From: a virus
Length of the DNA stretch: 59,198 nt
IMG/VR virus record: IMGVR_UViG_3300028854_000024
Coordinates: 1 to 59,198 of that record
Reading direction: 5' to 3' (one strand)
Made by a program: the position numbers and the translations under genes. Below, piece after piece: positions 1-59,198 of the stretch (the stretch's first letter is position 1; every line of letters begins with the position of its first letter). The notes beneath the pieces are model-generated. The model did no database searches. It saw only the letters and a program-made list of their open reading frames with translations, and was not told the origin of the DNA.

Positions 1-241
1 CACTAGCCACCAACTTACCTTCTTGGTTGATACTAGCGATGGTGGATGAATCTGAACCATTGGTAGCGCCTACTGCTGATGTAACAGACAGAATAGACTC
101 TGCCAGTTGAATCGCGGTTGGTAATTCTGCCACGACGAGATTAACTGCTTGCTGTTCCTGAGCGCCAGTGCAGCCAACACACGAGAACGTGAGGCTGAAG
201 CTTAGGATGGCAACGATAAAACTTGAGAGATACTTATTCAT
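1..241 (-). CDS. Partial exported protein, possible lipoprotein
   Basis: The gene runs off the left edge, so only the first 80 codons are visible. I chose the ATG at 241 because an AGAGGA ribosome site lies eight bases upstream; the in-frame ATG at 247 is too close to that site. The first 20 residues are a short basic start followed by a hydrophobic stretch, as in a signal peptide. Cys21 and Cys24 follow (SCVGC), so lipid attachment is possible, but neither has a perfect lipobox. The rest that can be seen is polar with no recognised domain. Being next to a holin-like gene suggests a lysis or envelope role (spanin-like), which is inference only. Confidence 0.6.
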   Translation of the reverse strand, partial: MNKYLSSFIVAILSFSLTFSCVGCTGAQEQQAVNLVVAELPTAIQLAESILSVTSAVGATNGSDSSTIASINQEGKLVAS

Positions 242-257
242 GCGCATTTCCTCTTTG

Positions 258-271
258 AGGGTGTACACCCT
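258..271. promoter_or_regulatory. Perfect 14-bp palindrome, operator candidate
   Basis: AGGGTGTACACCCT is its own reverse complement. It lies between the minus-strand promoter motif at 280-290 and the ribosome site of the gene starting at 241, so it is in the transcribed leader. It could bind a dimeric repressor or act as a small hairpin in the RNA. Confidence 0.4.
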
Positions 272-279
272 GTTGCTTT

Positions 280-290
280 ATTATACCCGG
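280..290 (-). promoter_or_regulatory. CCGGGTATAAT promoter motif
   Basis: Read on the minus strand this is CCGGGTATAAT, with a perfect TATAAT -10 box preceded by CCGGG. It sits just past the stop of the HNH gene and about 40 bases before the ATG at 241. No TTGACA-like -35 box is visible at the usual distance. The same motif recurs in at least six other places in the window. Confidence 0.55.
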
Positions 291-292
291 CG

Positions 293-793
293 TTAGGAAT
301 CTCCGAGCTGTCGACCATGATTTCTGCATTTCTTTTCCATTGCCAGGCGCTTTTTTAAAGCTGAAGTTTCTTTTTTATGACACCATAAACACAATGTAAG
401 CATCATCTCTAAAGAACATTCGCCGCCTCCTTCTATAACAGCTAGTGAGTGGTGATTATCCCACAGCGAAGTTCTGTGTTTTGGAATCTTCATACTCTTT
501 TTAGTATCTAACCAGAATTGGACACCGTATTCCTTCCTTATCTGCCTCAATTCCTTACGCTTTGCAACTGTATCCATCCCACACATAGAACAAATTCCCT
601 TATCTCTTATGAAGACAAGACGTCTCATATAGGCCGGATTAGCTCGTTTTTCTACTTCCTCGAAACATTCGTCGGAACAGAATGATGTTCTACGACCAGT
701 ACATTCTTTACTACACCACCGACATAACCAATCTCCATTGTCGTTTTGGCGTTTAGGGAATTTATCCCATGATGTTTTTCTGTTGGTCGACAT
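293..793 (-). CDS. HNH endonuclease
   Basis: This 166-residue protein has an N-terminal cysteine cluster (CRWC near residues 24-27, then CSDEC near 39-43) followed by an HNH nuclease core: CSMCG, then DNHHSLAV, then CLWCHKKET near the C-terminus. HNH proteins of this build cut double-stranded DNA and in phages are mostly free-standing homing endonucleases, though some assist packaging. The ATG at 793 has no good ribosome site, and the start lies just past the stop of the holin-like gene, so coupled translation is possible. It sits among lysis-type genes with no link to packaging, which favours a mobile homing gene. Confidence 0.8.
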   Translation of the reverse strand: MSTNRKTSWDKFPKRQNDNGDWLCRWCSKECTGRRTSFCSDECFEEVEKRANPAYMRRLVFIRDKGICSMCGMDTVAKRKELRQIRKEYGVQFWLDTKKSMKIPKHRTSLWDNHHSLAVIEGGGECSLEMMLTLCLWCHKKETSALKKRLAMEKKCRNHGRQLGDS

Positions 794-807
794 CGAGACT
801 CGGCTAA

Positions 808-1116
808 TTACTTCTTTATTACCACATGAAGATTCTGCGATGCACGAAGTCTACCATAAATGGTGATTCCAGCACCTATAATAGTGACAATACCTCCAGC
901 GATAGCCTGTGCTGAAGCATCATCGAACTTAATACCTAAGTGTGGCAACAATTGAGGCAGTGTCGAAATAACCATACCCCAAAGTGTAACACTCAAGTAA
1001 AATGGTTTTGAATTTGTTGTGTTTGTTATCGCCGTTGCGTCTGCTGCGATTACCGCTACGTCTGTTGCTATTCCTGTAGCAATATCTGTGTTTGGTACTG
1101 GTGTTGTGTCAGCCAT
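808..1116 (-). CDS. Holin-like small membrane protein
   Basis: The protein has 102 residues. It starts with a soluble Thr/Ala-rich segment, then two hydrophobic segments (about residues 39-60 and 73-92), and ends in a short basic tail. Between them is the pattern LGIKFDDASAQAIAGG, which is common in small phage membrane proteins encoded beside lysis enzymes. Holins open the inner membrane at the end of infection. A TAAGGAGA ribosome site precedes the ATG. The next gene upstream in the transcript is a peptidase that could be the partner enzyme. No catalytic residues are present, so the call rests on size, topology and position. Confidence 0.6.
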   Translation of the reverse strand: MADTTPVPNTDIATGIATDVAVIAADATAITNTTNSKPFYLSVTLWGMVISTLPQLLPHLGIKFDDASAQAIAGGIVTIIGAGITIYGRLRASQNLHVVIKK

Positions 1117-1150
1117 GATGTTCTCCTTACTTTTCTACCTCTCGGCGTGT

Positions 1151-1999
1151 TCAAAGTTGTAACGTCCACATGTCGTTAACTAAAGCATTTTGTATAAAGG
1201 CGTAAGGTAGATAGAAATTTCCATTATCGCCCCATTGTAATCCCCACGAATTACGGCACTTGACGAGCTGTTTCTCGTCATCAAACCCGCCAAAAAGTAC
1301 GCAATGTCCACCTAAAAGTTGATCTGTACTTGTATTTGGCATCGGAACAATTCCGCTCGTAGCCACAGCGTCGCTTTCGAATGATGAATATACTAATATA
1401 CCAGCAGCTATTGGAAAACCGGAGCGAATACAGCTTTTAAGCGACTCGATGTCGATATTTACACGGCCATATGTCCCTAACTTGTATGGTGATGCGTCTG
1501 CAAGTTGTTGTGAAGTTGGTGCCACTTCGAAGTTTTTTGGTTGATAATTGTCTTCGGTTTCTAAAGCGATGCCGAATTGGTTGAGAACGACGCACCCTGT
1601 ACGCATCTGAGCACCGTTGTCTTGATCTATTGTCCCCTCTAATTGACGCTCTAGATAGTATTGGAATAATGGGCTGAATATGGCTTGCTCTGGCGGTATG
1701 GTCTTATCTATCTCGTTTTCATAAAACTTGCAGTAAATATACTCACGATATCCAGCGTATCCAAATCCGGTACATGCGCTCAACTGCCCTTGATCTTTTA
1801 CAGGGCCAAAATCTCCCATCAGGTCTATCACTTCCGCAGACACAACCGTCTCTTTCTTTGGTGGAAAGAGCTTGCTCAAAACAGATTTTACCCACGATGG
1901 CTTGGTTGGATGTGTAACTAACTTGAAGTCTCGATGGTCGTATTCATCTTTTAGCGCTGCGTATCTACGCCCAGCTGGAGATAGTTTTGTTGATGACAC
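1151..1999 (-). CDS. Papain-like (C1 family) cysteine peptidase
   Basis: The 282-residue protein carries all four papain-family active-site landmarks in order: the oxyanion Gln70 in PVKDQG, nucleophile Cys76 in SACTGFG, His232 in LGGHCVLFGGF and Asn250 in CRNSWGLQWG followed by GDNG. There is no signal peptide, and the 60 residues before the core are short for a classical inhibitory propeptide. The start is a GTG with a GAGG site five bases upstream. It lies beside the holin-like gene, so it may cut peptide bridges of the cell wall or act on host proteins. Papain-type enzymes are not the usual phage endolysin. Confidence 0.8.
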   Translation of the reverse strand: MSSTKLSPAGRRYAALKDEYDHRDFKLVTHPTKPSWVKSVLSKLFPPKKETVVSAEVIDLMGDFGPVKDQGQLSACTGFGYAGYREYIYCKFYENEIDKTIPPEQAIFSPLFQYYLERQLEGTIDQDNGAQMRTGCVVLNQFGIALETEDNYQPKNFEVAPTSQQLADASPYKLGTYGRVNIDIESLKSCIRSGFPIAAGILVYSSFESDAVATSGIVPMPNTSTDQLLGGHCVLFGGFDDEKQLVKCRNSWGLQWGDNGNFYLPYAFIQNALVNDMWTLQL

Positions 2000-2043
2000 G
2001 CCGACCTCGCTTAACGCTATTCAGAATGTAGCGTATAAGCGCA

Positions 2044-2091
2044 ATAATACCCGTAATTCTACCAAAACTCTAGTAGAATTACGGGTATTAT
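2044..2091 (-). terminator. Long perfect hairpin after the 2092 gene
   Basis: Two 19-base arms (2044-2062 and 2073-2091) are perfect reverse complements around a 10-base loop. The hairpin begins directly after the stop codon of the minus-strand gene at 2092-2400. There is no clear U-run on either side, so it may be a factor-assisted terminator or an mRNA end protector. Confidence 0.6.
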
Positions 2092-2400
2092 CTATTCTGG
2101 AAGTAACGGCGCAGGTTTCTTGTAGTACCGTGCCTTGGTTACACCGCATTCGAAGATGTACCGACCTTCATGTTTGTCTTTCTTCGGTTCCTTCTTCTCA
2201 CAGATACACTTTTCCTTATCATCTGTAAGAGTCGCATGGCAATCAGGATTACTGTGTGTTGGGGCTACGACATGCTGGTTCTTCTTGAAGTTCAGGAGCT
2301 GCTCTTGAACCTTTTCCTTAAGTTCTTGTTTAGCCAGCTTCTTGATTTTTTTCTTATCACGGTGATTGATCTTCTCTATCAAATCTAAAGTTGCTCTCAT
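2092..2400 (-). CDS. Hypothetical lysine-rich protein
   Basis: This 102-residue protein is not recognised. The first 45 residues are strongly basic and probably helical (MRATLDLIEK, then repeated KK pairs). The C-terminal half holds several Cys and His (SNPDCHAT, KCICEKK, FECGV), so metal binding is possible. I chose the ATG at 2400 because a GAGGG site lies four bases upstream; a longer reading to 2439 would overlap the SLOG gene and lacks a ribosome site. Only seven bases separate it from the upstream gene, so they are probably co-transcribed. Confidence 0.55.
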   Translation of the reverse strand: MRATLDLIEKINHRDKKKIKKLAKQELKEKVQEQLLNFKKNQHVVAPTHSNPDCHATLTDDKEKCICEKKEPKKDKHEGRYIFECGVTKARYYKKPAPLLPE

Positions 2401-2407
2401 ATATCCC

Positions 2408-2896
2408 TCACTCCAAGTGTTTAACGATAGTCTTTCCACGCCGGTATTCGAACAATGGTATATTTAAATCCTTTGCAATTCTGATTCCTTGCCCTGTTCC
2501 ACCCTCTCCGCGCTCATCAGGGAAGGCATTCACCATGATGGCTCCATCTACGATAGGATAGTTACGTGCATGTAAGTGTCTTGCACCATTGGTTAATGCG
2601 ATTGGGTTGGGGTGATACTTATAAACCGATGCAAACCACTTATCCCTATACAATGAAGTGTCTTGAGCACAGTAAATCTTTGCGTGTGATGGGATTAGTG
2701 TTTTGTTATACCCCGGCCAAGGTATGTAAACCTCTAATCTAGTAGCCAGTCTCATCGCCAAGTGGTCTATCCCTACAGCACCACCAGTTCTAATAATTAC
2801 ATTCCGTACATTCAGCCATCGGATTACCTCTGTTGCCATCAGAATTTGGTTCTGATCTGGCTTTCTAGTTCCGATTACTGCTGCATAGACGTCCAT
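2408..2896 (-). CDS. SLOG-fold (DprA/YspA-like) nucleotide-binding protein
   Basis: The 162-residue protein begins with a beta strand and VIGTRKPD loop, has the DprA-type motif TGGAVGIDHLA near residues 37-47, and later GGTGQGIRIAKDLNIP. This is the pattern of the SLOG Rossmann-like superfamily, whose members bind nucleotides or nucleotide-derived signals, and in the DprA branch single-stranded DNA. No attached effector domain is present. The ATG at 2896 has no Shine-Dalgarno site; a TATAAT box ends eight bases upstream, so the message may be nearly leaderless. The exact ligand cannot be read from the sequence. Confidence 0.7.
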   Translation of the reverse strand: MDVYAAVIGTRKPDQNQILMATEVIRWLNVRNVIIRTGGAVGIDHLAMRLATRLEVYIPWPGYNKTLIPSHAKIYCAQDTSLYRDKWFASVYKYHPNPIALTNGARHLHARNYPIVDGAIMVNAFPDERGEGGTGQGIRIAKDLNIPLFEYRRGKTIVKHLE

Positions 2897-2904
2897 GTGA
2901 TGGG

Positions 2905-2915
2905 ATTATACCCGG
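2905..2915 (-). promoter_or_regulatory. CCGGGTATAAT promoter motif
   Basis: On the minus strand this reads CCGGGTATAAT, filling the short gap between the stop of the membrane-protein gene (2916) and the SLOG start (2896). A start seven bases after the -10 box would leave only one or two untranslated bases. Confidence 0.55.
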
Positions 2916-3560
2916 TTATTTCTTCTTCAACACATACCAATGAGGAATATCCCCAAACCCCAAATCCCAAGCTTGGTTGGTGTGGAAAGAATAGTACTGC
3001 TTACCACGAATCTGTAAATTGAATACAGGCTCTGGTTTACTCCATTCACGATGATAAAACGGATTGCAGTGTTCTTTAGGCTCGAAGCTTGGCGGCTCGT
3101 AGCCATTCATTTGAAACCACCACCATGCGTAAGGATTGGGGACTGGTGGTTCATCTTCGACGCGGTGCTCTGGGATATTTATCTGAAAACATTTGGGGTT
3201 GACTTTCTTTGTTTCGGTGTACATACCTCCACAAGTGCGACAATAACTCATATCGTTTAGTTCAACACCCATCTGGCTCTGCATACCATCAGCGATAAGC
3301 TCGTCGACTTGCTGTACAAAATTATCCTTCGCCAACTCGTGGGAATGTAACGCTTCTACGTCAGCCTCATGCATCCACCTCTCTTTAATCGCTGGAAGCA
3401 GAATATGGCGCTGGTATGCAAACAATATCATGGTTGCCACACCGATAATTGAGGCTTCAGGGCATATCAACGAACACACGGTCGTTACTACGACGGAGAA
3501 AAGCAATATGGCTACAGTAATCACGTGGAATAGAAAGACTTTACCTCGATATTTTCCCAT
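2916..3560 (-). CDS. Hypothetical membrane protein with Cys pair
   Basis: The 214-residue protein has two adjoining hydrophobic segments near the N-terminus (about residues 8-28 and 33-52), then a soluble region with a CRTCGGMY motif and a Trp/Pro-rich C-terminal part (PYAWWWFQMNGYEPP). It is probably anchored in the inner membrane with the large domain on one side. I chose the ATG at 3560 because AAGGAG lies six bases upstream; an in-frame start at 3644 lacks one. No family is recognised. It is the first gene of the minus-strand cluster, back to back with the rightward genes. Confidence 0.6.
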   Translation of the reverse strand: MGKYRGKVFLFHVITVAILLFSVVVTTVCSLICPEASIIGVATMILFAYQRHILLPAIKERWMHEADVEALHSHELAKDNFVQQVDELIADGMQSQMGVELNDMSYCRTCGGMYTETKKVNPKCFQINIPEHRVEDEPPVPNPYAWWWFQMNGYEPPSFEPKEHCNPFYHREWSKPEPVFNLQIRGKQYYSFHTNQAWDLGFGDIPHWYVLKKK

Positions 3561-3612
3561 ATCAAACTCCTTACACAAAGTGATGCGTGTATTTTTAGTT
3601 ACGTTCTCACAT

Positions 3613-3623
3613 CCGGGTACATT
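3613..3623 (+). promoter_or_regulatory. CCGGGTACATT promoter-like motif in divergent gap
   Basis: The 126-base gap 3561-3686 separates the leftward and rightward gene sets, so it should hold a promoter for each. CCGGGTACATT is a one-letter variant of the recurring CCGGGTATAnT motif and points toward the gene at 3687, leaving a leader of about 57 bases. I see no convincing minus-strand promoter in the gap. Confidence 0.4.
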
Positions 3624-3686
3624 AGGAGTGATAGTTGTAACCATTATGAGTGCGTGTAATATTAAATAGTTTTTAAGGAATTCTTT

Positions 3687-3914
3687 ATGGCCTATAATGA
3701 AACTGAAGCATGTAGGGATTGGTTACGCTACAATCAACGCAGCTACACACAATCACTAGGATGCGTAAACTGTGGTTATGCATGGTTTAAACATCTAGAT
3801 GTTTGTCAAACATGTGAAGGTACAGGTTCAATAATAAATGTACATTCAGAAGAAATTCCTTGTCCTATGTGTAATGGAACTGGGAGAACGAGTGGAAAGC
3901 CACACATTCAATGA
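3687..3914 (+). CDS. Small protein with DnaJ-type zinc-finger motifs
   Basis: The 75-residue protein has CVNCGYAW, then two CxxCxGxG motifs, CQTCEGTG (near residue 39) and CPMCNGTG (near residue 58). Pairs of CxxCxGxG form one zinc centre in the cysteine-rich domain of DnaJ, where they help bind unfolded clients. No J domain is present here; a separate J-domain protein is encoded at 15759. A TTAAGGAA site precedes the ATG. Its stop overlaps the next start (ATGA), so the two are translationally coupled. Confidence 0.65.
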   Translation: MAYNETEACRDWLRYNQRSYTQSLGCVNCGYAWFKHLDVCQTCEGTGSIINVHSEEIPCPMCNGTGRTSGKPHIQ

Positions 3915-4198
3915 ATAAGAGAACGTTCAAAAAATCAACAGCGACAAAAACACAGGAAGTTGCTACAGACGCAACCGGCGAATTAACATCATTCATGGGT
4001 AAAAGGGTATATTTTTTTGACGATTATCATGGTTTTTGGCAAATCGGTGATTGTTATAAGGAAACCAAGATGGTAGCACACGTTCGAGTTTCGAGCAGGC
4101 TGTTTAAAGTTATAAAGAGCACTTCATTCATACGGCTGTATGATGAGCAGGTGACATTATGGAAGAAACCGAAAGATTTGGTCAAATGCCCGAGTTGA
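3911..4198 (+). CDS. Hypothetical protein, 95 residues
   Basis: Not recognised. The start overlaps the previous stop by four bases (ATGA). The first 30 residues are basic and Thr-rich, followed by a compact part with aromatic residues (VYFFDDYHGFWQIGD) that looks like a small beta-rich domain. Its last 40 bases overlap the next gene in another frame. Confidence 0.5.
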   Translation: MNKRTFKKSTATKTQEVATDATGELTSFMGKRVYFFDDYHGFWQIGDCYKETKMVAHVRVSSRLFKVIKSTSFIRLYDEQVTLWKKPKDLVKCPS

Positions 4199-4431
4199 AG
4201 AATGTTCCAGCCTTGAATTTTGCGTTCATTCGAGGGAGAGTAGAACAATCAGAAGCTGTTAGAATGCTTGCAATAATGTTAATGCACAAAAATGTGGTTA
4301 ATCCAATGGACCCAATTGATGACGCTGAAAAAGCTATAGTTAATGTTTTGGGTTCTATAATCGAAAATTGCATGAATGTTGAGAAGGGTTTACAACATCA
4401 GTGTGAAGTTAACCAAAAATTCGACGCGTGA
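4159..4431 (+). CDS. Hypothetical helical protein, 90 residues
   Basis: Not recognised. It reads as mostly helical, with an amphipathic stretch SEAVRMLAIMLMHKN in the middle. The ATG at 4159 has AGGTGA upstream; the ATG at 4186 is an alternative that would cut the overlap with the previous gene but has no ribosome site. Its stop codon at 4429 is directly followed by a promoter motif for the next gene. Confidence 0.5.
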   Translation: MEETERFGQMPELKNVPALNFAFIRGRVEQSEAVRMLAIMLMHKNVVNPMDPIDDAEKAIVNVLGSIIENCMNVEKGLQHQCEVNQKFDA

Positions 4432-4442
4432 CCGGGTATATT
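4432..4442 (+). promoter_or_regulatory. CCGGGTATATT promoter motif
   Basis: CCGGGTATATT begins one base after the stop codon of the previous gene. The -10 box 4437-4442 is followed by six bases and then the ATG at 4449, so transcription should start at or next to the start codon. Confidence 0.6.
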
Positions 4443-4448
4443 AAAATT

Positions 4449-4691
4449 ATGGAAAAGACTACTAAAGTATTAAGCGGAAAATACAAAGGCGCTGAGGTTG
4501 AAATTCTCGGCACAGACGTAGAAGTGCTTCATAAGCACTTATTTAGTACAGACGGCGAAATAGCTAAAGAATATATTGTCCGTTGGCCGCATGATATCCC
4601 ATCCGTATTGGGTACTATCTATATTGCGAAATTAGGTAGTAAGAAGGAAATCGCTCTCCATGAATCAGAAATAGAAAAGAAGGCAAAATAA
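4449..4691 (+). CDS. Hypothetical protein, 80 residues
   Basis: Not recognised. The start region KVLSGKYKGAEVEILGTD looks like a small beta-barrel (KOW/SH3-like) strand pair, which is only an impression. I use ATG 4449; a GTG at 4428 is in frame but would place the promoter motif inside the gene. There is no Shine-Dalgarno site, in line with a leaderless message. Its stop shares a base with the next start (TAATG). Confidence 0.5.
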   Translation: MEKTTKVLSGKYKGAEVEILGTDVEVLHKHLFSTDGEIAKEYIVRWPHDIPSVLGTIYIAKLGSKKEIALHESEIEKKAK

Positions 4692-4879
4692 TGGCAGCAG
4701 AAATTAAGGAAAAGGTATCGATCACTATCGCCGCTGGCGAATTCAACCTCAACGAACTAGAACAAGAAGGACAAAACAGTGTCCTGTCAGCTCTTTTTAA
4801 TGGAGCAGCTGCACTCAAGGCTCGAGGCGTAGAAAGTGCCAAGATTGTCCTGACTTTGAAGTACGACGGTAAGTCTTAA
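4691..4879 (+). CDS. Hypothetical protein, 62 residues
   Basis: Not recognised. It is short and acidic, with a central LNELEQEGQNSVLSALFNGA helix flanked by two strands (KVSITIAAG and AKIVLTLKYDG). The start overlaps the upstream stop by one base, so translation is probably coupled to the gene at 4449. Confidence 0.55.
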   Translation: MAAEIKEKVSITIAAGEFNLNELEQEGQNSVLSALFNGAAALKARGVESAKIVLTLKYDGKS

Positions 4880-4882
4880 CTA

Positions 4883-4911
4883 TTGCCTTTTAGCGTATCG
4901 GGCGATAGAGT
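4883..4911 (+). promoter_or_regulatory. Sigma70-like promoter candidate
   Basis: TTGCCT (4883-4888) and TAGAGT (4906-4911) are 17 bases apart, each matching four of six consensus bases. The predicted start falls on the GTG at 4918. Confidence 0.35.
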
Positions 4912-4917
4912 CGTATT

Positions 4918-5130
4918 GTGAGTAAAGGCTGTAAATCACGGGATAGGATTCCATTGTGTGTGCATGATATTTCAGCACACGCTGAGTGTTCAAGTTGTAA
5001 TCTTGAAACGACGAAATCAATCAACACCACGATGGAATCATCTCCAACAGCAGAAGGCTTTTTCACATGCCCAAACTGCAATACGAACTTCGCAATTAGC
5101 TGCGATTTAACAATCTTTGAAACACAATAA
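4918..5130 (+). CDS. Small zinc-ribbon protein
   Basis: The 70-residue reading holds CSSCN near residue 24 and CPNCNTNF near residue 51, with extra Cys at both ends, as in zinc ribbons. The proposed GTG start has no Shine-Dalgarno site. A minus-strand reading of the same DNA shows no motif. No function is known. Confidence 0.5.
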   Translation: MSKGCKSRDRIPLCVHDISAHAECSSCNLETTKSINTTMESSPTAEGFFTCPNCNTNFAISCDLTIFETQ

Positions 5131-5176
5131 TTAAATTTAGATGTTATAGCTGTATTCACATCAGCAAGGTGGGGTT

Positions 5177-7390
5177 TTGTCTATTAAAGCGCTTCAAAGT
5201 TACACATTCCATTCAAAATATGCCCGTTACAACCCAGAACTTAAGCGTCGAGACACTTGGAACGAGGCTAACGACCGCGTACTTGATATGCATCTTTCAC
5301 GATTACCTCAGATAGAAACAGAACTGAGATGGGCATTTAGCGAAGCTAGAGACAAGGTCGCTTTGGGTAGCCAAAGAGCACTTCAATACGGTGGATCGCC
5401 GATTCTTAAAAAACATGCGAGAATTTTCAACTGTGTCACTTCTTATTGTGATAGGGTGAGGTTTTTTCAAGAAGCGTTTTGGCTTCTTCTATGTGGTTGT
5501 GGTGCTGGATTCTCTGTTCAAAAACATCACGTAGCAAAACTTCCAGATTTTCACACACACGATACAAACAAGACAGAAACAAAAAAATTCCTTATCCAAG
5601 ATTCTATCGAGGGTTGGGCAGATTCTCTTGGCGTTCTTATCTCCACGTTCATGCCTCACTCCGAATACCAAGAGTGGTACGGATTCAACGTCGAATTCGA
5701 TTTTAGTTTAATTCGTCCAAAAGGTTATCCTTTATCTTCTGGAGTAGGTAAAGCTCCCGGACCAGAACCATTAAAAAAAGCTCTTGCTGAAATAAATAAG
5801 CTTTTAGTTCGTTGTGTGTCTGATAAACAGGTTAGACTTCGCCCTATCGATGCGTATGATATAGTGATGCACTCTTCCGACGCTGTTTTGAGTGGTGGTG
5901 TTCGACGTTCAGCATCTTTATGTATGTTTTCTCCAGACGACGAACTCATGGCAAAAGCAAAAACTGGAGATTGGTATTACAGGAATCCTCAACGTGGGCG
6001 TTCCAACAATTCAGCTCTTTTAATCAGAGATAAAACAACAAAAGAAGATTTTTTAAATCTTATAAAATCTGTTAGAGAGTTTGGCGAACCAGGTTTTATT
6101 TGGGCTGATTCTACCGAAATCGTTTTCAATCCTTGTGTCGAGGCTGGGCAGTATCCTGTAGATATTAAAGGACTTAGTGGTTGGCAGGCTTGTAATCTAT
6201 CCATCATCAACGGTAAGAAATGTAAAACAAAAGAAGACTTTTTTAAAGCTGCTAGAGTGGCTTCTATAATAGGAACAGCGCAGGCTTCTTATACAAATTT
6301 CGACTATCTTGGTGATGTTAGCAAAAGAATTATCGAGCGCGAAGCGCTACTTGGTGTTTCTATAACAGGCATGATGGATAGCCCAGATATTTTATTTAAT
6401 CCGGATATTCAAAAAGAAGCTGCACATATAGTTAAAGAAACTAATAAAGAAATAGCTAAAAAAATAGGAATAAATCAATCTGCACGAACCACTTGTCTTA
6501 AACCAGAAGGGACATCGTCATGTATTCTTGGAACTTCGAGTGGTGTTCATGCTCACCACGCTCGTAGGTATATACGACGCGTTCAAGCTAATGAATTAGA
6601 AGCTCCGTACCAATTCTTCGCGTCTAAAAATCCGAGAGCTGTTGAGAAGAGCGTGTGGAGTAAAAACGGAACAGATTCTGTCATAGCATTCTGTATCGAA
6701 ACTTCAGAATACGCCAAAACTAAAAAAGATGTTGGGGCACTTAAACAATTAGAATATGTTAAGCTCACACAAAACAACTGGATAGAAGAAGGCACCAATC
6801 ACGATCTTTGTGTGCAGCCGTTCTTACGTCATAGCGTTTCTAATACCATATCTGTAAAACCAGATGAGTGGGATGTGGTTGTGGATTACATTTACAATAA
6901 TCGAGACTCTTTCGCTGGAATATCTCTACTTTCAAGCACAGGCGATTTAGACTATCCCCAAGCACCTTTCACAGCTATATTAACTCCATCTGAAATTGTA
7001 AAGCTATACGGAGACGGCAGTTTGATGGCATCTGGATTGATTGTTGATGGTCTTGCTGCTTTTGATGATAATCTTTGGTTAGCTTGTGATTATGCAATGG
7101 GTGTTAACACGTTATCTTTACATCCTCCTGTCTTCGACGACGAGGTTTCAAAACTTAAGCTGCATTATCAGCAAGATTGGATCAGACGGGTCAAACAGTT
7201 TGCAGATCATTACTTTGGTGGAGATATTAAACTAACAACGTACTGTCTTAAAAATGTAAATAATTGGAAATATTGGTGTGACCTAAAACGAGAATATGTT
7301 GATGTCGATTACAGCGAACTAATCGAAGATCAAGATAATACAAAAATACAGGAAACAATTTCTTGCGCTGGTGGAGTTTGTGAGATATAA
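5177..7390 (+). CDS. nrdJ: Adenosylcobalamin-dependent ribonucleotide reductase (class II)
   Basis: The 737-residue protein is close in length to the monomeric class II ribonucleoside-triphosphate reductase of Lactobacillus leichmannii (739 residues). It makes deoxynucleotides for replication, using a B12-derived radical and no oxygen. Visible landmarks are the N-terminal FNCVTSYCD region with a redox Cys, GCGAGFSV, the NPCVEAG motif with the likely radical Cys (about residue 320), ACNLS with the second redox Cys (about 338), LKPEGTSS, and the C-terminal CAGGVC pair that is re-reduced by thioredoxin. The start is TTG with AAGGTGG just upstream. The host or its surroundings must supply B12. 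Confidence 0.93.
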   Translation: MSIKALQSYTFHSKYARYNPELKRRDTWNEANDRVLDMHLSRLPQIETELRWAFSEARDKVALGSQRALQYGGSPILKKHARIFNCVTSYCDRVRFFQEAFWLLLCGCGAGFSVQKHHVAKLPDFHTHDTNKTETKKFLIQDSIEGWADSLGVLISTFMPHSEYQEWYGFNVEFDFSLIRPKGYPLSSGVGKAPGPEPLKKALAEINKLLVRCVSDKQVRLRPIDAYDIVMHSSDAVLSGGVRRSASLCMFSPDDELMAKAKTGDWYYRNPQRGRSNNSALLIRDKTTKEDFLNLIKSVREFGEPGFIWADSTEIVFNPCVEAGQYPVDIKGLSGWQACNLSIINGKKCKTKEDFFKAARVASIIGTAQASYTNFDYLGDVSKRIIEREALLGVSITGMMDSPDILFNPDIQKEAAHIVKETNKEIAKKIGINQSARTTCLKPEGTSSCILGTSSGVHAHHARRYIRRVQANELEAPYQFFASKNPRAVEKSVWSKNGTDSVIAFCIETSEYAKTKKDVGALKQLEYVKLTQNNWIEEGTNHDLCVQPFLRHSVSNTISVKPDEWDVVVDYIYNNRDSFAGISLLSSTGDLDYPQAPFTAILTPSEIVKLYGDGSLMASGLIVDGLAAFDDNLWLACDYAMGVNTLSLHPPVFDDEVSKLKLHYQQDWIRRVKQFADHYFGGDIKLTTYCLKNVNNWKYWCDLKREYVDVDYSELIEDQDNTKIQETISCAGGVCEI

Positions 7391-7392
7391 AC

Positions 7393-7683
7393 ATGGCGAT
7401 TAATACAGAAATTTCAGAAAAACTGAAAGAACTTATAAAGAAAGCTGACGAGAAGAAGGTTTGGGGCGACCCAACCTTCGACTCGAGAACGGCTGCTATT
7501 TTGCTGTCTAGAGCGCTACCAGACGGTGGACAAATAAACTGCTGGGAAGCTATGAGCCAAGACCTGAAAACCATGTGTATTTTTGAAACAGTACGAATGT
7601 GGTGTGATCCTGTGAGCGGATTGGCTAATGTATTTCCAGATCAGGTTGTAAAGGTGAGTGAATACATCCTTAACAATTACTAA
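7393..7683 (+). CDS. Hypothetical protein, 96 residues
   Basis: Not recognised. It starts two bases after the reductase stop and is probably in the same transcript. It is helical at the N-terminus (ISEKLKELIKKADEKK) with a compact C-terminal part carrying WCDPVSG. Its position suggests, without proof, a link to nucleotide metabolism. Confidence 0.55.
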   Translation: MAINTEISEKLKELIKKADEKKVWGDPTFDSRTAAILLSRALPDGGQINCWEAMSQDLKTMCIFETVRMWCDPVSGLANVFPDQVVKVSEYILNNY

Positions 7684-7720
7684 CCATTGCAAAAGTAGCT
7701 GATTTATTAGAACATAGAGT

Positions 7721-10700
7721 ATGGCTCAACACCTGCAAATCAATGGAATCGATTACACATCTTATATAGTTCCTACAGTACCAATCACTCTAGATGATAG
7801 TTTGAATCTTGCTAAGGAATTAATTTGCTCCGTATATCCAAAAGATAACCTATTTACTTTGATTACGGAAGGGATGTTTGTAAAGTTCTACTCTGACTCT
7901 GGAACTGTATGGTTCACAGGGTATGTCTATGCCACGCCAGTATTAGCCATCGTAGCTCTTGGATATTCAGGTTATACATTCACTGCTGAAAGTGAAGATT
8001 GGAAATTTAATCAGTTGAGCGTTGGGACATTGCCTGATTTTGTCAATCAAGCTGCTGGCGACATTCTTAAATCTCTTATTTTATCGGTAGATTCAAATAC
8101 CGCTCTAGATTTAACAGGTATTCCGCAAGGACCGTACATAGAACTGTTCGCTATAAACTCTTCTTGGACGTTTGCAAACGCAGCTGAAGCTCTATGTAAC
8201 CAAGTTGGGTGGCGCTGGTATGTTCTGAACGGAAAGGTTTACTTCATCATCCAGAATGACTTAAGCTATCCAATTACTGTCGACTACCAATCCGACACGT
8301 TTAATACTACTGGATATGATGTGGCGGCAAGTGCGCTTGATGTGATTAGCGATGTCTCAATTAATGGACCTAACGAGCCGCAAGATTACGTAACAGATTG
8401 CTTTTGGGGTGATGGGAATACGAAGAATATTCCGATGTCTGCAACTTTTTTTGGCAGTTCGACAAAATCCATTCTATTAAACGACCCATTTTTATCATCG
8501 GTTTTAGACACAGATAATTGGACAATCACAGACCCAAACAATAGCTTGTTGTATACATCTGGTTTGATAACTGTTGCTGGTGGAGCAAAACTCGGTTCGT
8601 GTACTGTAGTTGCCAAACAATCCGTAGAGATGGGTGGAGAGCTTGAATTCTCGCACGGATTATTCACCATTAGCCAGCTTTCTATGGGTATCATGGGTGG
8701 TATATACAGCGATAACAGTTTGGCTCAGAATAGCTGTGTTGCTGGTTTCTTATTCACCACCAACCCAATGACAACCGGAATTCAAGCCGTAATTAACGGT
8801 CAAGCCACTGGTTCTGTTGTTATATCGCAGCCAAATCATGCTTACGAACTGATTTCTTATTTCTCGATGGAACAGCTTTATCGTTCTGTTAATCAGTTTT
8901 CGTCTTTAGCTGGACAGTTGGGTGGGTATTCGAATATTAGTAATGGATATGTAACTTTGGTGGTTTTGGATTACGACCTATCCAACTCAGCTATAGCACC
9001 AGTACAAACTGTTATTTATGACGCTTTGGTTCAGAACATACCAGCGTATTCGCTGTATGCATTATTTAATCCTCAAAGTTGCTACTTTACATATTCTGGT
9101 GGGGTATCGATAACCACATTGCCGAGCGTGAGAGTTCGTCAACAATCTGGTGGAGGTAATACCAGGGTTGATGGTGTGTCGGTGGTATCTACAACCACTG
9201 GATATGAACTTTCGTTGCCGGTTGCTCCCTCTACCACTCAGGGAATTATTGCATCATACAGGTCGGAAGGTGTTGCCGTCGCTCACCTCGTAAACGAAGG
9301 TGTTCAAGGGAAGAAGGTTTTAATAAACGCATCGTCTTCTATCAGAACATCGTTGGAGGCCGAACTATTTGCTGGAGCTGTTTTGGTCAACAGGCAACAA
9401 ATTCTATATCAAGGTAGCTATCTCACAAACACGATGGCTTTATCGTCTTCGCCAGAATCTGGCCGCTATATCGGAGTGACGATTCTAGGCTTCCCACAGT
9501 TTGTATCTATCGTTACGGATGTCAAAATAACGTTCACTGATTTGGTGAATGAACTGGGAACCGTTCTTAGTAGCTTCGGATTTGCTTCAGTTCTACCTAC
9601 CTACACATACACATTCGCATCTAACAATCTTACAGCTGTCAATTTCAATTCACTTCCGACAAGTATAGATTCTTATCCTTCCTACTTGATTAATTCTATC
9701 GCCGGAAATAATGCATCAATATCAACTTCTTATACTCCATCAGCCGGATATAAGGTTCGTTCTGCAACGCTAGATGCTCCAATGGCAGATCAATTTTTAT
9801 TGTCTGGCGGTACTTTTAGCACGTTTTCTACATCTAGTTTTAGTCTTCCACGCGTCAACAGAAGCGATTGCTTCTTTATTCGTGAATATGACGGATCAGG
9901 AAGATACTCTAGATACTCGTATTTGCTTACGATGGGTGGGTATCCAGTTATTCCACCAGCCCCATCATGGTCGACTATAACTGTTGGAGCCAGTGTTGAT
10001 TTTTTGATTGGTCTGAATGGAACTAACGATGTTGCTGGCGTGGAGATAATCGATCCAGACGGCATAACAGTGCTATATAACAGCTTATACACCGGCCCAT
10101 CTGCGTTGTCTTATTTGCTTCCAAACACTTTGTTACAAAGGGTTTGGAGCAATTATGAGTTCTACACGTACAACTCTCGCAATGAGTTATCTGCAGAATC
10201 TGTAACGTCTGGAGGTTTATCTGCTCCATCAGCTCCATGGATAGCAGAAACATCTGTCAGTGGGAATGTGGCAACTATTTCGCTCACCGTCGACCCGCGC
10301 ACAGATATCGCTCATCAAGTCATACAAGCGATTCCTTATAGTTTAACTCCAGACTGGACAACGCCTTTAATTTCCAACGAGATAAGCGGACAGTCTGCAA
10401 CAGCAACAATAACTTTTCCAAACGCAGGTAGTTGGTTGGTGCGAAGCGCAAGAGCTGACGAACTTGGATATGGTTCCTACAGTACGGCAATAACCATAAC
10501 AACTGTATTACCGCTCACAGACTCAACTCCAGTGGTTCCCGGAGCTATTTCGTCTGTAGATACTGGAACCGCTGTTGATGGTGTTGGGCAGGTGTTTGCC
10601 TACGTTGATGTGTTTTGGCCTGCAAATAGTGAAATTGGAATTATTGGTTACATTTTTCGCTACGATAAAGGTGATGGAAACTACACATACGCAGATGTTC

Positions 10701-12196
10701 CTCTGGCTAGTAGTCCTAAAATTCGTATTCAACCTTTGCCTTGCGCTACCGAATTTTACTTTTCAGTAGCATCTGTTCACAGTACGGCGACATCGGCATA
10801 CAATACGCCAGTATCTGAAACAACAGCGACAAATAACGCTGTCACAGTAGTACCTCCTTCTACTATTACTGGGATTGGCGGGTTCCGCGTGATTGGCCTG
10901 GAGTGGACGGCGTCTACCGAAGCAGATGTTCAATCGTATAATATTCGCCGTTACCAAGGAACATCATTACCGGGGAGCTGGACTGTTATTCCGGTCGCTT
11001 TAAACACCAGTGCTTTGTATGTTACAGATAGTGGAAGCAGTACCTTAAATCTTGGTATCGATACATCTTATTTTTATGGAGTAAGTGCGGTTAACAGTTC
11101 TGGAGTGGAGTCAGTTATCGTTGCTTCATCGATGATAACGACAACAGCTATCGGCACAACTGATATAGTAGCAAACACCATTCAGGGTGATGTGATACTT
11201 GCTGGTTCTATTACAGCAACCCAGATTCAGGCTGGAACCATAGACACCACCAGATTATCAACTTCGGCTTTGGTTGTTGGTGGTGCTGGATCGATGCCAG
11301 TCGAGGTTCAGGTTGAGGATAATACTTCGGCGTTGGTTGCCGAGGTTGGAAAAATGACTGGCAGCGGTCCTTGGGGAAACCAGTATGGTGGATGGTTCAA
11401 GAATCTTGGTGTTGGCGGGGTAATTGCATCTCCAAAACTTTGGGTAGACTCATCAGGCGACATCAACATGTACGGTGGCCTAATATACGGCCCCAACGGG
11501 ACTGCTGTTGATATGGGTGGAAATATAAAATTCAAGAACGTGTTGCAGGTTCAAGGAGTGACGGTAAATCCATCGATTGGATCATCATTCGCTGATCTTC
11601 CTGAACTCGGAAGTGGAAATTCTGCAATGACCGTAACGCTTAAAGGAAATCCGGTATTTATCGCACTTCAGGCAAACTTTCTTTCGCAATCGGTTGGTGG
11701 TCAATTATCTACAGCTACAATACACACAGCTGGAGTATATACAGATATATATGGCGTATCTGTAACTGTGTATGGAACAGGCTCTGGTGGTTATTTAATA
11801 CTTGGGTGGTCGTATAGTATAGGTGTAGGAGGGTATTACTTATCTTCTGTGTTTATATCTGATTACGGTATTGGTTACACTGGTTATATAACCGCTGTTA
11901 TATCCGGTGGAACATATTCAACACAAGCGACTATCGATATGGGACTACCAACCGGCGTATTTCCGTACGCATCGCAACCGCTACAACTACAACTTTTACA
12001 AAATGGTGTTCCTGTTGTCGGACCACTTTCGTTTATTACAGACACATCAGGACAAATATTGTTTAACTCGACTTTGTTTGAGATGTCGGCACAGGTGCCT
12101 GCCGGAACTTATTCGTTTCAACTGCAAGCATTTACATCGAGTTCATACCCGGTTTATTCCACTATTCGCACATTCAATCTTCTGGAGCTAGGATAA
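7721..12196 (+). CDS. Tail tip / central fibre protein with fibronectin-like domains
   Basis: At 1491 residues this is a virion tail protein of the kind that links the tail tip to receptor-binding parts. The N-terminal 230 residues resemble tail-hub proteins (NGIDYTSY start, later EALCNQVGWRWYVLNGKVYF). The middle is beta-rich. From about residue 860 there are fibronectin type III-like units (for example EWTASTEADVQSYNIRRY). Then comes TTDIVANTIQGDVILAGSIT with AGTIDTTRL, a pattern seen in J-like tip attachment proteins. The C-terminal 200 residues are Gly/Tyr-rich strands. Codon use and direction match its neighbours. Confidence 0.8.
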   Translation: MAQHLQINGIDYTSYIVPTVPITLDDSLNLAKELICSVYPKDNLFTLITEGMFVKFYSDSGTVWFTGYVYATPVLAIVALGYSGYTFTAESEDWKFNQLSVGTLPDFVNQAAGDILKSLILSVDSNTALDLTGIPQGPYIELFAINSSWTFANAAEALCNQVGWRWYVLNGKVYFIIQNDLSYPITVDYQSDTFNTTGYDVAASALDVISDVSINGPNEPQDYVTDCFWGDGNTKNIPMSATFFGSSTKSILLNDPFLSSVLDTDNWTITDPNNSLLYTSGLITVAGGAKLGSCTVVAKQSVEMGGELEFSHGLFTISQLSMGIMGGIYSDNSLAQNSCVAGFLFTTNPMTTGIQAVINGQATGSVVISQPNHAYELISYFSMEQLYRSVNQFSSLAGQLGGYSNISNGYVTLVVLDYDLSNSAIAPVQTVIYDALVQNIPAYSLYALFNPQSCYFTYSGGVSITTLPSVRVRQQSGGGNTRVDGVSVVSTTTGYELSLPVAPSTTQGIIASYRSEGVAVAHLVNEGVQGKKVLINASSSIRTSLEAELFAGAVLVNRQQILYQGSYLTNTMALSSSPESGRYIGVTILGFPQFVSIVTDVKITFTDLVNELGTVLSSFGFASVLPTYTYTFASNNLTAVNFNSLPTSIDSYPSYLINSIAGNNASISTSYTPSAGYKVRSATLDAPMADQFLLSGGTFSTFSTSSFSLPRVNRSDCFFIREYDGSGRYSRYSYLLTMGGYPVIPPAPSWSTITVGASVDFLIGLNGTNDVAGVEIIDPDGITVLYNSLYTGPSALSYLLPNTLLQRVWSNYEFYTYNSRNELSAESVTSGGLSAPSAPWIAETSVSGNVATISLTVDPRTDIAHQVIQAIPYSLTPDWTTPLISNEISGQSATATITFPNAGSWLVRSARADELGYGSYSTAITITTVLPLTDSTPVVPGAISSVDTGTAVDGVGQVFAYVDVFWPANSEIGIIGYIFRYDKGDGNYTYADVPLASSPKIRIQPLPCATEFYFSVASVHSTATSAYNTPVSETTATNNAVTVVPPSTITGIGGFRVIGLEWTASTEADVQSYNIRRYQGTSLPGSWTVIPVALNTSALYVTDSGSSTLNLGIDTSYFYGVSAVNSSGVESVIVASSMITTTAIGTTDIVANTIQGDVILAGSITATQIQAGTIDTTRLSTSALVVGGAGSMPVEVQVEDNTSALVAEVGKMTGSGPWGNQYGGWFKNLGVGGVIASPKLWVDSSGDINMYGGLIYGPNGTAVDMGGNIKFKNVLQVQGVTVNPSIGSSFADLPELGSGNSAMTVTLKGNPVFIALQANFLSQSVGGQLSTATIHTAGVYTDIYGVSVTVYGTGSGGYLILGWSYSIGVGGYYLSSVFISDYGIGYTGYITAVISGGTYSTQATIDMGLPTGVFPYASQPLQLQLLQNGVPVVGPLSFITDTSGQILFNSTLFEMSAQVPAGTYSFQLQAFTSSSYPVYSTIRTFNLLELG

Positions 12197-12198
12197 TT

Positions 12199-12783
12199 AT
12201 GATATACAAATTAAATACCCCAATAACAATTGGTGATTTTACGCAACAGATTACCGTATCTTCATTAAAACTGGTGTCTATGTCGTTAAATTTTCAAGAT
12301 AGTTATACTAAATCTGGGGTTGCAGTGCTTTCAATTTGTCTAGTCGATCCGGTATCTGGATACCCAGTTAACGTCGTGTATACAGATGCTTCTGCACTTT
12401 CATTTTGGCAAGGAATTGAGAACACCATTGGTACATCTCTATTAATCAAAATACAGACAGATGAAAAATTGCCATCCGGGACCATAATAGATACGGTAAC
12501 AACCACTATCAACACGACTTCAAGTGTTGCCACTACAACAACAAATACGCCTGTTACATTAACCGCTACATGCACTTCTGTATTGGGTGGATCGCCGGTT
12601 GGCGCTGTTACATTCTTAGATGGCGGGGAAACATTGGGTACGGTAACACCATCGGGTGGAGTGGCAACTTTGCAAATATCTACACTCGGTGTTGGTTCTC
12701 ACTCCATTATTTCTTCACTTGCGGCAACAGATGGTTTTGCATCATCAACTTCATCACCGATAATAGTGACGATTACACCCTAA
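12199..12783 (+). CDS. Ig-like domain virion protein
   Basis: The 194-residue protein follows the tail-tip gene by two bases. The first 95 residues form an unknown beta-rich domain. Residues about 115-194 match a bacterial Ig-like domain of group 3: PVTLTATC, then PVGAVTFLDGGETLG, then GVGSHSIIS and a final PIIVTITP strand. Such domains decorate phage tails and heads and often bind sugars weakly. It is probably a tail accessory or fibre component. Confidence 0.75.
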   Translation: MIYKLNTPITIGDFTQQITVSSLKLVSMSLNFQDSYTKSGVAVLSICLVDPVSGYPVNVVYTDASALSFWQGIENTIGTSLLIKIQTDEKLPSGTIIDTVTTTINTTSSVATTTTNTPVTLTATCTSVLGGSPVGAVTFLDGGETLGTVTPSGGVATLQISTLGVGSHSIISSLAATDGFASSTSSPIIVTITP

Positions 12784-12837
12784 CACCAACTCGAATATGA
12801 TTGCGTCGACGGGTTGATGTGTGGTTTTTAGGGACTA

Positions 12838-12880
12838 TGGTAACGTGTTTTAAAATATATTCAAAAAAAACACGTTACCA
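12838..12880. terminator. Perfect 14-bp hairpin after tail genes
   Basis: Arms 12838-12851 and 12867-12880 are perfect complements (TGGTAACGTGTTTT and its reverse complement) around an A-rich 15-base loop. It lies 55 bases after the Ig-like gene. No U-run follows the second arm, so it is a likely end of the tail transcript but not a textbook terminator. Confidence 0.55.
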
Positions 12881-12902
12881 CACAATAAAAAGGTGTACTG
12901 TT

Positions 12903-13052
12903 CAATTCAGACCACATTAATCAAATAAAGAACAACACGGTATGATTCTTTATGAGAAGTATTTGAGATTGTGGTCTGAATTGCACGCATACCGAAGAAC
13001 AATCTGTTAATCGGCACGATACCTTGAGTGATTCTTTATTGGTGGTTGTGCC
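12903..13052 (+). ncRNA. Candidate structured RNA with pseudoknot
   Basis: Most of the 311-base gap 12784-13094 can fold. A closing stem pairs 12903-12916 with 12970-12983 (14 perfect pairs). Inside it, 12921-12927 pairs with 12960-12966 and 12928-12932 with 12946-12950. The apical loop base run CGGTATG (12938-12944) is complementary to CATACCG just downstream (12988-12994), giving a pseudoknot. A second hairpin pairs 13013-13017 with 13048-13052. The parts AAGAACAA and GATTCTTTAT occur twice in the same order. It may be a free small RNA or a regulatory leader of the gene at 13095; the strand is assumed from the neighbours. Confidence 0.55.
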
Positions 13053-13094
13053 TGATCCAAAGAAAGTTGTAAAGCCCCCGAGAAGGCTAAAACT

Positions 13095-13298
13095 ATGAAT
13101 GCCGAAGCTAACGCAACTGTAGTTCTAGAAGAAGCAACCACGCAACTCAACATCGTTTCGCAATGTGCCCACTGTTCAAGTGGTATTCAAACAGCAAAAA
13201 CCCACGATGGACACGAAATGTCTGATGCCGCGTTCATCTTCTGCGACACCACCTGCCTTCACGATTACGAACTCGCCAACAACGTTAGTTTCGATTAA
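13095..13298 (+). CDS. Small Cys-rich protein, 67 residues
   Basis: The protein has CAHCSSG near residue 24 and CDTTCLHDYE near residue 50, a CxxC...CxxxC arrangement that suggests a treble-clef or MYM-like zinc finger. An AGAAGG site lies eight bases before the ATG. It lies between the folded leader and an intrinsic terminator, so it is probably a single-gene transcript under its own control. Confidence 0.65.
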   Translation: MNAEANATVVLEEATTQLNIVSQCAHCSSGIQTAKTHDGHEMSDAAFIFCDTTCLHDYELANNVSFD

Positions 13299-13328
13299 CC
13301 CACCTCCTGATGAGGATGGGTTTTTTTT
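13297..13328 (+). terminator. Intrinsic terminator
   Basis: AACCCA-CCTC pairs with GAGG-TGGGTT (one bulged A) around a five-base loop, and eight T residues follow. The stem overlaps the stop codon of the gene at 13095. Confidence 0.9.
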
Positions 13329-13414
13329 ATATAGGCCCATCCTTATCAAAATAAATAGTTTACAATCAAAACAAAAAAATGAGATAGAACGACATACTTC
13401 ACGCATAGTGGATC

Positions 13415-13792
13415 ATGAAGAACACGTCTACACAAATATCGGATAAAGTTTTGTATATCCAAAACGAACTATGGAAGAACCACAAGCACTTCAGGTTGGT
13501 TACGAAGAAGAGTATTGTTGCCATCCTTAATAATCCACCTTTCAGTGATAAGGTGGATATAAACAAACTTCCATATGAGGCTTTAATAGCCGCGCAAAAA
13601 ATTAACAAAAAACTAGTTTTTCCACTGAGTCTAGAAACGATGCTAGAAATATTGCGTATTGCCAAAGAATATGAAGGTTCAATGGTGCGAAACATCGATT
13701 TTGTTGATCTGAGTGGGGTCATGCAATCAGATGAAATGGAATTTCAAGCCGGAAATCAACATAAGCAACCGTCGAATACAGTTCAGCTTTAA
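13415..13792 (+). CDS. Hypothetical protein, 125 residues
   Basis: Not recognised. It is helical with a basic N-terminal half (ELWKNHKHFRLVTKKS) and an acidic, polar C-terminus. No Shine-Dalgarno site is seen; CATAGT lies five bases before the ATG and could be a -10 box. Minus-strand readings of this DNA show no motif. It precedes the replication genes. Confidence 0.5.
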   Translation: MKNTSTQISDKVLYIQNELWKNHKHFRLVTKKSIVAILNNPPFSDKVDINKLPYEALIAAQKINKKLVFPLSLETMLEILRIAKEYEGSMVRNIDFVDLSGVMQSDEMEFQAGNQHKQPSNTVQL

Positions 13793-14099
13793 GCTAGGTT
13801 ATCGACAACTCACATCCCGAGAAGCTCTCGTTTTTATAGAGCGGTATGGAAATGATAATCTTGATTATTGGGGATACGAAAAAAATGGCGACGAAATAGT
13901 CATTTTTCGCCATCCGTTAAAACCCATAAAAGCTGTGTGCGACGAATTCACCATCATTCTCGATAATACCCCTATTGCTCGTTTGTTAGAGTGGTTGCCG
14001 CAAAGCGTGTCTACACAACTCATCCGCGTTTGCGGTGAAATTAATGTATGTTTCGAAAAAAAACATATTACGCTGAAAGAATTCCTCACAATCATTTAG
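13731..14099 (+). CDS. Hypothetical protein, 122 residues
   Basis: Not recognised. It overlaps the previous gene by about 60 bases in another frame. I chose the ATG at 13731; a GTG at 13713 is also in frame. The protein has a beta-rich front (YWGYEKNGDEIVIFRHP) and a helical end. No ribosome site is clear, so translation may be coupled to the upstream gene. Confidence 0.45.
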   Translation: MKWNFKPEINISNRRIQFSFKLGYRQLTSREALVFIERYGNDNLDYWGYEKNGDEIVIFRHPLKPIKAVCDEFTIILDNTPIARLLEWLPQSVSTQLIRVCGEINVCFEKKHITLKEFLTII

Positions 14100-14104
14100 A
14101 CCAT

Positions 14105-14115
14105 CCGGGTATACT
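14105..14115 (+). promoter_or_regulatory. CCGGGTATACT promoter motif
   Basis: CCGGGTATACT lies just past the stop of the 13731 gene and about 75 bases before the helicase start. It belongs to the recurring motif family and would drive the replication module. Confidence 0.55.
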
Positions 14116-14149
14116 GAATACGATGTGTACATAATCTCCTGAACTACTT

Positions 14150-14188
14150 TGGGTGGGTGTAAAAAAACATCTACCCATATTTTTATTT
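14150..14188 (+). terminator. Leader hairpin with U-rich tail, attenuator candidate
   Basis: Bases 14150-14160 pair with 14167-14177 (11 pairs including two G-U) around a six-A loop, and TATTTTTATTT follows directly. It lies between the promoter motif at 14105 and the helicase ATG at 14189, so it could stop part of the transcripts before the replication genes. Confidence 0.5.
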
Positions 14189-15784
14189 ATGAAAACTGTT
14201 CTACGCATACAAAATATCAATACTTTCATTGAAGGGGACTTCCCAAGGGTTGAGGTTGATAAGGCACTGTCTTACTACATTCCCGGCTTCTTCATGAGCA
14301 AGCTGTATCGGATATGTCAACGGTGTCCGGGTGGATTTCAGAAGATTAATGCGTGGTCTGGGAAATGCCCGGTTTGTGGTGCGCGTCGAGTCTGGGATGG
14401 AAAAAAACATCTCTTGTTGGGTGGGAAGCTAGGCAAACCGTATTTCCCTACAGGATGCCTCACTGTAGTAGCATCTGTACTGGAACAGAATGGCTTGCAG
14501 GCCGTTTATATCGATGAAAGGTCTCCTTGCCTACGTCCAAGCCCAGATGATGTTTCTAGGGTAAGCCTGATTGATCCGAAGGATGCTACAAAGACACGAA
14601 CCTTGTGGGGTCATCAATCTGAGGCCGTAGGAGCGGTTTTAAAGTATGAACGAGGGGTTATCCAGATTCCAACATCTGGAGGTAAGAGCAGCGTACTTAG
14701 CGCTGTGTGTAAACTCGTTCCAGAGCCAGCCGTAATCCTTATCAATAACAAATCTATCGCCAAACAATTACACGACGAGGTTGAAGCCATGTTGGGTGAA
14801 GATGTAGGTCTCATCATGGGTGGAGTGTTTGAACCAAGACGAGTTACTATTGCAATGACCCAAAGTCTGATAAGTCTCCTTAGTTTGGATAAAAAATCCA
14901 AAAAAGAGAAGATTCCAGCACTCCCAGAAGCAGTGGAATTCGCAAACAGAATCAGAGTCTTGTTGATGGACGAGTGCCATCACGCTTCGAGTGACACTTG
15001 GTATACATTGTGTAATTACATGAAGAATGCATATTATCGAGTGGGTGTGACTGGAACAGCTTTTATGAGAGCTAGCGGAGATGATTTATTGTTGATTGGG
15101 GCTACCGGAGGATTGATCCATGAGATACCAGAGCAGGAATTGATAAGTTTAGGTATAATCGCTAGACCTATCATTCATTGGTATAGAATCCCGGAGCCGA
15201 ATAATATTCCAGAAGATGCGAAGTACCAAGATGTATATAATCTTGGGGTTGTTAACAACTTATATTTAAATCGCTTTGCTGCTATGAAGATTAAAGAAAA
15301 ATACGATAACGGATCGCAAATTCTTGTTTTATTTAGATTCTTAGACCACATTAAAAATATGGAAGCAGAACTAGACGATGGCATAGAATATGAAGTTCTA
15401 ACTGGCGAAGATGATTTAGATAGAAGAGAAATGGTTAAAAGTAGGTTTATCACTGGTAAACTCAAGGTAATTCTTGCTTCCGGTGTTTTTGACGAAGGGG
15501 TATCAATCGAAAATATAGACGATTTGTTCAGGATGGGGCTAGGCAAAGGAGACACTCAAAGTAAGCAACAAGTAGGTAGGTCGCAGCGGCTGAAGAAGGG
15601 GAAACCACAAGAGTGTCACATTCACGACTTCCTTCATACTACTCATCGTTTTTTAACCGAGCACACATTTGCACACTTCAAATTATATAGAGATTTGGGT
15701 TACGAACAGATTTTAGAAGAAACGTCAGCGGGTCTCGTTTGTCTTAAGGAAGACCAACATGGCGTTCAAAGCAGTATTATCTAG
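14189..15784 (+). CDS. SF2 DNA helicase (UvsW-like)
   Basis: The 531-residue protein shows the superfamily 2 motifs in order: Walker A PTSGGKSS, the DECH box in LLMDECHHAS, motif III VGVTGTA, a second RecA lobe with ILVLFRF, and motif VI QQVGRSQRLKK. Near the N-terminus a zinc finger CQRCPGG...CPVCG is inserted. Such helicases remodel forks or unwind recombination intermediates. I use ATG 14189; an in-frame GTG at 14153 would lie inside the leader hairpin. The C-terminus overlaps the J-domain gene by 26 bases. Confidence 0.88.
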   Translation: MKTVLRIQNINTFIEGDFPRVEVDKALSYYIPGFFMSKLYRICQRCPGGFQKINAWSGKCPVCGARRVWDGKKHLLLGGKLGKPYFPTGCLTVVASVLEQNGLQAVYIDERSPCLRPSPDDVSRVSLIDPKDATKTRTLWGHQSEAVGAVLKYERGVIQIPTSGGKSSVLSAVCKLVPEPAVILINNKSIAKQLHDEVEAMLGEDVGLIMGGVFEPRRVTIAMTQSLISLLSLDKKSKKEKIPALPEAVEFANRIRVLLMDECHHASSDTWYTLCNYMKNAYYRVGVTGTAFMRASGDDLLLIGATGGLIHEIPEQELISLGIIARPIIHWYRIPEPNNIPEDAKYQDVYNLGVVNNLYLNRFAAMKIKEKYDNGSQILVLFRFLDHIKNMEAELDDGIEYEVLTGEDDLDRREMVKSRFITGKLKVILASGVFDEGVSIENIDDLFRMGLGKGDTQSKQQVGRSQRLKKGKPQECHIHDFLHTTHRFLTEHTFAHFKLYRDLGYEQILEETSAGLVCLKEDQHGVQSSII

Positions 15785-16160
15785 GCATGGAGACAAGATA
15801 GCAATACAGACCGGGTATAACAGTGTCATGGTTAGAATGTTCCACGACACGATTCCTGCAAAATCGAGAATCTATCGTGGTGAGTTGAACCAGTGGTTTT
15901 TAGATTTGGAATATCAAGAAGTGGCGGTCAAGATTCTAGAACGGTTAGGATACTTGATTACATGGATTGATGATCCCTTACCGGCGAGCAATGATTCGTT
16001 TGCAGTATTAGGTCTCCTTCCTACAGCTCAATGGGAAGTTTGCCAAGCCGCGTACAAAGCTTTGGCTTTGATTAACCATCCAGATAAGGGTGGGAACATC
16101 GACTTGATGGTTTATATAAATACAGCGTTCGATAAGATAAAAATGGCAAAGGGCAAATAA
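15759..16160 (+). CDS. J-domain protein with HARP-like N-terminal domain
   Basis: The 133-residue protein ends in a J domain (about residues 80-128): SFAVLGLLPTAQWEV, helix II, then the essential HPD triad at 107-109 in NHPDKGG. J domains call up DnaK and stimulate its ATPase. Residues 12-65 resemble the small domain attached to many SNF2-type helicases (GYNSVMVRMFHDTIPAKSRI, NQWFLD). An AAGGA site precedes the ATG. It overlaps the helicase gene and abuts the initiator gene, so it is likely to act in replication. Confidence 0.82.
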   Translation: MAFKAVLSRHGDKIAIQTGYNSVMVRMFHDTIPAKSRIYRGELNQWFLDLEYQEVAVKILERLGYLITWIDDPLPASNDSFAVLGLLPTAQWEVCQAAYKALALINHPDKGGNIDLMVYINTAFDKIKMAKGK

Positions 16161-17291
16161 ATGGATGTTTCAATTTTTGAAGTTATAAACACACTTACAT
16201 GTTTTGATAGTAAGGTTGGAAGAGTGTACATAGCACTTCTTCGATTCGAAGAGCTAAAGGGTGAAGACTACGTATCCCCAAATGTTCGAACCATTCAAAA
16301 AATATCTGGAGTTGGTGCAAACCATATCGCAAGATGTCTGCGATTTTTGACAACGTTTAGGCTTTTTGAAAAACATGATAAATACAATGGTTTTGTGCTC
16401 CAATTTAAAGATAGTTTGGTTGCTAAGGCGATCGTTTCTTATGCCGACATGGATAAAAGAATTGAAGCTTTGGGCGCTGTAATAGCAAGAAATACACCAG
16501 AATGTTTATTAGCTGATTTCGCCACCGATAATGGGGTAGTCGCCACCGATAATGGGGTAGTCGCCACCGAAAACACCAAGTCGCCACCGTATGTAGTGGT
16601 CAATAAGAGAGAGAGAGAAATACTAGTAGTTAATAATATAAGTAATACTCATATTATCTCCTCTATCTCTTCCGCCACCGATAATGCATCAACCGCCACT
16701 GATGAAACAATTAGTAATGATGCGAAAGAAGGACAAGATATGAACATGCCAAAAAGTCTGATCAAGAAAGCAACAAAAGTTCACAACGAGAACTTAAAAC
16801 ATGGCTTAATCGTTGACTCTGAGAAACCTCTTCAAGAACGAGACTGGAGTGGTGGAGAAATGACCGATTATTGGCTCGCCGTTGCTTTCATGTGGGACTG
16901 GAACAAGCTTTGTGTGAAGTATCCACGTCTTCCTAAAATTCAGGAAGCTAAATCTTTGTATAACGGAAAAGGCGAGAATAATACCCATGTGAAAAATATC
17001 CGTGCTTATATTGCCGAATGTGGAGATATAGGAACAGCTGCTGAGCAGCTTCAAAGCATTTTAGACATTATGCCGAAGTGTCCTTTGCTTTTAGGTAAAG
17101 TGTTTGGAACATTTACGTGTTCTATGGGGTGGTTATTCACCGACAAACCCGACAAAGGAAGGGGTGTATATAAAGTCCTTTCTGGCGAATACATCAAAGA
17201 AGAATCAACCATTGGGGATAACAAAGGGCACGACATGACAGCAGAAGAGATTGAAAGGAAAAAGGCTACTTCTAAATCGAAGTATGTATAA
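16161..17291 (+). CDS. Replication initiator, lambda O-like
   Basis: The 376-residue protein starts directly after the J-domain stop. Residues 1-90 look like a winged helix (VSPNVRTIQKISGVGANHIARCLRFL), the usual origin-binding part. Residues 115-200 are low-complexity linker, and the DNA coding for them carries the iterons at 16520-16702. The C-terminal part (about 225-376) is a compact helical domain that would contact the helicase or loader. Initiator, loader and helicase in this order copy the O-P-DnaB logic of lambda. Sequence identity to a named family is not obvious, so the call rests on architecture. Confidence 0.75.
   Translation: MDVSIFEVINTLTCFDSKVGRVYIALLRFEELKGEDYVSPNVRTIQKISGVGANHIARCLRFLTTFRLFEKHDKYNGFVLQFKDSLVAKAIVSYADMDKRIEALGAVIARNTPECLLADFATDNGVVATDNGVVATENTKSPPYVVVNKREREILVVNNISNTHIISSISSATDNASTATDETISNDAKEGQDMNMPKSLIKKATKVHNENLKHGLIVDSEKPLQERDWSGGEMTDYWLAVAFMWDWNKLCVKYPRLPKIQEAKSLYNGKGENNTHVKNIRAYIAECGDIGTAAEQLQSILDIMPKCPLLLGKVFGTFTCSMGWLFTDKPDKGRGVYKVLSGEYIKEESTIGDNKGHDMTAEEIERKKATSKSKYV
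16520..16702. repeat. Iterons and AT-rich core, probable replication origin
   Basis: CGCCACYG occurs six times, starting at 16520, 16541, 16562, 16582, 16673 and 16694. The first two copies are part of identical 21-base units, and neighbours are spaced 20-21 bases, two helix turns. Between copies four and five lie about 80 bases rich in A/T and purines, with an ATAATAT/ATATTAT inverted repeat. This copies the lambda origin layout inside the O gene. Confidence 0.8.
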
Positions 17292-17294
17292 ATT

Positions 17295-18110
17295 ATGACT
17301 TATATCGACGAATCGTTTGAAAAACAGCGTAAAACCATTGAACAAACGCTAAAAGAAATTAGAGAAGAACGAGCAGCTAAATACACGTGTGTTGAATGTG
17401 GTAAAGGAGATATTCCACACTCAACAATAAGCAAGATGGGTTATTACAGAGATAACAACGGTATACCAGCTAGCGACTCATCCTTGTCGAAGAACTTCAT
17501 TGTGTGCAGCGACGAGTGCAGAAAGAAATATATTCTTGATGAAAAAGTTCCGTATTCATACTTGATGATCGATGTAGACATCCCACCGAGGTTTCAAAGG
17601 ATTCCGTTGGATTGGTGGAATACTACAAACGTCCCACTCGAGATGGAAATATACAAAAAAATCAATGTTTGGCTATCTGAAGGTCCATACGAAGGAAGAT
17701 TTCTAGAAGGAAAAACAGGCACCGGCAAGACAGCTTTATCGTCGGCAATCGCTTGGGAACTTAGAAAACGAGAGAAAACGGTTTTGTGGATTGACGCCTT
17801 TGATTGGGCTATCCGGGTAAATTCAATCGTGTTCAAATACAAAGAATTAGACGCGTTTATAGATCATCATAAGAAATTCGATGTGATTATAATCGACGAC
17901 TTGTCGAAACATCATTTCAGTGACGCCGCTAAAGACTTGTTAATGAACATCTTTCAATACTGGTACTCAAATAACAAGATTTTGATTATAAACAGCAATC
18001 TAGAAAAAGATGAAGTTGCTGAAGGAATAGACCCACGTATTGCGTCTAGGTTATCGGAGATGTGCCCATCAATTCTATTTACAAACAAAGATCGTAGAGA
18101 CAGAAAATGA
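17295..18110 (+). CDS. DnaC-like AAA+ helicase loader
   Basis: The 271-residue protein has an N-terminal cysteine cluster (CVECG at about 33-37 and CSDECRKK near 73) and then an AAA+ core: Walker A EGKTGTGKTA, Walker B VIIIDDL, sensor I LIINSN and an arginine-finger region DPRIASRLSE. This is the pattern of DnaC/IstB-type loaders, which place the replicative helicase on DNA at the origin. It lies between the initiator and the helicase genes, with a four-base overlap to the latter. Confidence 0.88.
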   Translation: MTYIDESFEKQRKTIEQTLKEIREERAAKYTCVECGKGDIPHSTISKMGYYRDNNGIPASDSSLSKNFIVCSDECRKKYILDEKVPYSYLMIDVDIPPRFQRIPLDWWNTTNVPLEMEIYKKINVWLSEGPYEGRFLEGKTGTGKTALSSAIAWELRKREKTVLWIDAFDWAIRVNSIVFKYKELDAFIDHHKKFDVIIIDDLSKHHFSDAAKDLLMNIFQYWYSNNKILIINSNLEKDEVAEGIDPRIASRLSEMCPSILFTNKDRRDRK

Positions 18111-19576
18111 ATGATTTTAATACGCAATCAACACTTGCAGATAAAGGGTTTGAACTAGCAACAGAATTGGATATAGTAAGACTTCTTATCAAAAGCAGTG
18201 TTTTTGCTGCTACATACACTGAACATCTAACCTCGAATCTATTCAGAGATCAATTAAAACCACTTGTTGATGCTGCCTCTAGTTATTGGAAGCAATATGG
18301 AAAACTGCCTTCAAATGAAGCGCTTGTACAAGAACTTAAATGGAAAATCGGCAGCAACTTCACCAAAGAGAAAGCTGAAAGCATTATCGGGGTTCTAACT
18401 AGCATAAAAGACGACCCATCGGACCCAGAATATGTTGAAGACAAAGTGCAATCGTTTATCAAGTTCAAAAAGGTTTCAAATGCGCTTCATAAAGCGGCTG
18501 ATATAGTTACAGACGCTACAAAGAAGAAAGACTCAAAACTTTTAGACGAGATTGCGAACGTTGTTGGAACTGCTTTAGAACCTGTGTCTATAATAGCTCC
18601 TTCTTGGTTTGTTGCAGATTTAGAGACTCGTACTGAATATAGGGCTTCCGAAGCTAATGGAGATTTCGATAATATAGCCTTCATCCCAACAGGTATACCA
18701 CCACTGGATAAAATCTATGGTAAAGGCGGATTACAATACGGTGAAATTGGTATAGTTATTGCGCCGACAGGACGCGGGAAAAGTGTCATGCTAGAGCAAA
18801 CATCTAACGCATGTGCAGCTATAGGAAAGAACGCTATTTACTTTTCGTTAGAACTTTCAGAGAAACTACTGCTAGACCGAATAGATTCAATGGTTTCTGA
18901 AGTAGAACTCAGCTATATCATACAAGAGCGTAATGAGGTTAGAGCTAGAATCATTGAGAAATGGCAGAACAGCGCATCTCAGTGGGGTGAAGTGATGTTT
19001 AGGGAGCTGAGTTCTTTGGGGACGTCGGCATTCACTCTTCGTAATGAGATTATGAGGGCAAAAAGACTCTATAACTTCATTCCAGAACTTATCGTTGTGG
19101 ATTACGTGGACCTCTTGACGCCATCGGAAAAGAGCAGAGACCAAGATTGGAAAAATCAGCAAACGTGTGTGAAGGAATTACGAGATTTGGGCAAGGAAAT
19201 GCGGTGTGCAGTTTGGACGGCATCACAAGCTAACCGTATTGGAAGGAATAAACAAGAAGAAGGTGTGATGATTACGGATGGAGATTCTGCCGAGTCGTAT
19301 TCTAAAAACTCTGTTGCCGACCTAATTGTTACGTTAAATCAGAAGAAAGCTTATTTTGAACTTCCAGATAACGAACCAAAACCAATGATGCTCCATATAC
19401 CAAAGAATCGTAACGGCATATCTAATCACAGCATAGGAATTCTCACAGACTTCAAACGAATGGCTTTCTATGTAGGCGATTTTAGTGAAAAAGAGCAACT
19501 TGAGAAGGATGCGCTGGCTTCTGGAGCGTTCTCAGACAAAGACGATAAAAAAGGAAAGAAGAAAATACATGGATGA
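18107..19576 (+). CDS. Replicative DnaB-like helicase
   Basis: The 489-residue protein has a helical N-terminal domain (about residues 1-150) and a RecA-like motor: IAPTGRGKSVMLEQ (Walker A), FSLELSE (motif 1a region), IVVDYVDLL (Walker B) and WTASQANRIGR (motif 3/4). The family forms hexamers that unwind the fork 5' to 3' and recruit primase. The ATGA overlap with the loader gene indicates coupled synthesis. The Lys-rich tail overlaps the start of the HAD gene. Confidence 0.9.
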   Translation: MNDFNTQSTLADKGFELATELDIVRLLIKSSVFAATYTEHLTSNLFRDQLKPLVDAASSYWKQYGKLPSNEALVQELKWKIGSNFTKEKAESIIGVLTSIKDDPSDPEYVEDKVQSFIKFKKVSNALHKAADIVTDATKKKDSKLLDEIANVVGTALEPVSIIAPSWFVADLETRTEYRASEANGDFDNIAFIPTGIPPLDKIYGKGGLQYGEIGIVIAPTGRGKSVMLEQTSNACAAIGKNAIYFSLELSEKLLLDRIDSMVSEVELSYIIQERNEVRARIIEKWQNSASQWGEVMFRELSSLGTSAFTLRNEIMRAKRLYNFIPELIVVDYVDLLTPSEKSRDQDWKNQQTCVKELRDLGKEMRCAVWTASQANRIGRNKQEEGVMITDGDSAESYSKNSVADLIVTLNQKKAYFELPDNEPKPMMLHIPKNRNGISNHSIGILTDFKRMAFYVGDFSEKEQLEKDALASGAFSDKDDKKGKKKIHG

Positions 19577-20219
19577 GAAGATGCAGTGTGGACAAGTAAT
19601 TGTTAGCGACCTCGATGGAGTCTTATCAGACTTCTATCTACCAGCAACCAAACTACTTAAACAGTTTTACGGAAAGCCAGAACTACCAATTAGAGGTGTT
19701 GATGCACAAACATGGGGTTTCCAAAGCCTCGGTATTTCTACAGAACAAGAGAATGAATTTTGGGGAAAGATTTCGGAAGTTGAAAACTTCTGGCTTAAAG
19801 AGCCAGAAATTATTGAAGGAATTGTTCAAGAGTTTTGGGAACGTATTGGTAATAACAATCTACAGCGCACTGTATATTTTTGCACCACGAGGGGAGGTAC
19901 GCTTGGAATGAGCGTTGAAGATCAATCCGCCTACTGGTTGGCAAAAAACGGCTGGTTGAAATATCCTCACATCATCGTCACCAAACACAAAGGGCTGATT
20001 TGTAAGGCACTGAAAGCTGACTACTTTGTGGATGACAAAGCTTCTAACGTGATAGACGTTATGAAAGCTTCTCCAGAAACACACAGCTTCTTCCTCTTAT
20101 TCCCTTACCAAAAGGATGAACTTGAAGAAGTAATGAGAGTTCATCACGAATTTCGTGCAAGACTCACTGTAATCACTAGTATTTACGACTTCATAGAGGC
20201 TGTCGAACGTGAATCCTAA
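19569..20219 (+). CDS. HAD-family 5'(3')-deoxyribonucleotidase-like phosphatase
   Basis: The 216-residue protein carries HAD motif I in IVSDLDGVLSD (nucleophile Asp14, acid Asp16), motif II in FCTTRGG and the late acidic motif in DYFVDDKASNV. Size and cap resemble the NT5C group, which removes phosphate from deoxynucleoside monophosphates. I chose ATG 19569, which overlaps the helicase stop by eight bases with AAAGGAAAG upstream. A role in shaping the nucleotide pool fits its place among replication genes. Confidence 0.78.
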   Translation: MDEKMQCGQVIVSDLDGVLSDFYLPATKLLKQFYGKPELPIRGVDAQTWGFQSLGISTEQENEFWGKISEVENFWLKEPEIIEGIVQEFWERIGNNNLQRTVYFCTTRGGTLGMSVEDQSAYWLAKNGWLKYPHIIVTKHKGLICKALKADYFVDDKASNVIDVMKASPETHSFFLLFPYQKDELEEVMRVHHEFRARLTVITSIYDFIEAVERES

Positions 20220-21226
20220 TGGACAATAAAATAAAAATCGATATTAAAGACTGGCTGGAGTCTCACTTCGATGTGAAAGAGGCTCCATTTCCAGACGTGA
20301 GGTTCGACTGCCCGATGTGCTCTGATAGTAAAGGGCGTCTTTATATAGCCTACGAGGATAAAGGAAAGACTAAAAAGGGTGATTGCTATTGTCACAACGA
20401 ACAGAAGGCGTATAGTTTCTTTGAATTGTATGCAATGATTGAGAATCTCACAGACGGTGAGGCAGCAGACCAACTGTTTGATAGGAATCCAGACCCGTTA
20501 TATGGAACATTAGAAGATTTTCACAAACGATTGAACGAAATCCAAATAGATGCTCCAGATGTTGTGACAGAAATTACTGTAACATGGCCGGAAGGGTATG
20601 TTCAGTTGTTTGGTTTAACACCCGAAAAGTGGGAAGAACGCTGTCCTAAATACATGAAGGATAGAAAAATAACGCAAGTTATGTGCAATGAATACTTTCT
20701 AGGATATTGCATCAGCGGGAAGTATTCACGAAGAATGATAGTTCCAATCTATTTTCAAGGCAAACTCGTAGCCTTTCAAGGGCGAGCGATGTACCCATGC
20801 AATGCCTATAAGTATCTTTTTAATGAAGGTATTAAGATTGGCGAATACATCTTTAACTATGACAATGTTCCAGCTGAATCTGATTTTGTTATCCTCGTAG
20901 AAGGTGTGTTTGATGCTTGGGGCGTAAAACGTGCAGGATTTAATGAAGTCGGCGCAACATTTGGGAAACATCTCACTGAAACTGGCATACAAACAATCAT
21001 GCGAAGATTTAGGAAAGTTTTGATTTTTTGGGATATGGATGCGCTGCCTGAAATTAAGTCGCTGGCCGACTCGCTTGAAGGTTTTGTGGAAGTCTATGTA
21101 ACATTTTTGAAAGGAAAAGACCCAGATGAAGCTACCACAGCGGAGGTTGCTGAGGCTATAATGAATATGAAACCATACAATGAAGAGTTCAAAATGGAAA
21201 CATTAAAGTATCGCTGTCATAAATAA
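20219..21226 (+). CDS. DnaG-like primase
   Basis: The 335-residue protein has a zinc-binding front (CPMCSDSKGRLYI, then CYCHNEQKA) as in CHC2-type primases, a middle with RKITQVMC and YSRRMIVPI, and a TOPRIM core with LVEGVFDAW and LIFWDMDAL followed by KDPDEA. It would make RNA primers at the fork with the helicase encoded just upstream. It starts on the last base of the HAD stop (TAATGG). The protein lacks a long C-terminal helicase-binding domain. Confidence 0.87.
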   Translation: MDNKIKIDIKDWLESHFDVKEAPFPDVRFDCPMCSDSKGRLYIAYEDKGKTKKGDCYCHNEQKAYSFFELYAMIENLTDGEAADQLFDRNPDPLYGTLEDFHKRLNEIQIDAPDVVTEITVTWPEGYVQLFGLTPEKWEERCPKYMKDRKITQVMCNEYFLGYCISGKYSRRMIVPIYFQGKLVAFQGRAMYPCNAYKYLFNEGIKIGEYIFNYDNVPAESDFVILVEGVFDAWGVKRAGFNEVGATFGKHLTETGIQTIMRRFRKVLIFWDMDALPEIKSLADSLEGFVEVYVTFLKGKDPDEATTAEVAEAIMNMKPYNEEFKMETLKYRCHK

Positions 21227-21246
21227 CTTGAAAAGATGGTGTACCG

Positions 21247-21669
21247 ATGCAACTTACCAACAACACCAAAGTGAAATTACCGTTGAAATGGATTCAAAAA
21301 ATACTCGACCACCTACGTGTTAACCCATATATAACTGTTGAGTATGCAGACAACCCTGAAAAGAAGAAACCAAACTATTGCCAAAACGGAGTTGATGCGT
21401 ATGGAGTTGCCATTACAACTAACGATGTTGTAATTTTTTTTGGTGGGTGGGAAGACGGAAAATTCAAAAAATGGACTGCTAAACAATTTCGTTGGGTCAT
21501 CGCGCACGAGTTAAAACACCAATATTACAGCTATCATCGTGGAAATAGAGGTTTGGTTTGGAGAGATAAGCCATTAAAGGAACAGATTGAGCGTGAAGAA
21601 AGAGCTTGTAATAGATTCGCTGATAAAATGGTAGGGAAGCCTAAACGTGATTTTGATATCACCATTTGA
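21247..21669 (+). CDS. Zincin-like metallopeptidase
   Basis: The 140-residue protein has the HExxH signature in VIAHELKHQYYS (about residues 84-95) and a downstream EREERACNRFADKM helix whose Glu can supply the third zinc ligand. It recalls small SprT/ImmA-type proteases. Substrate is unknown; host regulators or DNA-protein crosslinks are possible from the family. No signal peptide is seen, so it acts in the cytoplasm. It ends just before a promoter motif. Confidence 0.72.
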   Translation: MQLTNNTKVKLPLKWIQKILDHLRVNPYITVEYADNPEKKKPNYCQNGVDAYGVAITTNDVVIFFGGWEDGKFKKWTAKQFRWVIAHELKHQYYSYHRGNRGLVWRDKPLKEQIEREERACNRFADKMVGKPKRDFDITI

Positions 21670-21673
21670 CAAG

Positions 21674-21684
21674 CCGGGTATAAT
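21674..21684 (+). promoter_or_regulatory. CCGGGTATAAT promoter motif
   Basis: CCGGGTATAAT with a perfect -10 box lies six bases after the metallopeptidase stop and 34 bases before the GTG at 21719. A TTGACA at 21666 is only seven bases from the -10 box, too close to act with it. Confidence 0.6.
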
Positions 21685-21718
21685 CAGCACGTAAATATAT
21701 TGTTATACAGGAAAATAC

Positions 21719-22021
21719 GTGATTGAAATTGGTACTTGTTTTTCTCTAATAGACGGAACGTGGGGTTTACTTTTTCCAGATTATTATAAAGCCTTTAGGA
21801 GTATGAATAGTCCACGCCATGTAGCATGTATTAAAGTGCTAGATAGAGTTGGAGATTCATACAACTTATCACTGATGGAGATAGCCCCTGATGATGGCAG
21901 ACTCTTTGCTCTCATTGGGGTTTTTGTAGTTTGTACAGAACATGATATTAAGGTAGCGACAGCCCTGACCAATAAAAGACGAAGAGGGAAACACCTACCG
22001 AGGATTGAAAGTAATGCCTAA
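21719..22021 (+). CDS. Hypothetical protein, 100 residues
   Basis: Not recognised. It starts with GTG after an AGGA site. The protein looks beta-rich in the middle (VACIKVLDRVGDSYNLSLM) and ends in a basic tail (TNKRRRGKHLPR). Its last bases overlap the zinc-ribbon gene. Confidence 0.55.
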   Translation: MIEIGTCFSLIDGTWGLLFPDYYKAFRSMNSPRHVACIKVLDRVGDSYNLSLMEIAPDDGRLFALIGVFVVCTEHDIKVATALTNKRRRGKHLPRIESNA

Positions 22022-22283
22022 TTATATATATGCATGTGAATTATGTGGTGATCGTTTTGAGCGCCACTACTCGACTATCTCTAAGGCATCAGAGTTCTTA
22101 GATAACGCAGAATGCCCATCTTGCCTCAACCAAGCTAAGAGAACTATCGAGTCCGCTCCGCAAATCTTCTTCAAAGGCGGTGGATGGACAGCCAGAGCTG
22201 GAGCATTCTACTCTAACCCATCTGACCCAACTAAGGGATTGAAGATAGACCCCAAAAACCCAGATGCAATGCACAGGGAATAA
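22014..22283 (+). CDS. FmdB-type zinc-ribbon protein
   Basis: The 89-residue protein starts MPNYIYACELCGDRFER and has a second pair CPSCL near residue 40, followed by RTIESAPQIFFKGGGW. This is the pattern of the FmdB putative regulatory zinc-ribbon family. I chose ATG 22014, nine bases after a GAGGA site, over the TTG at 22005 that touches it. FmdB proteins are common and poorly understood; several phages carry them. Confidence 0.78.
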   Translation: MPNYIYACELCGDRFERHYSTISKASEFLDNAECPSCLNQAKRTIESAPQIFFKGGGWTARAGAFYSNPSDPTKGLKIDPKNPDAMHRE

Positions 22284-22287
22284 TCAT

Positions 22288-22298
22288 CCGGGTATATT
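22288..22298 (+). promoter_or_regulatory. CCGGGTATATT promoter motif
   Basis: CCGGGTATATT lies five bases after the FmdB-type stop codon and about 35 bases before the ATG at 22334, which has its own AAGGAG site. Confidence 0.6.
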
Positions 22299-22333
22299 GA
22301 TCATGGGAATTATCCCAGAAGGAGACACTCGAT

Positions 22334-22585
22334 ATGTCTTATGCAAATCCATATAGTGTTCTTGAAGGTTACGTAAAGCACATCAGGCGTGGAAATACGT
22401 TCACCACGAATGATATCCGTGAAAGACTGGAATCCGCAGGATTCAGCTCTACTCAGGTGAGCGGTGCTGTTCGCAAGGCTTTGAATAGTGGTTTGATCGG
22501 CAAGAATTACGACTCTGTTAAGAGCACAAACCCATTCCACAATGGTGGAAATGTGTCTGTTTACCATCGTCCTTCAAGTTACTAA
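22334..22585 (+). CDS. Small winged-helix-like protein
   Basis: The 83-residue protein has a helix-turn-helix-like middle (FTTNDIRERLESAGFSSTQVSGAVRK, then LNSGLIGK) and a C-terminal part that could be the wing. It may bind DNA as a small regulator. A strong AAGGAG site and its own promoter motif suggest independent expression. No family is recognised with certainty. Confidence 0.6.
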   Translation: MSYANPYSVLEGYVKHIRRGNTFTTNDIRERLESAGFSSTQVSGAVRKALNSGLIGKNYDSVKSTNPFHNGGNVSVYHRPSSY

Positions 22586-22593
22586 ACACATAT

Positions 22594-22636
22594 CAACGCT
22601 GTTAACCGTGCTGCAAATGCTTAGTTAACAGCGTTG
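22594..22636. terminator. Perfect 13-bp inverted repeat
   Basis: CAACGCTGTTAAC (22594-22606) and its exact complement (22624-22636) flank a 17-base spacer. It follows the stop of the 22334 gene by eight bases and has no U-run. It may end that transcript, or be an operator for the promoter that starts four bases later. Confidence 0.5.
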
Positions 22637-22639
22637 GTG

Positions 22640-22645
22640 TATAAT
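22640..22645 (+). promoter_or_regulatory. -10 box TATAAT
   Basis: A perfect TATAAT directly follows the inverted repeat. The expected start is near 22652, a few bases before the tRNA-like remnant and 40 bases before the gene at 22692. No good -35 box is visible. Confidence 0.45.
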
Positions 22646-22655
22646 GTAAAATACT

Positions 22656-22670
22656 GCTGGCGTAGCTCAG
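22656..22670 (+). pseudogene. Possible tRNA 5' remnant
   Basis: GCTGGCGTAGCTCAG matches the usual first 15 bases of many tRNAs: acceptor strand, UA at positions 8-9 and the GCUC of the D stem. The sequence then departs and runs into the ribosome site of the next gene, so no full tRNA can form. A -10 box at the right distance upstream fits an old tRNA promoter. Chance similarity remains possible. Confidence 0.35.
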
Positions 22671-22691
22671 CTCCAGAAATTAGAGGATAAA

Positions 22692-23117
22692 ATGGCTAGA
22701 CAGAAAAAGATCGTGGATGGTGTTGAAGTGGAAGAAACAGTAGAGCTTACAGCGGCAGAACAGATGACTGAACGAATGGAAGAACGCGTCAAAGAAGGAT
22801 TGAAAACAATCGCTCCAAAAGCTGTGCAACTGGCTATCGCCTTTGGACAATTTGCTTCTGATGGTACATACTTCTTGAGACACGACACTATCAGTATTGA
22901 ATATAGCCCACTGTTGAACGTGGTAATCGTCAAACAAGGGTTAACCCCCCGATTCGCTGCCAACCTTGGATTGAAGCGTGTAACTGCTTTTACGAAGGGG
23001 AGTTGGGAACAGGTTTTTAACAGGTTATACACAGACAGGTATCAAGAACGGGAAGTTGCCGAAGTTTCAGAGAAGAATATATATAAACTTGCTGTTAATC
23101 TCGGACTGCTTAGTTAA
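22692..23117 (+). CDS. Hypothetical protein, 141 residues
   Basis: Not recognised. The first 40 residues are charged and helical (VEETVELTAAEQMTERMEER); the middle has strands (YFLRHDTISIEY, LNVVIVKQ). An AGAGGAT site precedes the ATG. The stop codon is followed directly by the start of the small zinc protein at 23118. Confidence 0.6.
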   Translation: MARQKKIVDGVEVEETVELTAAEQMTERMEERVKEGLKTIAPKAVQLAIAFGQFASDGTYFLRHDTISIEYSPLLNVVIVKQGLTPRFAANLGLKRVTAFTKGSWEQVFNRLYTDRYQEREVAEVSEKNIYKLAVNLGLLS

Positions 23118-23270
23118 ATGGATTGTCCGCTATGTCAGATGTGTGCAAAACCAATGATTTATTGGACTAAACGTACAAATAGGTGTGGCGGAACGTTTAA
23201 TGTTTTTTTGTGTGTCCCTTGTGGGCAGACTATTAAAAAGGTTTTAAAGAAGGGGAAATGTCATGCCTAG
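23118..23270 (+). CDS. Zinc-ribbon microprotein, 50 residues
   Basis: A short reading begins right after the TAA of the previous gene: MDCPLCQMCAKP, a basic middle, CVPCGQTIKK and a KCHA end. Four or more Cys in CxxC pairs suggest a zinc ribbon. There is no ribosome site, so it would depend on coupling. Its stop overlaps the next ATG by eight bases. Confidence 0.55.
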   Translation: MDCPLCQMCAKPMIYWTKRTNRCGGTFNVFLCVPCGQTIKKVLKKGKCHA

Positions 23271-23643
23271 TCCAACATCAGTAAACTCACAACACGATGC
23301 TTCATGGCGTTATTTTAGATCGAAGTTTCCGTATGGTGATGTAAACACCAACAACTTCGACCAATTACTTGTAAATAATAGCGCCCTCGCAACAACTGGT
23401 ATTATATCGCTGTGTTTTGGAAGACCAACCACTGTTGTTGTTGCGATTACAGCGAACATATCTGCCACTTTCAGCATTAACCAATCATGGGATGGCGTCA
23501 ACTTCTTTAGCGATCAAACCAACAATGTTGTTATGACTGCTGGTCAAACAAGGGTTGTTTCGGTTATAGGCGCTGGGTTCATTCAAATAGTACCAACTGT
23601 GGCACAAACCGCATGTACGGTAAGAGCATCAGGCTTGTATTAA
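23263..23643 (+). CDS. Probable virion-associated beta-rich protein
   Basis: The 126-residue protein is strand-rich (TGIISLCFGRPTTVVVAITA, then ATFSINQSWDGVNFFSD). Phage structural and fibre-associated proteins often show this pattern, and the INQSWDGVNFF segment is like the QGSNDNTNWF part of the protein at 28416. An AAGGGG site precedes the ATG. The family is not identified. Confidence 0.5.
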   Translation: MPSPTSVNSQHDASWRYFRSKFPYGDVNTNNFDQLLVNNSALATTGIISLCFGRPTTVVVAITANISATFSINQSWDGVNFFSDQTNNVVMTAGQTRVVSVIGAGFIQIVPTVAQTACTVRASGLY

Positions 23644-23732
23644 AAGTAATTTGGCAGGACGGCATATTTTTGGAGCTGCTCGTAGTGGTTCGATTACCTT
23701 CCTGCCGTCATATCTATGAGAAAGTAGTGTAT

Positions 23733-24254
23733 ATGGAATGGGTTTCGTTAGAAGAGCTAGACCTATTAGACATCGGAAACAACATACATCTTAAAGCGAG
23801 TTTGTGGGTTGATAGTCGAACTGGAATCGCTTATTTGATGCCAGTCGATTCTGATTTTGAACTTAAAGAAGACGACATTAAAATCATCAAAACTGATGAT
23901 ATTGGTAGGATAAAATTCATTCGCCAATCAGACGTCGTCGAAACAAGATTGTATGAAGGACCAAAAAAGCTACACGTTAAGGGCATTATCAAGAAATCAG
24001 AATCTACCCTCCACCCTAAGTTGGTTTGGGAAGTGTTTCGGAGGGATAATTTCACGTGTGTGTATTGTGGTAGAAACTCTGGGCCGATGACATTCGACCA
24101 TTATCTGCCTCGTTGCTTTGGTGGAGCGACGTCGGTTGAAAACGGAAGAACTTCTTGCAGACGTTGTAATATGCTGAAAGCCAACCTCTCGCCGGAAGAA
24201 TGGCTGGAGAGCAAGGAATACAGGAGAGTGAGCCATGGATATAAATGTAAATAA
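23733..24254 (+). CDS. HNH endonuclease
   Basis: The 173-residue protein has an unknown beta-rich N-terminal 85 residues, then a McrA-type HNH core: FTCVYCGRNSGPMTFDHYLPR, GGATSVENG and CRRCNMLKANLSPEEW. The His in FDHYLPR is the likely catalytic one. I use ATG 23733; longer frames start inside the previous gene. The 90 bases upstream hold only a weak GACGGCA/TGCCGTC repeat. It is probably a homing or defence-type nuclease. Confidence 0.75.
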   Translation: MEWVSLEELDLLDIGNNIHLKASLWVDSRTGIAYLMPVDSDFELKEDDIKIIKTDDIGRIKFIRQSDVVETRLYEGPKKLHVKGIIKKSESTLHPKLVWEVFRRDNFTCVYCGRNSGPMTFDHYLPRCFGGATSVENGRTSCRRCNMLKANLSPEEWLESKEYRRVSHGYKCK

Positions 24255-24735
24255 ACCATTTCCTGATTTTTCAGGGTGCGAACCTTGTGGGGGGTATCAC
24301 GCCTTTAATGGTGAAGTGTGCTCTGTGTGTAACCTGTGTTTTGCTTATTGCGTTAGGGATGTCGGTTGCAAGTGGTATAACGGAGAGATGCCTTCTCCAC
24401 AAGCGCAACCAAAACAAAGTGTAGAAGCTAGAGTTGAAATGGTTAGCAATAACAGCATTGAGGAAGCTTTTGAATCTTGGTTGGCATCAAGTAGTAACGT
24501 TACGATTAACTGTAGTGTTGACGCTGCATATGCAGAGTTAGAAATTTATTTGAAAGAAATTCTAACTCCGATGGACAAGGAGCGTACCTACTTCGAAGTG
24601 CAAGTAGATGAGACAGGCGAAATAAAGTTCAAACAGCTTGAAAGCGATAAGCTGAACAAGAACGAAGATGGCGAGTATGTTATTGTAAATGGACGCAAAA
24701 GAACACGTATTGGAAAGAAAGTGGCTATACTTTAA
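24235..24735 (+). CDS. Hypothetical Cys-rich protein, 166 residues
   Basis: Residues 14-45 are rich in Cys (GCEPCGGYHA, CSVCNLCFAYC, GCKWYNG), which suggests a metal-binding head. The rest is acidic and helical and ends in a basic stretch GRKRTRIGKK. A GGAGAG site precedes the ATG, which overlaps the HNH gene by 20 bases. No family recognised. Confidence 0.55.
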   Translation: MDINVNKPFPDFSGCEPCGGYHAFNGEVCSVCNLCFAYCVRDVGCKWYNGEMPSPQAQPKQSVEARVEMVSNNSIEEAFESWLASSSNVTINCSVDAAYAELEIYLKEILTPMDKERTYFEVQVDETGEIKFKQLESDKLNKNEDGEYVIVNGRKRTRIGKKVAIL

Positions 24736-24748
24736 TACAGGAGGGTGT

Positions 24749-25288
24749 ATGCAGAAAGTTTATGAAAATTTGTTCGTTGGCTCTATTAAAGACGCATACA
24801 CTGTCCTCAATGTGTGGTCTAATCCGGGCGAAGAGATGGTTGATTATGTGCTAGACGTAACACCTGATATTCCGTCCAGACAATGGCACAGAGCTAAAGG
24901 AATCAAGCTATACAAGCTTGGTTTTGTTAGCGGGGCATCATTTGAGATAACGAGGCTTAAAAAAGCTATAAAATTCATTCACGAAGCTCGTACTCAGCAG
25001 AAAACAGTCATGGTGGTCTGTCGGAACGGGCAACATCGCTCCGTCATGGTTTGTTTCGCCTATCTTGCACATACCAAGGGATGGTCGTTTGAAGACACCC
25101 TCAGTAAGCTTCAGGAGGCATTAGGTGAAGTTGATATGAAAGAACCATATATTACATCACTGAAGAGGTTCATAAGACCCGGTGTGGGCCGTGCTCCGTC
25201 TGTGATTAAGGTTGAGGTTCGTGGTTCATCGTTACGCAAGAAGGCTCGTATGCCGGTTTCTAAGTTCGATAAGGAATTTTTGTGGTAA
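24749..25288 (+). CDS. Dual-specificity protein phosphatase
   Basis: The 179-residue protein has the Cys-based phosphatase loop VCRNGQHRS with nucleophile Cys91 and Arg97. Before it lie the strands YVLDVTPD and GIKLYKLGF seen in dual-specificity phosphatases. The usual general-acid Asp in the middle loop is not clear (GFVSGASF). The enzyme would remove phosphate from protein Tyr/Ser/Thr or another phosphate ester. I chose ATG 24749 for its AGGAGGG site. Confidence 0.78.
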   Translation: MQKVYENLFVGSIKDAYTVLNVWSNPGEEMVDYVLDVTPDIPSRQWHRAKGIKLYKLGFVSGASFEITRLKKAIKFIHEARTQQKTVMVVCRNGQHRSVMVCFAYLAHTKGWSFEDTLSKLQEALGEVDMKEPYITSLKRFIRPGVGRAPSVIKVEVRGSSLRKKARMPVSKFDKEFLW

Positions 25289-25315
25289 ACTACTAATCTA
25301 GTTTAAGGAGGATTC

Positions 25316-25348
25316 ATGGCTATGCCTATCATTACTCACACCGCGTAA
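25316..25348 (+). CDS. Ten-residue leader peptide candidate
   Basis: ATG 25316 has a near-perfect AAGGAGG site and encodes MAMPIITHTA before TAA. Right after it, CTCACAC (25335-25341) can pair with GTGTGGG (25351-25357) over the peptide's end. The next gene starts 27 bases later with its own site. This looks like a translated leader rather than a stray start codon, though it may be a gene remnant. Confidence 0.4.
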   Translation: MAMPIITHTA

Positions 25349-25374
25349 ATGTGTGGGTGGCAGGAGATAAAACC

Positions 25375-25635
25375 ATGCATCCTTCTAATCGTGCTGAGCG
25401 GCGTAACGTCCGCGAAGTGTGGCGCAACTACCGTCGTTTCATCATCTTAACCAGTTGGAACCATTACCCTTCGTATAACATGGAAAGAGCTATGGAGAAC
25501 GGTGGGTGGTTTAAAGGTGGAAAACAGTATTTCGCCTGCGGAAATCGTTGCCCATATGCAATGTTGGATAGGTATTTTAACCACCAAGAAGTAAAACGTT
25601 TTCGTCGTGAACCAATCGAATTGGAAGACGATTAA
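25375..25635 (+). CDS. Hypothetical basic protein, 86 residues
   Basis: Not recognised. It begins MHPSNRAERRNVREVWRNYR, strongly basic, and has CGNRCPYAMLDRY near the end. Arg-rich segments suggest nucleic-acid contact. I chose ATG 25375 because CAGGAG lies nine bases upstream; the in-frame GTG at 25351 is inside the leader hairpin. Confidence 0.55.
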   Translation: MHPSNRAERRNVREVWRNYRRFIILTSWNHYPSYNMERAMENGGWFKGGKQYFACGNRCPYAMLDRYFNHQEVKRFRREPIELEDD

Positions 25636-25674
25636 AGTTCGAGAGAACACCAATTCTCTTACGCATACCCAACC

Positions 25675-26172
25675 ATGACTACCCAACACACTTACGATTA
25701 CCCGATGAGTTCGGCGACTGCAACTGTCATTCCGTATTTGCTCACTGATGATAGAAAAGAACTAAACATCCTTTGCGTTCGTCGCAAAGAAAACCCGTTT
25801 ATCGGCAAGCTAGCTCTTCCCGGCGGATTTCAATCTACTGGGAAAGAAAGCCTTGAAGATACTGCTCGGCGTGAGCTTTATGAAGAAACTTTGATTAAGA
25901 CTGCAATATCTAAGAACGATCTAGTTACTGTTCAAAGTGAACCAGAGAGAGACCCACGAGGCGTGATTATTGATCATGTTTATGCGGTTGAAATAACCAT
26001 AAACAACCTTCTGAGTGCTGTAGCCGGTGATGATGCAGCATCGTTAGAGCTGTTTACCATCATGAATTTTAGGAACAAGAAATCTCAAGAAGGGTTTGAT
26101 TGGGGTTTCATTCTTAATGGATTCGCGTTCGATCACGCAGAATCTATATTAAAATTCATCAAAAAACTTTAA
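25675..26172 (+). CDS. Nudix hydrolase
   Basis: The 165-residue protein has a Nudix box from about residue 50: LPGGFQSTGKESLEDTARRELYEET, holding the RExxEE metal-binding core. One extra residue sits between the Gly and the first Glu compared with the standard GX5E. The enzyme cleaves nucleoside diphosphates linked to another group; the front (YDYPMSSATATVIPYLL) recalls ADP-ribose or NAD-type members. No Shine-Dalgarno site is seen; a small AGAGAA/TTCTCT hairpin lies upstream at 25642-25659. Confidence 0.85.
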   Translation: MTTQHTYDYPMSSATATVIPYLLTDDRKELNILCVRRKENPFIGKLALPGGFQSTGKESLEDTARRELYEETLIKTAISKNDLVTVQSEPERDPRGVIIDHVYAVEITINNLLSAVAGDDAASLELFTIMNFRNKKSQEGFDWGFILNGFAFDHAESILKFIKKL

Positions 26173-26179
26173 ACAGCTC

Positions 26180-26185
26180 TATAAT
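26180..26185 (+). promoter_or_regulatory. -10 box TATAAT for a leaderless message
   Basis: TATAAT ends six bases before the ATG at 26192, so the first transcribed base should be the A of the start codon or next to it. No Shine-Dalgarno site is present. Confidence 0.45.
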
Positions 26186-26191
26186 CATTGA

Positions 26192-26389
26192 ATGTATGAC
26201 TTCAACTTCAACCTTCCGTCTTGTTCTCCTGATATGATGCGGGAGATGATATGTGCTACATGCGGTCGACCATTTATTTGGTACATGCTATCCATGAGCA
26301 CAGAATGCGTAGTAGGGGCAGAGCAACCAACTCTTTGCCCCTACTGTGGGGGGAAGGAAGTTAGGGTTAGGTATACGGAGAGTTTATGA
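26192..26389 (+). CDS. Small zinc-ribbon protein, 65 residues
   Basis: The protein has CATCGRPF near residue 21 and CPYCGGKE near residue 49, a standard zinc ribbon, with hydrophobic residues between. Its stop overlaps the next start by four bases (ATGA). The role is unknown; it is one of many such proteins in this phage. Confidence 0.65.
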   Translation: MYDFNFNLPSCSPDMMREMICATCGRPFIWYMLSMSTECVVGAEQPTLCPYCGGKEVRVRYTESL

Positions 26390-26553
26390 AAACGATGGAT
26401 AACACATATCTCAATGAACTATTAGCAAAAGCTAAGAAGAAAGCAGATTCCCTTTCAACATCTATCCACCCGAACAAAGAATCCCTAAAGGAATCTGTTC
26501 ATTCAGAACATGAAGACCTTCGTGGCACATTCTATGAGGACATGTCTAAGTGA
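26386..26553 (+). CDS. Hypothetical protein, 55 residues
   Basis: A short reading linked to both neighbours by four-base overlaps. It is helical and lysine-rich at first (LNELLAKAKKKADS) and acidic later (SEHEDLRGTFYEDM). The tight stop/start chain is the main support. Confidence 0.55.
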   Translation: MKTMDNTYLNELLAKAKKKADSLSTSIHPNKESLKESVHSEHEDLRGTFYEDMSK

Positions 26554-26735
26554 TACTTCTTTGTGCTGTATGTTTAACCAACGACTCTCCAATCCGCTTC
26601 GAGGCCGATACTGTGATTGATGGTACGGCTTTTTGTACAACACATGCCAATGAATACGTAGCTAGCAAAGCCATCAAACAAGTAGAATACAATAAGGCTA
26701 TTGAAGTCATATCCAACCAACTCGACGAATATTAA
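26550..26735 (+). CDS. Small Cys-containing protein, 61 residues
   Basis: The protein has CAVCLTND near the N-terminus and FCTTHANEY near residue 28, a likely CxxC...CxxH zinc site, then a helix. The GTG start overlaps the previous stop by four bases, so it is translated by coupling. Confidence 0.6.
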   Translation: MILLCAVCLTNDSPIRFEADTVIDGTAFCTTHANEYVASKAIKQVEYNKAIEVISNQLDEY

Positions 26736-26744
26736 TGGAATATC

Positions 26745-27257
26745 ATGAAAGTGTTTATATTTATTGCTGTTTTTTTAGCTGTTTTAACGTCTCCAGTTGC
26801 TAAATACAGATATAACGGAACTATGGCTCTTCCAGACCTGACGACTACTCCGGGGGCTGTAGACCAAGAAATTGTTGCAGATACATCTGGTACTCAGCAC
26901 ATAATTGACGGGATTGAAAAGAACATATGTGCTAAGGATTTCAGGGCTAAAGCTATAAGAGCCACCATCAAGAATTTTGCAGGTTTGAAGAAGAAGGCGT
27001 GCGCTGAGTATGGAATAGACAAGTGTGATGCTAGTGTAGAAGGGGATCACCTTATTTCAATCGAACTTGGTGGATGTAAAAATTGTTTGACTAATATATG
27101 GCCTCAGCCGATGGATCAAGCCAAGATTAAAGATCATAAAATCGAAGATGTTTTGCCAGACCTTGTTTGCAGTGGGAAGATAACACTCCCAGAAGCACAA
27201 AGTTGTGTGAGTCAAGATTGGGTTGCATGTCAGACTAAGATTGATGGATTGAAGTAG
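26745..27257 (+). CDS. Exported HNH-type nuclease
   Basis: The 170-residue protein begins with a signal peptide (MKVFIFIAVFLAVLTSPVA). The C-terminal half has GDHLISIELGGCKN, NIWPQPMDQAKIKDHK and EDVL, a His-Me finger pattern seen in secreted HNH nucleases. Paired Cys (KKACAEYGIDKC, GGCKNC, QSCVSQDWVAC) may form disulfides outside the cytoplasm. It may break down DNA in the periplasm or block rival phages. Its stop codon shares two bases with the tRNA. Confidence 0.7.
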   Translation: MKVFIFIAVFLAVLTSPVAKYRYNGTMALPDLTTTPGAVDQEIVADTSGTQHIIDGIEKNICAKDFRAKAIRATIKNFAGLKKKACAEYGIDKCDASVEGDHLISIELGGCKNCLTNIWPQPMDQAKIKDHKIEDVLPDLVCSGKITLPEAQSCVSQDWVACQTKIDGLK

Positions 27258-27345
27258 AGGGATGGGTGAGCGGTTGATACCGGCGGTCCTGAAAACCGTT
27301 GTGCCTGAAAGGGTACCGGGGGTTCGAATCCCTCTCCCTCTGCCA
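27256..27345 (+). tRNA. tRNA-Ser(UGA)
   Basis: All arms fold: acceptor AGAGGGA/TCCCTCT, a three-pair D stem, anticodon stem GCGGT/ACCGT, a long variable arm, T arm GGGGG/CCCTC with TTCGAAT loop, discriminator G and encoded CCA. The long variable arm and anticodon TGA mark it as serine. Position 33 is C in place of the nearly universal U (loop CCTGAAA). Its first two bases belong to the TAG stop of the preceding gene. Confidence 0.93.
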
Positions 27346-27374
27346 TAGATATAGCTCTTCGTCATATTTAATGC

Positions 27375-27380
27375 CATAAT
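27375..27380 (+). promoter_or_regulatory. Extended -10 box for a leaderless message
   Basis: TGC-CATAAT is an extended -10 element ending six bases before the ATG at 27387. No ribosome site lies between. Confidence 0.45.
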
Positions 27381-27386
27381 GGTCCT

Positions 27387-27908
27387 ATGGCAATAACACC
27401 AACAACTGACGGTTCCAGTATCATCGTGTATGTGAATGAAGTTCTGGAAAGTCGATACATCGTGTCTGACGATGACGACTGGCATGGCATCATAGATGCA
27501 TGGCGTATAAACGCCTTCTCATCAAACCCACCAAACGTTACGATGGTGTATGGGTTCGATCAGATAGAGGTGTTTGTTTACTACGCTTTGTGTGCAACTC
27601 CTATAGAAATGTGCTATCCAAACATACCCACCCAAACAGACCCAAATGCTATAAACATAGCGTTTCCTACTCCAACAGCTGATAATCAGTATTTGGCATA
27701 CGTCCGTACAACAACCTATTCTGAATTCGATGTTGCTGTAACTATAGACAGCTTGACCGATCTTATCCCTACATTGAATCCATTAAATACATCATTTCCA
27801 TCCTACGTAACACTAAAAACTCTTCGATCTACACCACAACCGAGATTAATGGTGTTGAATCAGGTTGTTGGAGGTTTAGAAGTTCGCAGCTTGACAGTAC
27901 AATATTGA
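27387..27908 (+). CDS. Hypothetical protein, 173 residues
   Basis: Not recognised. It is rich in strands and Thr/Pro/Asn, like phage structural proteins (PTQTDPNAINIAFPTPT). It is the first gene after the tRNA and leads into a group of probable virion genes. Expression probably starts at the extended -10 box just upstream. Confidence 0.5.
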   Translation: MAITPTTDGSSIIVYVNEVLESRYIVSDDDDWHGIIDAWRINAFSSNPPNVTMVYGFDQIEVFVYYALCATPIEMCYPNIPTQTDPNAINIAFPTPTADNQYLAYVRTTTYSEFDVAVTIDSLTDLIPTLNPLNTSFPSYVTLKTLRSTPQPRLMVLNQVVGGLEVRSLTVQY

Positions 27909-27985
27909 GTTTGTTTTATGTCTTTTAAAGTGAATCGTAATATGAAATAATTGCGGAGATAGTGTATGTCTCAAGGAGATTTCTT

Positions 27986-28399
27986 ATGGCTTTTGTTGTT
28001 ACAAACGACGGCGATAACCAGATGATTCTGGCAGTTTTGAATAAAGTTACACCCGAATTGTTGACACTCAAATTATTCGCCAATAACGTTACTCCTGACA
28101 AGAGTTATACTACAGCTTCTTTTACTGAATGCTCTGGTAATGGATATGCATCTATTGGTCTTACGGCAGCGAACTGGACGGTTACCGAAGGAACAGGCGC
28201 TGGAACTACCCCAACTACAGCAGCTCAACCACAGCAAACATTTACTTTGACTGGTGCTTTAACTGCGTATGGCTATTATCTTGTTGGAGTGACAAGCGGG
28301 AAGTGCTATTTAGCTGAGTTGTTTTCTGGTGCTCCTTGGGTGATTCCTTCCGGCGGTGGAACGATTAAGATCACACCAACAATTACGAACTTCAGCTAA
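27986..28399 (+). CDS. Probable virion protein, 137 residues
   Basis: The protein is strand-rich: an N-terminal half with LNKVTPELLTLKLFANN and VTPDKSY, and a C-terminal part with GKCYLAELFSGAPWVIPSGGGTIK. This resembles small phage proteins of the adaptor or appendage type that occur near tail and fibre genes. I chose ATG 27986 for its AAGGAG site. The precise role is unknown. Confidence 0.55.
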   Translation: MAFVVTNDGDNQMILAVLNKVTPELLTLKLFANNVTPDKSYTTASFTECSGNGYASIGLTAANWTVTEGTGAGTTPTTAAQPQQTFTLTGALTAYGYYLVGVTSGKCYLAELFSGAPWVIPSGGGTIKITPTITNFS

Positions 28400-28415
28400 G
28401 TTTTAGGAGTAGTCA

Positions 28416-29879
28416 GTGCCTACACCGACAAACATTCCGATTACACCCGGAACGGGAATAAACCTAGACGCTGTACAGGTCACGGTTGGTTCCGTTCCTG
28501 TTGCGCGAGAACTTATATGCATTGCTGATTCAACATCTCCCACTGCTATAGTTTCTGTAAAGGATGCATCTACTCAGGCGGTGGCTACGGATGGTTCACA
28601 AGTAGTCCAAATTAATCCTAATCAGCCGAATCTGACTATTCCGTTGAATGTTTCCACACCTGTTATTGACAACACGGTGTTGGATAATGTGTCGGACAAT
28701 ACGCCTGGTGCAGGAAACATCTACACTACAACTGGCTACCAGCGGCTTAGTTTCCAGTTCACCGGGGTGTGGTCAGCGGAAATCGTCGTACAGGGAAGCA
28801 ACGACAACACCAACTGGTTCAATCTACTGACTTATAACACAACTGACGGAAGTGCGACGGATTCAATTAGCATACCTGGCATTTACACAGTTTCAGTGTC
28901 GACCATTTACATGCGCTACTTCATGAATGGTTTGAATGGTACGGTTATAGCTATAGTTGTTGGGAAAGTAACTCCGCAGGAAGAATCAGCTCTGGTGGCC
29001 CAGTCGTTTGACGAGTTTAGCGGAGTTAGACAGCAAATAAACATAGCGAGCGGATTGGCGAAAGATGTCAATGGTGCGCTGATCAATAGTGATGCACCAA
29101 TCTCGATGCAAATCAAAGGGGCGGTTGGATCGAGCATCATAATCGACACTCAGGGATATCAGACGTTGAGTATTACAACACAGACTATGACAGCGTCTGT
29201 TTTTGGGTCTAATGACCAAGTTTCGTGGGGTTCGATTTATGGAGTCATTGTTGGTACACAGCAGGTAAGCAATACCAACATCGTAGCTAATACCACTATG
29301 GCATTCCCTTGCCTTGCTCGGTATATAAAGTTTGCTGTAAGTACATCAGGAACAGCTACTGTTTATCTTCGTAATCAAGCATATCCTGTAGGTTATGCCA
29401 GTTTCCAGGCGTTGCCAAACAATCAATCATCCAACATAGCCCAAATTGGTGGCAGCGCAACTGCATCAACAGGAGTTGTTGGTACTATGGGTGTTGGTGG
29501 GGTAACCACCATCGGAAACACTCCAGTGATCGCTCCTAACCTGATTGGGGCAGTCGACTCTGCTAACAAAGCACGCGCCGTTACCGTAGACTCTTCTGGT
29601 CGAATAAATTCCAATGTTGGCGGCGTCGATCAAACTGGAGTTAACCGTTCTCTTGGGGGCATATCTCCCGCATACGAAAATATTACCACTCTCGCCGTCA
29701 CAGAATTGTCTCAGTTTGAAGGCCAGTCGTTTATTGAACTGCTAGCCCAGATTCTCGTCGAACTCAAGATCAGCAACTACTACATGTATAATCTTCCCGG
29801 TTTGTTGTCTACCGGAACTACCAACAGTATTGCGGATGAGCCAGCGGCCATCCGCAATGAACCATCAGTTCTCACATAA
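28416..29879 (+). CDS. Probable virion structural protein, 487 residues
   Basis: The protein is Thr/Ser/Val-rich and strand-rich. Two similar parts, about residues 105-180 (QRLSFQFTGVWSAEIVVQG, NDNTNWFNLL) and 245-320 (QTLSITTQTMTASVFGSNDQ, VSWGSIYG), look like repeated jelly-roll or carbohydrate-binding-like domains. The C-terminal region is helical (GQSFIELLAQILVELKIS), perhaps for oligomerisation. It is likely an appendage or decoration protein. The start is GTG after TTAGGAG. Confidence 0.6.
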   Translation: MPTPTNIPITPGTGINLDAVQVTVGSVPVARELICIADSTSPTAIVSVKDASTQAVATDGSQVVQINPNQPNLTIPLNVSTPVIDNTVLDNVSDNTPGAGNIYTTTGYQRLSFQFTGVWSAEIVVQGSNDNTNWFNLLTYNTTDGSATDSISIPGIYTVSVSTIYMRYFMNGLNGTVIAIVVGKVTPQEESALVAQSFDEFSGVRQQINIASGLAKDVNGALINSDAPISMQIKGAVGSSIIIDTQGYQTLSITTQTMTASVFGSNDQVSWGSIYGVIVGTQQVSNTNIVANTTMAFPCLARYIKFAVSTSGTATVYLRNQAYPVGYASFQALPNNQSSNIAQIGGSATASTGVVGTMGVGGVTTIGNTPVIAPNLIGAVDSANKARAVTVDSSGRINSNVGGVDQTGVNRSLGGISPAYENITTLAVTELSQFEGQSFIELLAQILVELKISNYYMYNLPGLLSTGTTNSIADEPAAIRNEPSVLT

Positions 29880-29891
29880 AGGAGTTTAACC

Positions 29892-30515
29892 ATGATCGCA
29901 CAAGGACAAGTTGGACCGATCGCTACGACTGCTTCTCTCGGGGCGGGTACACAGCAGCCGCTCCGTCAGGGCAACTTACAGGACGCCATCGTTTCGGAAC
30001 TGCATGGACGCTATTACGAAACTAACTACCGCCGTGCTATGTTCTCTGCATACGCAGCAGGCACCGTATTGTCACTGGTTGGTACATCTATGACTGGCCT
30101 AATGCTCTACAACCAGAGCACGTCAATAAACATGGTACTAACCAAGTACAATCTAATGATTTCGGTTACATCTGCGTCTTTGACTGGTGTCGTATTAGCA
30201 ACTGGAACTGGACAATCGTCTGCTCCTACAGGCCAGACGGTGGCGACCGGCTCAAACTCTAACTTCCTTGGTGGCGCATCTCCACAAGGACTGGCCTTGA
30301 ATGCTGGCACATTCACCGTTGCTCCAACAGCAAAACTCCTGCTAAACCACAACACTGCGGCTATTCAAACCGTGGGTATTGACCAGATCAAAGACGATTT
30401 AGAAGGCTCAATCATCATCCCGCCTTATGGATATGCTTGTTTCGCAGCTTTGGGTGCAGCATCAGCGGCAGCGGCATTCACTGGTTCGATTAATTGGGAA
30501 GAAGTACCTGTATAA
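29892..30515 (+). CDS. Probable virion structural protein, 207 residues
   Basis: The protein is Ala/Gly/Thr-rich. After an N-terminal helix region (ELHGRYYETNYRRAMFSAYAA) it becomes beta-rich with small residues and ends GSINWEEVPV. It follows the 28416 gene with an AAAGGAG site. The pattern suits a shell or fibre component; no family is recognised. Confidence 0.55.
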   Translation: MIAQGQVGPIATTASLGAGTQQPLRQGNLQDAIVSELHGRYYETNYRRAMFSAYAAGTVLSLVGTSMTGLMLYNQSTSINMVLTKYNLMISVTSASLTGVVLATGTGQSSAPTGQTVATGSNSNFLGGASPQGLALNAGTFTVAPTAKLLLNHNTAAIQTVGIDQIKDDLEGSIIIPPYGYACFAALGAASAAAAFTGSINWEEVPV

Positions 30516-30572
30516 ATCAGTGCTGGATTTATCTGGCTCTAGCATGTATCGGGTACGCAAGGAGTTTACGAC

Positions 30573-30596
30573 AGCTGCGAACAACAGTTCGCAGCT
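30573..30596. terminator. 10-bp hairpin with AACA loop
   Basis: AGCTGCGAAC and its exact complement flank a four-base loop in the 112-base gap between two virion genes. No U-run follows. It may slow RNA decay or weakly terminate. Nothing else is seen in the gap. Confidence 0.45.
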
Positions 30597-30627
30597 TGCG
30601 AGGCCGAAGACAGCAGGAGTATAGCTA

Positions 30628-31878
30628 ATGCCTCTTGCAGCAATTACCGGCACTCGACAACTCACCTCGTTTTCGTATACGGGTAGCGGAAGTGTTGGAA
30701 TTTATGGCTCTGCCGTAGCATTAAGCACTGCTAATTACGCATATGTTGGCAGCGGATCATTATTGGTAAGTGGAACAGCATCTTCAACTCTAGAATTTGA
30801 TTATGTTGGTGTATGTAACATTTCTGTATCTGGATTTTCACCATCGTTTATTGAAATAGACTATGTTGGAAGCGGTACGGTAGCTATTACTGGCGCTTCT
30901 CTAATTTCTGTAAATCTAGCTTATTCAGGTAGCGGAAGTGTTGGAATATCTGGAATATCTGCAGCCTCATACACTACCCATTTCTCTCAAGTCGGAAGCG
31001 GTTCTATACTTATAGCTGGAGTTGCTCAAGTAAGTGAAGGATTTACTTACGTTGGGAACGGAGCTATATCTGTTGATGGAACTTCACTCGTTCTACAAAC
31101 GAGCAATTTCATCTATGTTGGAAGCGGAAATACATCAATAGCTGGAGCCGCTGCAGAATTCGAAACAAGGAATTTATCATACATCGGTGGAGGCTTGGTA
31201 TCTATATCAGGAGCTTCATCGTGTGTATTCGATTTAGAGTACGTAACGACCGGCTCTGTATATATATCAGGTACTGGCGCATCACAATATATTCAGTCAT
31301 ATATGTGTGTAGGTAGCGGCTCTATAGCTGTTAATGGATTTGCAGGGTTGTTCTATTATGCTATTCTTCCCACATCCCAAACCCCAATCCTCTACGCTGT
31401 GGTAAACGAGGCAATTGATTGTACATACATAGCTGAAGCTTGGACAGATGAAGATGTTCTTCGTAAATGTTGGGGAATAGATGGGATAAATGGGAACCTT
31501 CCTCACGGATTCACTCAAATCGCCGGTCCTGTACAAATTGGCGTATCGATGTTGTCTTTAATGGGTTCTGGAGGATATGCAATACCCTATCCAAGTACCA
31601 TAGCTACGATGGATATACAGCAAACAACGAATACCCCTCCCGAAACGGCGAACAAACAATACTTGATTAGTCTGAGGATGACATTCAATTCTGTGCTTAC
31701 GGTATATATAGATTTGGAAAGCACACTACGTTATCCAAACATCTTTAATCCGATAACTGCTGGAGAAACAGATTACGTCCAATACAGCCCATATAGGACT
31801 TTTTCCGACATGCGGGTTAGCAGGATACGAGAATTGGATGGCGATGGAATACCATTTAGGGATGTGTCTATTTATTGA
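30628..31878 (+). CDS. Repeat-containing virion protein (GSGSVxISG repeats)
   Basis: Residues 13-245 of this 416-residue protein consist of eleven units of about 20-23 residues with the core Y-V-G-S-G-S-V-x-I-S-G. Such regular strand-turn units would build a beta-solenoid or a stalk. The C-terminal 170 residues form a separate domain (AWTDEDVLRKCWGIDGI, PYRTFSDMRVSRI). A rigid spike or fibre shaft with a globular tip is likely. The gene sits between other virion genes and the terminase genes. Confidence 0.65.
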   Translation: MPLAAITGTRQLTSFSYTGSGSVGIYGSAVALSTANYAYVGSGSLLVSGTASSTLEFDYVGVCNISVSGFSPSFIEIDYVGSGTVAITGASLISVNLAYSGSGSVGISGISAASYTTHFSQVGSGSILIAGVAQVSEGFTYVGNGAISVDGTSLVLQTSNFIYVGSGNTSIAGAAAEFETRNLSYIGGGLVSISGASSCVFDLEYVTTGSVYISGTGASQYIQSYMCVGSGSIAVNGFAGLFYYAILPTSQTPILYAVVNEAIDCTYIAEAWTDEDVLRKCWGIDGINGNLPHGFTQIAGPVQIGVSMLSLMGSGGYAIPYPSTIATMDIQQTTNTPPETANKQYLISLRMTFNSVLTVYIDLESTLRYPNIFNPITAGETDYVQYSPYRTFSDMRVSRIRELDGDGIPFRDVSIY

Positions 31879-31904
31879 AGCTATGTTTTTAGCTCATAAA
31901 GAGA

Positions 31905-31910
31905 TATAAT
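31905..31910 (+). promoter_or_regulatory. -10 box TATAAT before terminase operon
   Basis: TATAAT ends seven bases before the ATG at 31918. No Shine-Dalgarno site lies between, so the message may be leaderless. The gap has no convincing -35 box. Confidence 0.4.
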
Positions 31911-31917
31911 TTTCAAT

Positions 31918-32151
31918 ATGAATGTGCTCAGAAGTGTATTTTGGCTTGTTATGATTGGATGCATTATAAGCATCTTTGTGTTGGGTTTCGTAGCATTAAA
32001 ACACCCGATGGTTTGGGTTTTGGTGTTGTCTCAGATATTGGTTTCGTATTTTATGACAGAAATAGTGCATACTACACACGCGAAGTTTAAACCACCTGAG
32101 CCTACATCTTTGGTATTTAATAAAGAAATGCTGAGTCGCTATAAGGGATAA
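31918..32151 (+). CDS. Small membrane protein, 77 residues
   Basis: The protein has two membrane segments (about residues 6-26 and 31-50) and a polar C-terminal tail. It could be a second holin or an envelope-modifying protein. It lies just before the small terminase gene. Nothing in the sequence shows its job. Confidence 0.55.
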   Translation: MNVLRSVFWLVMIGCIISIFVLGFVALKHPMVWVLVLSQILVSYFMTEIVHTTHAKFKPPEPTSLVFNKEMLSRYKG

Positions 32152-32153
32152 TC

Positions 32154-32705
32154 ATGGAAGCGTTAGAAGGCGAGCTGGTTAAAGTTTATTCTCCGGGTGA
32201 GATGTTGCCAGTGGAATACAAAACTGTGCTTAAAATCAGAGACCTGTGGGCTAACGGTCTTACCGATGATGAAGTTCGAGACCTGTTATCAATCACAAAA
32301 ACAAATTGGGATTTGCTAATGCAAGTCGTTGTCGATTTGGCTACAGGTGATAGAGACAACACCCTTCAATATGAAAAGTTTAAGGTAAAGACAGCTAAAC
32401 GTGGAAGAGAATTAGAGGGTCTTCGGCTTTTGGCTGAAGGTCGTGAAGAAATTGGAAACGCCATTAAATGTCATCAAATAGGCGCTGAAATGGATAAGAG
32501 TCTTGTCGAGGTTGGGCAAAAACTCGGTGTTCTTAAAGGTGAGGTAATTAAGATTCAAGGAGAAGTTAAGCATAGTGTTGAGTTGGCTGCTATATTTGCT
32601 CACCTTACGCCCGATAAACAAAAAGAGGCTGAAAAGGATATGGCGGAGCTAGGAATGCTGCTTATGAACTCAGGGGTAGATTTAGACAATGCAAACGGAA
32701 GCTGA
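32154..32705 (+). CDS. terS: Probable terminase small subunit
   Basis: The 183-residue protein is mostly helical. Residues 25-55 form a helix-turn-helix-like part (LWANGLTDDEVRDLLSI) and the middle is a long charged helix, as in small terminases that form rings on packaging DNA. The call rests on this layout and on the position before the large terminase, from which it is separated only by an HNH gene. No catalytic motif is expected. Confidence 0.65.
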   Translation: MEALEGELVKVYSPGEMLPVEYKTVLKIRDLWANGLTDDEVRDLLSITKTNWDLLMQVVVDLATGDRDNTLQYEKFKVKTAKRGRELEGLRLLAEGREEIGNAIKCHQIGAEMDKSLVEVGQKLGVLKGEVIKIQGEVKHSVELAAIFAHLTPDKQKEAEKDMAELGMLLMNSGVDLDNANGS

Positions 32706-32709
32706 ACAA

Positions 32710-33045
32710 ATGGATAATATAGTAGAACGTATTGTTAATAAACACACTGGCTGTCTGGTTACTAATATCTCTGGAAAGAGATTTGGAAACTTAGTGCCTT
32801 ATGAAATAGCTGACTATCGTCAGTCTCATGGAAAAATCGTATGGAAATGCAAATGTGATTGTGGGAATATTTGCGATGTTGCTGCTAAGAGAATGATTAG
32901 TGGCAAGACTAAAAGCTGTGGTTGTCTTTGGAAACAAATAGCTGGTAGAACGATAATTGATTTAACTGGCAATAGATTTGGTAAATGGACCGTAATGCGT
33001 TTAGCCCCTCATAACAGTGATGATGATGTATATGCAAAGATGTAA
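32710..33045 (+). pseudogene. HNH homing endonuclease, N-terminal part (frameshifted)
   Basis: The 111-residue reading has GKRFGNLVPYE, WKCKCDCGN and KTKSCGCL, the DNA-binding front common in phage HNH homing endonucleases, then a second GNRFGKWTV unit that breaks off at YAKM-stop. The expected continuation, a KRxxLEFTITKERF segment and nuclease core, follows in the +1 frame at 33017. Thus one ancestral gene seems split by a one- or two-base change near 33043. The ATG at 32689 is an alternative start. Confidence 0.65.
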
Positions 33046-33403
33046 GCGCGATGACTTGGAATTTACGATAACGAAAGAAAGATTTGGCGAGTTGATATTG
33101 GGAGATTGTGTCTATTGTTCAGCTAAACCAAGTAGGACTATAAGAGTTGGGTATCTAAAAAATCACCCTCATCCAACATTCAGATACAACGGCGTCAATA
33201 GGAAAAATAACAGTCTCGGATATATTGAAGGAAACGTGGTGTCTTGTTGCACAGCCTGCAATACGGTGAAGAATAAGTTTTTTAGTTTCGACGAATTCAA
33301 AGTAATGATGAACGCTTTGTTTGAATATAGGGCATCACAGGAAACAAATGAATCCGGAACAGCAAACAGCTATAACTACAAAAATTTTAGAAATACAAAG
33401 TAA
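33017..33403 (+). pseudogene. HNH homing endonuclease, C-terminal part
   Basis: The 128-residue reading has LEFTITKERFGELI, CVYCSAKPS, YNGVNRKNNSLGYIEGNV and CCTACNTVKNKFFSFDEF, a complete HNH core of the phage homing type. It lacks its own convincing start: three ATG codons at 33017 carry no ribosome site. It may still be made by reinitiation or frameshifting. Its last 56 bases overlap the large terminase start. Confidence 0.7.
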
Positions 33404-35084
33404 ATATGGCGTCGATTTAGATATCGGGCAATTCAAAGCAATTGCCCCATCGATAGCAAAGTCTTGTCCAGTGACGTGGGGGATGCAGTATAGGGCGCTA
33501 AAAGGCGAGCCGTATCGTTTTAGTATTCCTGAGTCTAAACGAGATGATACTAAAAATTGGGTTGCACATCGTCCATTTCTAGCTCAAATGTTAGGCGACC
33601 AAGCTAAGAGTAAATGTTATGAGAAATCTCGTCAGTGTGGAGCTTCCGAGTCGTCTGTGACTGAAGTGTTGTGGTTCCTATCTCAGCATGATAGAACAAA
33701 AGCAATGTACGTCTTTCCAACCAAACAACAGATGGAGGATTTTGCTAACACTCGTATTAATGAAGCTTTGAGCGAAACGCTATATATGAAAAATCTCCAA
33801 CAAAAGGGAGATTTGGATAACGTTGGAGCTAAAAAAATAGGCAAGAGCTTCCTTTTTATGCGTTCTGGTCAAACGTCTAGACTTGGTGAAGGTGTTGATG
33901 CTGATGTCTTGTATATTGACGAAAAAGATCGTATGAGCGATAAGGTGGAAGCAGCCTTCGAACAATCCTTGTCTTCTTCACGTTATGGTCTAATCCGTGA
34001 ATTCAGTACCCCAACACTCCCCGGTGTTGGTATCGATAAGAGCTTTTCTAAGAGCAGCCAAAACTTCTGGTTCGTTAAGTGTACCTCAGGTCACTCTCAA
34101 ACATTAAATTTCGAAGACAACATCCAACAACTAAGAGACCTAGACCAAACTGATGAATATATTCCGCCCGGTAGTTACAAATACAAATGTGCTCACGCTG
34201 GATGTGTTTCGGAGGTTAATAGATGGGATGGTGTATGGGTTCCAAAGTATCCCGATAAGGGACATGATGACGCTGGGTACAACATAAGCCAACTATCATG
34301 CGTATGGATCAGCGCCGACCAAGTAATGCGCCAGCTAAAGAAATATAAGTTCATGGATATCTTCTACAATTACGTCCTTGGATTACCATACTCCAGCAAC
34401 GATGGATTGATTTCAGAAGATGCTTTGATGAGGCAGTTGGACGCTACTAGGACCATTCCGATGATACGAAGGCCAGAGTATGCAGCCGTTGTAGCTGGTA
34501 TCGACTGGGGGTATTTTAACTGGATGGTGGTGTTGGGCAAGAGAAAGGATGGAAAGGTTGAAGTGGCCGGTTTGTATGTGGTGCAAGATAGCCCAGATGT
34601 TTTGAATACTGCTAAGGAGTTTGCTCGCATACTAGGAGGGTTTAACCCAAACTACATAGTTGCCGATTTGGGATATGGACGAGATCGTAACGATTATCTA
34701 TTGAAGGCATTTCCAGACCGTTTGTATAGTTGCAGCTACACGTCTGGAACAGCGAAAGACAAGATATTCCAGCCTGTATGGAACGAACAAGGACATAGAG
34801 TTTCGGTTGATAGAACTATGCATTTGAGAAATATGCTGGAAGATGTAAAGCAGCGAAAGATTTGGTTTCCAGGCAATCTAGAACAATACAAAACATTCTT
34901 CAAGCATATTTTGAATTTGGCTTTAATTCACGAGGAAGTTGAAGACCCAAACAGCGCAGATTTACAAATTATTGAGAAGATAGGTAAGAAGGGAGATGAT
35001 CATTACGCTCACAGCTTTGCTTATGCGCTTTTGGCTTTACATAAGTTGATGGACACTGGGCAGTTTGGATACCACTTCCTTTAG
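33348..35084 (+). CDS. terL: Terminase large subunit
   Basis: The 578-residue protein has the packaging ATPase motifs: a Walker A variant EKSRQCGASESS, Walker B DVLYIDEKDRM and coupling motif STPT. The C-terminal RNase H-like nuclease shows VAGIDWGYFNW, YIVADLGYGRDRNDYL and DDHYAHSFAYALLAL, holding the metal-binding acids. It drives DNA into the prohead and cuts it. I chose ATG 33348 with AGGAAA upstream, in preference to 33321. It starts inside the HNH reading. Confidence 0.92.
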   Translation: MNPEQQTAITTKILEIQSKYGVDLDIGQFKAIAPSIAKSCPVTWGMQYRALKGEPYRFSIPESKRDDTKNWVAHRPFLAQMLGDQAKSKCYEKSRQCGASESSVTEVLWFLSQHDRTKAMYVFPTKQQMEDFANTRINEALSETLYMKNLQQKGDLDNVGAKKIGKSFLFMRSGQTSRLGEGVDADVLYIDEKDRMSDKVEAAFEQSLSSSRYGLIREFSTPTLPGVGIDKSFSKSSQNFWFVKCTSGHSQTLNFEDNIQQLRDLDQTDEYIPPGSYKYKCAHAGCVSEVNRWDGVWVPKYPDKGHDDAGYNISQLSCVWISADQVMRQLKKYKFMDIFYNYVLGLPYSSNDGLISEDALMRQLDATRTIPMIRRPEYAAVVAGIDWGYFNWMVVLGKRKDGKVEVAGLYVVQDSPDVLNTAKEFARILGGFNPNYIVADLGYGRDRNDYLLKAFPDRLYSCSYTSGTAKDKIFQPVWNEQGHRVSVDRTMHLRNMLEDVKQRKIWFPGNLEQYKTFFKHILNLALIHEEVEDPNSADLQIIEKIGKKGDDHYAHSFAYALLALHKLMDTGQFGYHFL

Positions 35085-35142
35085 GATAACGCTTGCTTTT
35101 GATTGCGGCGGAACTTAAACTTTACTTTGGGGTGTGATTAAT

Positions 35143-35880
35143 ATGAACATCGCAGCCAAAGTTGCGCAACGTAAGCAAGAGCATCCAGAAATGTATTGTC
35201 CTCAGAAAGGTTGTTTGTGGAAGACGGATGGATCGCATTGCCCACGTCACCAGCCACAAGTTGCACCACCATCGGAGAAGTCTATGGATTTGTTTGGAGA
35301 TTTATTAGACAAGGGCGCTGCTGGAAGACATTTGTTTAGTGATAAGCATACGAAAGACGCAGATTGTAAGGGAAATATTAATCCCGCAACACAGATGTGC
35401 AACGGATGTGGCGTTTTACACGGCGACCCATGCCCTACCTGTAAAGGGAAAGGATTCCACACAGAAACATGTCCAGATTCAGATGCCAATAAATCGGTTG
35501 GAGACAGCAAAATGAATAAGAGTGTCGAGGTTCTAGACGAATTGGTTGTTCTATCCGATGTGATGTTTAAAGGTTTTGACAAAGTTTCTCAACACGAATC
35601 TAGGCAATCAGCGAAGAAAGATTACACAAGAACACAACGGCTCCGTCCTTCTAAGAATTATCACCCAGTTGATACAACAGTCGCTTTAAATTCAGCTAAT
35701 AAGAATTGGAAGGATAAGAAGAGATCGTCTGGTGATACAGATGCAATCAAAGATTTGAGTAAGAAGAATTATGAATTTTTACATGGTAGAGGTCCGGTAG
35801 CACCTAAACAAACAGAAGCGAAGCCTATGAATCTACCTAAATCTATTGGCAAATCTGCCAAGTTCACGTTTGGAAAATAG
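35143..35880 (+). CDS. Hypothetical protein with DnaJ-like Cys motifs
   Basis: The 245-residue protein has an N-terminal Cys/His region (YCPQKGCLWK, HCPRHQP), a middle with CNGCGVLHGDPCPTCKGKGF, which contains a CxxCxGxG element, and a basic, disordered C-terminal half (KKDYTRTQRLRPSKNYHP). It may be a zinc-dependent adaptor in head assembly. Start chosen at ATG 35143 over the GTG at 35134 because of spacing to GGGG. Its role is unknown. Confidence 0.55.
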   Translation: MNIAAKVAQRKQEHPEMYCPQKGCLWKTDGSHCPRHQPQVAPPSEKSMDLFGDLLDKGAAGRHLFSDKHTKDADCKGNINPATQMCNGCGVLHGDPCPTCKGKGFHTETCPDSDANKSVGDSKMNKSVEVLDELVVLSDVMFKGFDKVSQHESRQSAKKDYTRTQRLRPSKNYHPVDTTVALNSANKNWKDKKRSSGDTDAIKDLSKKNYEFLHGRGPVAPKQTEAKPMNLPKSIGKSAKFTFGK

Positions 35881-35881
35881 A

Positions 35882-36121
35882 ATGATTGATGAATTGGTGA
35901 CTTTAGCGAAAAAATATCGAGACGCTAATGATGATTTAGCTGGATTGGTTCAGTTTGCGAAAAGTATAGCGACTGATTCAGAACCAGCCATCACATCCAA
36001 TGTAAGATCGTTCAAACGGATCAACATGGCAAAACAGCAAGCAACGAGAGTAAACTCTTTCAAGCGACGTAGATTTAAGAATCCCGGAGCTGGATCGGCA
36101 GCACCACCAATTGGTGAATAA
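35882..36121 (+). CDS. Hypothetical basic protein, 79 residues
   Basis: Not recognised. It has an acidic helix first (DELVTLAKKYRDANDDLAG) and a strongly basic tail (NSFKRRRFKNPG). I use the ATG one base after the previous stop, with GGAAAA upstream. The last base overlaps the next start (TAATG). Confidence 0.5.
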   Translation: MIDELVTLAKKYRDANDDLAGLVQFAKSIATDSEPAITSNVRSFKRINMAKQQATRVNSFKRRRFKNPGAGSAAPPIGE

Positions 36122-36312
36122 TGGTTTGTCCAAAATGCGAAGGAAGTAGTATAATTACTATAGATATGGAGCGACCACCTCGACTATTCGAGTGTGCTAG
36201 CTGTAGACATCGTTTCCATGTTATTGGTTTTGATGCTAACGATATAGAAATTGCTGCAAGCGCTCCTATGAGCGGAATGGGAATCTTAATGGGTTTTTAC
36301 GGAAGACAATGA
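36121..36312 (+). CDS. Zinc-ribbon protein, 63 residues
   Basis: MVCPKCEGSS and CASCRHRFH form a standard zinc ribbon in the first 35 residues; the rest is hydrophobic and Gly/Met-rich (PMSGMGILMGFYG). Start and stop overlap both neighbours, so it is made in a coupled set. Function unknown. Confidence 0.65.
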   Translation: MVCPKCEGSSIITIDMERPPRLFECASCRHRFHVIGFDANDIEIAASAPMSGMGILMGFYGRQ

Positions 36313-36551
36313 AAATTGTATTGTTGGATATAGGAAATGGGCATACTGTTCACTCCGACAGGGTGACTAGTATTTTGAAATACGGTTCTAGAAGTCTCAA
36401 AAGACTTAAAGAACAATACGAAAAACAAAACCGCTGCATTGATGTCAGTGGTGCTAAAAAAGTTAGTGCCCTAATCCTCGTTGATGGATATTTATTCTGT
36501 TCATCTGTATCCAGCGATACGCTGAACAAACGCCGTGAAAATATCGAATAG
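36309..36551 (+). CDS. RemA-like protein (DUF370 family)
   Basis: The 80-residue protein follows the RemA pattern along its whole length: LDIGNGHTVHSDRVTSIL, SRSLKRLKEQ, an IDVSGAKKVSALILVDG core and SSVSSDTLNKR. In Bacillus, RemA forms rings that bind repeated DNA and activate matrix genes. In a phage it could regulate late genes or organise DNA. The match is by eye, not by search. It lies four bases into the previous gene and just upstream of the 1271-residue protein. Confidence 0.65.
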   Translation: MKIVLLDIGNGHTVHSDRVTSILKYGSRSLKRLKEQYEKQNRCIDVSGAKKVSALILVDGYLFCSSVSSDTLNKRRENIE

Positions 36552-36573
36552 CCTATTGTTATTCGGAGTGAAA

Positions 36574-39500
36574 ATGTTTAAAGAATTAGATGATTATTTA
36601 GGTAAGAGCGAACCTCAACTATTTGAGGATTTGATTGTAAAGGGAATGGCTCCGTTTGGCAAGCCAAAACTTCCAAATATTAAAGGAAATCAAGCTGCAG
36701 CAAATGCAGCTCCGGGAGCTGGAGCTCCAGGTGCTCAATCTGGTGAGGTAACTAAGCTAATACTCAACGGAGGTGCAGTTCCAGTAATTGTTCCGACAAT
36801 TAATGGACCACAAGAACAGCAGATGGCTATAGAAAATGTAACCGACGCACCATTTTCAACGCCATCTCCAATTAAACCAACTTTAACTTTTAATAAGCCA
36901 AATGAAGATAAAAAAACTTCTCCACAGCCTCAATCTTCAGCAACCCCCGGTCCAAATTCACCAGCGCCAACTACGAGTTCTCCAGAATCGACTGTTAACG
37001 AACAGAGTGCCGCAGCATCTAAACCAGACGGTGCGAAAGCAAGACCGATGGTCAGTACTCAACCCATTCGTGATAAGAAGGACGGTCAGAAGCTTGCTCA
37101 ACTAGACCCAACGAAGAGCGCTTCTATCGAATATAATCACACCCCTAAATCTAAGTGGTATGAAGACAAACTACAACATGGTGATGATGTATCGTTTCAG
37201 GGATATCACCCCGATCCAACAATTGGTTTAGGGCCAAATGGTAAAGGATTTACAGCTAACGGAACGGTTGTGGCAAAGAATCCAGAAAAGAAAACCGTGA
37301 CGGTTAAGAAACCGAATGGAGACCTTGTAGAGTTCTTTTACGGAGATATAAATCATTATGAGAGGCCTGACGAAACTGGCAAAGTAAACAAATACAAGTT
37401 TAGCGAAGGTGTTCACGTTCCCTCAGTTGGAGCACCTACACAAGAAGCACAGAAAATTATCCCTGTTGATCAGCAAATGCAAATGAAGGCCGATCAGATG
37501 AAACATCGGCAGAATAAACTTCAGCTATTAGCCCAACATCTTAAACCAGCAGACTGGATTGGATATTACGCTCCTGATGTAAAAACTGGCGAATATCAGA
37601 TGCATTATGGACACGTAGTAGAATCCGCACCACCAACGCCAACAGTGGCTGGAAAAGATGGAAAACAAGCTAAGGCACAAGGGCCAAACCCTAATCAAAA
37701 AATTCTTGTTTGGGATGGTGAAAAGTCTATTCCTGTTCCTATGGGGATGGTAGAAACATTTGCTCGAGAGCATCCAATTCACGGAGAATTGGAGCATTTC
37801 GGTTACGACGCCAAGAAGGGTGGAATGTCTAAACTCGATTATGCTATGGGTGCTGAACCTCCGGTTAAACCGAGCGAATATGCCAAACTTCCAGAAGATG
37901 AACAAGCTGTTGAAGAGAAGCCGCTTAAGCCAGATCAGATACATCCTGATATCGAACCGCTTGAGCAGTTTGAAGAACAGAAGAAGGAAGAGACTGCACC
38001 AGAACAACCCGACAATCTTGATCAGTATGCACATTTGAAACCAGAACACTTTGATAGTGCAACGATGGCATTAGACAAGATTAATAACTATATGAAGTCT
38101 AATTCAGATGTACCTTTTAAGGTACTGAAGGCTCGTCACGACCTACACGTTGGAAATAACATCGACTCAGCTTCAAAAATCATTCATCAATTCGTAGATA
38201 ATAATGGAGCTGTTGATTCGATAGCCCCACCAAAGACGATGCAAGATTTCGAGCAATTGGTCGGGGCTAAGGTTTCAGACCCAAACTTCCTCACTGTAGC
38301 TGAGCAGAAATTAGCATCTGATAAGCCAGCGTCTGAATATCTCGATAGGATGCAAACCAACACTATTAAAACCCTCCAGTGGTTAGCAACTAAACACGGA
38401 TTCAAGGGGTTGTCAGATAGGCTTGGAAAAGTTGATGCATCCAAAGACAATAGAGAACTACTTGATGTATATAAAGCATTTCTACAGCGAAATGTAGACC
38501 TGCCAGTTGCATCAGCCGGTAAACCATTGCCTCCTCCGTTTGATATACATACTCCTACCGATGAACATATTGATATGGCGAACCATTTAGAAGAATTGAG
38601 AAATCATCTCCAAGATAAAAAGCTTCTAACCCCGAGCTACGAGCAAAGAGCGGATACGTTGGCTCAACATCTTGAAACCGACCCAGATAGCAAATGGGTA
38701 AACAAAACATTCAATCAGATGCACAGATTTGCCAATGACACTGGAGTAGACGACCCGATGTTCCAGTTTGATACTTTGAAGGAACAATATGAAAAGGCTG
38801 GTGAAATTGAAGACCCAGAGAAGAGAACTGAAGCTCAACGAGTAATCGAAGGTGTTCAAAGCATGTCTCTCGATCCTGCAAAAGCTGTGAAGAAGCTTGG
38901 CAAACTTATGGAAGAGAGCGGAATCAAGGTTGAATTACCTGAATCTGAGGAAGAAATGCCATCGAAGACGGCTTATGCAAAGCTACAAAGTGTTAAGAAT
39001 GGTGTAGCTATGCATAAGCAAACCAAAGTGCTACAAAACAACATAGATCAACTTGGCAAAGAGGTTGATAAATACCAAGAAGAAAAAGCTTCTGTTCCGT
39101 CAGAAGAAGGGACAAAAGGGCTACAAGTACCAACGTCTCCTGCAGCGTCTGGACCAGCTACTAAAGATAAGGCGCTGTATTTTAAAGTTAGAGACCTTCG
39201 CAATACTATTGTAGGTGCTGAAAAGAACTTACAAAAATTTTACGCTGGTGGTGGTACATCCTCAGAATACATCCAAGACCCGGCTATTAAGGCTATGAAA
39301 CACGCCTTAAAATCGGCGATTGATGATTATAATCTACAGGGAAAAAAGTTGGCAGATGTAGATGGAAAAGAGTTTGAACCATATGTCTCTAAGATAGAAC
39401 ACCCAGTAGATGAGCAACAAGTAAAAGCCAAAGAAGAGCATAACAAAACGGTTCAAGATGGTGTTAATCACATGGCTGATGTAGCCGTAAAAAGATTCCA

Positions 39501-40389
39501 ACAAAAACGTAATAATATTCTTGAGAATTCGCAGTTTTATTCGCCGGATATTCAAAGCGACATAGCGAATATCAACCATGCCATCCAACAATCTGGCAAG
39601 TCGGGCAAATATCTGGATATGGGTATGGCTAAAACGAATTTCGGGTTGAAGCTGATAAACGCATATCACGCCTTTTTGGCCGAAAAACAAGAAGCCGATG
39701 AATATTACGATAACTGGTCGGAGAAATCGTTAGTTAAACTCATTGAAGCCGAGAAGATTCTAGCCCGTAGAGATATTAGTATCGCCTTACGCAAATCGTT
39801 CTATAACGATGTGAACTCTAATGATTTGACACGGTGTACAGAACTTCTTGGTGCGTACTTTGATGAATTCATAGATTCCTTTATGACCACCTACAAGGCT
39901 ATCCCTGTAGATGTTCGTAAAACTGGAAATCGTGCATTACTTAAAGGCCTCATCAAAGACGTAATCAAGAACAACGAATTTTCAGCATCTACGATGCAGG
40001 AAGATTTCACAGCGCCGTTGACTGACGACGTAATCAAATCTATGGGCCAAAAAATTGCAACTATTGCAACCGACTTCAGAATGGAAACAAAACCGATGTT
40101 TGTTTTCGATCTGAACAAGTCTGACACTAGTTCTAAATCCATACATAGAGAACCTGTAATTCATAATCTAAGTTTGATCAAGTCTGACAAAGTAAGCAGC
40201 GCAGAACAATGGGTAGAGCGTTTGGTATATATTGAAAACATTATGTATAAGGCTGGATTGTTCCCATACAGAACTAACGCCAATAGGTTTAAGAAGTTTG
40301 TAAAAGATAATGATGAAGTTGCTCTTAAATCGTTCTACAACGAATGCGTAGAGCAACTTAATAAAAGTGTAGTTGACGAGGGGTTATAA
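36574..40389 (+). CDS. Giant head-module protein, 1271 residues
   Basis: Not recognised as a family. Residues 40-180 are Pro/Ala/Gln-rich linker. Around 205-270 lies a small beta-barrel-like part (HGDDVSFQGYHP, FTANGTVVAKN, TVTVKKPNGD), and a second similar one follows near 325-390. The rest is mostly helical and charged, probably coiled coil. I chose ATG 36574 for GGAGTG upstream. It is encoded directly before the portal (one-base overlap), so it may be packed in the head, ejected with DNA or act as a scaffold. Confidence 0.6.
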   Translation: MFKELDDYLGKSEPQLFEDLIVKGMAPFGKPKLPNIKGNQAAANAAPGAGAPGAQSGEVTKLILNGGAVPVIVPTINGPQEQQMAIENVTDAPFSTPSPIKPTLTFNKPNEDKKTSPQPQSSATPGPNSPAPTTSSPESTVNEQSAAASKPDGAKARPMVSTQPIRDKKDGQKLAQLDPTKSASIEYNHTPKSKWYEDKLQHGDDVSFQGYHPDPTIGLGPNGKGFTANGTVVAKNPEKKTVTVKKPNGDLVEFFYGDINHYERPDETGKVNKYKFSEGVHVPSVGAPTQEAQKIIPVDQQMQMKADQMKHRQNKLQLLAQHLKPADWIGYYAPDVKTGEYQMHYGHVVESAPPTPTVAGKDGKQAKAQGPNPNQKILVWDGEKSIPVPMGMVETFAREHPIHGELEHFGYDAKKGGMSKLDYAMGAEPPVKPSEYAKLPEDEQAVEEKPLKPDQIHPDIEPLEQFEEQKKEETAPEQPDNLDQYAHLKPEHFDSATMALDKINNYMKSNSDVPFKVLKARHDLHVGNNIDSASKIIHQFVDNNGAVDSIAPPKTMQDFEQLVGAKVSDPNFLTVAEQKLASDKPASEYLDRMQTNTIKTLQWLATKHGFKGLSDRLGKVDASKDNRELLDVYKAFLQRNVDLPVASAGKPLPPPFDIHTPTDEHIDMANHLEELRNHLQDKKLLTPSYEQRADTLAQHLETDPDSKWVNKTFNQMHRFANDTGVDDPMFQFDTLKEQYEKAGEIEDPEKRTEAQRVIEGVQSMSLDPAKAVKKLGKLMEESGIKVELPESEEEMPSKTAYAKLQSVKNGVAMHKQTKVLQNNIDQLGKEVDKYQEEKASVPSEEGTKGLQVPTSPAASGPATKDKALYFKVRDLRNTIVGAEKNLQKFYAGGGTSSEYIQDPAIKAMKHALKSAIDDYNLQGKKLADVDGKEFEPYVSKIEHPVDEQQVKAKEEHNKTVQDGVNHMADVAVKRFQQKRNNILENSQFYSPDIQSDIANINHAIQQSGKSGKYLDMGMAKTNFGLKLINAYHAFLAEKQEADEYYDNWSEKSLVKLIEAEKILARRDISIALRKSFYNDVNSNDLTRCTELLGAYFDEFIDSFMTTYKAIPVDVRKTGNRALLKGLIKDVIKNNEFSASTMQEDFTAPLTDDVIKSMGQKIATIATDFRMETKPMFVFDLNKSDTSSKSIHREPVIHNLSLIKSDKVSSAEQWVERLVYIENIMYKAGLFPYRTNANRFKKFVKDNDEVALKSFYNECVEQLNKSVVDEGL

Positions 40390-43088
40390 TGGGATTTCGT
40401 GAAGCTATCGCCGGTTGGAGACAAGGACTGAATGGGAAGTCTCTCGACCAACAGGTTACTGAAAAAGTGAATGCCGAGCTAACTCAGCGTTCTAGCGAAT
40501 TGGGTGGTCTCGCGCCGAGTGCAATATCTCCTCGTTCTATGTTGTTCGATCCTTTGTCTTTGATTGGTCAAACCCAGTATAAAGAAAGATATTCCAGCTT
40601 AACGTATGATGTTTTGGCTGCTATGTCGGAAAAGACAGAGCAGGTTAACGCCATAATAAATACTCGTATAGCGCAAATTTGTAGCTTCGCTCAACCTGCG
40701 AGATGGAAAAAGAATTCACTCGGATTCCAAATTCGTTTTAAAGATGCTAACAGGAAACCAACCAAGGAAGAAAGAGGACGTCTCGATCTGCTAGAAGATA
40801 TTTTTTACCAAACTGGTTATACAGATAGATATCGTTCTGGCGAAAGACGTCCCAATTTCGCTGAGTTTTTGAAGCGTTTTGTTCGTGATTCACTTATTTA
40901 CGACCAAGCATGTCATCCGGCTAATACTAGGATTGAAATGTTTGGAGCGTTTATAAACATCCAAGACGTTAAGGTCGGCCATCAAGTTTTTTCCCATAAT
41001 GGAGAATTAGCTAAGGTAGAACAAATTTATTCTCGCAAATATTCTGGGAATCTTTACTCTATAAAATCTAGAGGTCAGAAGATTACGGCTACAGAAGGTC
41101 ACCCTCTTCTTGTTCTTAAAGATAAGTGGGCTTATCTTGGAACTCGTCGTAAGCCATTCGTCTCAGAATGGTTAGAGGCTAAGAATATTTCTTCAGGAAT
41201 GTATTTAACCTACCCCCGCATAAAACTGCCTGAATCAGATGTTGAAGCTGTATTTGGAGATAAAACTCATCATATTGATAGTGAATTTGGGAGATTCTTA
41301 GGTCTCTACGTGGCGGAAGGGAATCAACAAAATGGAAGTGTGAGGTTGACTTTTCATTCTGATGAAACAGAATTGGCTGATTTTACTCTAAAATTTGCTG
41401 AAAAAATAGGATTAAAATCTCACGTCGATCCAGTTGAAGGAAGAAACGCCATAACCGTATTTATTAATTCTAACGGTAGCGGTTTTGGAGATTGGTTAGA
41501 AGACTTATGCGGAAAAGGTTCAGAAAACAAGATGGTTCCTTTATCCATACTGCTGTCTTCTAGAAAAGTTAGAAGGGCTTTTATTGGCGGCTATTTAAGC
41601 GGGGATGGTACGATATATAAAACAAAAGCTAAGATAAACACAACATCCAGACAATTGTTTGTTGGCTTACGTCATCTACTTAGCGCCGAGGGAATATATT
41701 TAGCAGAATCTGAACTGAAGGTTAATAGATATGGTGTTCCGTGTTTAGACCAGTACAGAGGAAATATTAGTGGTAAAGAATATAGAGAATTGGCTAGAGA
41801 AAACGGATTAGAAGTTGCCGAACCAACCAAAGAACGCTCGGCCTATTTGGTAGACGACGAATATTTCTATATTCGAGTAAATGAAGTTAAATGTTCGCAA
41901 GTTGAAGATTTGGACGTTTACAACTTTGAAGTTGAGAAAACTCATAGTTATTTAGCTAATGGATGTATCAGCCATAACTGTTTTGAAATCGTCCCTGCCA
42001 AGAATGGAAAACCGTGTGAGTTCTGGGCTGTAGACGCATCTACAATTCGCGTAGCTCAACCTCGTATGCAGAGCGTGGAAGGTTTGGATGATGGTAGAGA
42101 CCTCATCAAATACGTGCAGATTTACAACAATGTTGTTCGTCATACCTATACGTACCGCGAATTGGCGTTCTGCATTAGAAATGTTCGCAACTCCATCAAG
42201 TTGAATGGTTATGGATATAGTGAACTAGAGATGCTTATCAATATGGTTACGAGCATCCTATTTGCCCAAGAATATAATCGCAGGTTCTTCTCGAATGGAA
42301 GTATGATTAACGGACTCTTAAACATAAAAGGTGCCAATGTTCCACAAGAGATGCTTGAATCTTTTCGTAGACAGTGGCACGCTCTCGCTTCAAATGTTAC
42401 GAACGCACATAAAATCCCTGTTTTGACAAGCAAGGATGGCATCGAGTTTATCAACCTACATTCCAATAATAGGGATATGGAGTACAATTCTTGGATTGAA
42501 TACCTCGTAAAGATGGTTACAGCTGTTTATTTGATTGATCCAGCCGAAATCAACTTTGATTATCGCGGTGCATCTGAGTCTGCTCCATTGTTTGAAACAT
42601 CTCCTGAGGCGAAATTAAAACATTCTAGGGATAAAGGATTACGAAACCTTCTCAACTTCATAGAAGAACAGATGAATTACCACATCCTCCATCAAATTGA
42701 CAGAAATTTGTATTTTGAATTCACTGGCATTGATATGAAAGATGAGCAGGAGATGGTTAATATCAGAGCGTCTGAAGTACAAGCTTATAAGACTTTAGAT
42801 GAGACTCGTGAGGAGGCTGGATTAGAACCGTACGATGACGAAGAAATTGGGAACCTAATACTTAACCCTGTTGTGGTTAACTACAAACTACAGCAACAAG
42901 CGCAGCAACAACAAGCCCAACAAATGGAAGCTCAAGCTGGACAAGGTGGGGAACAAGGACAGCCAGACCCCAATAACCCCGGAGACCCGAACGAGTTTGT
43001 ACAAGGTGGAGCTTCGTCTCATCCAAGCCTCCAAGTTGGTAAGGCTCCAGAAGGGCAACCACCAGCTAGGCAAGGAAAAGCAAAATGA
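40389..43088 (+). CDS. Portal protein interrupted by an intein
   Basis: The full reading has 899 residues. After removal of a 356-residue intein (residues 175-530) the portal has 543 residues. Portal features are in the flanks: VNAIINTRIAQICSFA in the N-part, and RRFFSNGSMINGLLNI, DPAEINFDYRGASES and LEEQMNYH-like helices in the C-part. The C-terminus is Gln/Pro-rich. The portal forms the ring through which DNA enters and leaves. The gene follows the 1271-residue protein with one shared base and precedes a small zinc protein with a four-base overlap. Confidence 0.9.
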   Translation: MGFREAIAGWRQGLNGKSLDQQVTEKVNAELTQRSSELGGLAPSAISPRSMLFDPLSLIGQTQYKERYSSLTYDVLAAMSEKTEQVNAIINTRIAQICSFAQPARWKKNSLGFQIRFKDANRKPTKEERGRLDLLEDIFYQTGYTDRYRSGERRPNFAEFLKRFVRDSLIYDQACHPANTRIEMFGAFINIQDVKVGHQVFSHNGELAKVEQIYSRKYSGNLYSIKSRGQKITATEGHPLLVLKDKWAYLGTRRKPFVSEWLEAKNISSGMYLTYPRIKLPESDVEAVFGDKTHHIDSEFGRFLGLYVAEGNQQNGSVRLTFHSDETELADFTLKFAEKIGLKSHVDPVEGRNAITVFINSNGSGFGDWLEDLCGKGSENKMVPLSILLSSRKVRRAFIGGYLSGDGTIYKTKAKINTTSRQLFVGLRHLLSAEGIYLAESELKVNRYGVPCLDQYRGNISGKEYRELARENGLEVAEPTKERSAYLVDDEYFYIRVNEVKCSQVEDLDVYNFEVEKTHSYLANGCISHNCFEIVPAKNGKPCEFWAVDASTIRVAQPRMQSVEGLDDGRDLIKYVQIYNNVVRHTYTYRELAFCIRNVRNSIKLNGYGYSELEMLINMVTSILFAQEYNRRFFSNGSMINGLLNIKGANVPQEMLESFRRQWHALASNVTNAHKIPVLTSKDGIEFINLHSNNRDMEYNSWIEYLVKMVTAVYLIDPAEINFDYRGASESAPLFETSPEAKLKHSRDKGLRNLLNFIEEQMNYHILHQIDRNLYFEFTGIDMKDEQEMVNIRASEVQAYKTLDETREEAGLEPYDDEEIGNLILNPVVVNYKLQQQAQQQQAQQMEAQAGQGGEQGQPDPNNPGDPNEFVQGGASSHPSLQVGKAPEGQPPARQGKAK
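40911..41978 (+). other. Intein with LAGLIDADG endonuclease in the portal gene
   Basis: The element starts at Cys175 (CHPANTRIEMF, block A), has block B TATEGHPLLVL, two LAGLIDADG helices FLGLYVAEGN and FIGGYLSGDGT, block F VYNFEVEKTHSYLANG and ends SHN before Cys531 (block G). All splicing residues are present: Cys1, block B His, terminal His-Asn and +1 Cys. It should splice itself out and may also spread as a homing element. Confidence 0.93.
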
Positions 43089-43261
43089 GTGTGAAGATAA
43101 AGAACTTGTATGAAAAGAAATTAGTAGTTAGGACATGCAATATATGTGGTAAAAAAAGAGAGATGAATAAGGATGAGAGGTTTTGTTCTCCGATATGTAG
43201 ACAACAGGCGACTGATATGTCCAAATTTGGACATGAATATCGTGTGTCTATTAGAAAGTAA
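43085..43261 (+). CDS. Small zinc-finger protein, 58 residues
   Basis: A short reading linked to the portal stop by ATGA. It is basic and has CNICGKKREM and FCSPICRQQ, a CxxC...CxxxC pattern as in MYM- or treble-clef fingers. The coupled start and the clear motif support it as a real gene. Confidence 0.6.
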   Translation: MSVKIKNLYEKKLVVRTCNICGKKREMNKDERFCSPICRQQATDMSKFGHEYRVSIRK

Positions 43262-43353
43262 TCCGTCTGTATATTCCTAGACATATAGCTAAAAATAGAT
43301 TTAAATATAGGTTGGGCTGTGTTCTGTTCGATTGACGGATTGTGGGGAAGAAA

Positions 43354-46300
43354 ATGTCAAAATTTGAAGTGATGACGTTGGACGAAATCCATTATAACTT
43401 TCTTAGAAACACTAAAAGTGTCAAAAAATCAGATTTGGAATCATCTCATCCTTATAATTCGTCATCCACAACTCCTAAAGAGATTCCCGTAGCTCCTAAA
43501 GAGATTCTTACAGTTCCACATACTTTAGCTCAATCATCGCCACCAGATGGTGGGCCACAAGAACAGTACGGATTCACACCGGAAAAATTCACAGTCAATA
43601 CACCGGCTAAAAAGAAAGTAAAGGCTCCTAAATTATTTTCGAAGTACGCACCTAACAGGCAAAAAGTCCCTGCGGATTGGGACCATTCAGTACCACCGAA
43701 GATTGAATCAGCTCCTGTTCCTGAGCCTTCTGAAAAGGATGAGGCACACATGGGACTCAAAGACCTGCTTCCAAGAGTACATAAGCAAAGATATTTAGAA
43801 CATCACCATTTTCATAAACTTCCTGATCACGAAAAAGAAGAGCATGTGTCTGAATCAGCCAACCCATTCAAACACTTCAACGAAAAGGAAAATAAAGTCC
43901 TTAGAAGAGATTTGAACAAAATTGTATTTGCAAGAGTGAAACAACTCCCCGCAATAAAAAAACTCATGAATACAGAAGGTTCTGGATTTACATTAGAGCA
44001 CGAAATTCCGGAAGTTGTCGAAAAAATTATTCAAGAGATGGGTCCAAGTCTGCAACTCAATGAGAAGGGTGAAAAAGCCAAAGAAGAAGGGAAACTAGAA
44101 AGTACTCCATATACGCATGAATATCACAAGGGATATGATTGGAATACTCGTGAAAGTGTGATACCAGACTTTCAGATGATTGATACTTGGGCTAATCGTG
44201 TTTTGCTGGAAAAAAGGAAGTTTGGTGAGCTAACAGGCCATAAAGAATATGAAAAGCAATCTGTGAAAGCAAGATCAGTCAAGAGTGCAAAAGAGGAGCT
44301 TGATGTTCACAAATTGGCTGTTGGAATTGGAGGTGTGCTCGACGATCCGATTAAAAACCAGGACGGTAGCTACACTTATTCTATTTCCGATCACAGTGGT
44401 AATAAAATAGCTGAAGCTCCAACAATGAAAGACCTCAGGGATAAAATTGAGAGCGTGGGTGGTCTGAAACAAGCCGGTGTACAGAAGGAAGGTGTTTATG
44501 AGGTTCCAGACCTAAATAACGTAACAACGATGCAGAATATGAAGGACGTTGCTACTGGAATTGGAGCAGTCTTTAACCAGCTTGTTCAAAACCAGAATGG
44601 TGGCTATACTTATTCTATTTCTGATCACAGTGGTAATAAGATAGCTGAAGCTCCAACCATGATTGGACTTAGAGAACAACTAGTAAATATGGGTAAATTA
44701 AAGGAGATTTCTCAGAATCCGTACGATCAATACGATGTTGCGCATGGAGAATTATTAGGACATACGAAGAAGGCGGATGAACTTGGGTCGAAGTTTGAAG
44801 CGTTGAAACACGACATCTCTCGTCTCACACCTGAAGACATTGATGGAGAAATTCAGAAACATAAGGCTAACGCTCAGCAAAATGGAAGCGATGTTTACGA
44901 TATAGTTGAAACGCTAGATAAAGCAACAGACCTTACAAAAAGTCAGAAAGATGTAATTAGATACATCCTCCAAAGACTAACGGTAGCTGTAGATGGAATC
45001 GAAGACCAAGACCAAGACGAAACGGAACATAATTTAAATCTTGCTGAAAAGCGCATTACATCGTTAGTGCTTCCGGAGAAGTATAACGATGTTCTGACAG
45101 AATTGAAAATTAAAACATACAAGATGTCTAAAGATATAAAATCCATGCAAGAACTGGCAGACCCAAAGCTCGACTTGAAGTTGGATGACCTTTTCGACCA
45201 AAAAGATGCAATAGAGGCAGAACTTAACCCATCTTTGGATAATGTTAAGCAGATTCAAGACAAATTGAAAAAGCTTGAGAGTGGACTTCCTGGGATTGGC
45301 AAATATAAGGAATTAAAAGACGAAATATCAAAAAAAGAAGAAAAACTCGCAGAATTAGCTGCTCAACAAAAAGGAATCAAAACGGTTAGCACCGATCACA
45401 AGACAGATGACGGTGAAAATTTAGATGTATCAGATTTACAGCAGTCTAAAGATTACAATAAAGATGATGAATATGAAAATAGTGATGAAACACAAAATAG
45501 TCTTGAGGATGAAACACCAGAATCTGGTGAAGAAGCGTTAAGTTTCGATGATGGTCTACAAGAAAAAGATCAAGACATTGGGGATCATTGGAAAGAAGAC
45601 CAGGTGTTGGATGGAATATATAATAAGAATCATCAAGACTACCAACCACCTAACGCCGCAGCAATGCAAAAGCTTGTTCAAAAAGGATCGTTCTCTACGT
45701 TGTTTGGTTCAGACGGGAATCCCAATGGATTAGTCCATGTAGCCAACGATAGGATGATTAAATACGTAGAAGATGGCGATTTTACAAACCGTTTAGAAGA
45801 ACTTATAAAACAATTTTCGAAGAAAAACGGAGCCAATCACGATGATATACCTAAGTGGTTACACGCTGCAAAAACTGGAGCTAAAGGAGATACTGCACAG
45901 CGTAAATGGAAATTTATTGTAGGTTTGGTTGAACCGTCGCAAGAACAGATTAAAGAAGAAATGAAAAACGGCGCAACAGAGGAAGAGGCGAGCAAAAATG
46001 TTGCACGAATGAATGCGAATAAAGTTGTTATAACCGCTCTTCAATTCAGCAAATATCACGTAAATCCTCAGACTCGTGAAGATGTGCTATCTAGAGAAGA
46101 GGAATTTGAAGAACTTAATTCTTTGATCCGTAGAAAGAAGCCAAAAATTAACAAAAAAAACGACGTAGATGAAGAGACGCTTGACCAAAACGCAAAGAAG
46201 GTTCTTGGAGAAGCAGATGGTTTCGATCCGCTGAAAGCACTTGGAGATGCACTTGTTGACGACAATCCATATGTATCTCATGAAGATAGAAAAATGTTCG

Positions 46301-46728
46301 ACTTCATTGCCGACTCGAATAGACATTACGGTGGAGGTGGAAGTTTGGCCGGGCCGGGTACATTAAGACGTAAGGGTGAAAGAAAGATTGATTTTATGCA
46401 CGGTCTTTTTTATCACACACCTCCAGATTCTATTGATTGGAATAGCCATATTGGCGGTGATATAGAGACAGAAGAAGCGGCCAAACAAGCATGGCGGAAA
46501 AAAGTTAAACAATGGTATCATGAAAAACAAAAAGCAGTTGGAGTTGAAGAACCAGAGCCGCTCATATTCGACGAAGAATCGAATCCTGAGGAAACCGATC
46601 CTAAAGAATTAACTCCAGCTGAACAAATTGCTAAACTTGAAAAAGAGCAAGAAGATGATATGGGATATAAATCGTTTGTGTTTATAGACAAAAAAAATGA
46701 AGGTGTGAAGTTTATATTTAAGGGGTAA
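43354..46728 (+). CDS. Giant head-module protein, 1124 residues
   Basis: Not recognised. The first 140 residues are Pro-rich linker. Two tandem copies of an 80-residue unit follow (about residues 315-450), each with a GIGGV/GIGAV start and a YTYSISDHSGNKIAEAPTM core. From about 480 the protein is highly charged and helical, likely coiled coil, and near the end has GGGSLAGPGTLRRKGERKIDF. The C-terminal fold is unclear. ATG 43354 is used because of GGGGAAG upstream. It may be a virion-carried or MuF-like polyprotein. Confidence 0.6.
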   Translation: MSKFEVMTLDEIHYNFLRNTKSVKKSDLESSHPYNSSSTTPKEIPVAPKEILTVPHTLAQSSPPDGGPQEQYGFTPEKFTVNTPAKKKVKAPKLFSKYAPNRQKVPADWDHSVPPKIESAPVPEPSEKDEAHMGLKDLLPRVHKQRYLEHHHFHKLPDHEKEEHVSESANPFKHFNEKENKVLRRDLNKIVFARVKQLPAIKKLMNTEGSGFTLEHEIPEVVEKIIQEMGPSLQLNEKGEKAKEEGKLESTPYTHEYHKGYDWNTRESVIPDFQMIDTWANRVLLEKRKFGELTGHKEYEKQSVKARSVKSAKEELDVHKLAVGIGGVLDDPIKNQDGSYTYSISDHSGNKIAEAPTMKDLRDKIESVGGLKQAGVQKEGVYEVPDLNNVTTMQNMKDVATGIGAVFNQLVQNQNGGYTYSISDHSGNKIAEAPTMIGLREQLVNMGKLKEISQNPYDQYDVAHGELLGHTKKADELGSKFEALKHDISRLTPEDIDGEIQKHKANAQQNGSDVYDIVETLDKATDLTKSQKDVIRYILQRLTVAVDGIEDQDQDETEHNLNLAEKRITSLVLPEKYNDVLTELKIKTYKMSKDIKSMQELADPKLDLKLDDLFDQKDAIEAELNPSLDNVKQIQDKLKKLESGLPGIGKYKELKDEISKKEEKLAELAAQQKGIKTVSTDHKTDDGENLDVSDLQQSKDYNKDDEYENSDETQNSLEDETPESGEEALSFDDGLQEKDQDIGDHWKEDQVLDGIYNKNHQDYQPPNAAAMQKLVQKGSFSTLFGSDGNPNGLVHVANDRMIKYVEDGDFTNRLEELIKQFSKKNGANHDDIPKWLHAAKTGAKGDTAQRKWKFIVGLVEPSQEQIKEEMKNGATEEEASKNVARMNANKVVITALQFSKYHVNPQTREDVLSREEEFEELNSLIRRKKPKINKKNDVDEETLDQNAKKVLGEADGFDPLKALGDALVDDNPYVSHEDRKMFDFIADSNRHYGGGGSLAGPGTLRRKGERKIDFMHGLFYHTPPDSIDWNSHIGGDIETEEAAKQAWRKKVKQWYHEKQKAVGVEEPEPLIFDEESNPEETDPKELTPAEQIAKLEKEQEDDMGYKSFVFIDKKNEGVKFIFKG
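44280..44690 (+). repeat. Tandem duplication inside the 43354 gene
   Basis: Two segments centred on 44365-44430 and 44605-44670 are nearly identical for about 60 bases, differing mostly at third codon positions, and encode the same SDHSGNKIAEAPTM core. This points to an intragenic duplication kept by selection on the protein. Confidence 0.75.
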
Positions 46729-46732
46729 ATAT

Positions 46733-47149
46733 ATGATACATGGTATACATATTGCAGGGTTAGTTGGTATAAAAGGGTTTACCCCCGATTATCAACACGA
46801 GCATCCGTTAAAATTTCACACCTTGCTAACCCAACACATCCAAGATAATTATAAAGGCAAGAAAGGCGATAAATACATGTCGTTTTTGCGGTCTGCCGTT
46901 AACGCCGTTAATCATCATATGCTCTTGAACAAACTGGATGTAAGCCATGGCGAAGACGGAGAAAAAAACAATCCTGAAGCCTTTAAACGGGAATTCGAGA
47001 AACTGGCAAAGAACGACCATCATTTGGATGTGAAGGATGGAAAAATAGAATACAAGGATGATTGCCAACCACACCTTGTAAACACACTATACGAACAATT
47101 ATGGCTTAAAGCCAACGAGAGGGTGGGTGCAGTTCCACGCACCTCGTAA
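46733..47149 (+). CDS. Hypothetical protein, 138 residues
   Basis: Not recognised. It is rich in His, Lys and Asn and mainly helical (KYMSFLRSAVNAVNHHMLLN). An AAGGGG site lies seven bases before the ATG. It sits between two giant head-module genes and may assist them. Confidence 0.55.
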   Translation: MIHGIHIAGLVGIKGFTPDYQHEHPLKFHTLLTQHIQDNYKGKKGDKYMSFLRSAVNAVNHHMLLNKLDVSHGEDGEKNNPEAFKREFEKLAKNDHHLDVKDGKIEYKDDCQPHLVNTLYEQLWLKANERVGAVPRTS

Positions 47150-47155
47150 TGTCTA

Positions 47156-50100
47156 ATGATAAAATCCAACCAATTCGACATTTACAGTCCAAACGAGATT
47201 AAGGAAATGGATAAAGCGACCCTGCACGATACACCTCTGGGGCAGGCGGCTTTCGTCGTCCTTCCGATGAAAAAGGCTTTCGTTCATTCGTATTACAAAA
47301 TTGTGAATGGCAAAATGGTTCACGTTGATTCGTACCACAACAAGGTGACCAAGAAGCCTGAAGAATTGACGGAACAGTATTACAAAGAAAACGGATTAAC
47401 ACCGGCTTCGACTGGACATCTTGGCATCCATCCGAAGGTTATGAAACCCGGCCAGCCATTATCTAGTGTTAACGAACACTACACATCGTATCAATACGGC
47501 GACCAAGTTTTTGTTCGTTATTCCCATATGCACGATCAACAATTCCTAGTTGGAGTTGTTGTTGGTATTCGAGACGACGTTAGTCACGCCGGACTACTCA
47601 TTAACGTGCAGCTACAGAACGGAAAAGTAGAGTCTTACAAACCCAAGAGTTTGATGCACATTCGCAAGGGTGATGCAGAGAATCGTCAAGACGAGAAAGA
47701 AGATCACAACACAGACGAAAAAGGCCAGCCAGTACACTACAAGCATTTGAACGACGTGCAGCTGGGACAGTTTTACGATCTTCAACACTTGTGGTTCAAA
47801 TTGCAGCGTACGAGTGAAATATTTGCATTTCAGAACAATAAAGATCAGTTCGTTAATGCAGATGGTACTTATCCGAAGAATAAGTCGGATATGACTAAGG
47901 AACAGAAAGCGCTATTAGAAAGCCTAAACCCCATAGCTGTCGTACCGTTCAAGTTGCTTGTGGAACAGGTTAGCGCTAGTGGATATAGTGATGGAACTCA
48001 TTATAAGGCGATGCAAAACCTTCTTAATGATTTGAAAACATTGAAGGAACAGGGAGCACCGGATGTTCCGTTCCCCAAGTACCACAAAAAGAAGTCGAAG
48101 AAAGAACCATTCATCATGCCGGAAGCATGGTATAAAAATAGCTTCCCACTTCAAACCACTGATGAAAAAATCGATGAAGATGAATTAGACAGCTTGATGG
48201 CTGAGATTAAGAAGGAAACTGGTTCTACACCTTCTGTACCTAAACCACAGAAGAATGTATGGGGAGCTGATCTTAACTATACAGAAGTTGCCAATGTTCA
48301 CGGTTCTGTTATTCACGATACAACCGACCAGATTTTTAAGTACCCGCAACCTGCCGTTCCAGCGCCAGCAGCGCAAATGGTTCCTCCACCACCGAAGGAT
48401 AAGCCAGCTGCGCCAAAGAAAACTGGACCATCATTTACAATCCCTGAAGACAAGATTAATCCTGAAGCAAAGAAAACACCGACGCCAGCGCCTGAATCTA
48501 TCGATGAAGACGACATTGCCAACCTGTTCTCCGACCCCAAAAAATTCAAGGTTATGGGAACTGCCGATAATTTTGGGTTTGGCGGTATTCATACAAAATA
48601 CATTCTCGACCCGGGCGATGGTCATCAATACCTGTTCAAGCCGTATCTGGCTGAAGAACCTCAACGTGCATGGGCTGATATCATCGCTTGTAAAGTTGCT
48701 CAAGCTACAGGCCTCCCCACAGCCGAATTTGGTTCGAAACCGATTACTGTTAAAATTCCATCCGGCTCAGGTGGTCATTATGCTGGTAGTAACGCTGTAG
48801 GTTCTGTACAGCGCGTTATGCCAAATGTTAAGCATAAAGATATTGGACACCTTATCAAGAAGGGTTGGGCAAGTGTACCGAAAGAAATTATTGAACGCTT
48901 TCAACAAGAACATGTAGTGGATTGGCTCCTCGGAAACAACGATGCTCACCAAGAGCAGTTTGTTGTTTTGAACGATGGCAAAATTATTGGTGTTGATAAG
49001 GGACAAGCTTTCAAGTTTTACAAACAAGATAAGCTTGATTTAACGTACGACCCAAACGTTAATCATAAAAAGTTAGCTCAGATTTACAACCTGATGTTAG
49101 AAGCTGCTAAAGCTGGTGATATCAAGCTGGATTGGGCACCTGTCCAGAACTTCATCGAACATAACATGAAGAATCTTACTCCGTTGGCATGGACTAAGAT
49201 GTTATTCCCGTACGCAGCTCATTCTGCAGCTTGGGGTAACAAACAGCATGATTTTGTTAACCTCGGTGTTCAGCGTAAAGAAGACCTGCTCAAGGATTTC
49301 AAAAAGCTATATGCATCGGCTGGTATTGCCACTGAATACGATGCCAAACACGGTTCTTATAGCCAAGCAGAACAAGAAGAACTTCCGGCATCCGAAACAC
49401 ACCAACCGGATGCATTCCAGAATATCGATGCTACATTCCATGCCCATGTTGTAGATGCAAAGGCAAGTGGTAAGGCGATCATGCTCGGCGGCGGCGACAT
49501 TGAAGATATGAACATGTTGTTCACTACCTATGATTGGAAAGACGGTAATAAGGGATTAACAGCATCTGGTAAGGTTCTCGCAGGTTCGGAAGCGAAAATA
49601 TTGGGTTGGTTCGACACGGTCGTAGACCAACAAGTTGAATACATACACCAGCTTGGACCGTTGCCTAAAGACACAGCTGGCGATATTGTAATTTCTGCAG
49701 CCAAAACAGTTAATAATCACTGTAAGAACGGTGGAAAGAACCCAGATGGGAATCCAAACGAAACCAAGATGAACGAATTCGCCAAAATGTTCCAAGGGCT
49801 CGATAAGTTCGACCCGAATGAACCGTTGCTTGATATTGGTGATTTGGCTATGAAGTTTCAGTCGACCAACATCAATAAAGACAACTTCAATAACCCTATC
49901 GCTCTTTCTCTAGACGTTGCCAACCATTATCACCAGATTGCAACACATGTAATGCAAGCAGTAAAGACCGGCGGTAAAACTGCTTCTAAGATGTACGGCA
50001 AGTGGGCAGGAAAAGACGGATATGATGTTAAGTCTACCAGTGTATCCAAAACCAATAAGCCTTGGGCTTCGTTCCCGAAGTTTGAATACGACCCTGCTAC

Positions 50101-51193
50101 GGGTGGTTTAATTAGGACGAAAGGCGAGAAGAAGGCCACATACAAAGAACAAGCAAACTACGGAACAATGTTTAGCAAGAGTTTGCCGGGGAACATTGAG
50201 GTTCGTTACTACCCACATTATTCAACACAGCTGCACGGGCAGAACAACTATAGAAGCCAACAGGGTTCTTTGATGATTGACATGCACAAGTGGGATGGTA
50301 ATCTCGAATCTATGCATCAACTCCGTCACACCCTTAAGGATATGGGATTAGATCACCGCTTATCCAATCATGATGATATTGAGTGTTTGTACCTCACTCG
50401 CTCCATTTTTCATAATAAGGGAGACGTCTCTAATGCAAAAAAATGGAAAAAAGTAACAGCTATGGAGAATGGCCCCGACAAAATAAAGGCGCTAAAAGAA
50501 CTAGCTACAGAGGTATACGGAAAGTCTCCAGATGAATTGAAGAATTACAACCCAATGCCGCAGTGGGATGATAACACTGGATATCATTATTTCTTGAATC
50601 CTTGGGTTCTTGACCATCTCCAAGAGTCGGATACAGTTCCAATAACGTCGCACGGTATTACTGGTAGTAATGATTCTGATATTGATGCTGTAACAAACAT
50701 GGTTAATTTGGGTATGCTATCCACTGAGGCTAGGCACCAGATGGGATTCAAGGTTGATGGTATGAGTTCCACCACAGATCAATCTAGCGGTGGTGCAGCA
50801 TACGTATTTAATAATCTGCAGAACGGTAGTAAATGTGTTCCAAAAGGACAAGAATTAGAAAACGCTAGCAGCGGAAGTTCTAATGGGTTTATATTCCGCC
50901 CCGAGCTGCTAGCTCGTACCGACACCCTAGCCTATTCCAATGACAATTACGGTGCGACGTTTGAAGCAGGCAGTGGATATAGCGGATACACTAAAACTGA
51001 GAACCGTATAGGTGCTATGGATTATGTTAAGAATGGTTCACATGTTCATGAGTTGAACTTTAAAAACCGTATTAGTCTTTACAAATGGCTGTTGGGACCA
51101 AAGGGAACATCAACCTTCAAGAAGAAGCTTAAGGCAGTAATAAAGAAACACAAACCCCACATGCTTAATCACACTACCTTTTTAGGCGTGTAA
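47156..51193 (+). CDS. Giant polyvalent-type protein with kinase-like domain, 1345 residues
   Basis: Near the N-terminus are a YYKIVNGKMVHVDSY segment and a beta-barrel-like part (YGDQVFVRYSH...GVVVGI). Residues about 457-640 look like a PI3/4-kinase or HipA-type kinase: GFGGIHTKY loop, YLFKPYL with the ATP-site Lys, catalytic loop DWLLGNNDAHQEQF and metal-binding IGVDKGQAFKF. The Asn usual after the catalytic His is Gln here. The C-terminal 300 residues hold another unknown domain (SSGGAAYVFNNL, FIFRPELLARTD). Such multi-domain proteins are often packaged and injected. No ribosome site precedes the ATG; later in-frame ATG codons at 47207 and 47269 are possible. Confidence 0.65.
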   Translation: MIKSNQFDIYSPNEIKEMDKATLHDTPLGQAAFVVLPMKKAFVHSYYKIVNGKMVHVDSYHNKVTKKPEELTEQYYKENGLTPASTGHLGIHPKVMKPGQPLSSVNEHYTSYQYGDQVFVRYSHMHDQQFLVGVVVGIRDDVSHAGLLINVQLQNGKVESYKPKSLMHIRKGDAENRQDEKEDHNTDEKGQPVHYKHLNDVQLGQFYDLQHLWFKLQRTSEIFAFQNNKDQFVNADGTYPKNKSDMTKEQKALLESLNPIAVVPFKLLVEQVSASGYSDGTHYKAMQNLLNDLKTLKEQGAPDVPFPKYHKKKSKKEPFIMPEAWYKNSFPLQTTDEKIDEDELDSLMAEIKKETGSTPSVPKPQKNVWGADLNYTEVANVHGSVIHDTTDQIFKYPQPAVPAPAAQMVPPPPKDKPAAPKKTGPSFTIPEDKINPEAKKTPTPAPESIDEDDIANLFSDPKKFKVMGTADNFGFGGIHTKYILDPGDGHQYLFKPYLAEEPQRAWADIIACKVAQATGLPTAEFGSKPITVKIPSGSGGHYAGSNAVGSVQRVMPNVKHKDIGHLIKKGWASVPKEIIERFQQEHVVDWLLGNNDAHQEQFVVLNDGKIIGVDKGQAFKFYKQDKLDLTYDPNVNHKKLAQIYNLMLEAAKAGDIKLDWAPVQNFIEHNMKNLTPLAWTKMLFPYAAHSAAWGNKQHDFVNLGVQRKEDLLKDFKKLYASAGIATEYDAKHGSYSQAEQEELPASETHQPDAFQNIDATFHAHVVDAKASGKAIMLGGGDIEDMNMLFTTYDWKDGNKGLTASGKVLAGSEAKILGWFDTVVDQQVEYIHQLGPLPKDTAGDIVISAAKTVNNHCKNGGKNPDGNPNETKMNEFAKMFQGLDKFDPNEPLLDIGDLAMKFQSTNINKDNFNNPIALSLDVANHYHQIATHVMQAVKTGGKTASKMYGKWAGKDGYDVKSTSVSKTNKPWASFPKFEYDPATGGLIRTKGEKKATYKEQANYGTMFSKSLPGNIEVRYYPHYSTQLHGQNNYRSQQGSLMIDMHKWDGNLESMHQLRHTLKDMGLDHRLSNHDDIECLYLTRSIFHNKGDVSNAKKWKKVTAMENGPDKIKALKELATEVYGKSPDELKNYNPMPQWDDNTGYHYFLNPWVLDHLQESDTVPITSHGITGSNDSDIDAVTNMVNLGMLSTEARHQMGFKVDGMSSTTDQSSGGAAYVFNNLQNGSKCVPKGQELENASSGSSNGFIFRPELLARTDTLAYSNDNYGATFEAGSGYSGYTKTENRIGAMDYVKNGSHVHELNFKNRISLYKWLLGPKGTSTFKKKLKAVIKKHKPHMLNHTTFLGV

Positions 51194-51207
51194 GGCTGGT
51201 TATGTAG

Positions 51208-51654
51208 ATGAATTTAGAAAAATTGCAGACAGCATTAGATCAATTGATTGAATCAGAAGTTGGCGCTGAGCTACTCTTCAATGCGCAAGAAGAAGTCGGA
51301 GCAATCGCTGTAATGGTGGTTGTTCCGGAACTGTCAGATGTGCATTACGTTCTTCTAAAGCCGTCTTCAGAACTCCCGTATGAGCCAATCAGATCATTCA
51401 CCCTATATGATTTCATGATCGAAAAAGCCAAGAAACGTGTAATTTTGCGGTCTGATTCTGGAACAATATATGTAGTTCGCCCTATTCAATCTGATGAAGC
51501 AAGAAATATGTTTACCTTTCATAGCCTAGATGAGCAACTTTATAAGGAAATTAAAGACAGTTTGACACCACAACCAACATGGGCTGAACTACATGTTAAT
51601 GATGAACATAAAACAGGTAAAGAGGCTCTAGAAGCATCTGACGAGTCAATTTAG
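51208..51654 (+). CDS. Hypothetical protein, 148 residues
   Basis: Not recognised. It is an acidic alpha/beta protein (AIAVMVVVPELSDVHYVLLKP, KKRVILRSDSGTIYVV). It ends just before the strong promoter at 51655 and is probably the last gene of the giant-protein group. Confidence 0.55.
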   Translation: MNLEKLQTALDQLIESEVGAELLFNAQEEVGAIAVMVVVPELSDVHYVLLKPSSELPYEPIRSFTLYDFMIEKAKKRVILRSDSGTIYVVRPIQSDEARNMFTFHSLDEQLYKEIKDSLTPQPTWAELHVNDEHKTGKEALEASDESI

Positions 51655-51740
51655 TTGCCTTTCTACCTATCACAAGTGATAATGCGAGTGAGGGGTATTG
51701 TTCGTGTAATACACGACCGTCCTTTGAGATGCACCCTCAC
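51655..51740 (+). promoter_or_regulatory. Sigma70-like promoter with 5'-end stem-loop
   Basis: TTGCCT (51655-51660) and GATAAT (51678-51683) are exactly 17 bases apart. The expected start near 51690 coincides with GTGAGGG (51688-51694), which pairs with CCCTCAC (51734-51740). An inner hairpin TCGTGT-AAT-ACACGA lies at 51702-51716. A message beginning with a stem would be protected from decay, fitting a strongly expressed virion gene at 51761. Confidence 0.6.
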
Positions 51741-51760
51741 AAGATTTGGAGGATTTCAAT

Positions 51761-52765
51761 ATGCAGCTTTATTTAACAATTCCGGGTATCAAGAGACAGT
51801 CGATTATCATCTCTGATACCGCTACGCTTACGGATTTCGCTCGTGAGGCATTTGACAAGACTGGTGCAAGACTGTTTCAAGGATTTGGACTTACTAATAA
51901 AGTTGGTGCTCAGCCCAACCCAGTTCTTCCAGTTGAATCAGCAATTTCCAATCTAACCGTGGTCAGTCCTACCGGCCCGATATCTGCTGGTGGTGTCGCT
52001 CTCGGTTTCGCTGGAAGTGGATATCAGATAGGTGATGTTCTGACGCTGAATCAGTCTCCAACGGCACTTGATAAGAACTACGACGGTGCAGCCTATACAA
52101 ATACCGACAATGCAACCGTCACTGTGGCTTCTATCGCCACTGTTAATGGTGTGGCTGGCACAATTGCAACATTCACACAGACCACTAACGGTACAAACTA
52201 CAAGACGACTGATGCTGGTGGATATACTGGACAATCCATCGTTAACGGAGTTACCCAACTTCCGGGTATTACTGGTGTACCTGCAACTGGTGGACACGGA
52301 ACAGGTGCAACGTTCCTTATCACTTCTGTAACTAACTCGATTGTAACTTTCTCTGGTGCTACTAATGCTACTGGAACACTGACTGTCGGCGGAACATTCG
52401 CCGCTGGCGTCGTGTTGACTGCAACAATCGGCGGAGTTCTCGTCAGCTACACAACTCAAGCTGGTGATACAAACTTGAACGGTATTGCAGCATCGTTAGC
52501 CGCTGCAATTAATACTGCCAATGTTGGTGTTAAGGCTGTTGCCGCTTCCGCTGTAATCACTCTTACGTCAACAGGTGGATTCAACCTGACATTGACTGCT
52601 ACTGGAACCGGCGTTACAGTAACAGCTTCTGGTGGAACTCTGACTGGCGGTGTAAGAAACGATTATGCTGCACCACTAAGCAATTTTGGCATCACCGACC
52701 AAGATGAAATTCAGTGCTGGAATAACCCACTTGGCGGAACTGGACAACCACTTGGAATTTACTAA
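51761..52765 (+). CDS. Probable head decoration or abundant virion protein, 334 residues
   Basis: The protein starts with an alpha/beta part (MQLYLTIPGIKRQSIII, FAREAFDKTGARLFQGFG) and continues as a Gly/Thr-rich strand region with Ala-rich helix (GIAASLAAAINTANVG). It is encoded as a single-gene unit with a strong promoter, a GGAGG ribosome site and an intrinsic terminator, as expected for a high-copy virion protein. A decoration, tube or major appendage protein is likely; the family is not identified. Confidence 0.6.
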   Translation: MQLYLTIPGIKRQSIIISDTATLTDFAREAFDKTGARLFQGFGLTNKVGAQPNPVLPVESAISNLTVVSPTGPISAGGVALGFAGSGYQIGDVLTLNQSPTALDKNYDGAAYTNTDNATVTVASIATVNGVAGTIATFTQTTNGTNYKTTDAGGYTGQSIVNGVTQLPGITGVPATGGHGTGATFLITSVTNSIVTFSGATNATGTLTVGGTFAAGVVLTATIGGVLVSYTTQAGDTNLNGIAASLAAAINTANVGVKAVAASAVITLTSTGGFNLTLTATGTGVTVTASGGTLTGGVRNDYAAPLSNFGITDQDEIQCWNNPLGGTGQPLGIY

Positions 52766-52771
52766 TCCAAA

Positions 52772-52806
52772 ACTAAAAGCAGCGACTAATCATCGCTGCT
52801 TTTAGT
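52772..52806. terminator. Intrinsic terminator, bidirectional type
   Basis: ACTAAAAGCAGCGA pairs perfectly with its complement around a seven-base loop. The A-run on one side and T-run on the other let it work on both strands. It ends the 51761 gene. Confidence 0.85.
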
Positions 52807-52825
52807 GTGTTTACGGAGCTAAAAT

Positions 52826-53134
52826 ATGGAAAGCCAACAATATAAAAAGAATGTAACTTCGTTCATTAAGGCTGTCTTTCCAGATGGTTTACCAGAAGAA
52901 ACAAATTGCATAGCTATCACATGCAACAACGTAGAATTTAATTTGATGTTCGACCCACAAGATTTGAAAGTTGAAAACGTTGCAACGTCTAACAGACGAT
53001 ACACCAACAAGAGACCTAAATTTTCTCACGTTATTAAGACGTCGAGAAAACAGAAAGAGTTTAAAGAGCTGCTAACATCAGACGATAAGAGCTTTTTAGA
53101 TAGCTTGAGAGTCAGTGTCGATGGAACAGAATAA
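52826..53134 (+). CDS. Hypothetical protein, 102 residues
   Basis: Not recognised. It has a strand-rich middle (NCIAITCNNVEFNLMFDP) and a basic part (RKQKEFKELL). CGGAG precedes the ATG. The start lies 19 bases after the terminator, so transcription may read through or start nearby. Confidence 0.55.
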   Translation: MESQQYKKNVTSFIKAVFPDGLPEETNCIAITCNNVEFNLMFDPQDLKVENVATSNRRYTNKRPKFSHVIKTSRKQKEFKELLTSDDKSFLDSLRVSVDGTE

Positions 53135-53699
53135 AGACATTATCCCCATCATTACGTTCGAAAAGGGGAACGTGAAGGGATATTTCGAACATAGGGGTGG
53201 TAAGCTAGTTTGGATTAATCCATACTCCAATGAAAAACAGCGTCATAAACGTGTTTCTCCCGGAAGGAGTACTGATGTGCGTGTTAAAACACCTACAGCT
53301 AGACGTAGACTACCGAAGGAATATAAGACGTCGAAGAAACAAAAAATAACACCGTTATACGTTAATCACGGAACCAACGAAGAACCATTTAACTTCATTC
53401 TTCCAGTGATAATTAAGATAGTCGATACTATTAATTCTTTTGAAGATGGTGAGATTGCCAGACTTAGACAGGTTTTGTTCACATGCAAGGTGATTATCAA
53501 AGAACTTGGTTATATGGATGAAGGATTGGAATCAGTGTTTACATCGCCGGATGTAAAACCCACTCGTTTGAGTGGAACGGCAGAACGAAAGACGTCTGGG
53601 ATGTTTAAGACAGTTGACGAGCTTTCGAAGAGACCATTGAGCTCTGCTTTGAAGCACAAGCTAGAACGATTAGCTAATCACTTCGAGGATGCATTATAG
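53121..53699 (+). CDS. Hypothetical basic protein, 192 residues
   Basis: Not recognised. The first 80 residues are basic (RHKRVSPGRSTDVRVKTPTARRR), the rest helical (FILPVIIKIVDTINSFEDGEIARL). I use ATG 53121; a GTG at 53115 is in frame. It overlaps the previous gene by 14 bases. A DNA-contacting head protein is possible. Confidence 0.55.
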   Translation: MEQNKDIIPIITFEKGNVKGYFEHRGGKLVWINPYSNEKQRHKRVSPGRSTDVRVKTPTARRRLPKEYKTSKKQKITPLYVNHGTNEEPFNFILPVIIKIVDTINSFEDGEIARLRQVLFTCKVIIKELGYMDEGLESVFTSPDVKPTRLSGTAERKTSGMFKTVDELSKRPLSSALKHKLERLANHFEDAL

Positions 53700-53705
53700 G
53701 AAATT

Positions 53706-53963
53706 ATGGTAATCAACTGTACTTGTGGTGCTCCGTTATTAAAATCTTATGGTCAGACGGTGAAACTGCGCAGTAAGAGTATTCGATGGGAAGGTAGTGA
53801 TACGGCTATCGTTCAGTGTAATATGTGTCGAGGATTCAACAGTCTACCTCTTGAATTTCGTGCTAAAGGTGCTGGATTTGTCATCGAACTTGGCAACGAA
53901 GTTCGTAAATCATCTACAGAACGCCCAAGATTCATTGTAGAAATGTCTAATAAAAAACATTAA
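53706..53963 (+). CDS. Zinc-ribbon-like protein, 85 residues
   Basis: CTCGAPLL at residues 5-12 and CNMCRGFN near residue 38 form a likely zinc ribbon with strands between. It resembles phage Com-like translation regulators only in having two CxxC pairs. It ends the gene group before the capsid operon. Confidence 0.6.
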   Translation: MVINCTCGAPLLKSYGQTVKLRSKSIRWEGSDTAIVQCNMCRGFNSLPLEFRAKGAGFVIELGNEVRKSSTERPRFIVEMSNKKH

Positions 53964-54128
53964 ACATGCAACACAGTGCGATAAATAGCAATAACGATAC
54001 ACTTTAGTAGCGTAAAATAGCGCCAGAATACCAAAATCATCATTTTTTGCAGCTTGCAGCTAGACGCATTCGATTGATATTCTTAATTCAAGACAATTGA
54101 GACTCTGCTGCTTAAGTTTGTGGCTATA
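53964..54128 (+). other. Non-coding stretch upstream of the capsid operon
   Basis: No gene is visible here. The segment is AT-leaning. It ends in GGCTATAGGGAGA, where the last 11 bases equal the 3' half of the T7 RNA polymerase promoter, but the upstream half does not match. No clear sigma70 promoter is seen. Confidence 0.4.
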
Positions 54129-54177
54129 GGGAGAAAACGTACGGCACAACTGCCCGTATATGTTTTCTCCCTTTTTT
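54129..54177 (+). terminator. Hairpin with U-run before the prohead protease
   Basis: GGGAGAAAAC (54129-54138) pairs with GTTTTCTCCC (54162-54171), with an inner TACGG/CCGTA pairing, and six T follow. It has the full form of an intrinsic terminator, yet only 15 bases remain to the ATG at 54193. It may end the upstream unit or act as an attenuator. Confidence 0.75.
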
Positions 54178-54192
54178 GTTTGTGAGGATATA

Positions 54193-56406
54193 ATGGCGAA
54201 CGCGATCAAACAAGACGGTACATTCGAATTCTGGTACGAAGCTAATCTAGCTAAAGGCGAAGATGGCAAGCGCTGGATCGAAGGTATTGCTAGTACAGAC
54301 CACAAAGACTTACAAGGCGAGAAGATTAAACAGGATGGTTTGGAATTAAGCTATTTCTTGAAGCGCGGATACTTCAATGATGATCATGCAAAAGAAACGT
54401 CAGGTAAAGTCGGTATCCCAACAGAAGCACGTATCACATCTAAAGGGTTGTGGACGAAGGGATTCCTGCTTGATACACCGAGAGCGAATGGAATTTGGGA
54501 TTTGGCTGAGGGATTAAAGAAAGCTGGAGATGCCCGTAAATTGGGATTCTCTGTAGAGGGTAAGGTGTTATCTCGTGATGCCAGCGACCACACAATCATC
54601 ACCAAGGCTTGGATTAAAGATATCGCCATCACAGCATCACCCATCAATCCGAACACGTTCTTGGATATTGCAAAATCGTTTGCTTCACAGAAGTATGATG
54701 AGGTTCTTGTGTTTGGCGAAAACGAAGAAGCTATTAACAAAGGAGTTGCTGCTGACGTAACTCAAACCAAGACTACGCAGAAACCAGATACAGATACTAA
54801 GCCGGAAGGTGAAGAGAAGAAAGCCGACAATGTTTTAGAAAGAACAGAAGAGGCGACAAAGTCTCCTGTGGTTAATCAAATCGATGTGGAAGAGAAGGAT
54901 GCATTAGACGAAACCAAGAGAGCGTTGAGTGATAAGAAGCCGAAGCAGGATATGGAAAAGCAATTAGATGATGTTCCGCTGGCTAAGAAAGGCGTCGAAT
55001 CAGAACCACTATTCACAATCGAAGTTAATCAAAACGGCGATGTTGTGATTAAAGGTAAAAAAAGCACATTCAAACTTCCTAAAGAAGACCAAGCAATCGT
55101 TCCGGATATAGAAGAAGGTAAAGCGCTGAAAGGCGATGAGCAAGGGCATGAAGAGAATAAGACAATGCACTCACACGCCGAGGCAGACTCCGACAAGAAC
55201 CACAAAGAAATTGGACCAATAGTGAATGGTGTACATAGACCAACTACTGCTAAGAAATCGATTGATACGGATTTAGAAAAGGGTATTGAGATTGAACCGA
55301 AGATATCTTCATACGATCCCAGAGTCAACGATTTCAAGATTGGTCATTATGGTGAAAATAAACAAAATTACAGCCATGTAAACCAAGGAATAGATTCTGG
55401 TATCCATAATGGTATAAAGAACGGACATGGAATGAAACCTTTAGGGATGAATACTCACAAAACTGTGACCAGTTTTGCATCTCCAGAGAAAGGCATGTTA
55501 CACATATCACATACTGGATTTACTCATATTCATCCTAGTGGTGATGTTACGACTGGAACACATGTCGGAGCACTAGACAGTTCTTTGAAAGCTCCAAAAA
55601 TGCCAATTTCTCCCATAACAAAGTCTATTTCATCGATTGATAATGGATGGTTTGAAAAAAGTACGAAGTGGACAACAATTCATTCTCACGGTGGAGAAAT
55701 AAAGCTTGGGGATAAGAAGATGCCACTTCATAGTGTTACCTACGAAGACAAGGATAAGAAGCATCAAGTATCTGTTTCTGGCGATGGAGACACAGGCGCA
55801 TTTGCTGTTCTTCATGCACTTCCTAATGCTAAGGGGACGTTGGAAACGATTGGTTCAAGAATATTTGCTGATGATCCAAAGACTGGTGCAAAGGGTAAAG
55901 ACAAATGTAAGAAGTATCTTGATGGATTCGGTATCAATCACAAGTTTTTGGATAAAAACAAGCTGATTAAGAAAGCGCTCATATGTGCTGCTGATAGTAC
56001 TGAAGCTTGTGATGTGTGTAAGGAAATCATCATCAAAGGAAATATGTATATGGTAGAAGACGGCCATTCATATTGTGATGATAGCTGTATCGAAAAGGCT
56101 TTGGTTACTGGATATGCTTTCGGTGTAACTGACCAAACAGGTGGTTCAGCATTAAGGGTGGAATCATTAGAAGGTCAGCAAAAAGATTTGTCTTATGGGA
56201 AGGTGATTGCTCCCGACCTGAAGACTACTAAGGTTGAGTTTGATACAGCACGTGCTAACGGTGGTCAAACATACGTTACGCTTCGTGATGCACTAGACTT
56301 TCTCGTTAATCGTGGTATCCCTGAGGCTCAAGCCGACCGGATACTCTTATTGATGGTGAAGAATGACGGAGATATATCAGGTTTAGCTCAAAAGGTTAAG
56401 AAGTAA
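54193..56406 (+). CDS. Prohead protease with long C-terminal extension
   Basis: The 737-residue protein begins with a Caudovirales-type prohead protease (about residues 1-165): EGIASTDHKDLQGE, the likely catalytic His in YFNDDHAKE and Ser in LGFSVEGKV. Residues 190-330 are charged linker. Later parts have HISHTGFTHIHP, TIHSHGGEI and a Cys finger CDVCKEI...CDDSC. Residues 640-660 nearly repeat the capsid N-arm (GVTDQ, RVESLE). The protease cuts scaffold and capsid arms during head maturation; the extension may be a fused scaffold. ATG 54193 has a GAGGAT site; 54160 would lie in the hairpin. Confidence 0.82.
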   Translation: MANAIKQDGTFEFWYEANLAKGEDGKRWIEGIASTDHKDLQGEKIKQDGLELSYFLKRGYFNDDHAKETSGKVGIPTEARITSKGLWTKGFLLDTPRANGIWDLAEGLKKAGDARKLGFSVEGKVLSRDASDHTIITKAWIKDIAITASPINPNTFLDIAKSFASQKYDEVLVFGENEEAINKGVAADVTQTKTTQKPDTDTKPEGEEKKADNVLERTEEATKSPVVNQIDVEEKDALDETKRALSDKKPKQDMEKQLDDVPLAKKGVESEPLFTIEVNQNGDVVIKGKKSTFKLPKEDQAIVPDIEEGKALKGDEQGHEENKTMHSHAEADSDKNHKEIGPIVNGVHRPTTAKKSIDTDLEKGIEIEPKISSYDPRVNDFKIGHYGENKQNYSHVNQGIDSGIHNGIKNGHGMKPLGMNTHKTVTSFASPEKGMLHISHTGFTHIHPSGDVTTGTHVGALDSSLKAPKMPISPITKSISSIDNGWFEKSTKWTTIHSHGGEIKLGDKKMPLHSVTYEDKDKKHQVSVSGDGDTGAFAVLHALPNAKGTLETIGSRIFADDPKTGAKGKDKCKKYLDGFGINHKFLDKNKLIKKALICAADSTEACDVCKEIIIKGNMYMVEDGHSYCDDSCIEKALVTGYAFGVTDQTGGSALRVESLEGQQKDLSYGKVIAPDLKTTKVEFDTARANGGQTYVTLRDALDFLVNRGIPEAQADRILLLMVKNDGDISGLAQKVKK

Positions 56407-56454
56407 AGCGTAGTAAAAAAAATCTAATACAGCCTTAGCTGTGGGAGAACTAAT

Positions 56455-57357
56455 ATGAAATTTTGTGGCGAATGCGGTACTCAAACAAATGGCGCTGCTT
56501 GCTCAGCTTGCACATCAAAGTCGGCTGCTGGTCTTAGCTTCGAGAGTCTCGATAAGAGCTTAGCTGTTCTCGAGAATGTTTCTAAGGGTGTTCGTCCAGC
56601 TCCTGCAAAGGAAAACGATACCGACAAGCGTACGGCTAAAGAAGTTGCTGAAGACGCCAAGGAACTGCAGAAGAAATACGGCCAACATGGCGAGGGCGAA
56701 ACAGAAGAGCAGCCCAAGACCAAGAAGGGCGTTGAGGAAGTTGCCAAGAAGGGATTCCCCCTTCCAGAACAGGAAGAAGAGGAAGAGCAGGAGTTTGCTC
56801 CTCGTCGGAGGTCACGTCCAGAAGAGGAAGAGGAAGAGGAAGAGGCCCGAGAGCCTGAGTTCAAATCAGCTAGCAAGAAAAAGAAGACAAAGAAATCATT
56901 TGCCGATACGCTAGCCGAGAATTCAGAAGCTGTTTCGAAGGCCATCGACATTTCCGACTATCTTCGTGATTTTGTGTATGCAGTTTCGGAATCAACAGAT
57001 GGTTTGTCAGCTCGTGTTGAGAAGTCGTTGGCACGTCAGGCTGGTCAAGGCGAATTCAATGTGGCGCTTGCAAAGGCTATGCAGCAAGTTGGTATTTTGC
57101 TAAAGGGCTTGACTGAAAAGGTTGAATCTTTCGGTACGACACCTGCTGGGCAGCGTAAATCCGATGTCAGCGTTGTTGAGAAGAGCTTCGGTGGTAAAGA
57201 GGGAACAGAACTTAAGAAGAGCGATATTGCTGCAAAGCTTACAACTCTCATGGAAAGTGGTAACAAGAGCGTAACAGTGGCTGATGTACTTTCAGCTGAT
57301 GCTTCCGGTTTTGTTCGCCCCGAGCTTCGTGAGTTGGTTGGATTGCCAGTAGCTTAA
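56455..57357 (+). CDS. Scaffold candidate with zinc-ribbon N-terminus
   Basis: The 300-residue protein starts with CGECGTQ and CSACTSK, a zinc ribbon. Residues 60-155 are a very charged linker with runs of Glu, Arg and Lys, and the C-terminal half is helical (DYLRDFVYAVSES, FNVALAKAMQQVGILLKG). Acidic helical proteins between protease and capsid genes usually serve as scaffolds. A small ACAGC-CTTA-GCTGT hairpin and GGGAG site precede the ATG. The zinc ribbon is unusual for a scaffold. Confidence 0.65.
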   Translation: MKFCGECGTQTNGAACSACTSKSAAGLSFESLDKSLAVLENVSKGVRPAPAKENDTDKRTAKEVAEDAKELQKKYGQHGEGETEEQPKTKKGVEEVAKKGFPLPEQEEEEEQEFAPRRRSRPEEEEEEEEAREPEFKSASKKKKTKKSFADTLAENSEAVSKAIDISDYLRDFVYAVSESTDGLSARVEKSLARQAGQGEFNVALAKAMQQVGILLKGLTEKVESFGTTPAGQRKSDVSVVEKSFGGKEGTELKKSDIAAKLTTLMESGNKSVTVADVLSADASGFVRPELRELVGLPVA

Positions 57358-57383
57358 TCACTGCTGATTTTTTGGAGGATAAC

Positions 57384-58814
57384 ATGGCTTTAGACTTTCG
57401 TGGTATTAACGGTTACGGTGAATCAAGAGATGTTCCCGACTTGCAGAAGGCTTTGTCAGCTGGGTACAACTACGGGGTTACCGACCAAGCAGGCGGTGGA
57501 GCGTTCCGTGTGGAATCGCTCGAAAGCTCATTAAAGGTTCTATCGTTCACAGAACAGAATATTCGTCTGTGGAAGAATCTCCCCAAGATGCCAGCATTCA
57601 ACACCGTTGAGGAATATAACCAGCTTACCGCCTATGGCGATAACAGCAACGCCTTCATTCCTGAGGCAGTGATGCCTGAAACACAGGATAGCAACTACAG
57701 CCGTAAGGTTGCACTTGTCAAGTTCTTGGGCACCACACGTGTGGTTTCCCATGTTATGACGATGGTTCGCAGCGCTCACGGTGATGTGGTTGCACTGGAG
57801 AACAAGAACGGCATTCTTTGGCTTCTACAGCAAATTGAGCGTTCGCTGTTCTGGGGCAACAACACTCTGACTGCTGGATACAGCAATGTGTCGGGCGGAA
57901 AGGAAGGCATCGAGTGGGCTGGTCTGGAAGCACAGATCGATCCTACGATGATTATCGACGCCAAGGGTGGGTCGTTAACTGAAGGTATTCTGGAAGACGC
58001 TTGCGAGCTGATTGCCGAGCAGTTTGGTCGTGCATCATGTCTCTACACCCCCTACAAGGTGGCTAGCGACTTCTCCAAGACCTTCTTCCCGAAAGAGCGT
58101 GCATTGCTCCCAACAGCGTCCGGTGGATATGCTGCTGGTAGCGTGATCAACACGTTCGCTTCACAGTTCGGTAACATCGACATTCTGTCTGATGTATTCC
58201 TTACCAAGAACCGTAAGGCTACTGGTTTGGCACCGAGTGCAGCAACTTCGGCTAACGCTCCTCAAACACCTGCTTCTATCTCTCCTGCTTCCACCGCTTA
58301 CAACTCTGCACAGATTGGCGCATGGAAGAATCCTGGGACTCGTTACTACAAGGCGACCGCTGTTAACCGCTTTGGTGAGTCTGCAGCTACTGCTGCTTCA
58401 TCTGGTTTGGTGGTTTCATCTGGTGACGTTTCCGCTGGAAACTCTTCACTGTTGACCATTACCAACCCTGCTTCGATGAGCGGTTTGGTGCCCGATTACT
58501 TCAACGTTTATGCTTGTGATGTGTCGTCTACAGGTTCGTTCTACTACCTGTTCTCGGTTGCAGCTGCTTCTGTTACTGCCTCCGCAACAACGACATACAC
58601 CGATACAGGCCTCTATATGACTGTGGTTAGCACTTGCTACCTTGGTCAAATGGATAACGAAGTCCTCGCTTTCAAGCAGCTTGCACCGCTTATGAAGATG
58701 GACCTCGCTGTTATCGGCCCGGCTATTCGTTGGATGATATTGCTGTATGGAACTTTGGTAATGTATGCTCCTCGGAAATGGGTTCGTATCATCAATGTTG
58801 GCGATATTTCGTAA
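57384..58814 (+). CDS. Major capsid protein
   Basis: The 476-residue protein lies after protease and scaffold and before a strong terminator, the usual capsid place. The front (residues 1-60) is a charged arm; then follow HK97-type features, including a long helix (ILWLLQQIERSLFWGN) and PYKVASDFSKTFFP. About residues 280-415 look like an inserted fibronectin- or Ig-like domain (RYYKATAVNRFGESAATAAS). The end MYAPRKWVRIINVGDIS resumes the capsid core. An AGG-rich site (TTGGAGG) precedes the ATG. Confidence 0.85.
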   Translation: MALDFRGINGYGESRDVPDLQKALSAGYNYGVTDQAGGGAFRVESLESSLKVLSFTEQNIRLWKNLPKMPAFNTVEEYNQLTAYGDNSNAFIPEAVMPETQDSNYSRKVALVKFLGTTRVVSHVMTMVRSAHGDVVALENKNGILWLLQQIERSLFWGNNTLTAGYSNVSGGKEGIEWAGLEAQIDPTMIIDAKGGSLTEGILEDACELIAEQFGRASCLYTPYKVASDFSKTFFPKERALLPTASGGYAAGSVINTFASQFGNIDILSDVFLTKNRKATGLAPSAATSANAPQTPASISPASTAYNSAQIGAWKNPGTRYYKATAVNRFGESAATAASSGLVVSSGDVSAGNSSLLTITNPASMSGLVPDYFNVYACDVSSTGSFYYLFSVAAASVTASATTTYTDTGLYMTVVSTCYLGQMDNEVLAFKQLAPLMKMDLAVIGPAIRWMILLYGTLVMYAPRKWVRIINVGDIS

Positions 58815-58838
58815 AACATTGATAATAAACAACTTAAC

Positions 58839-58873
58839 AACGGGCGCTTTTACAGCGCCCGTTTTCTTTTTGC
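58839..58873 (+). terminator. Intrinsic terminator after the capsid gene
   Basis: AACGGGCGC pairs with GCGCCCGTT around TTTTACA, followed by TTTCTTTTT. It ends the protease-scaffold-capsid unit. Confidence 0.93.
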
Positions 58874-58916
58874 GCTGTTATTTTATTTGGGTGGTACGCA
58901 AAATTCTGTTTTCTGT

Positions 58917-58922
58917 CATACT
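58917..58922 (+). promoter_or_regulatory. Extended -10-like box before the last gene
   Basis: TGT-CATACT ends six bases before the ATG at 58929, the same spacing seen at 4449, 26192 and 27387. There is no Shine-Dalgarno site. Confidence 0.35.
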
Positions 58923-58928
58923 AAAATC

Positions 58929-59198
58929 ATGATAAAGAAGAGCTGGAACACGCAAGAAATCGAATATATATCCGCCAACTACAAAGATAAATCGTTGATG
59001 GAAATAGCGAGTTATCTTGACAGAACGGAAGCATCTGTAAAATTGAAGATTCAACGTTTGGGATATAGCAGAAATCATGACGCATATACTGAAGAAGAAC
59101 GGAAATTGCTTTCTGACAATTATTCCTCGATGTCTACAAAAGAACTTGCCAAAATGCTTGGTAGAACAGAAAATGCCGTTGGGACATTGGCTCGTTAT
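58929..59198 (+). CDS. Partial protein with tandem helix-turn-helix repeats
   Basis: The gene runs off the right edge; 90 codons are visible. Two similar units follow each other: WNTQEIEYISANYKDKS with LDRTEASVKLKIQRLG, and YTEEERKLLSDNYSSMS with LGRTENAVGTLA. These Myb/SANT-like helix-turn-helix units often precede an HNH nuclease domain in phage homing enzymes or form small DNA-binding regulators. The missing C-terminus decides which. Confidence 0.7.
   Translation, partial: MIKKSWNTQEIEYISANYKDKSLMEIASYLDRTEASVKLKIQRLGYSRNHDAYTEEERKLLSDNYSSMSTKELAKMLGRTENAVGTLARY

Follow-up and report, generated by a model that had tools for sequence, protein, structure and literature searches.

A structured intergenic element, tentatively a leader or RNA-processing hairpin, ahead of a single-gene unit in a putatively SPO1-like phage

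Which role, if any, is played by the 311 bases at positions 12784-13094 of an uncultivated phage genome? This gap follows a tail-type gene with a terminator and precedes a 67-codon gene that has a terminator of its own. It lies in a virus record of 59,198 bases, the whole of which was analysed and is called the window here. An earlier note had read the gap as one compact, pseudoknotted RNA fold in an otherwise packed genome, possibly a new small RNA or a leader switch. The gap proved exact to the base; the genome is less tightly packed than supposed, as a crude ORF map, from which short ORFs were left out, contains 22 other gaps of at least 80 bases.

The phage was placed by comparison of its proteins. 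The terminase (39% identity) and the major capsid protein (43-45% identity) are closest to those of SPO1-type phages of Herelleviridae, and on these sequences the phage would be distantly SPO1-like. One tail protein shares 27% identity with a protein of Tunturi_4, a phage of Acidobacteriota. The species of the window is represented by a second contig (G001, 88,968 bases), which matches window positions 14148-59198 at ∼99.9% and extends another 44 kb beyond the match; it ends at window position 14148 and hence lacks the intergenic element. The gap sits between tail-type genes and the helicase operon. In SPO1, tail genes are likewise followed by lysis and then helicase genes, so that the gene order of the window is credible across the gap. 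The following was observed elsewhere in the window. An adenosylcobalamin-type ribonucleotide reductase gene (5177-7390) is closest to genes of Rhizobium and Pseudaeromonas phages (48-49% identity), an affinity differing from that of the SPO1-like structural genes. A portal-like protein (40389-43088) reads as intein-bearing, with an internal HEN-like stretch and C-terminal HN/C residues, its translation being judged by eye. The sole match in a tRNA/tmRNA search was a tRNA-Ser at 27256.

On the + strand, the gap region opens with a hairpin and a directly visible T-run, GGTTTTTAGG (12783-12829, −14.3 kcal/mol), which is probably the intrinsic terminator of the upstream tail-type operon. It is followed by a perfect 14-bp inverted repeat, TGGTAACGTGTTTT/AAAACACGTTACCA, with a 15-nt loop (12838-12880, z −5.3), assigned to neither strand and with no T-run behind it. 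At the other end, the 67-codon ORF (13095-13298, + strand) carries AGAAGG 8 nt before its ATG. Its profile matches are weak and zinc-finger-like (DUF7445, zf-FCS), all under the curated cut-offs, and no relative of it was found in phage records. A U-tailed hairpin with a run of T behind it (13297-13328, + strand, −13.1 kcal/mol) is predicted to be its intrinsic terminator, in agreement with the earlier description of a single-gene unit.

The core of the element is a perfect 14-pair stem, P1, with its arms at 12903-12916 and 12970-12983 exactly as first described; the repeat search lists it as 17 nt at 94%. None of 500 shuffles of the gap contained a perfect 14-base inverted repeat. The stretch 12900-12986 folds at −28.9 kcal/mol (z −5.8), and for 12890-12996 the z-score is −6.4 on one strand and −6.1 on the other. 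Over ∼103 kb, six perfect inverted repeats of at least 13 bases were observed against a mean of 0.15 in random sequence. In five of the six, 7-17 bases separate the arms, which resembles a terminator or simple hairpin; the repeat at 12903-12983 is the only one with a spacer above 17, namely 53 bases with internal pairing. The 14-pair stem is thus far beyond chance. The strongest inverted repeat in the genome is a perfect 19-bp one with a 10-base loop between genes at 2044-2091; another intergenic repeat, a perfect 13-bp one at 22594-22636, has no T-run behind it. With the intrinsic terminators of the same phage, P1 shares a perfect inverted repeat in a gap between genes; it differs in its structured 53-nt spacer, in the lack of a T-run and in preceding a gene. 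A terminator reading of P1 itself was rejected: CACGCATACCG follows instead of a direct T-run, and the site is absent from the terminator scan.

A second hairpin after the main one, also seen earlier, was confirmed at 13010-13056 (z −3.1 on the + strand), with −16.7 kcal/mol on the + strand against −11.8 kcal/mol on the − strand. These results support a real structured intergenic element ahead of a single-gene unit. By prediction, the main hairpin is as good a fold on the − strand as on the + strand, which leaves its RNA nature a candidate reading and a role at the DNA level equally compatible. Perfect Watson-Crick arms, the adjoining perfect repeat at 12838-12880 and the words GGTAT and ATACC, present in both orientations, would also fit an inverted repeat that acts only as DNA, by binding a protein or forming a cruciform, or else a relic of a small mobile element that likewise has no function as RNA. 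We consider this rather unlikely, given that neither this genome nor the searched collections yielded another copy, no target-site duplication was seen and the second hairpin leans to the + strand.

Inside P1, the two inner stems of the earlier description are present in the minimum-energy fold, P2 at 12921-12927/12960-12966 and P3 at 12928-12934/12943-12950 (+ strand); taken alone, the inner part (12917-12969) reaches z −1.2, no better than chance. Outside P1, the minimum-energy folds pair GGTGT at 12892-12896 with ATACC at 12989-12993. This nested helix, P0, lengthens the closing stem to 22 predicted pairs, in runs of 5, 3 and 14.

The apical loop carries CGGTATG (12938-12944), which is perfectly complementary to CATACCG (12988-12994). 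The seven-base match is therefore exact as noted before, and only mildly unusual. Its probability in shuffles was 0.0065 when the search was confined to the 21 nt behind the stem, rising to 0.034 for 111 nt of downstream sequence and to 0.065 when both flanks were included. With the same geometry applied throughout the window, 0.64% of placements contained such a match; the match itself had been selected after the fact. Where the earlier note had seen one compact pseudoknotted fold, it had missed the nested partner GGTGT. The CATACC strand thus has two mutually exclusive partners, this GGTGT and the loop. As a free duplex, the pseudoknot helix is computed at −8.3 kcal/mol, before any pseudoknot penalty. 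Freeing both of its strands would cost 5.5-7.1 kcal/mol, again before the penalty, if the transcript includes 12892-12896, and ∼2 kcal/mol if it starts at 12897 or later. The linker between the closing stem and the CATACCG strand is 1-4 nt, which would force the inner hairpin into a sharp turn back along the closing stem. A pseudoknot is possible in these models, but the evidence does not favour it.

Repeated words were found as first reported. AAGAACAA occurs at 12928 and 12995, and TGATTCTTTAT at 12943 and 13029. Such collinear direct repeats of 8 and 11 bases, in the same order, appeared in none of 1000 shuffles; the 11-base repeat alone appeared in 1.6%. With both repeats in the same order in none of the shuffles, a partial duplication is plausible. 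The words give no genome-wide signal. In addition, 12924-12932 is fully complementary to 13032-13040 over 9 bp. Each copy of TGATTCTTTAT is preceded by A or G and opens a short frame starting M/V-I-L-Y, at 12942-13010 (22 codons) and 13028-13072 (14 codons). These were not accepted as leader peptides; neither has a ribosome-binding site.

The two partners of one 3′ strand, the additional 9-bp complementarity, the collinear repeats and the position ahead of a gene could together describe a leader switch. CATACCG would swap between the GGTGT extension and the pseudoknot with the loop, the repeated AAGAACAA and TTCTTTAT words would allow a further exchange of partners, and the chosen form would control the small gene. 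That a switch of this kind operates here is unlikely, considering the modest statistics of a match chosen afterwards, the sharp fold-back imposed by the linker and the empty searches for relatives. Neither a terminator nor an arm sequestering the ribosome-binding site is visibly under its control in the predicted folds. Distinctly improbable, in our view, is a new riboswitch-like class of phage leader, in which CATACC exchanges nested stem and pseudoknot within a partly duplicated module and controls a small zinc-finger protein at the border from late to replication genes. If a switch were true, it would represent an undescribed class of phage RNA that can adopt either of two incompatible folds, and this in a lineage of which very few relatives have been sequenced.

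Relatives were sought at several levels. Among the 4227 families of Rfam 15, none matched the gap at the gathering cut-off; relaxing the threshold to E = 10 brought up eukaryotic models alone (microRNA, snoRNA and lncRNA), far under cut-off. DNA searches of phages and plasmids gave no relative with the element, and a 27-base plasmid match at E=1 was attributed to chance. A motif-pattern search of viral contigs gave only unrelated stretches among the matches listed; the only pair there with equal spacing (L005/L011, 17.5 bits) falls within a coding gene, and its stems are mismatched. Searches with the neighbouring proteins (67-codon ORF, large tail protein, helicase, terminase and major capsid) led to no genome with the element, reaching only same-species contigs that do not cover the gap and phages at ∼35-55% protein identity. 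On the latter phages, a single-sequence covariance model, which is weak for diverged relatives, also gave no match. The STAXI motif (RF01728) consists of a repeated, pseudoknotted unit and has been proposed to lie near genes whose products handle DNA (PMC2864571). The element likewise has a repeated unit with a candidate pseudoknot. It differs in that the gap gives no match to the Rfam model of STAXI and that its units, of 26 and 44 nt, share only short words.

Compact, structured and flanked by a terminator and a gene, the element might also be a separate small regulatory RNA that ends before the zinc-finger gene and targets other transcripts or a host protein. This is quite improbable: the structure is not separated from the ORF by a terminator, no promoter was recognised, and neither an Rfam match nor a second genome with the element was found.

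Candidate promoters were examined across the phage. The word CCGGGTATA has 10 exact copies in ∼103 kb against ∼0.8 expected (both strands, equal base frequencies). Most copies stand 17-46 bases ahead of a potential start codon, and AT or T often comes next. In the window the word is located at 290 (−), 2915 (−), 4432 (+) and 14105-14113, the remainder being in G001 or downstream. It is probably a promoter element of the phage that lacks a conserved −35 box. It is absent from the gap (12784-13094); in the part of the gap that lies downstream of 12801, nothing promoter-like was recognised either. Within the loop, CGGTATGAT resembles CCGGGTATA; with mismatches at three of nine positions this can be accounted for by chance, and a promoter there was rejected. 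In front of the helicase, CCGGGTATA at 14105 is followed by a hairpin that resembles a terminator and has a T-run (14150-14182); it stops immediately short of the start codon (ATG at 14189) and is possibly an attenuator in the helicase leader.

A pair of neighbouring stem-loops, with two intrinsic terminators downstream, also recalls a put-like antitermination RNA, by which polymerase would pass the terminators at 13297-13328 and 14150-14182 toward the helicase operon. A put antiterminator has two stems, is encoded immediately behind an early promoter and is homologous to putL/putR. HK022 putRNA is ∼70 nt and has two stem-loops (PMC9378689), an architecture shared by the element, which would likewise place two neighbouring stem-loops in a phage leader. 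The likeness holds by general description; the element is ∼170 nt long and has no known early promoter directly upstream. Moreover, the helicase has its own CCGGGTATA at 14105, and read-through would therefore be unneeded. Antitermination is accordingly very improbable here.

Our preferred reading, which we hold tentatively, is that a hairpin in the untranslated leader acts in cis on the 67-codon zinc-finger-like gene, as a leader or RNA-processing element; such a plain hairpin is more likely than a knotted RNA switch. It is favoured by the excess of P1 over chance, by the 22-pair nested stem, by the second hairpin leaning to the + strand and by the gene directly downstream with its own terminator and with a ribosome-binding site of which AGAA is predicted unpaired and GG paired; the main repeat is also the only long-spacer member among the intergenic inverted repeats. 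The strand symmetry of the main hairpin, the gap devoid of a promoter or CCGGGTATA, the lack of relatives in the searches and a surplus of repeated words that a leader hairpin leaves unexplained argue against it. We infer transcription of the + strand, cutting or protection of the RNA and the downstream ORF as the client.

If 12892-12993 is contained in the transcript, this stretch would form one long, slightly irregular hairpin, with 22 closing pairs followed by weaker inner stems. The second hairpin would come next, reaching up to the ribosome-binding site. Acting at the border between tail genes and replication genes, the long hairpin would most likely determine where the small mRNA begins and how stable it is, either as a site for RNase III, a nuclease specific for double strands, or as a protective 5′ hairpin. 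RNase III sites are marked by a nearly uninterrupted duplex of some 20 base pairs or more within a transcript and by cleavage that leaves staggered ends; a transcript of this stretch would, by prediction, contain 22 closing pairs, in runs of 5, 3 and 14. As in the R1.1-type hairpins of T7, the duplex is intergenic and irregular, spans about two helical turns and lies among genes of one strand. It differs from them in having a larger inner part, and processing is a prediction here. In E. coli, RNase III cuts 5′ leaders, between genes, and phage T7 hairpins such as R1.1 (PMC8708148). If the element is indeed a leader hairpin, it would be one more example of large phages separating and stabilising the messages of neighbouring gene blocks.
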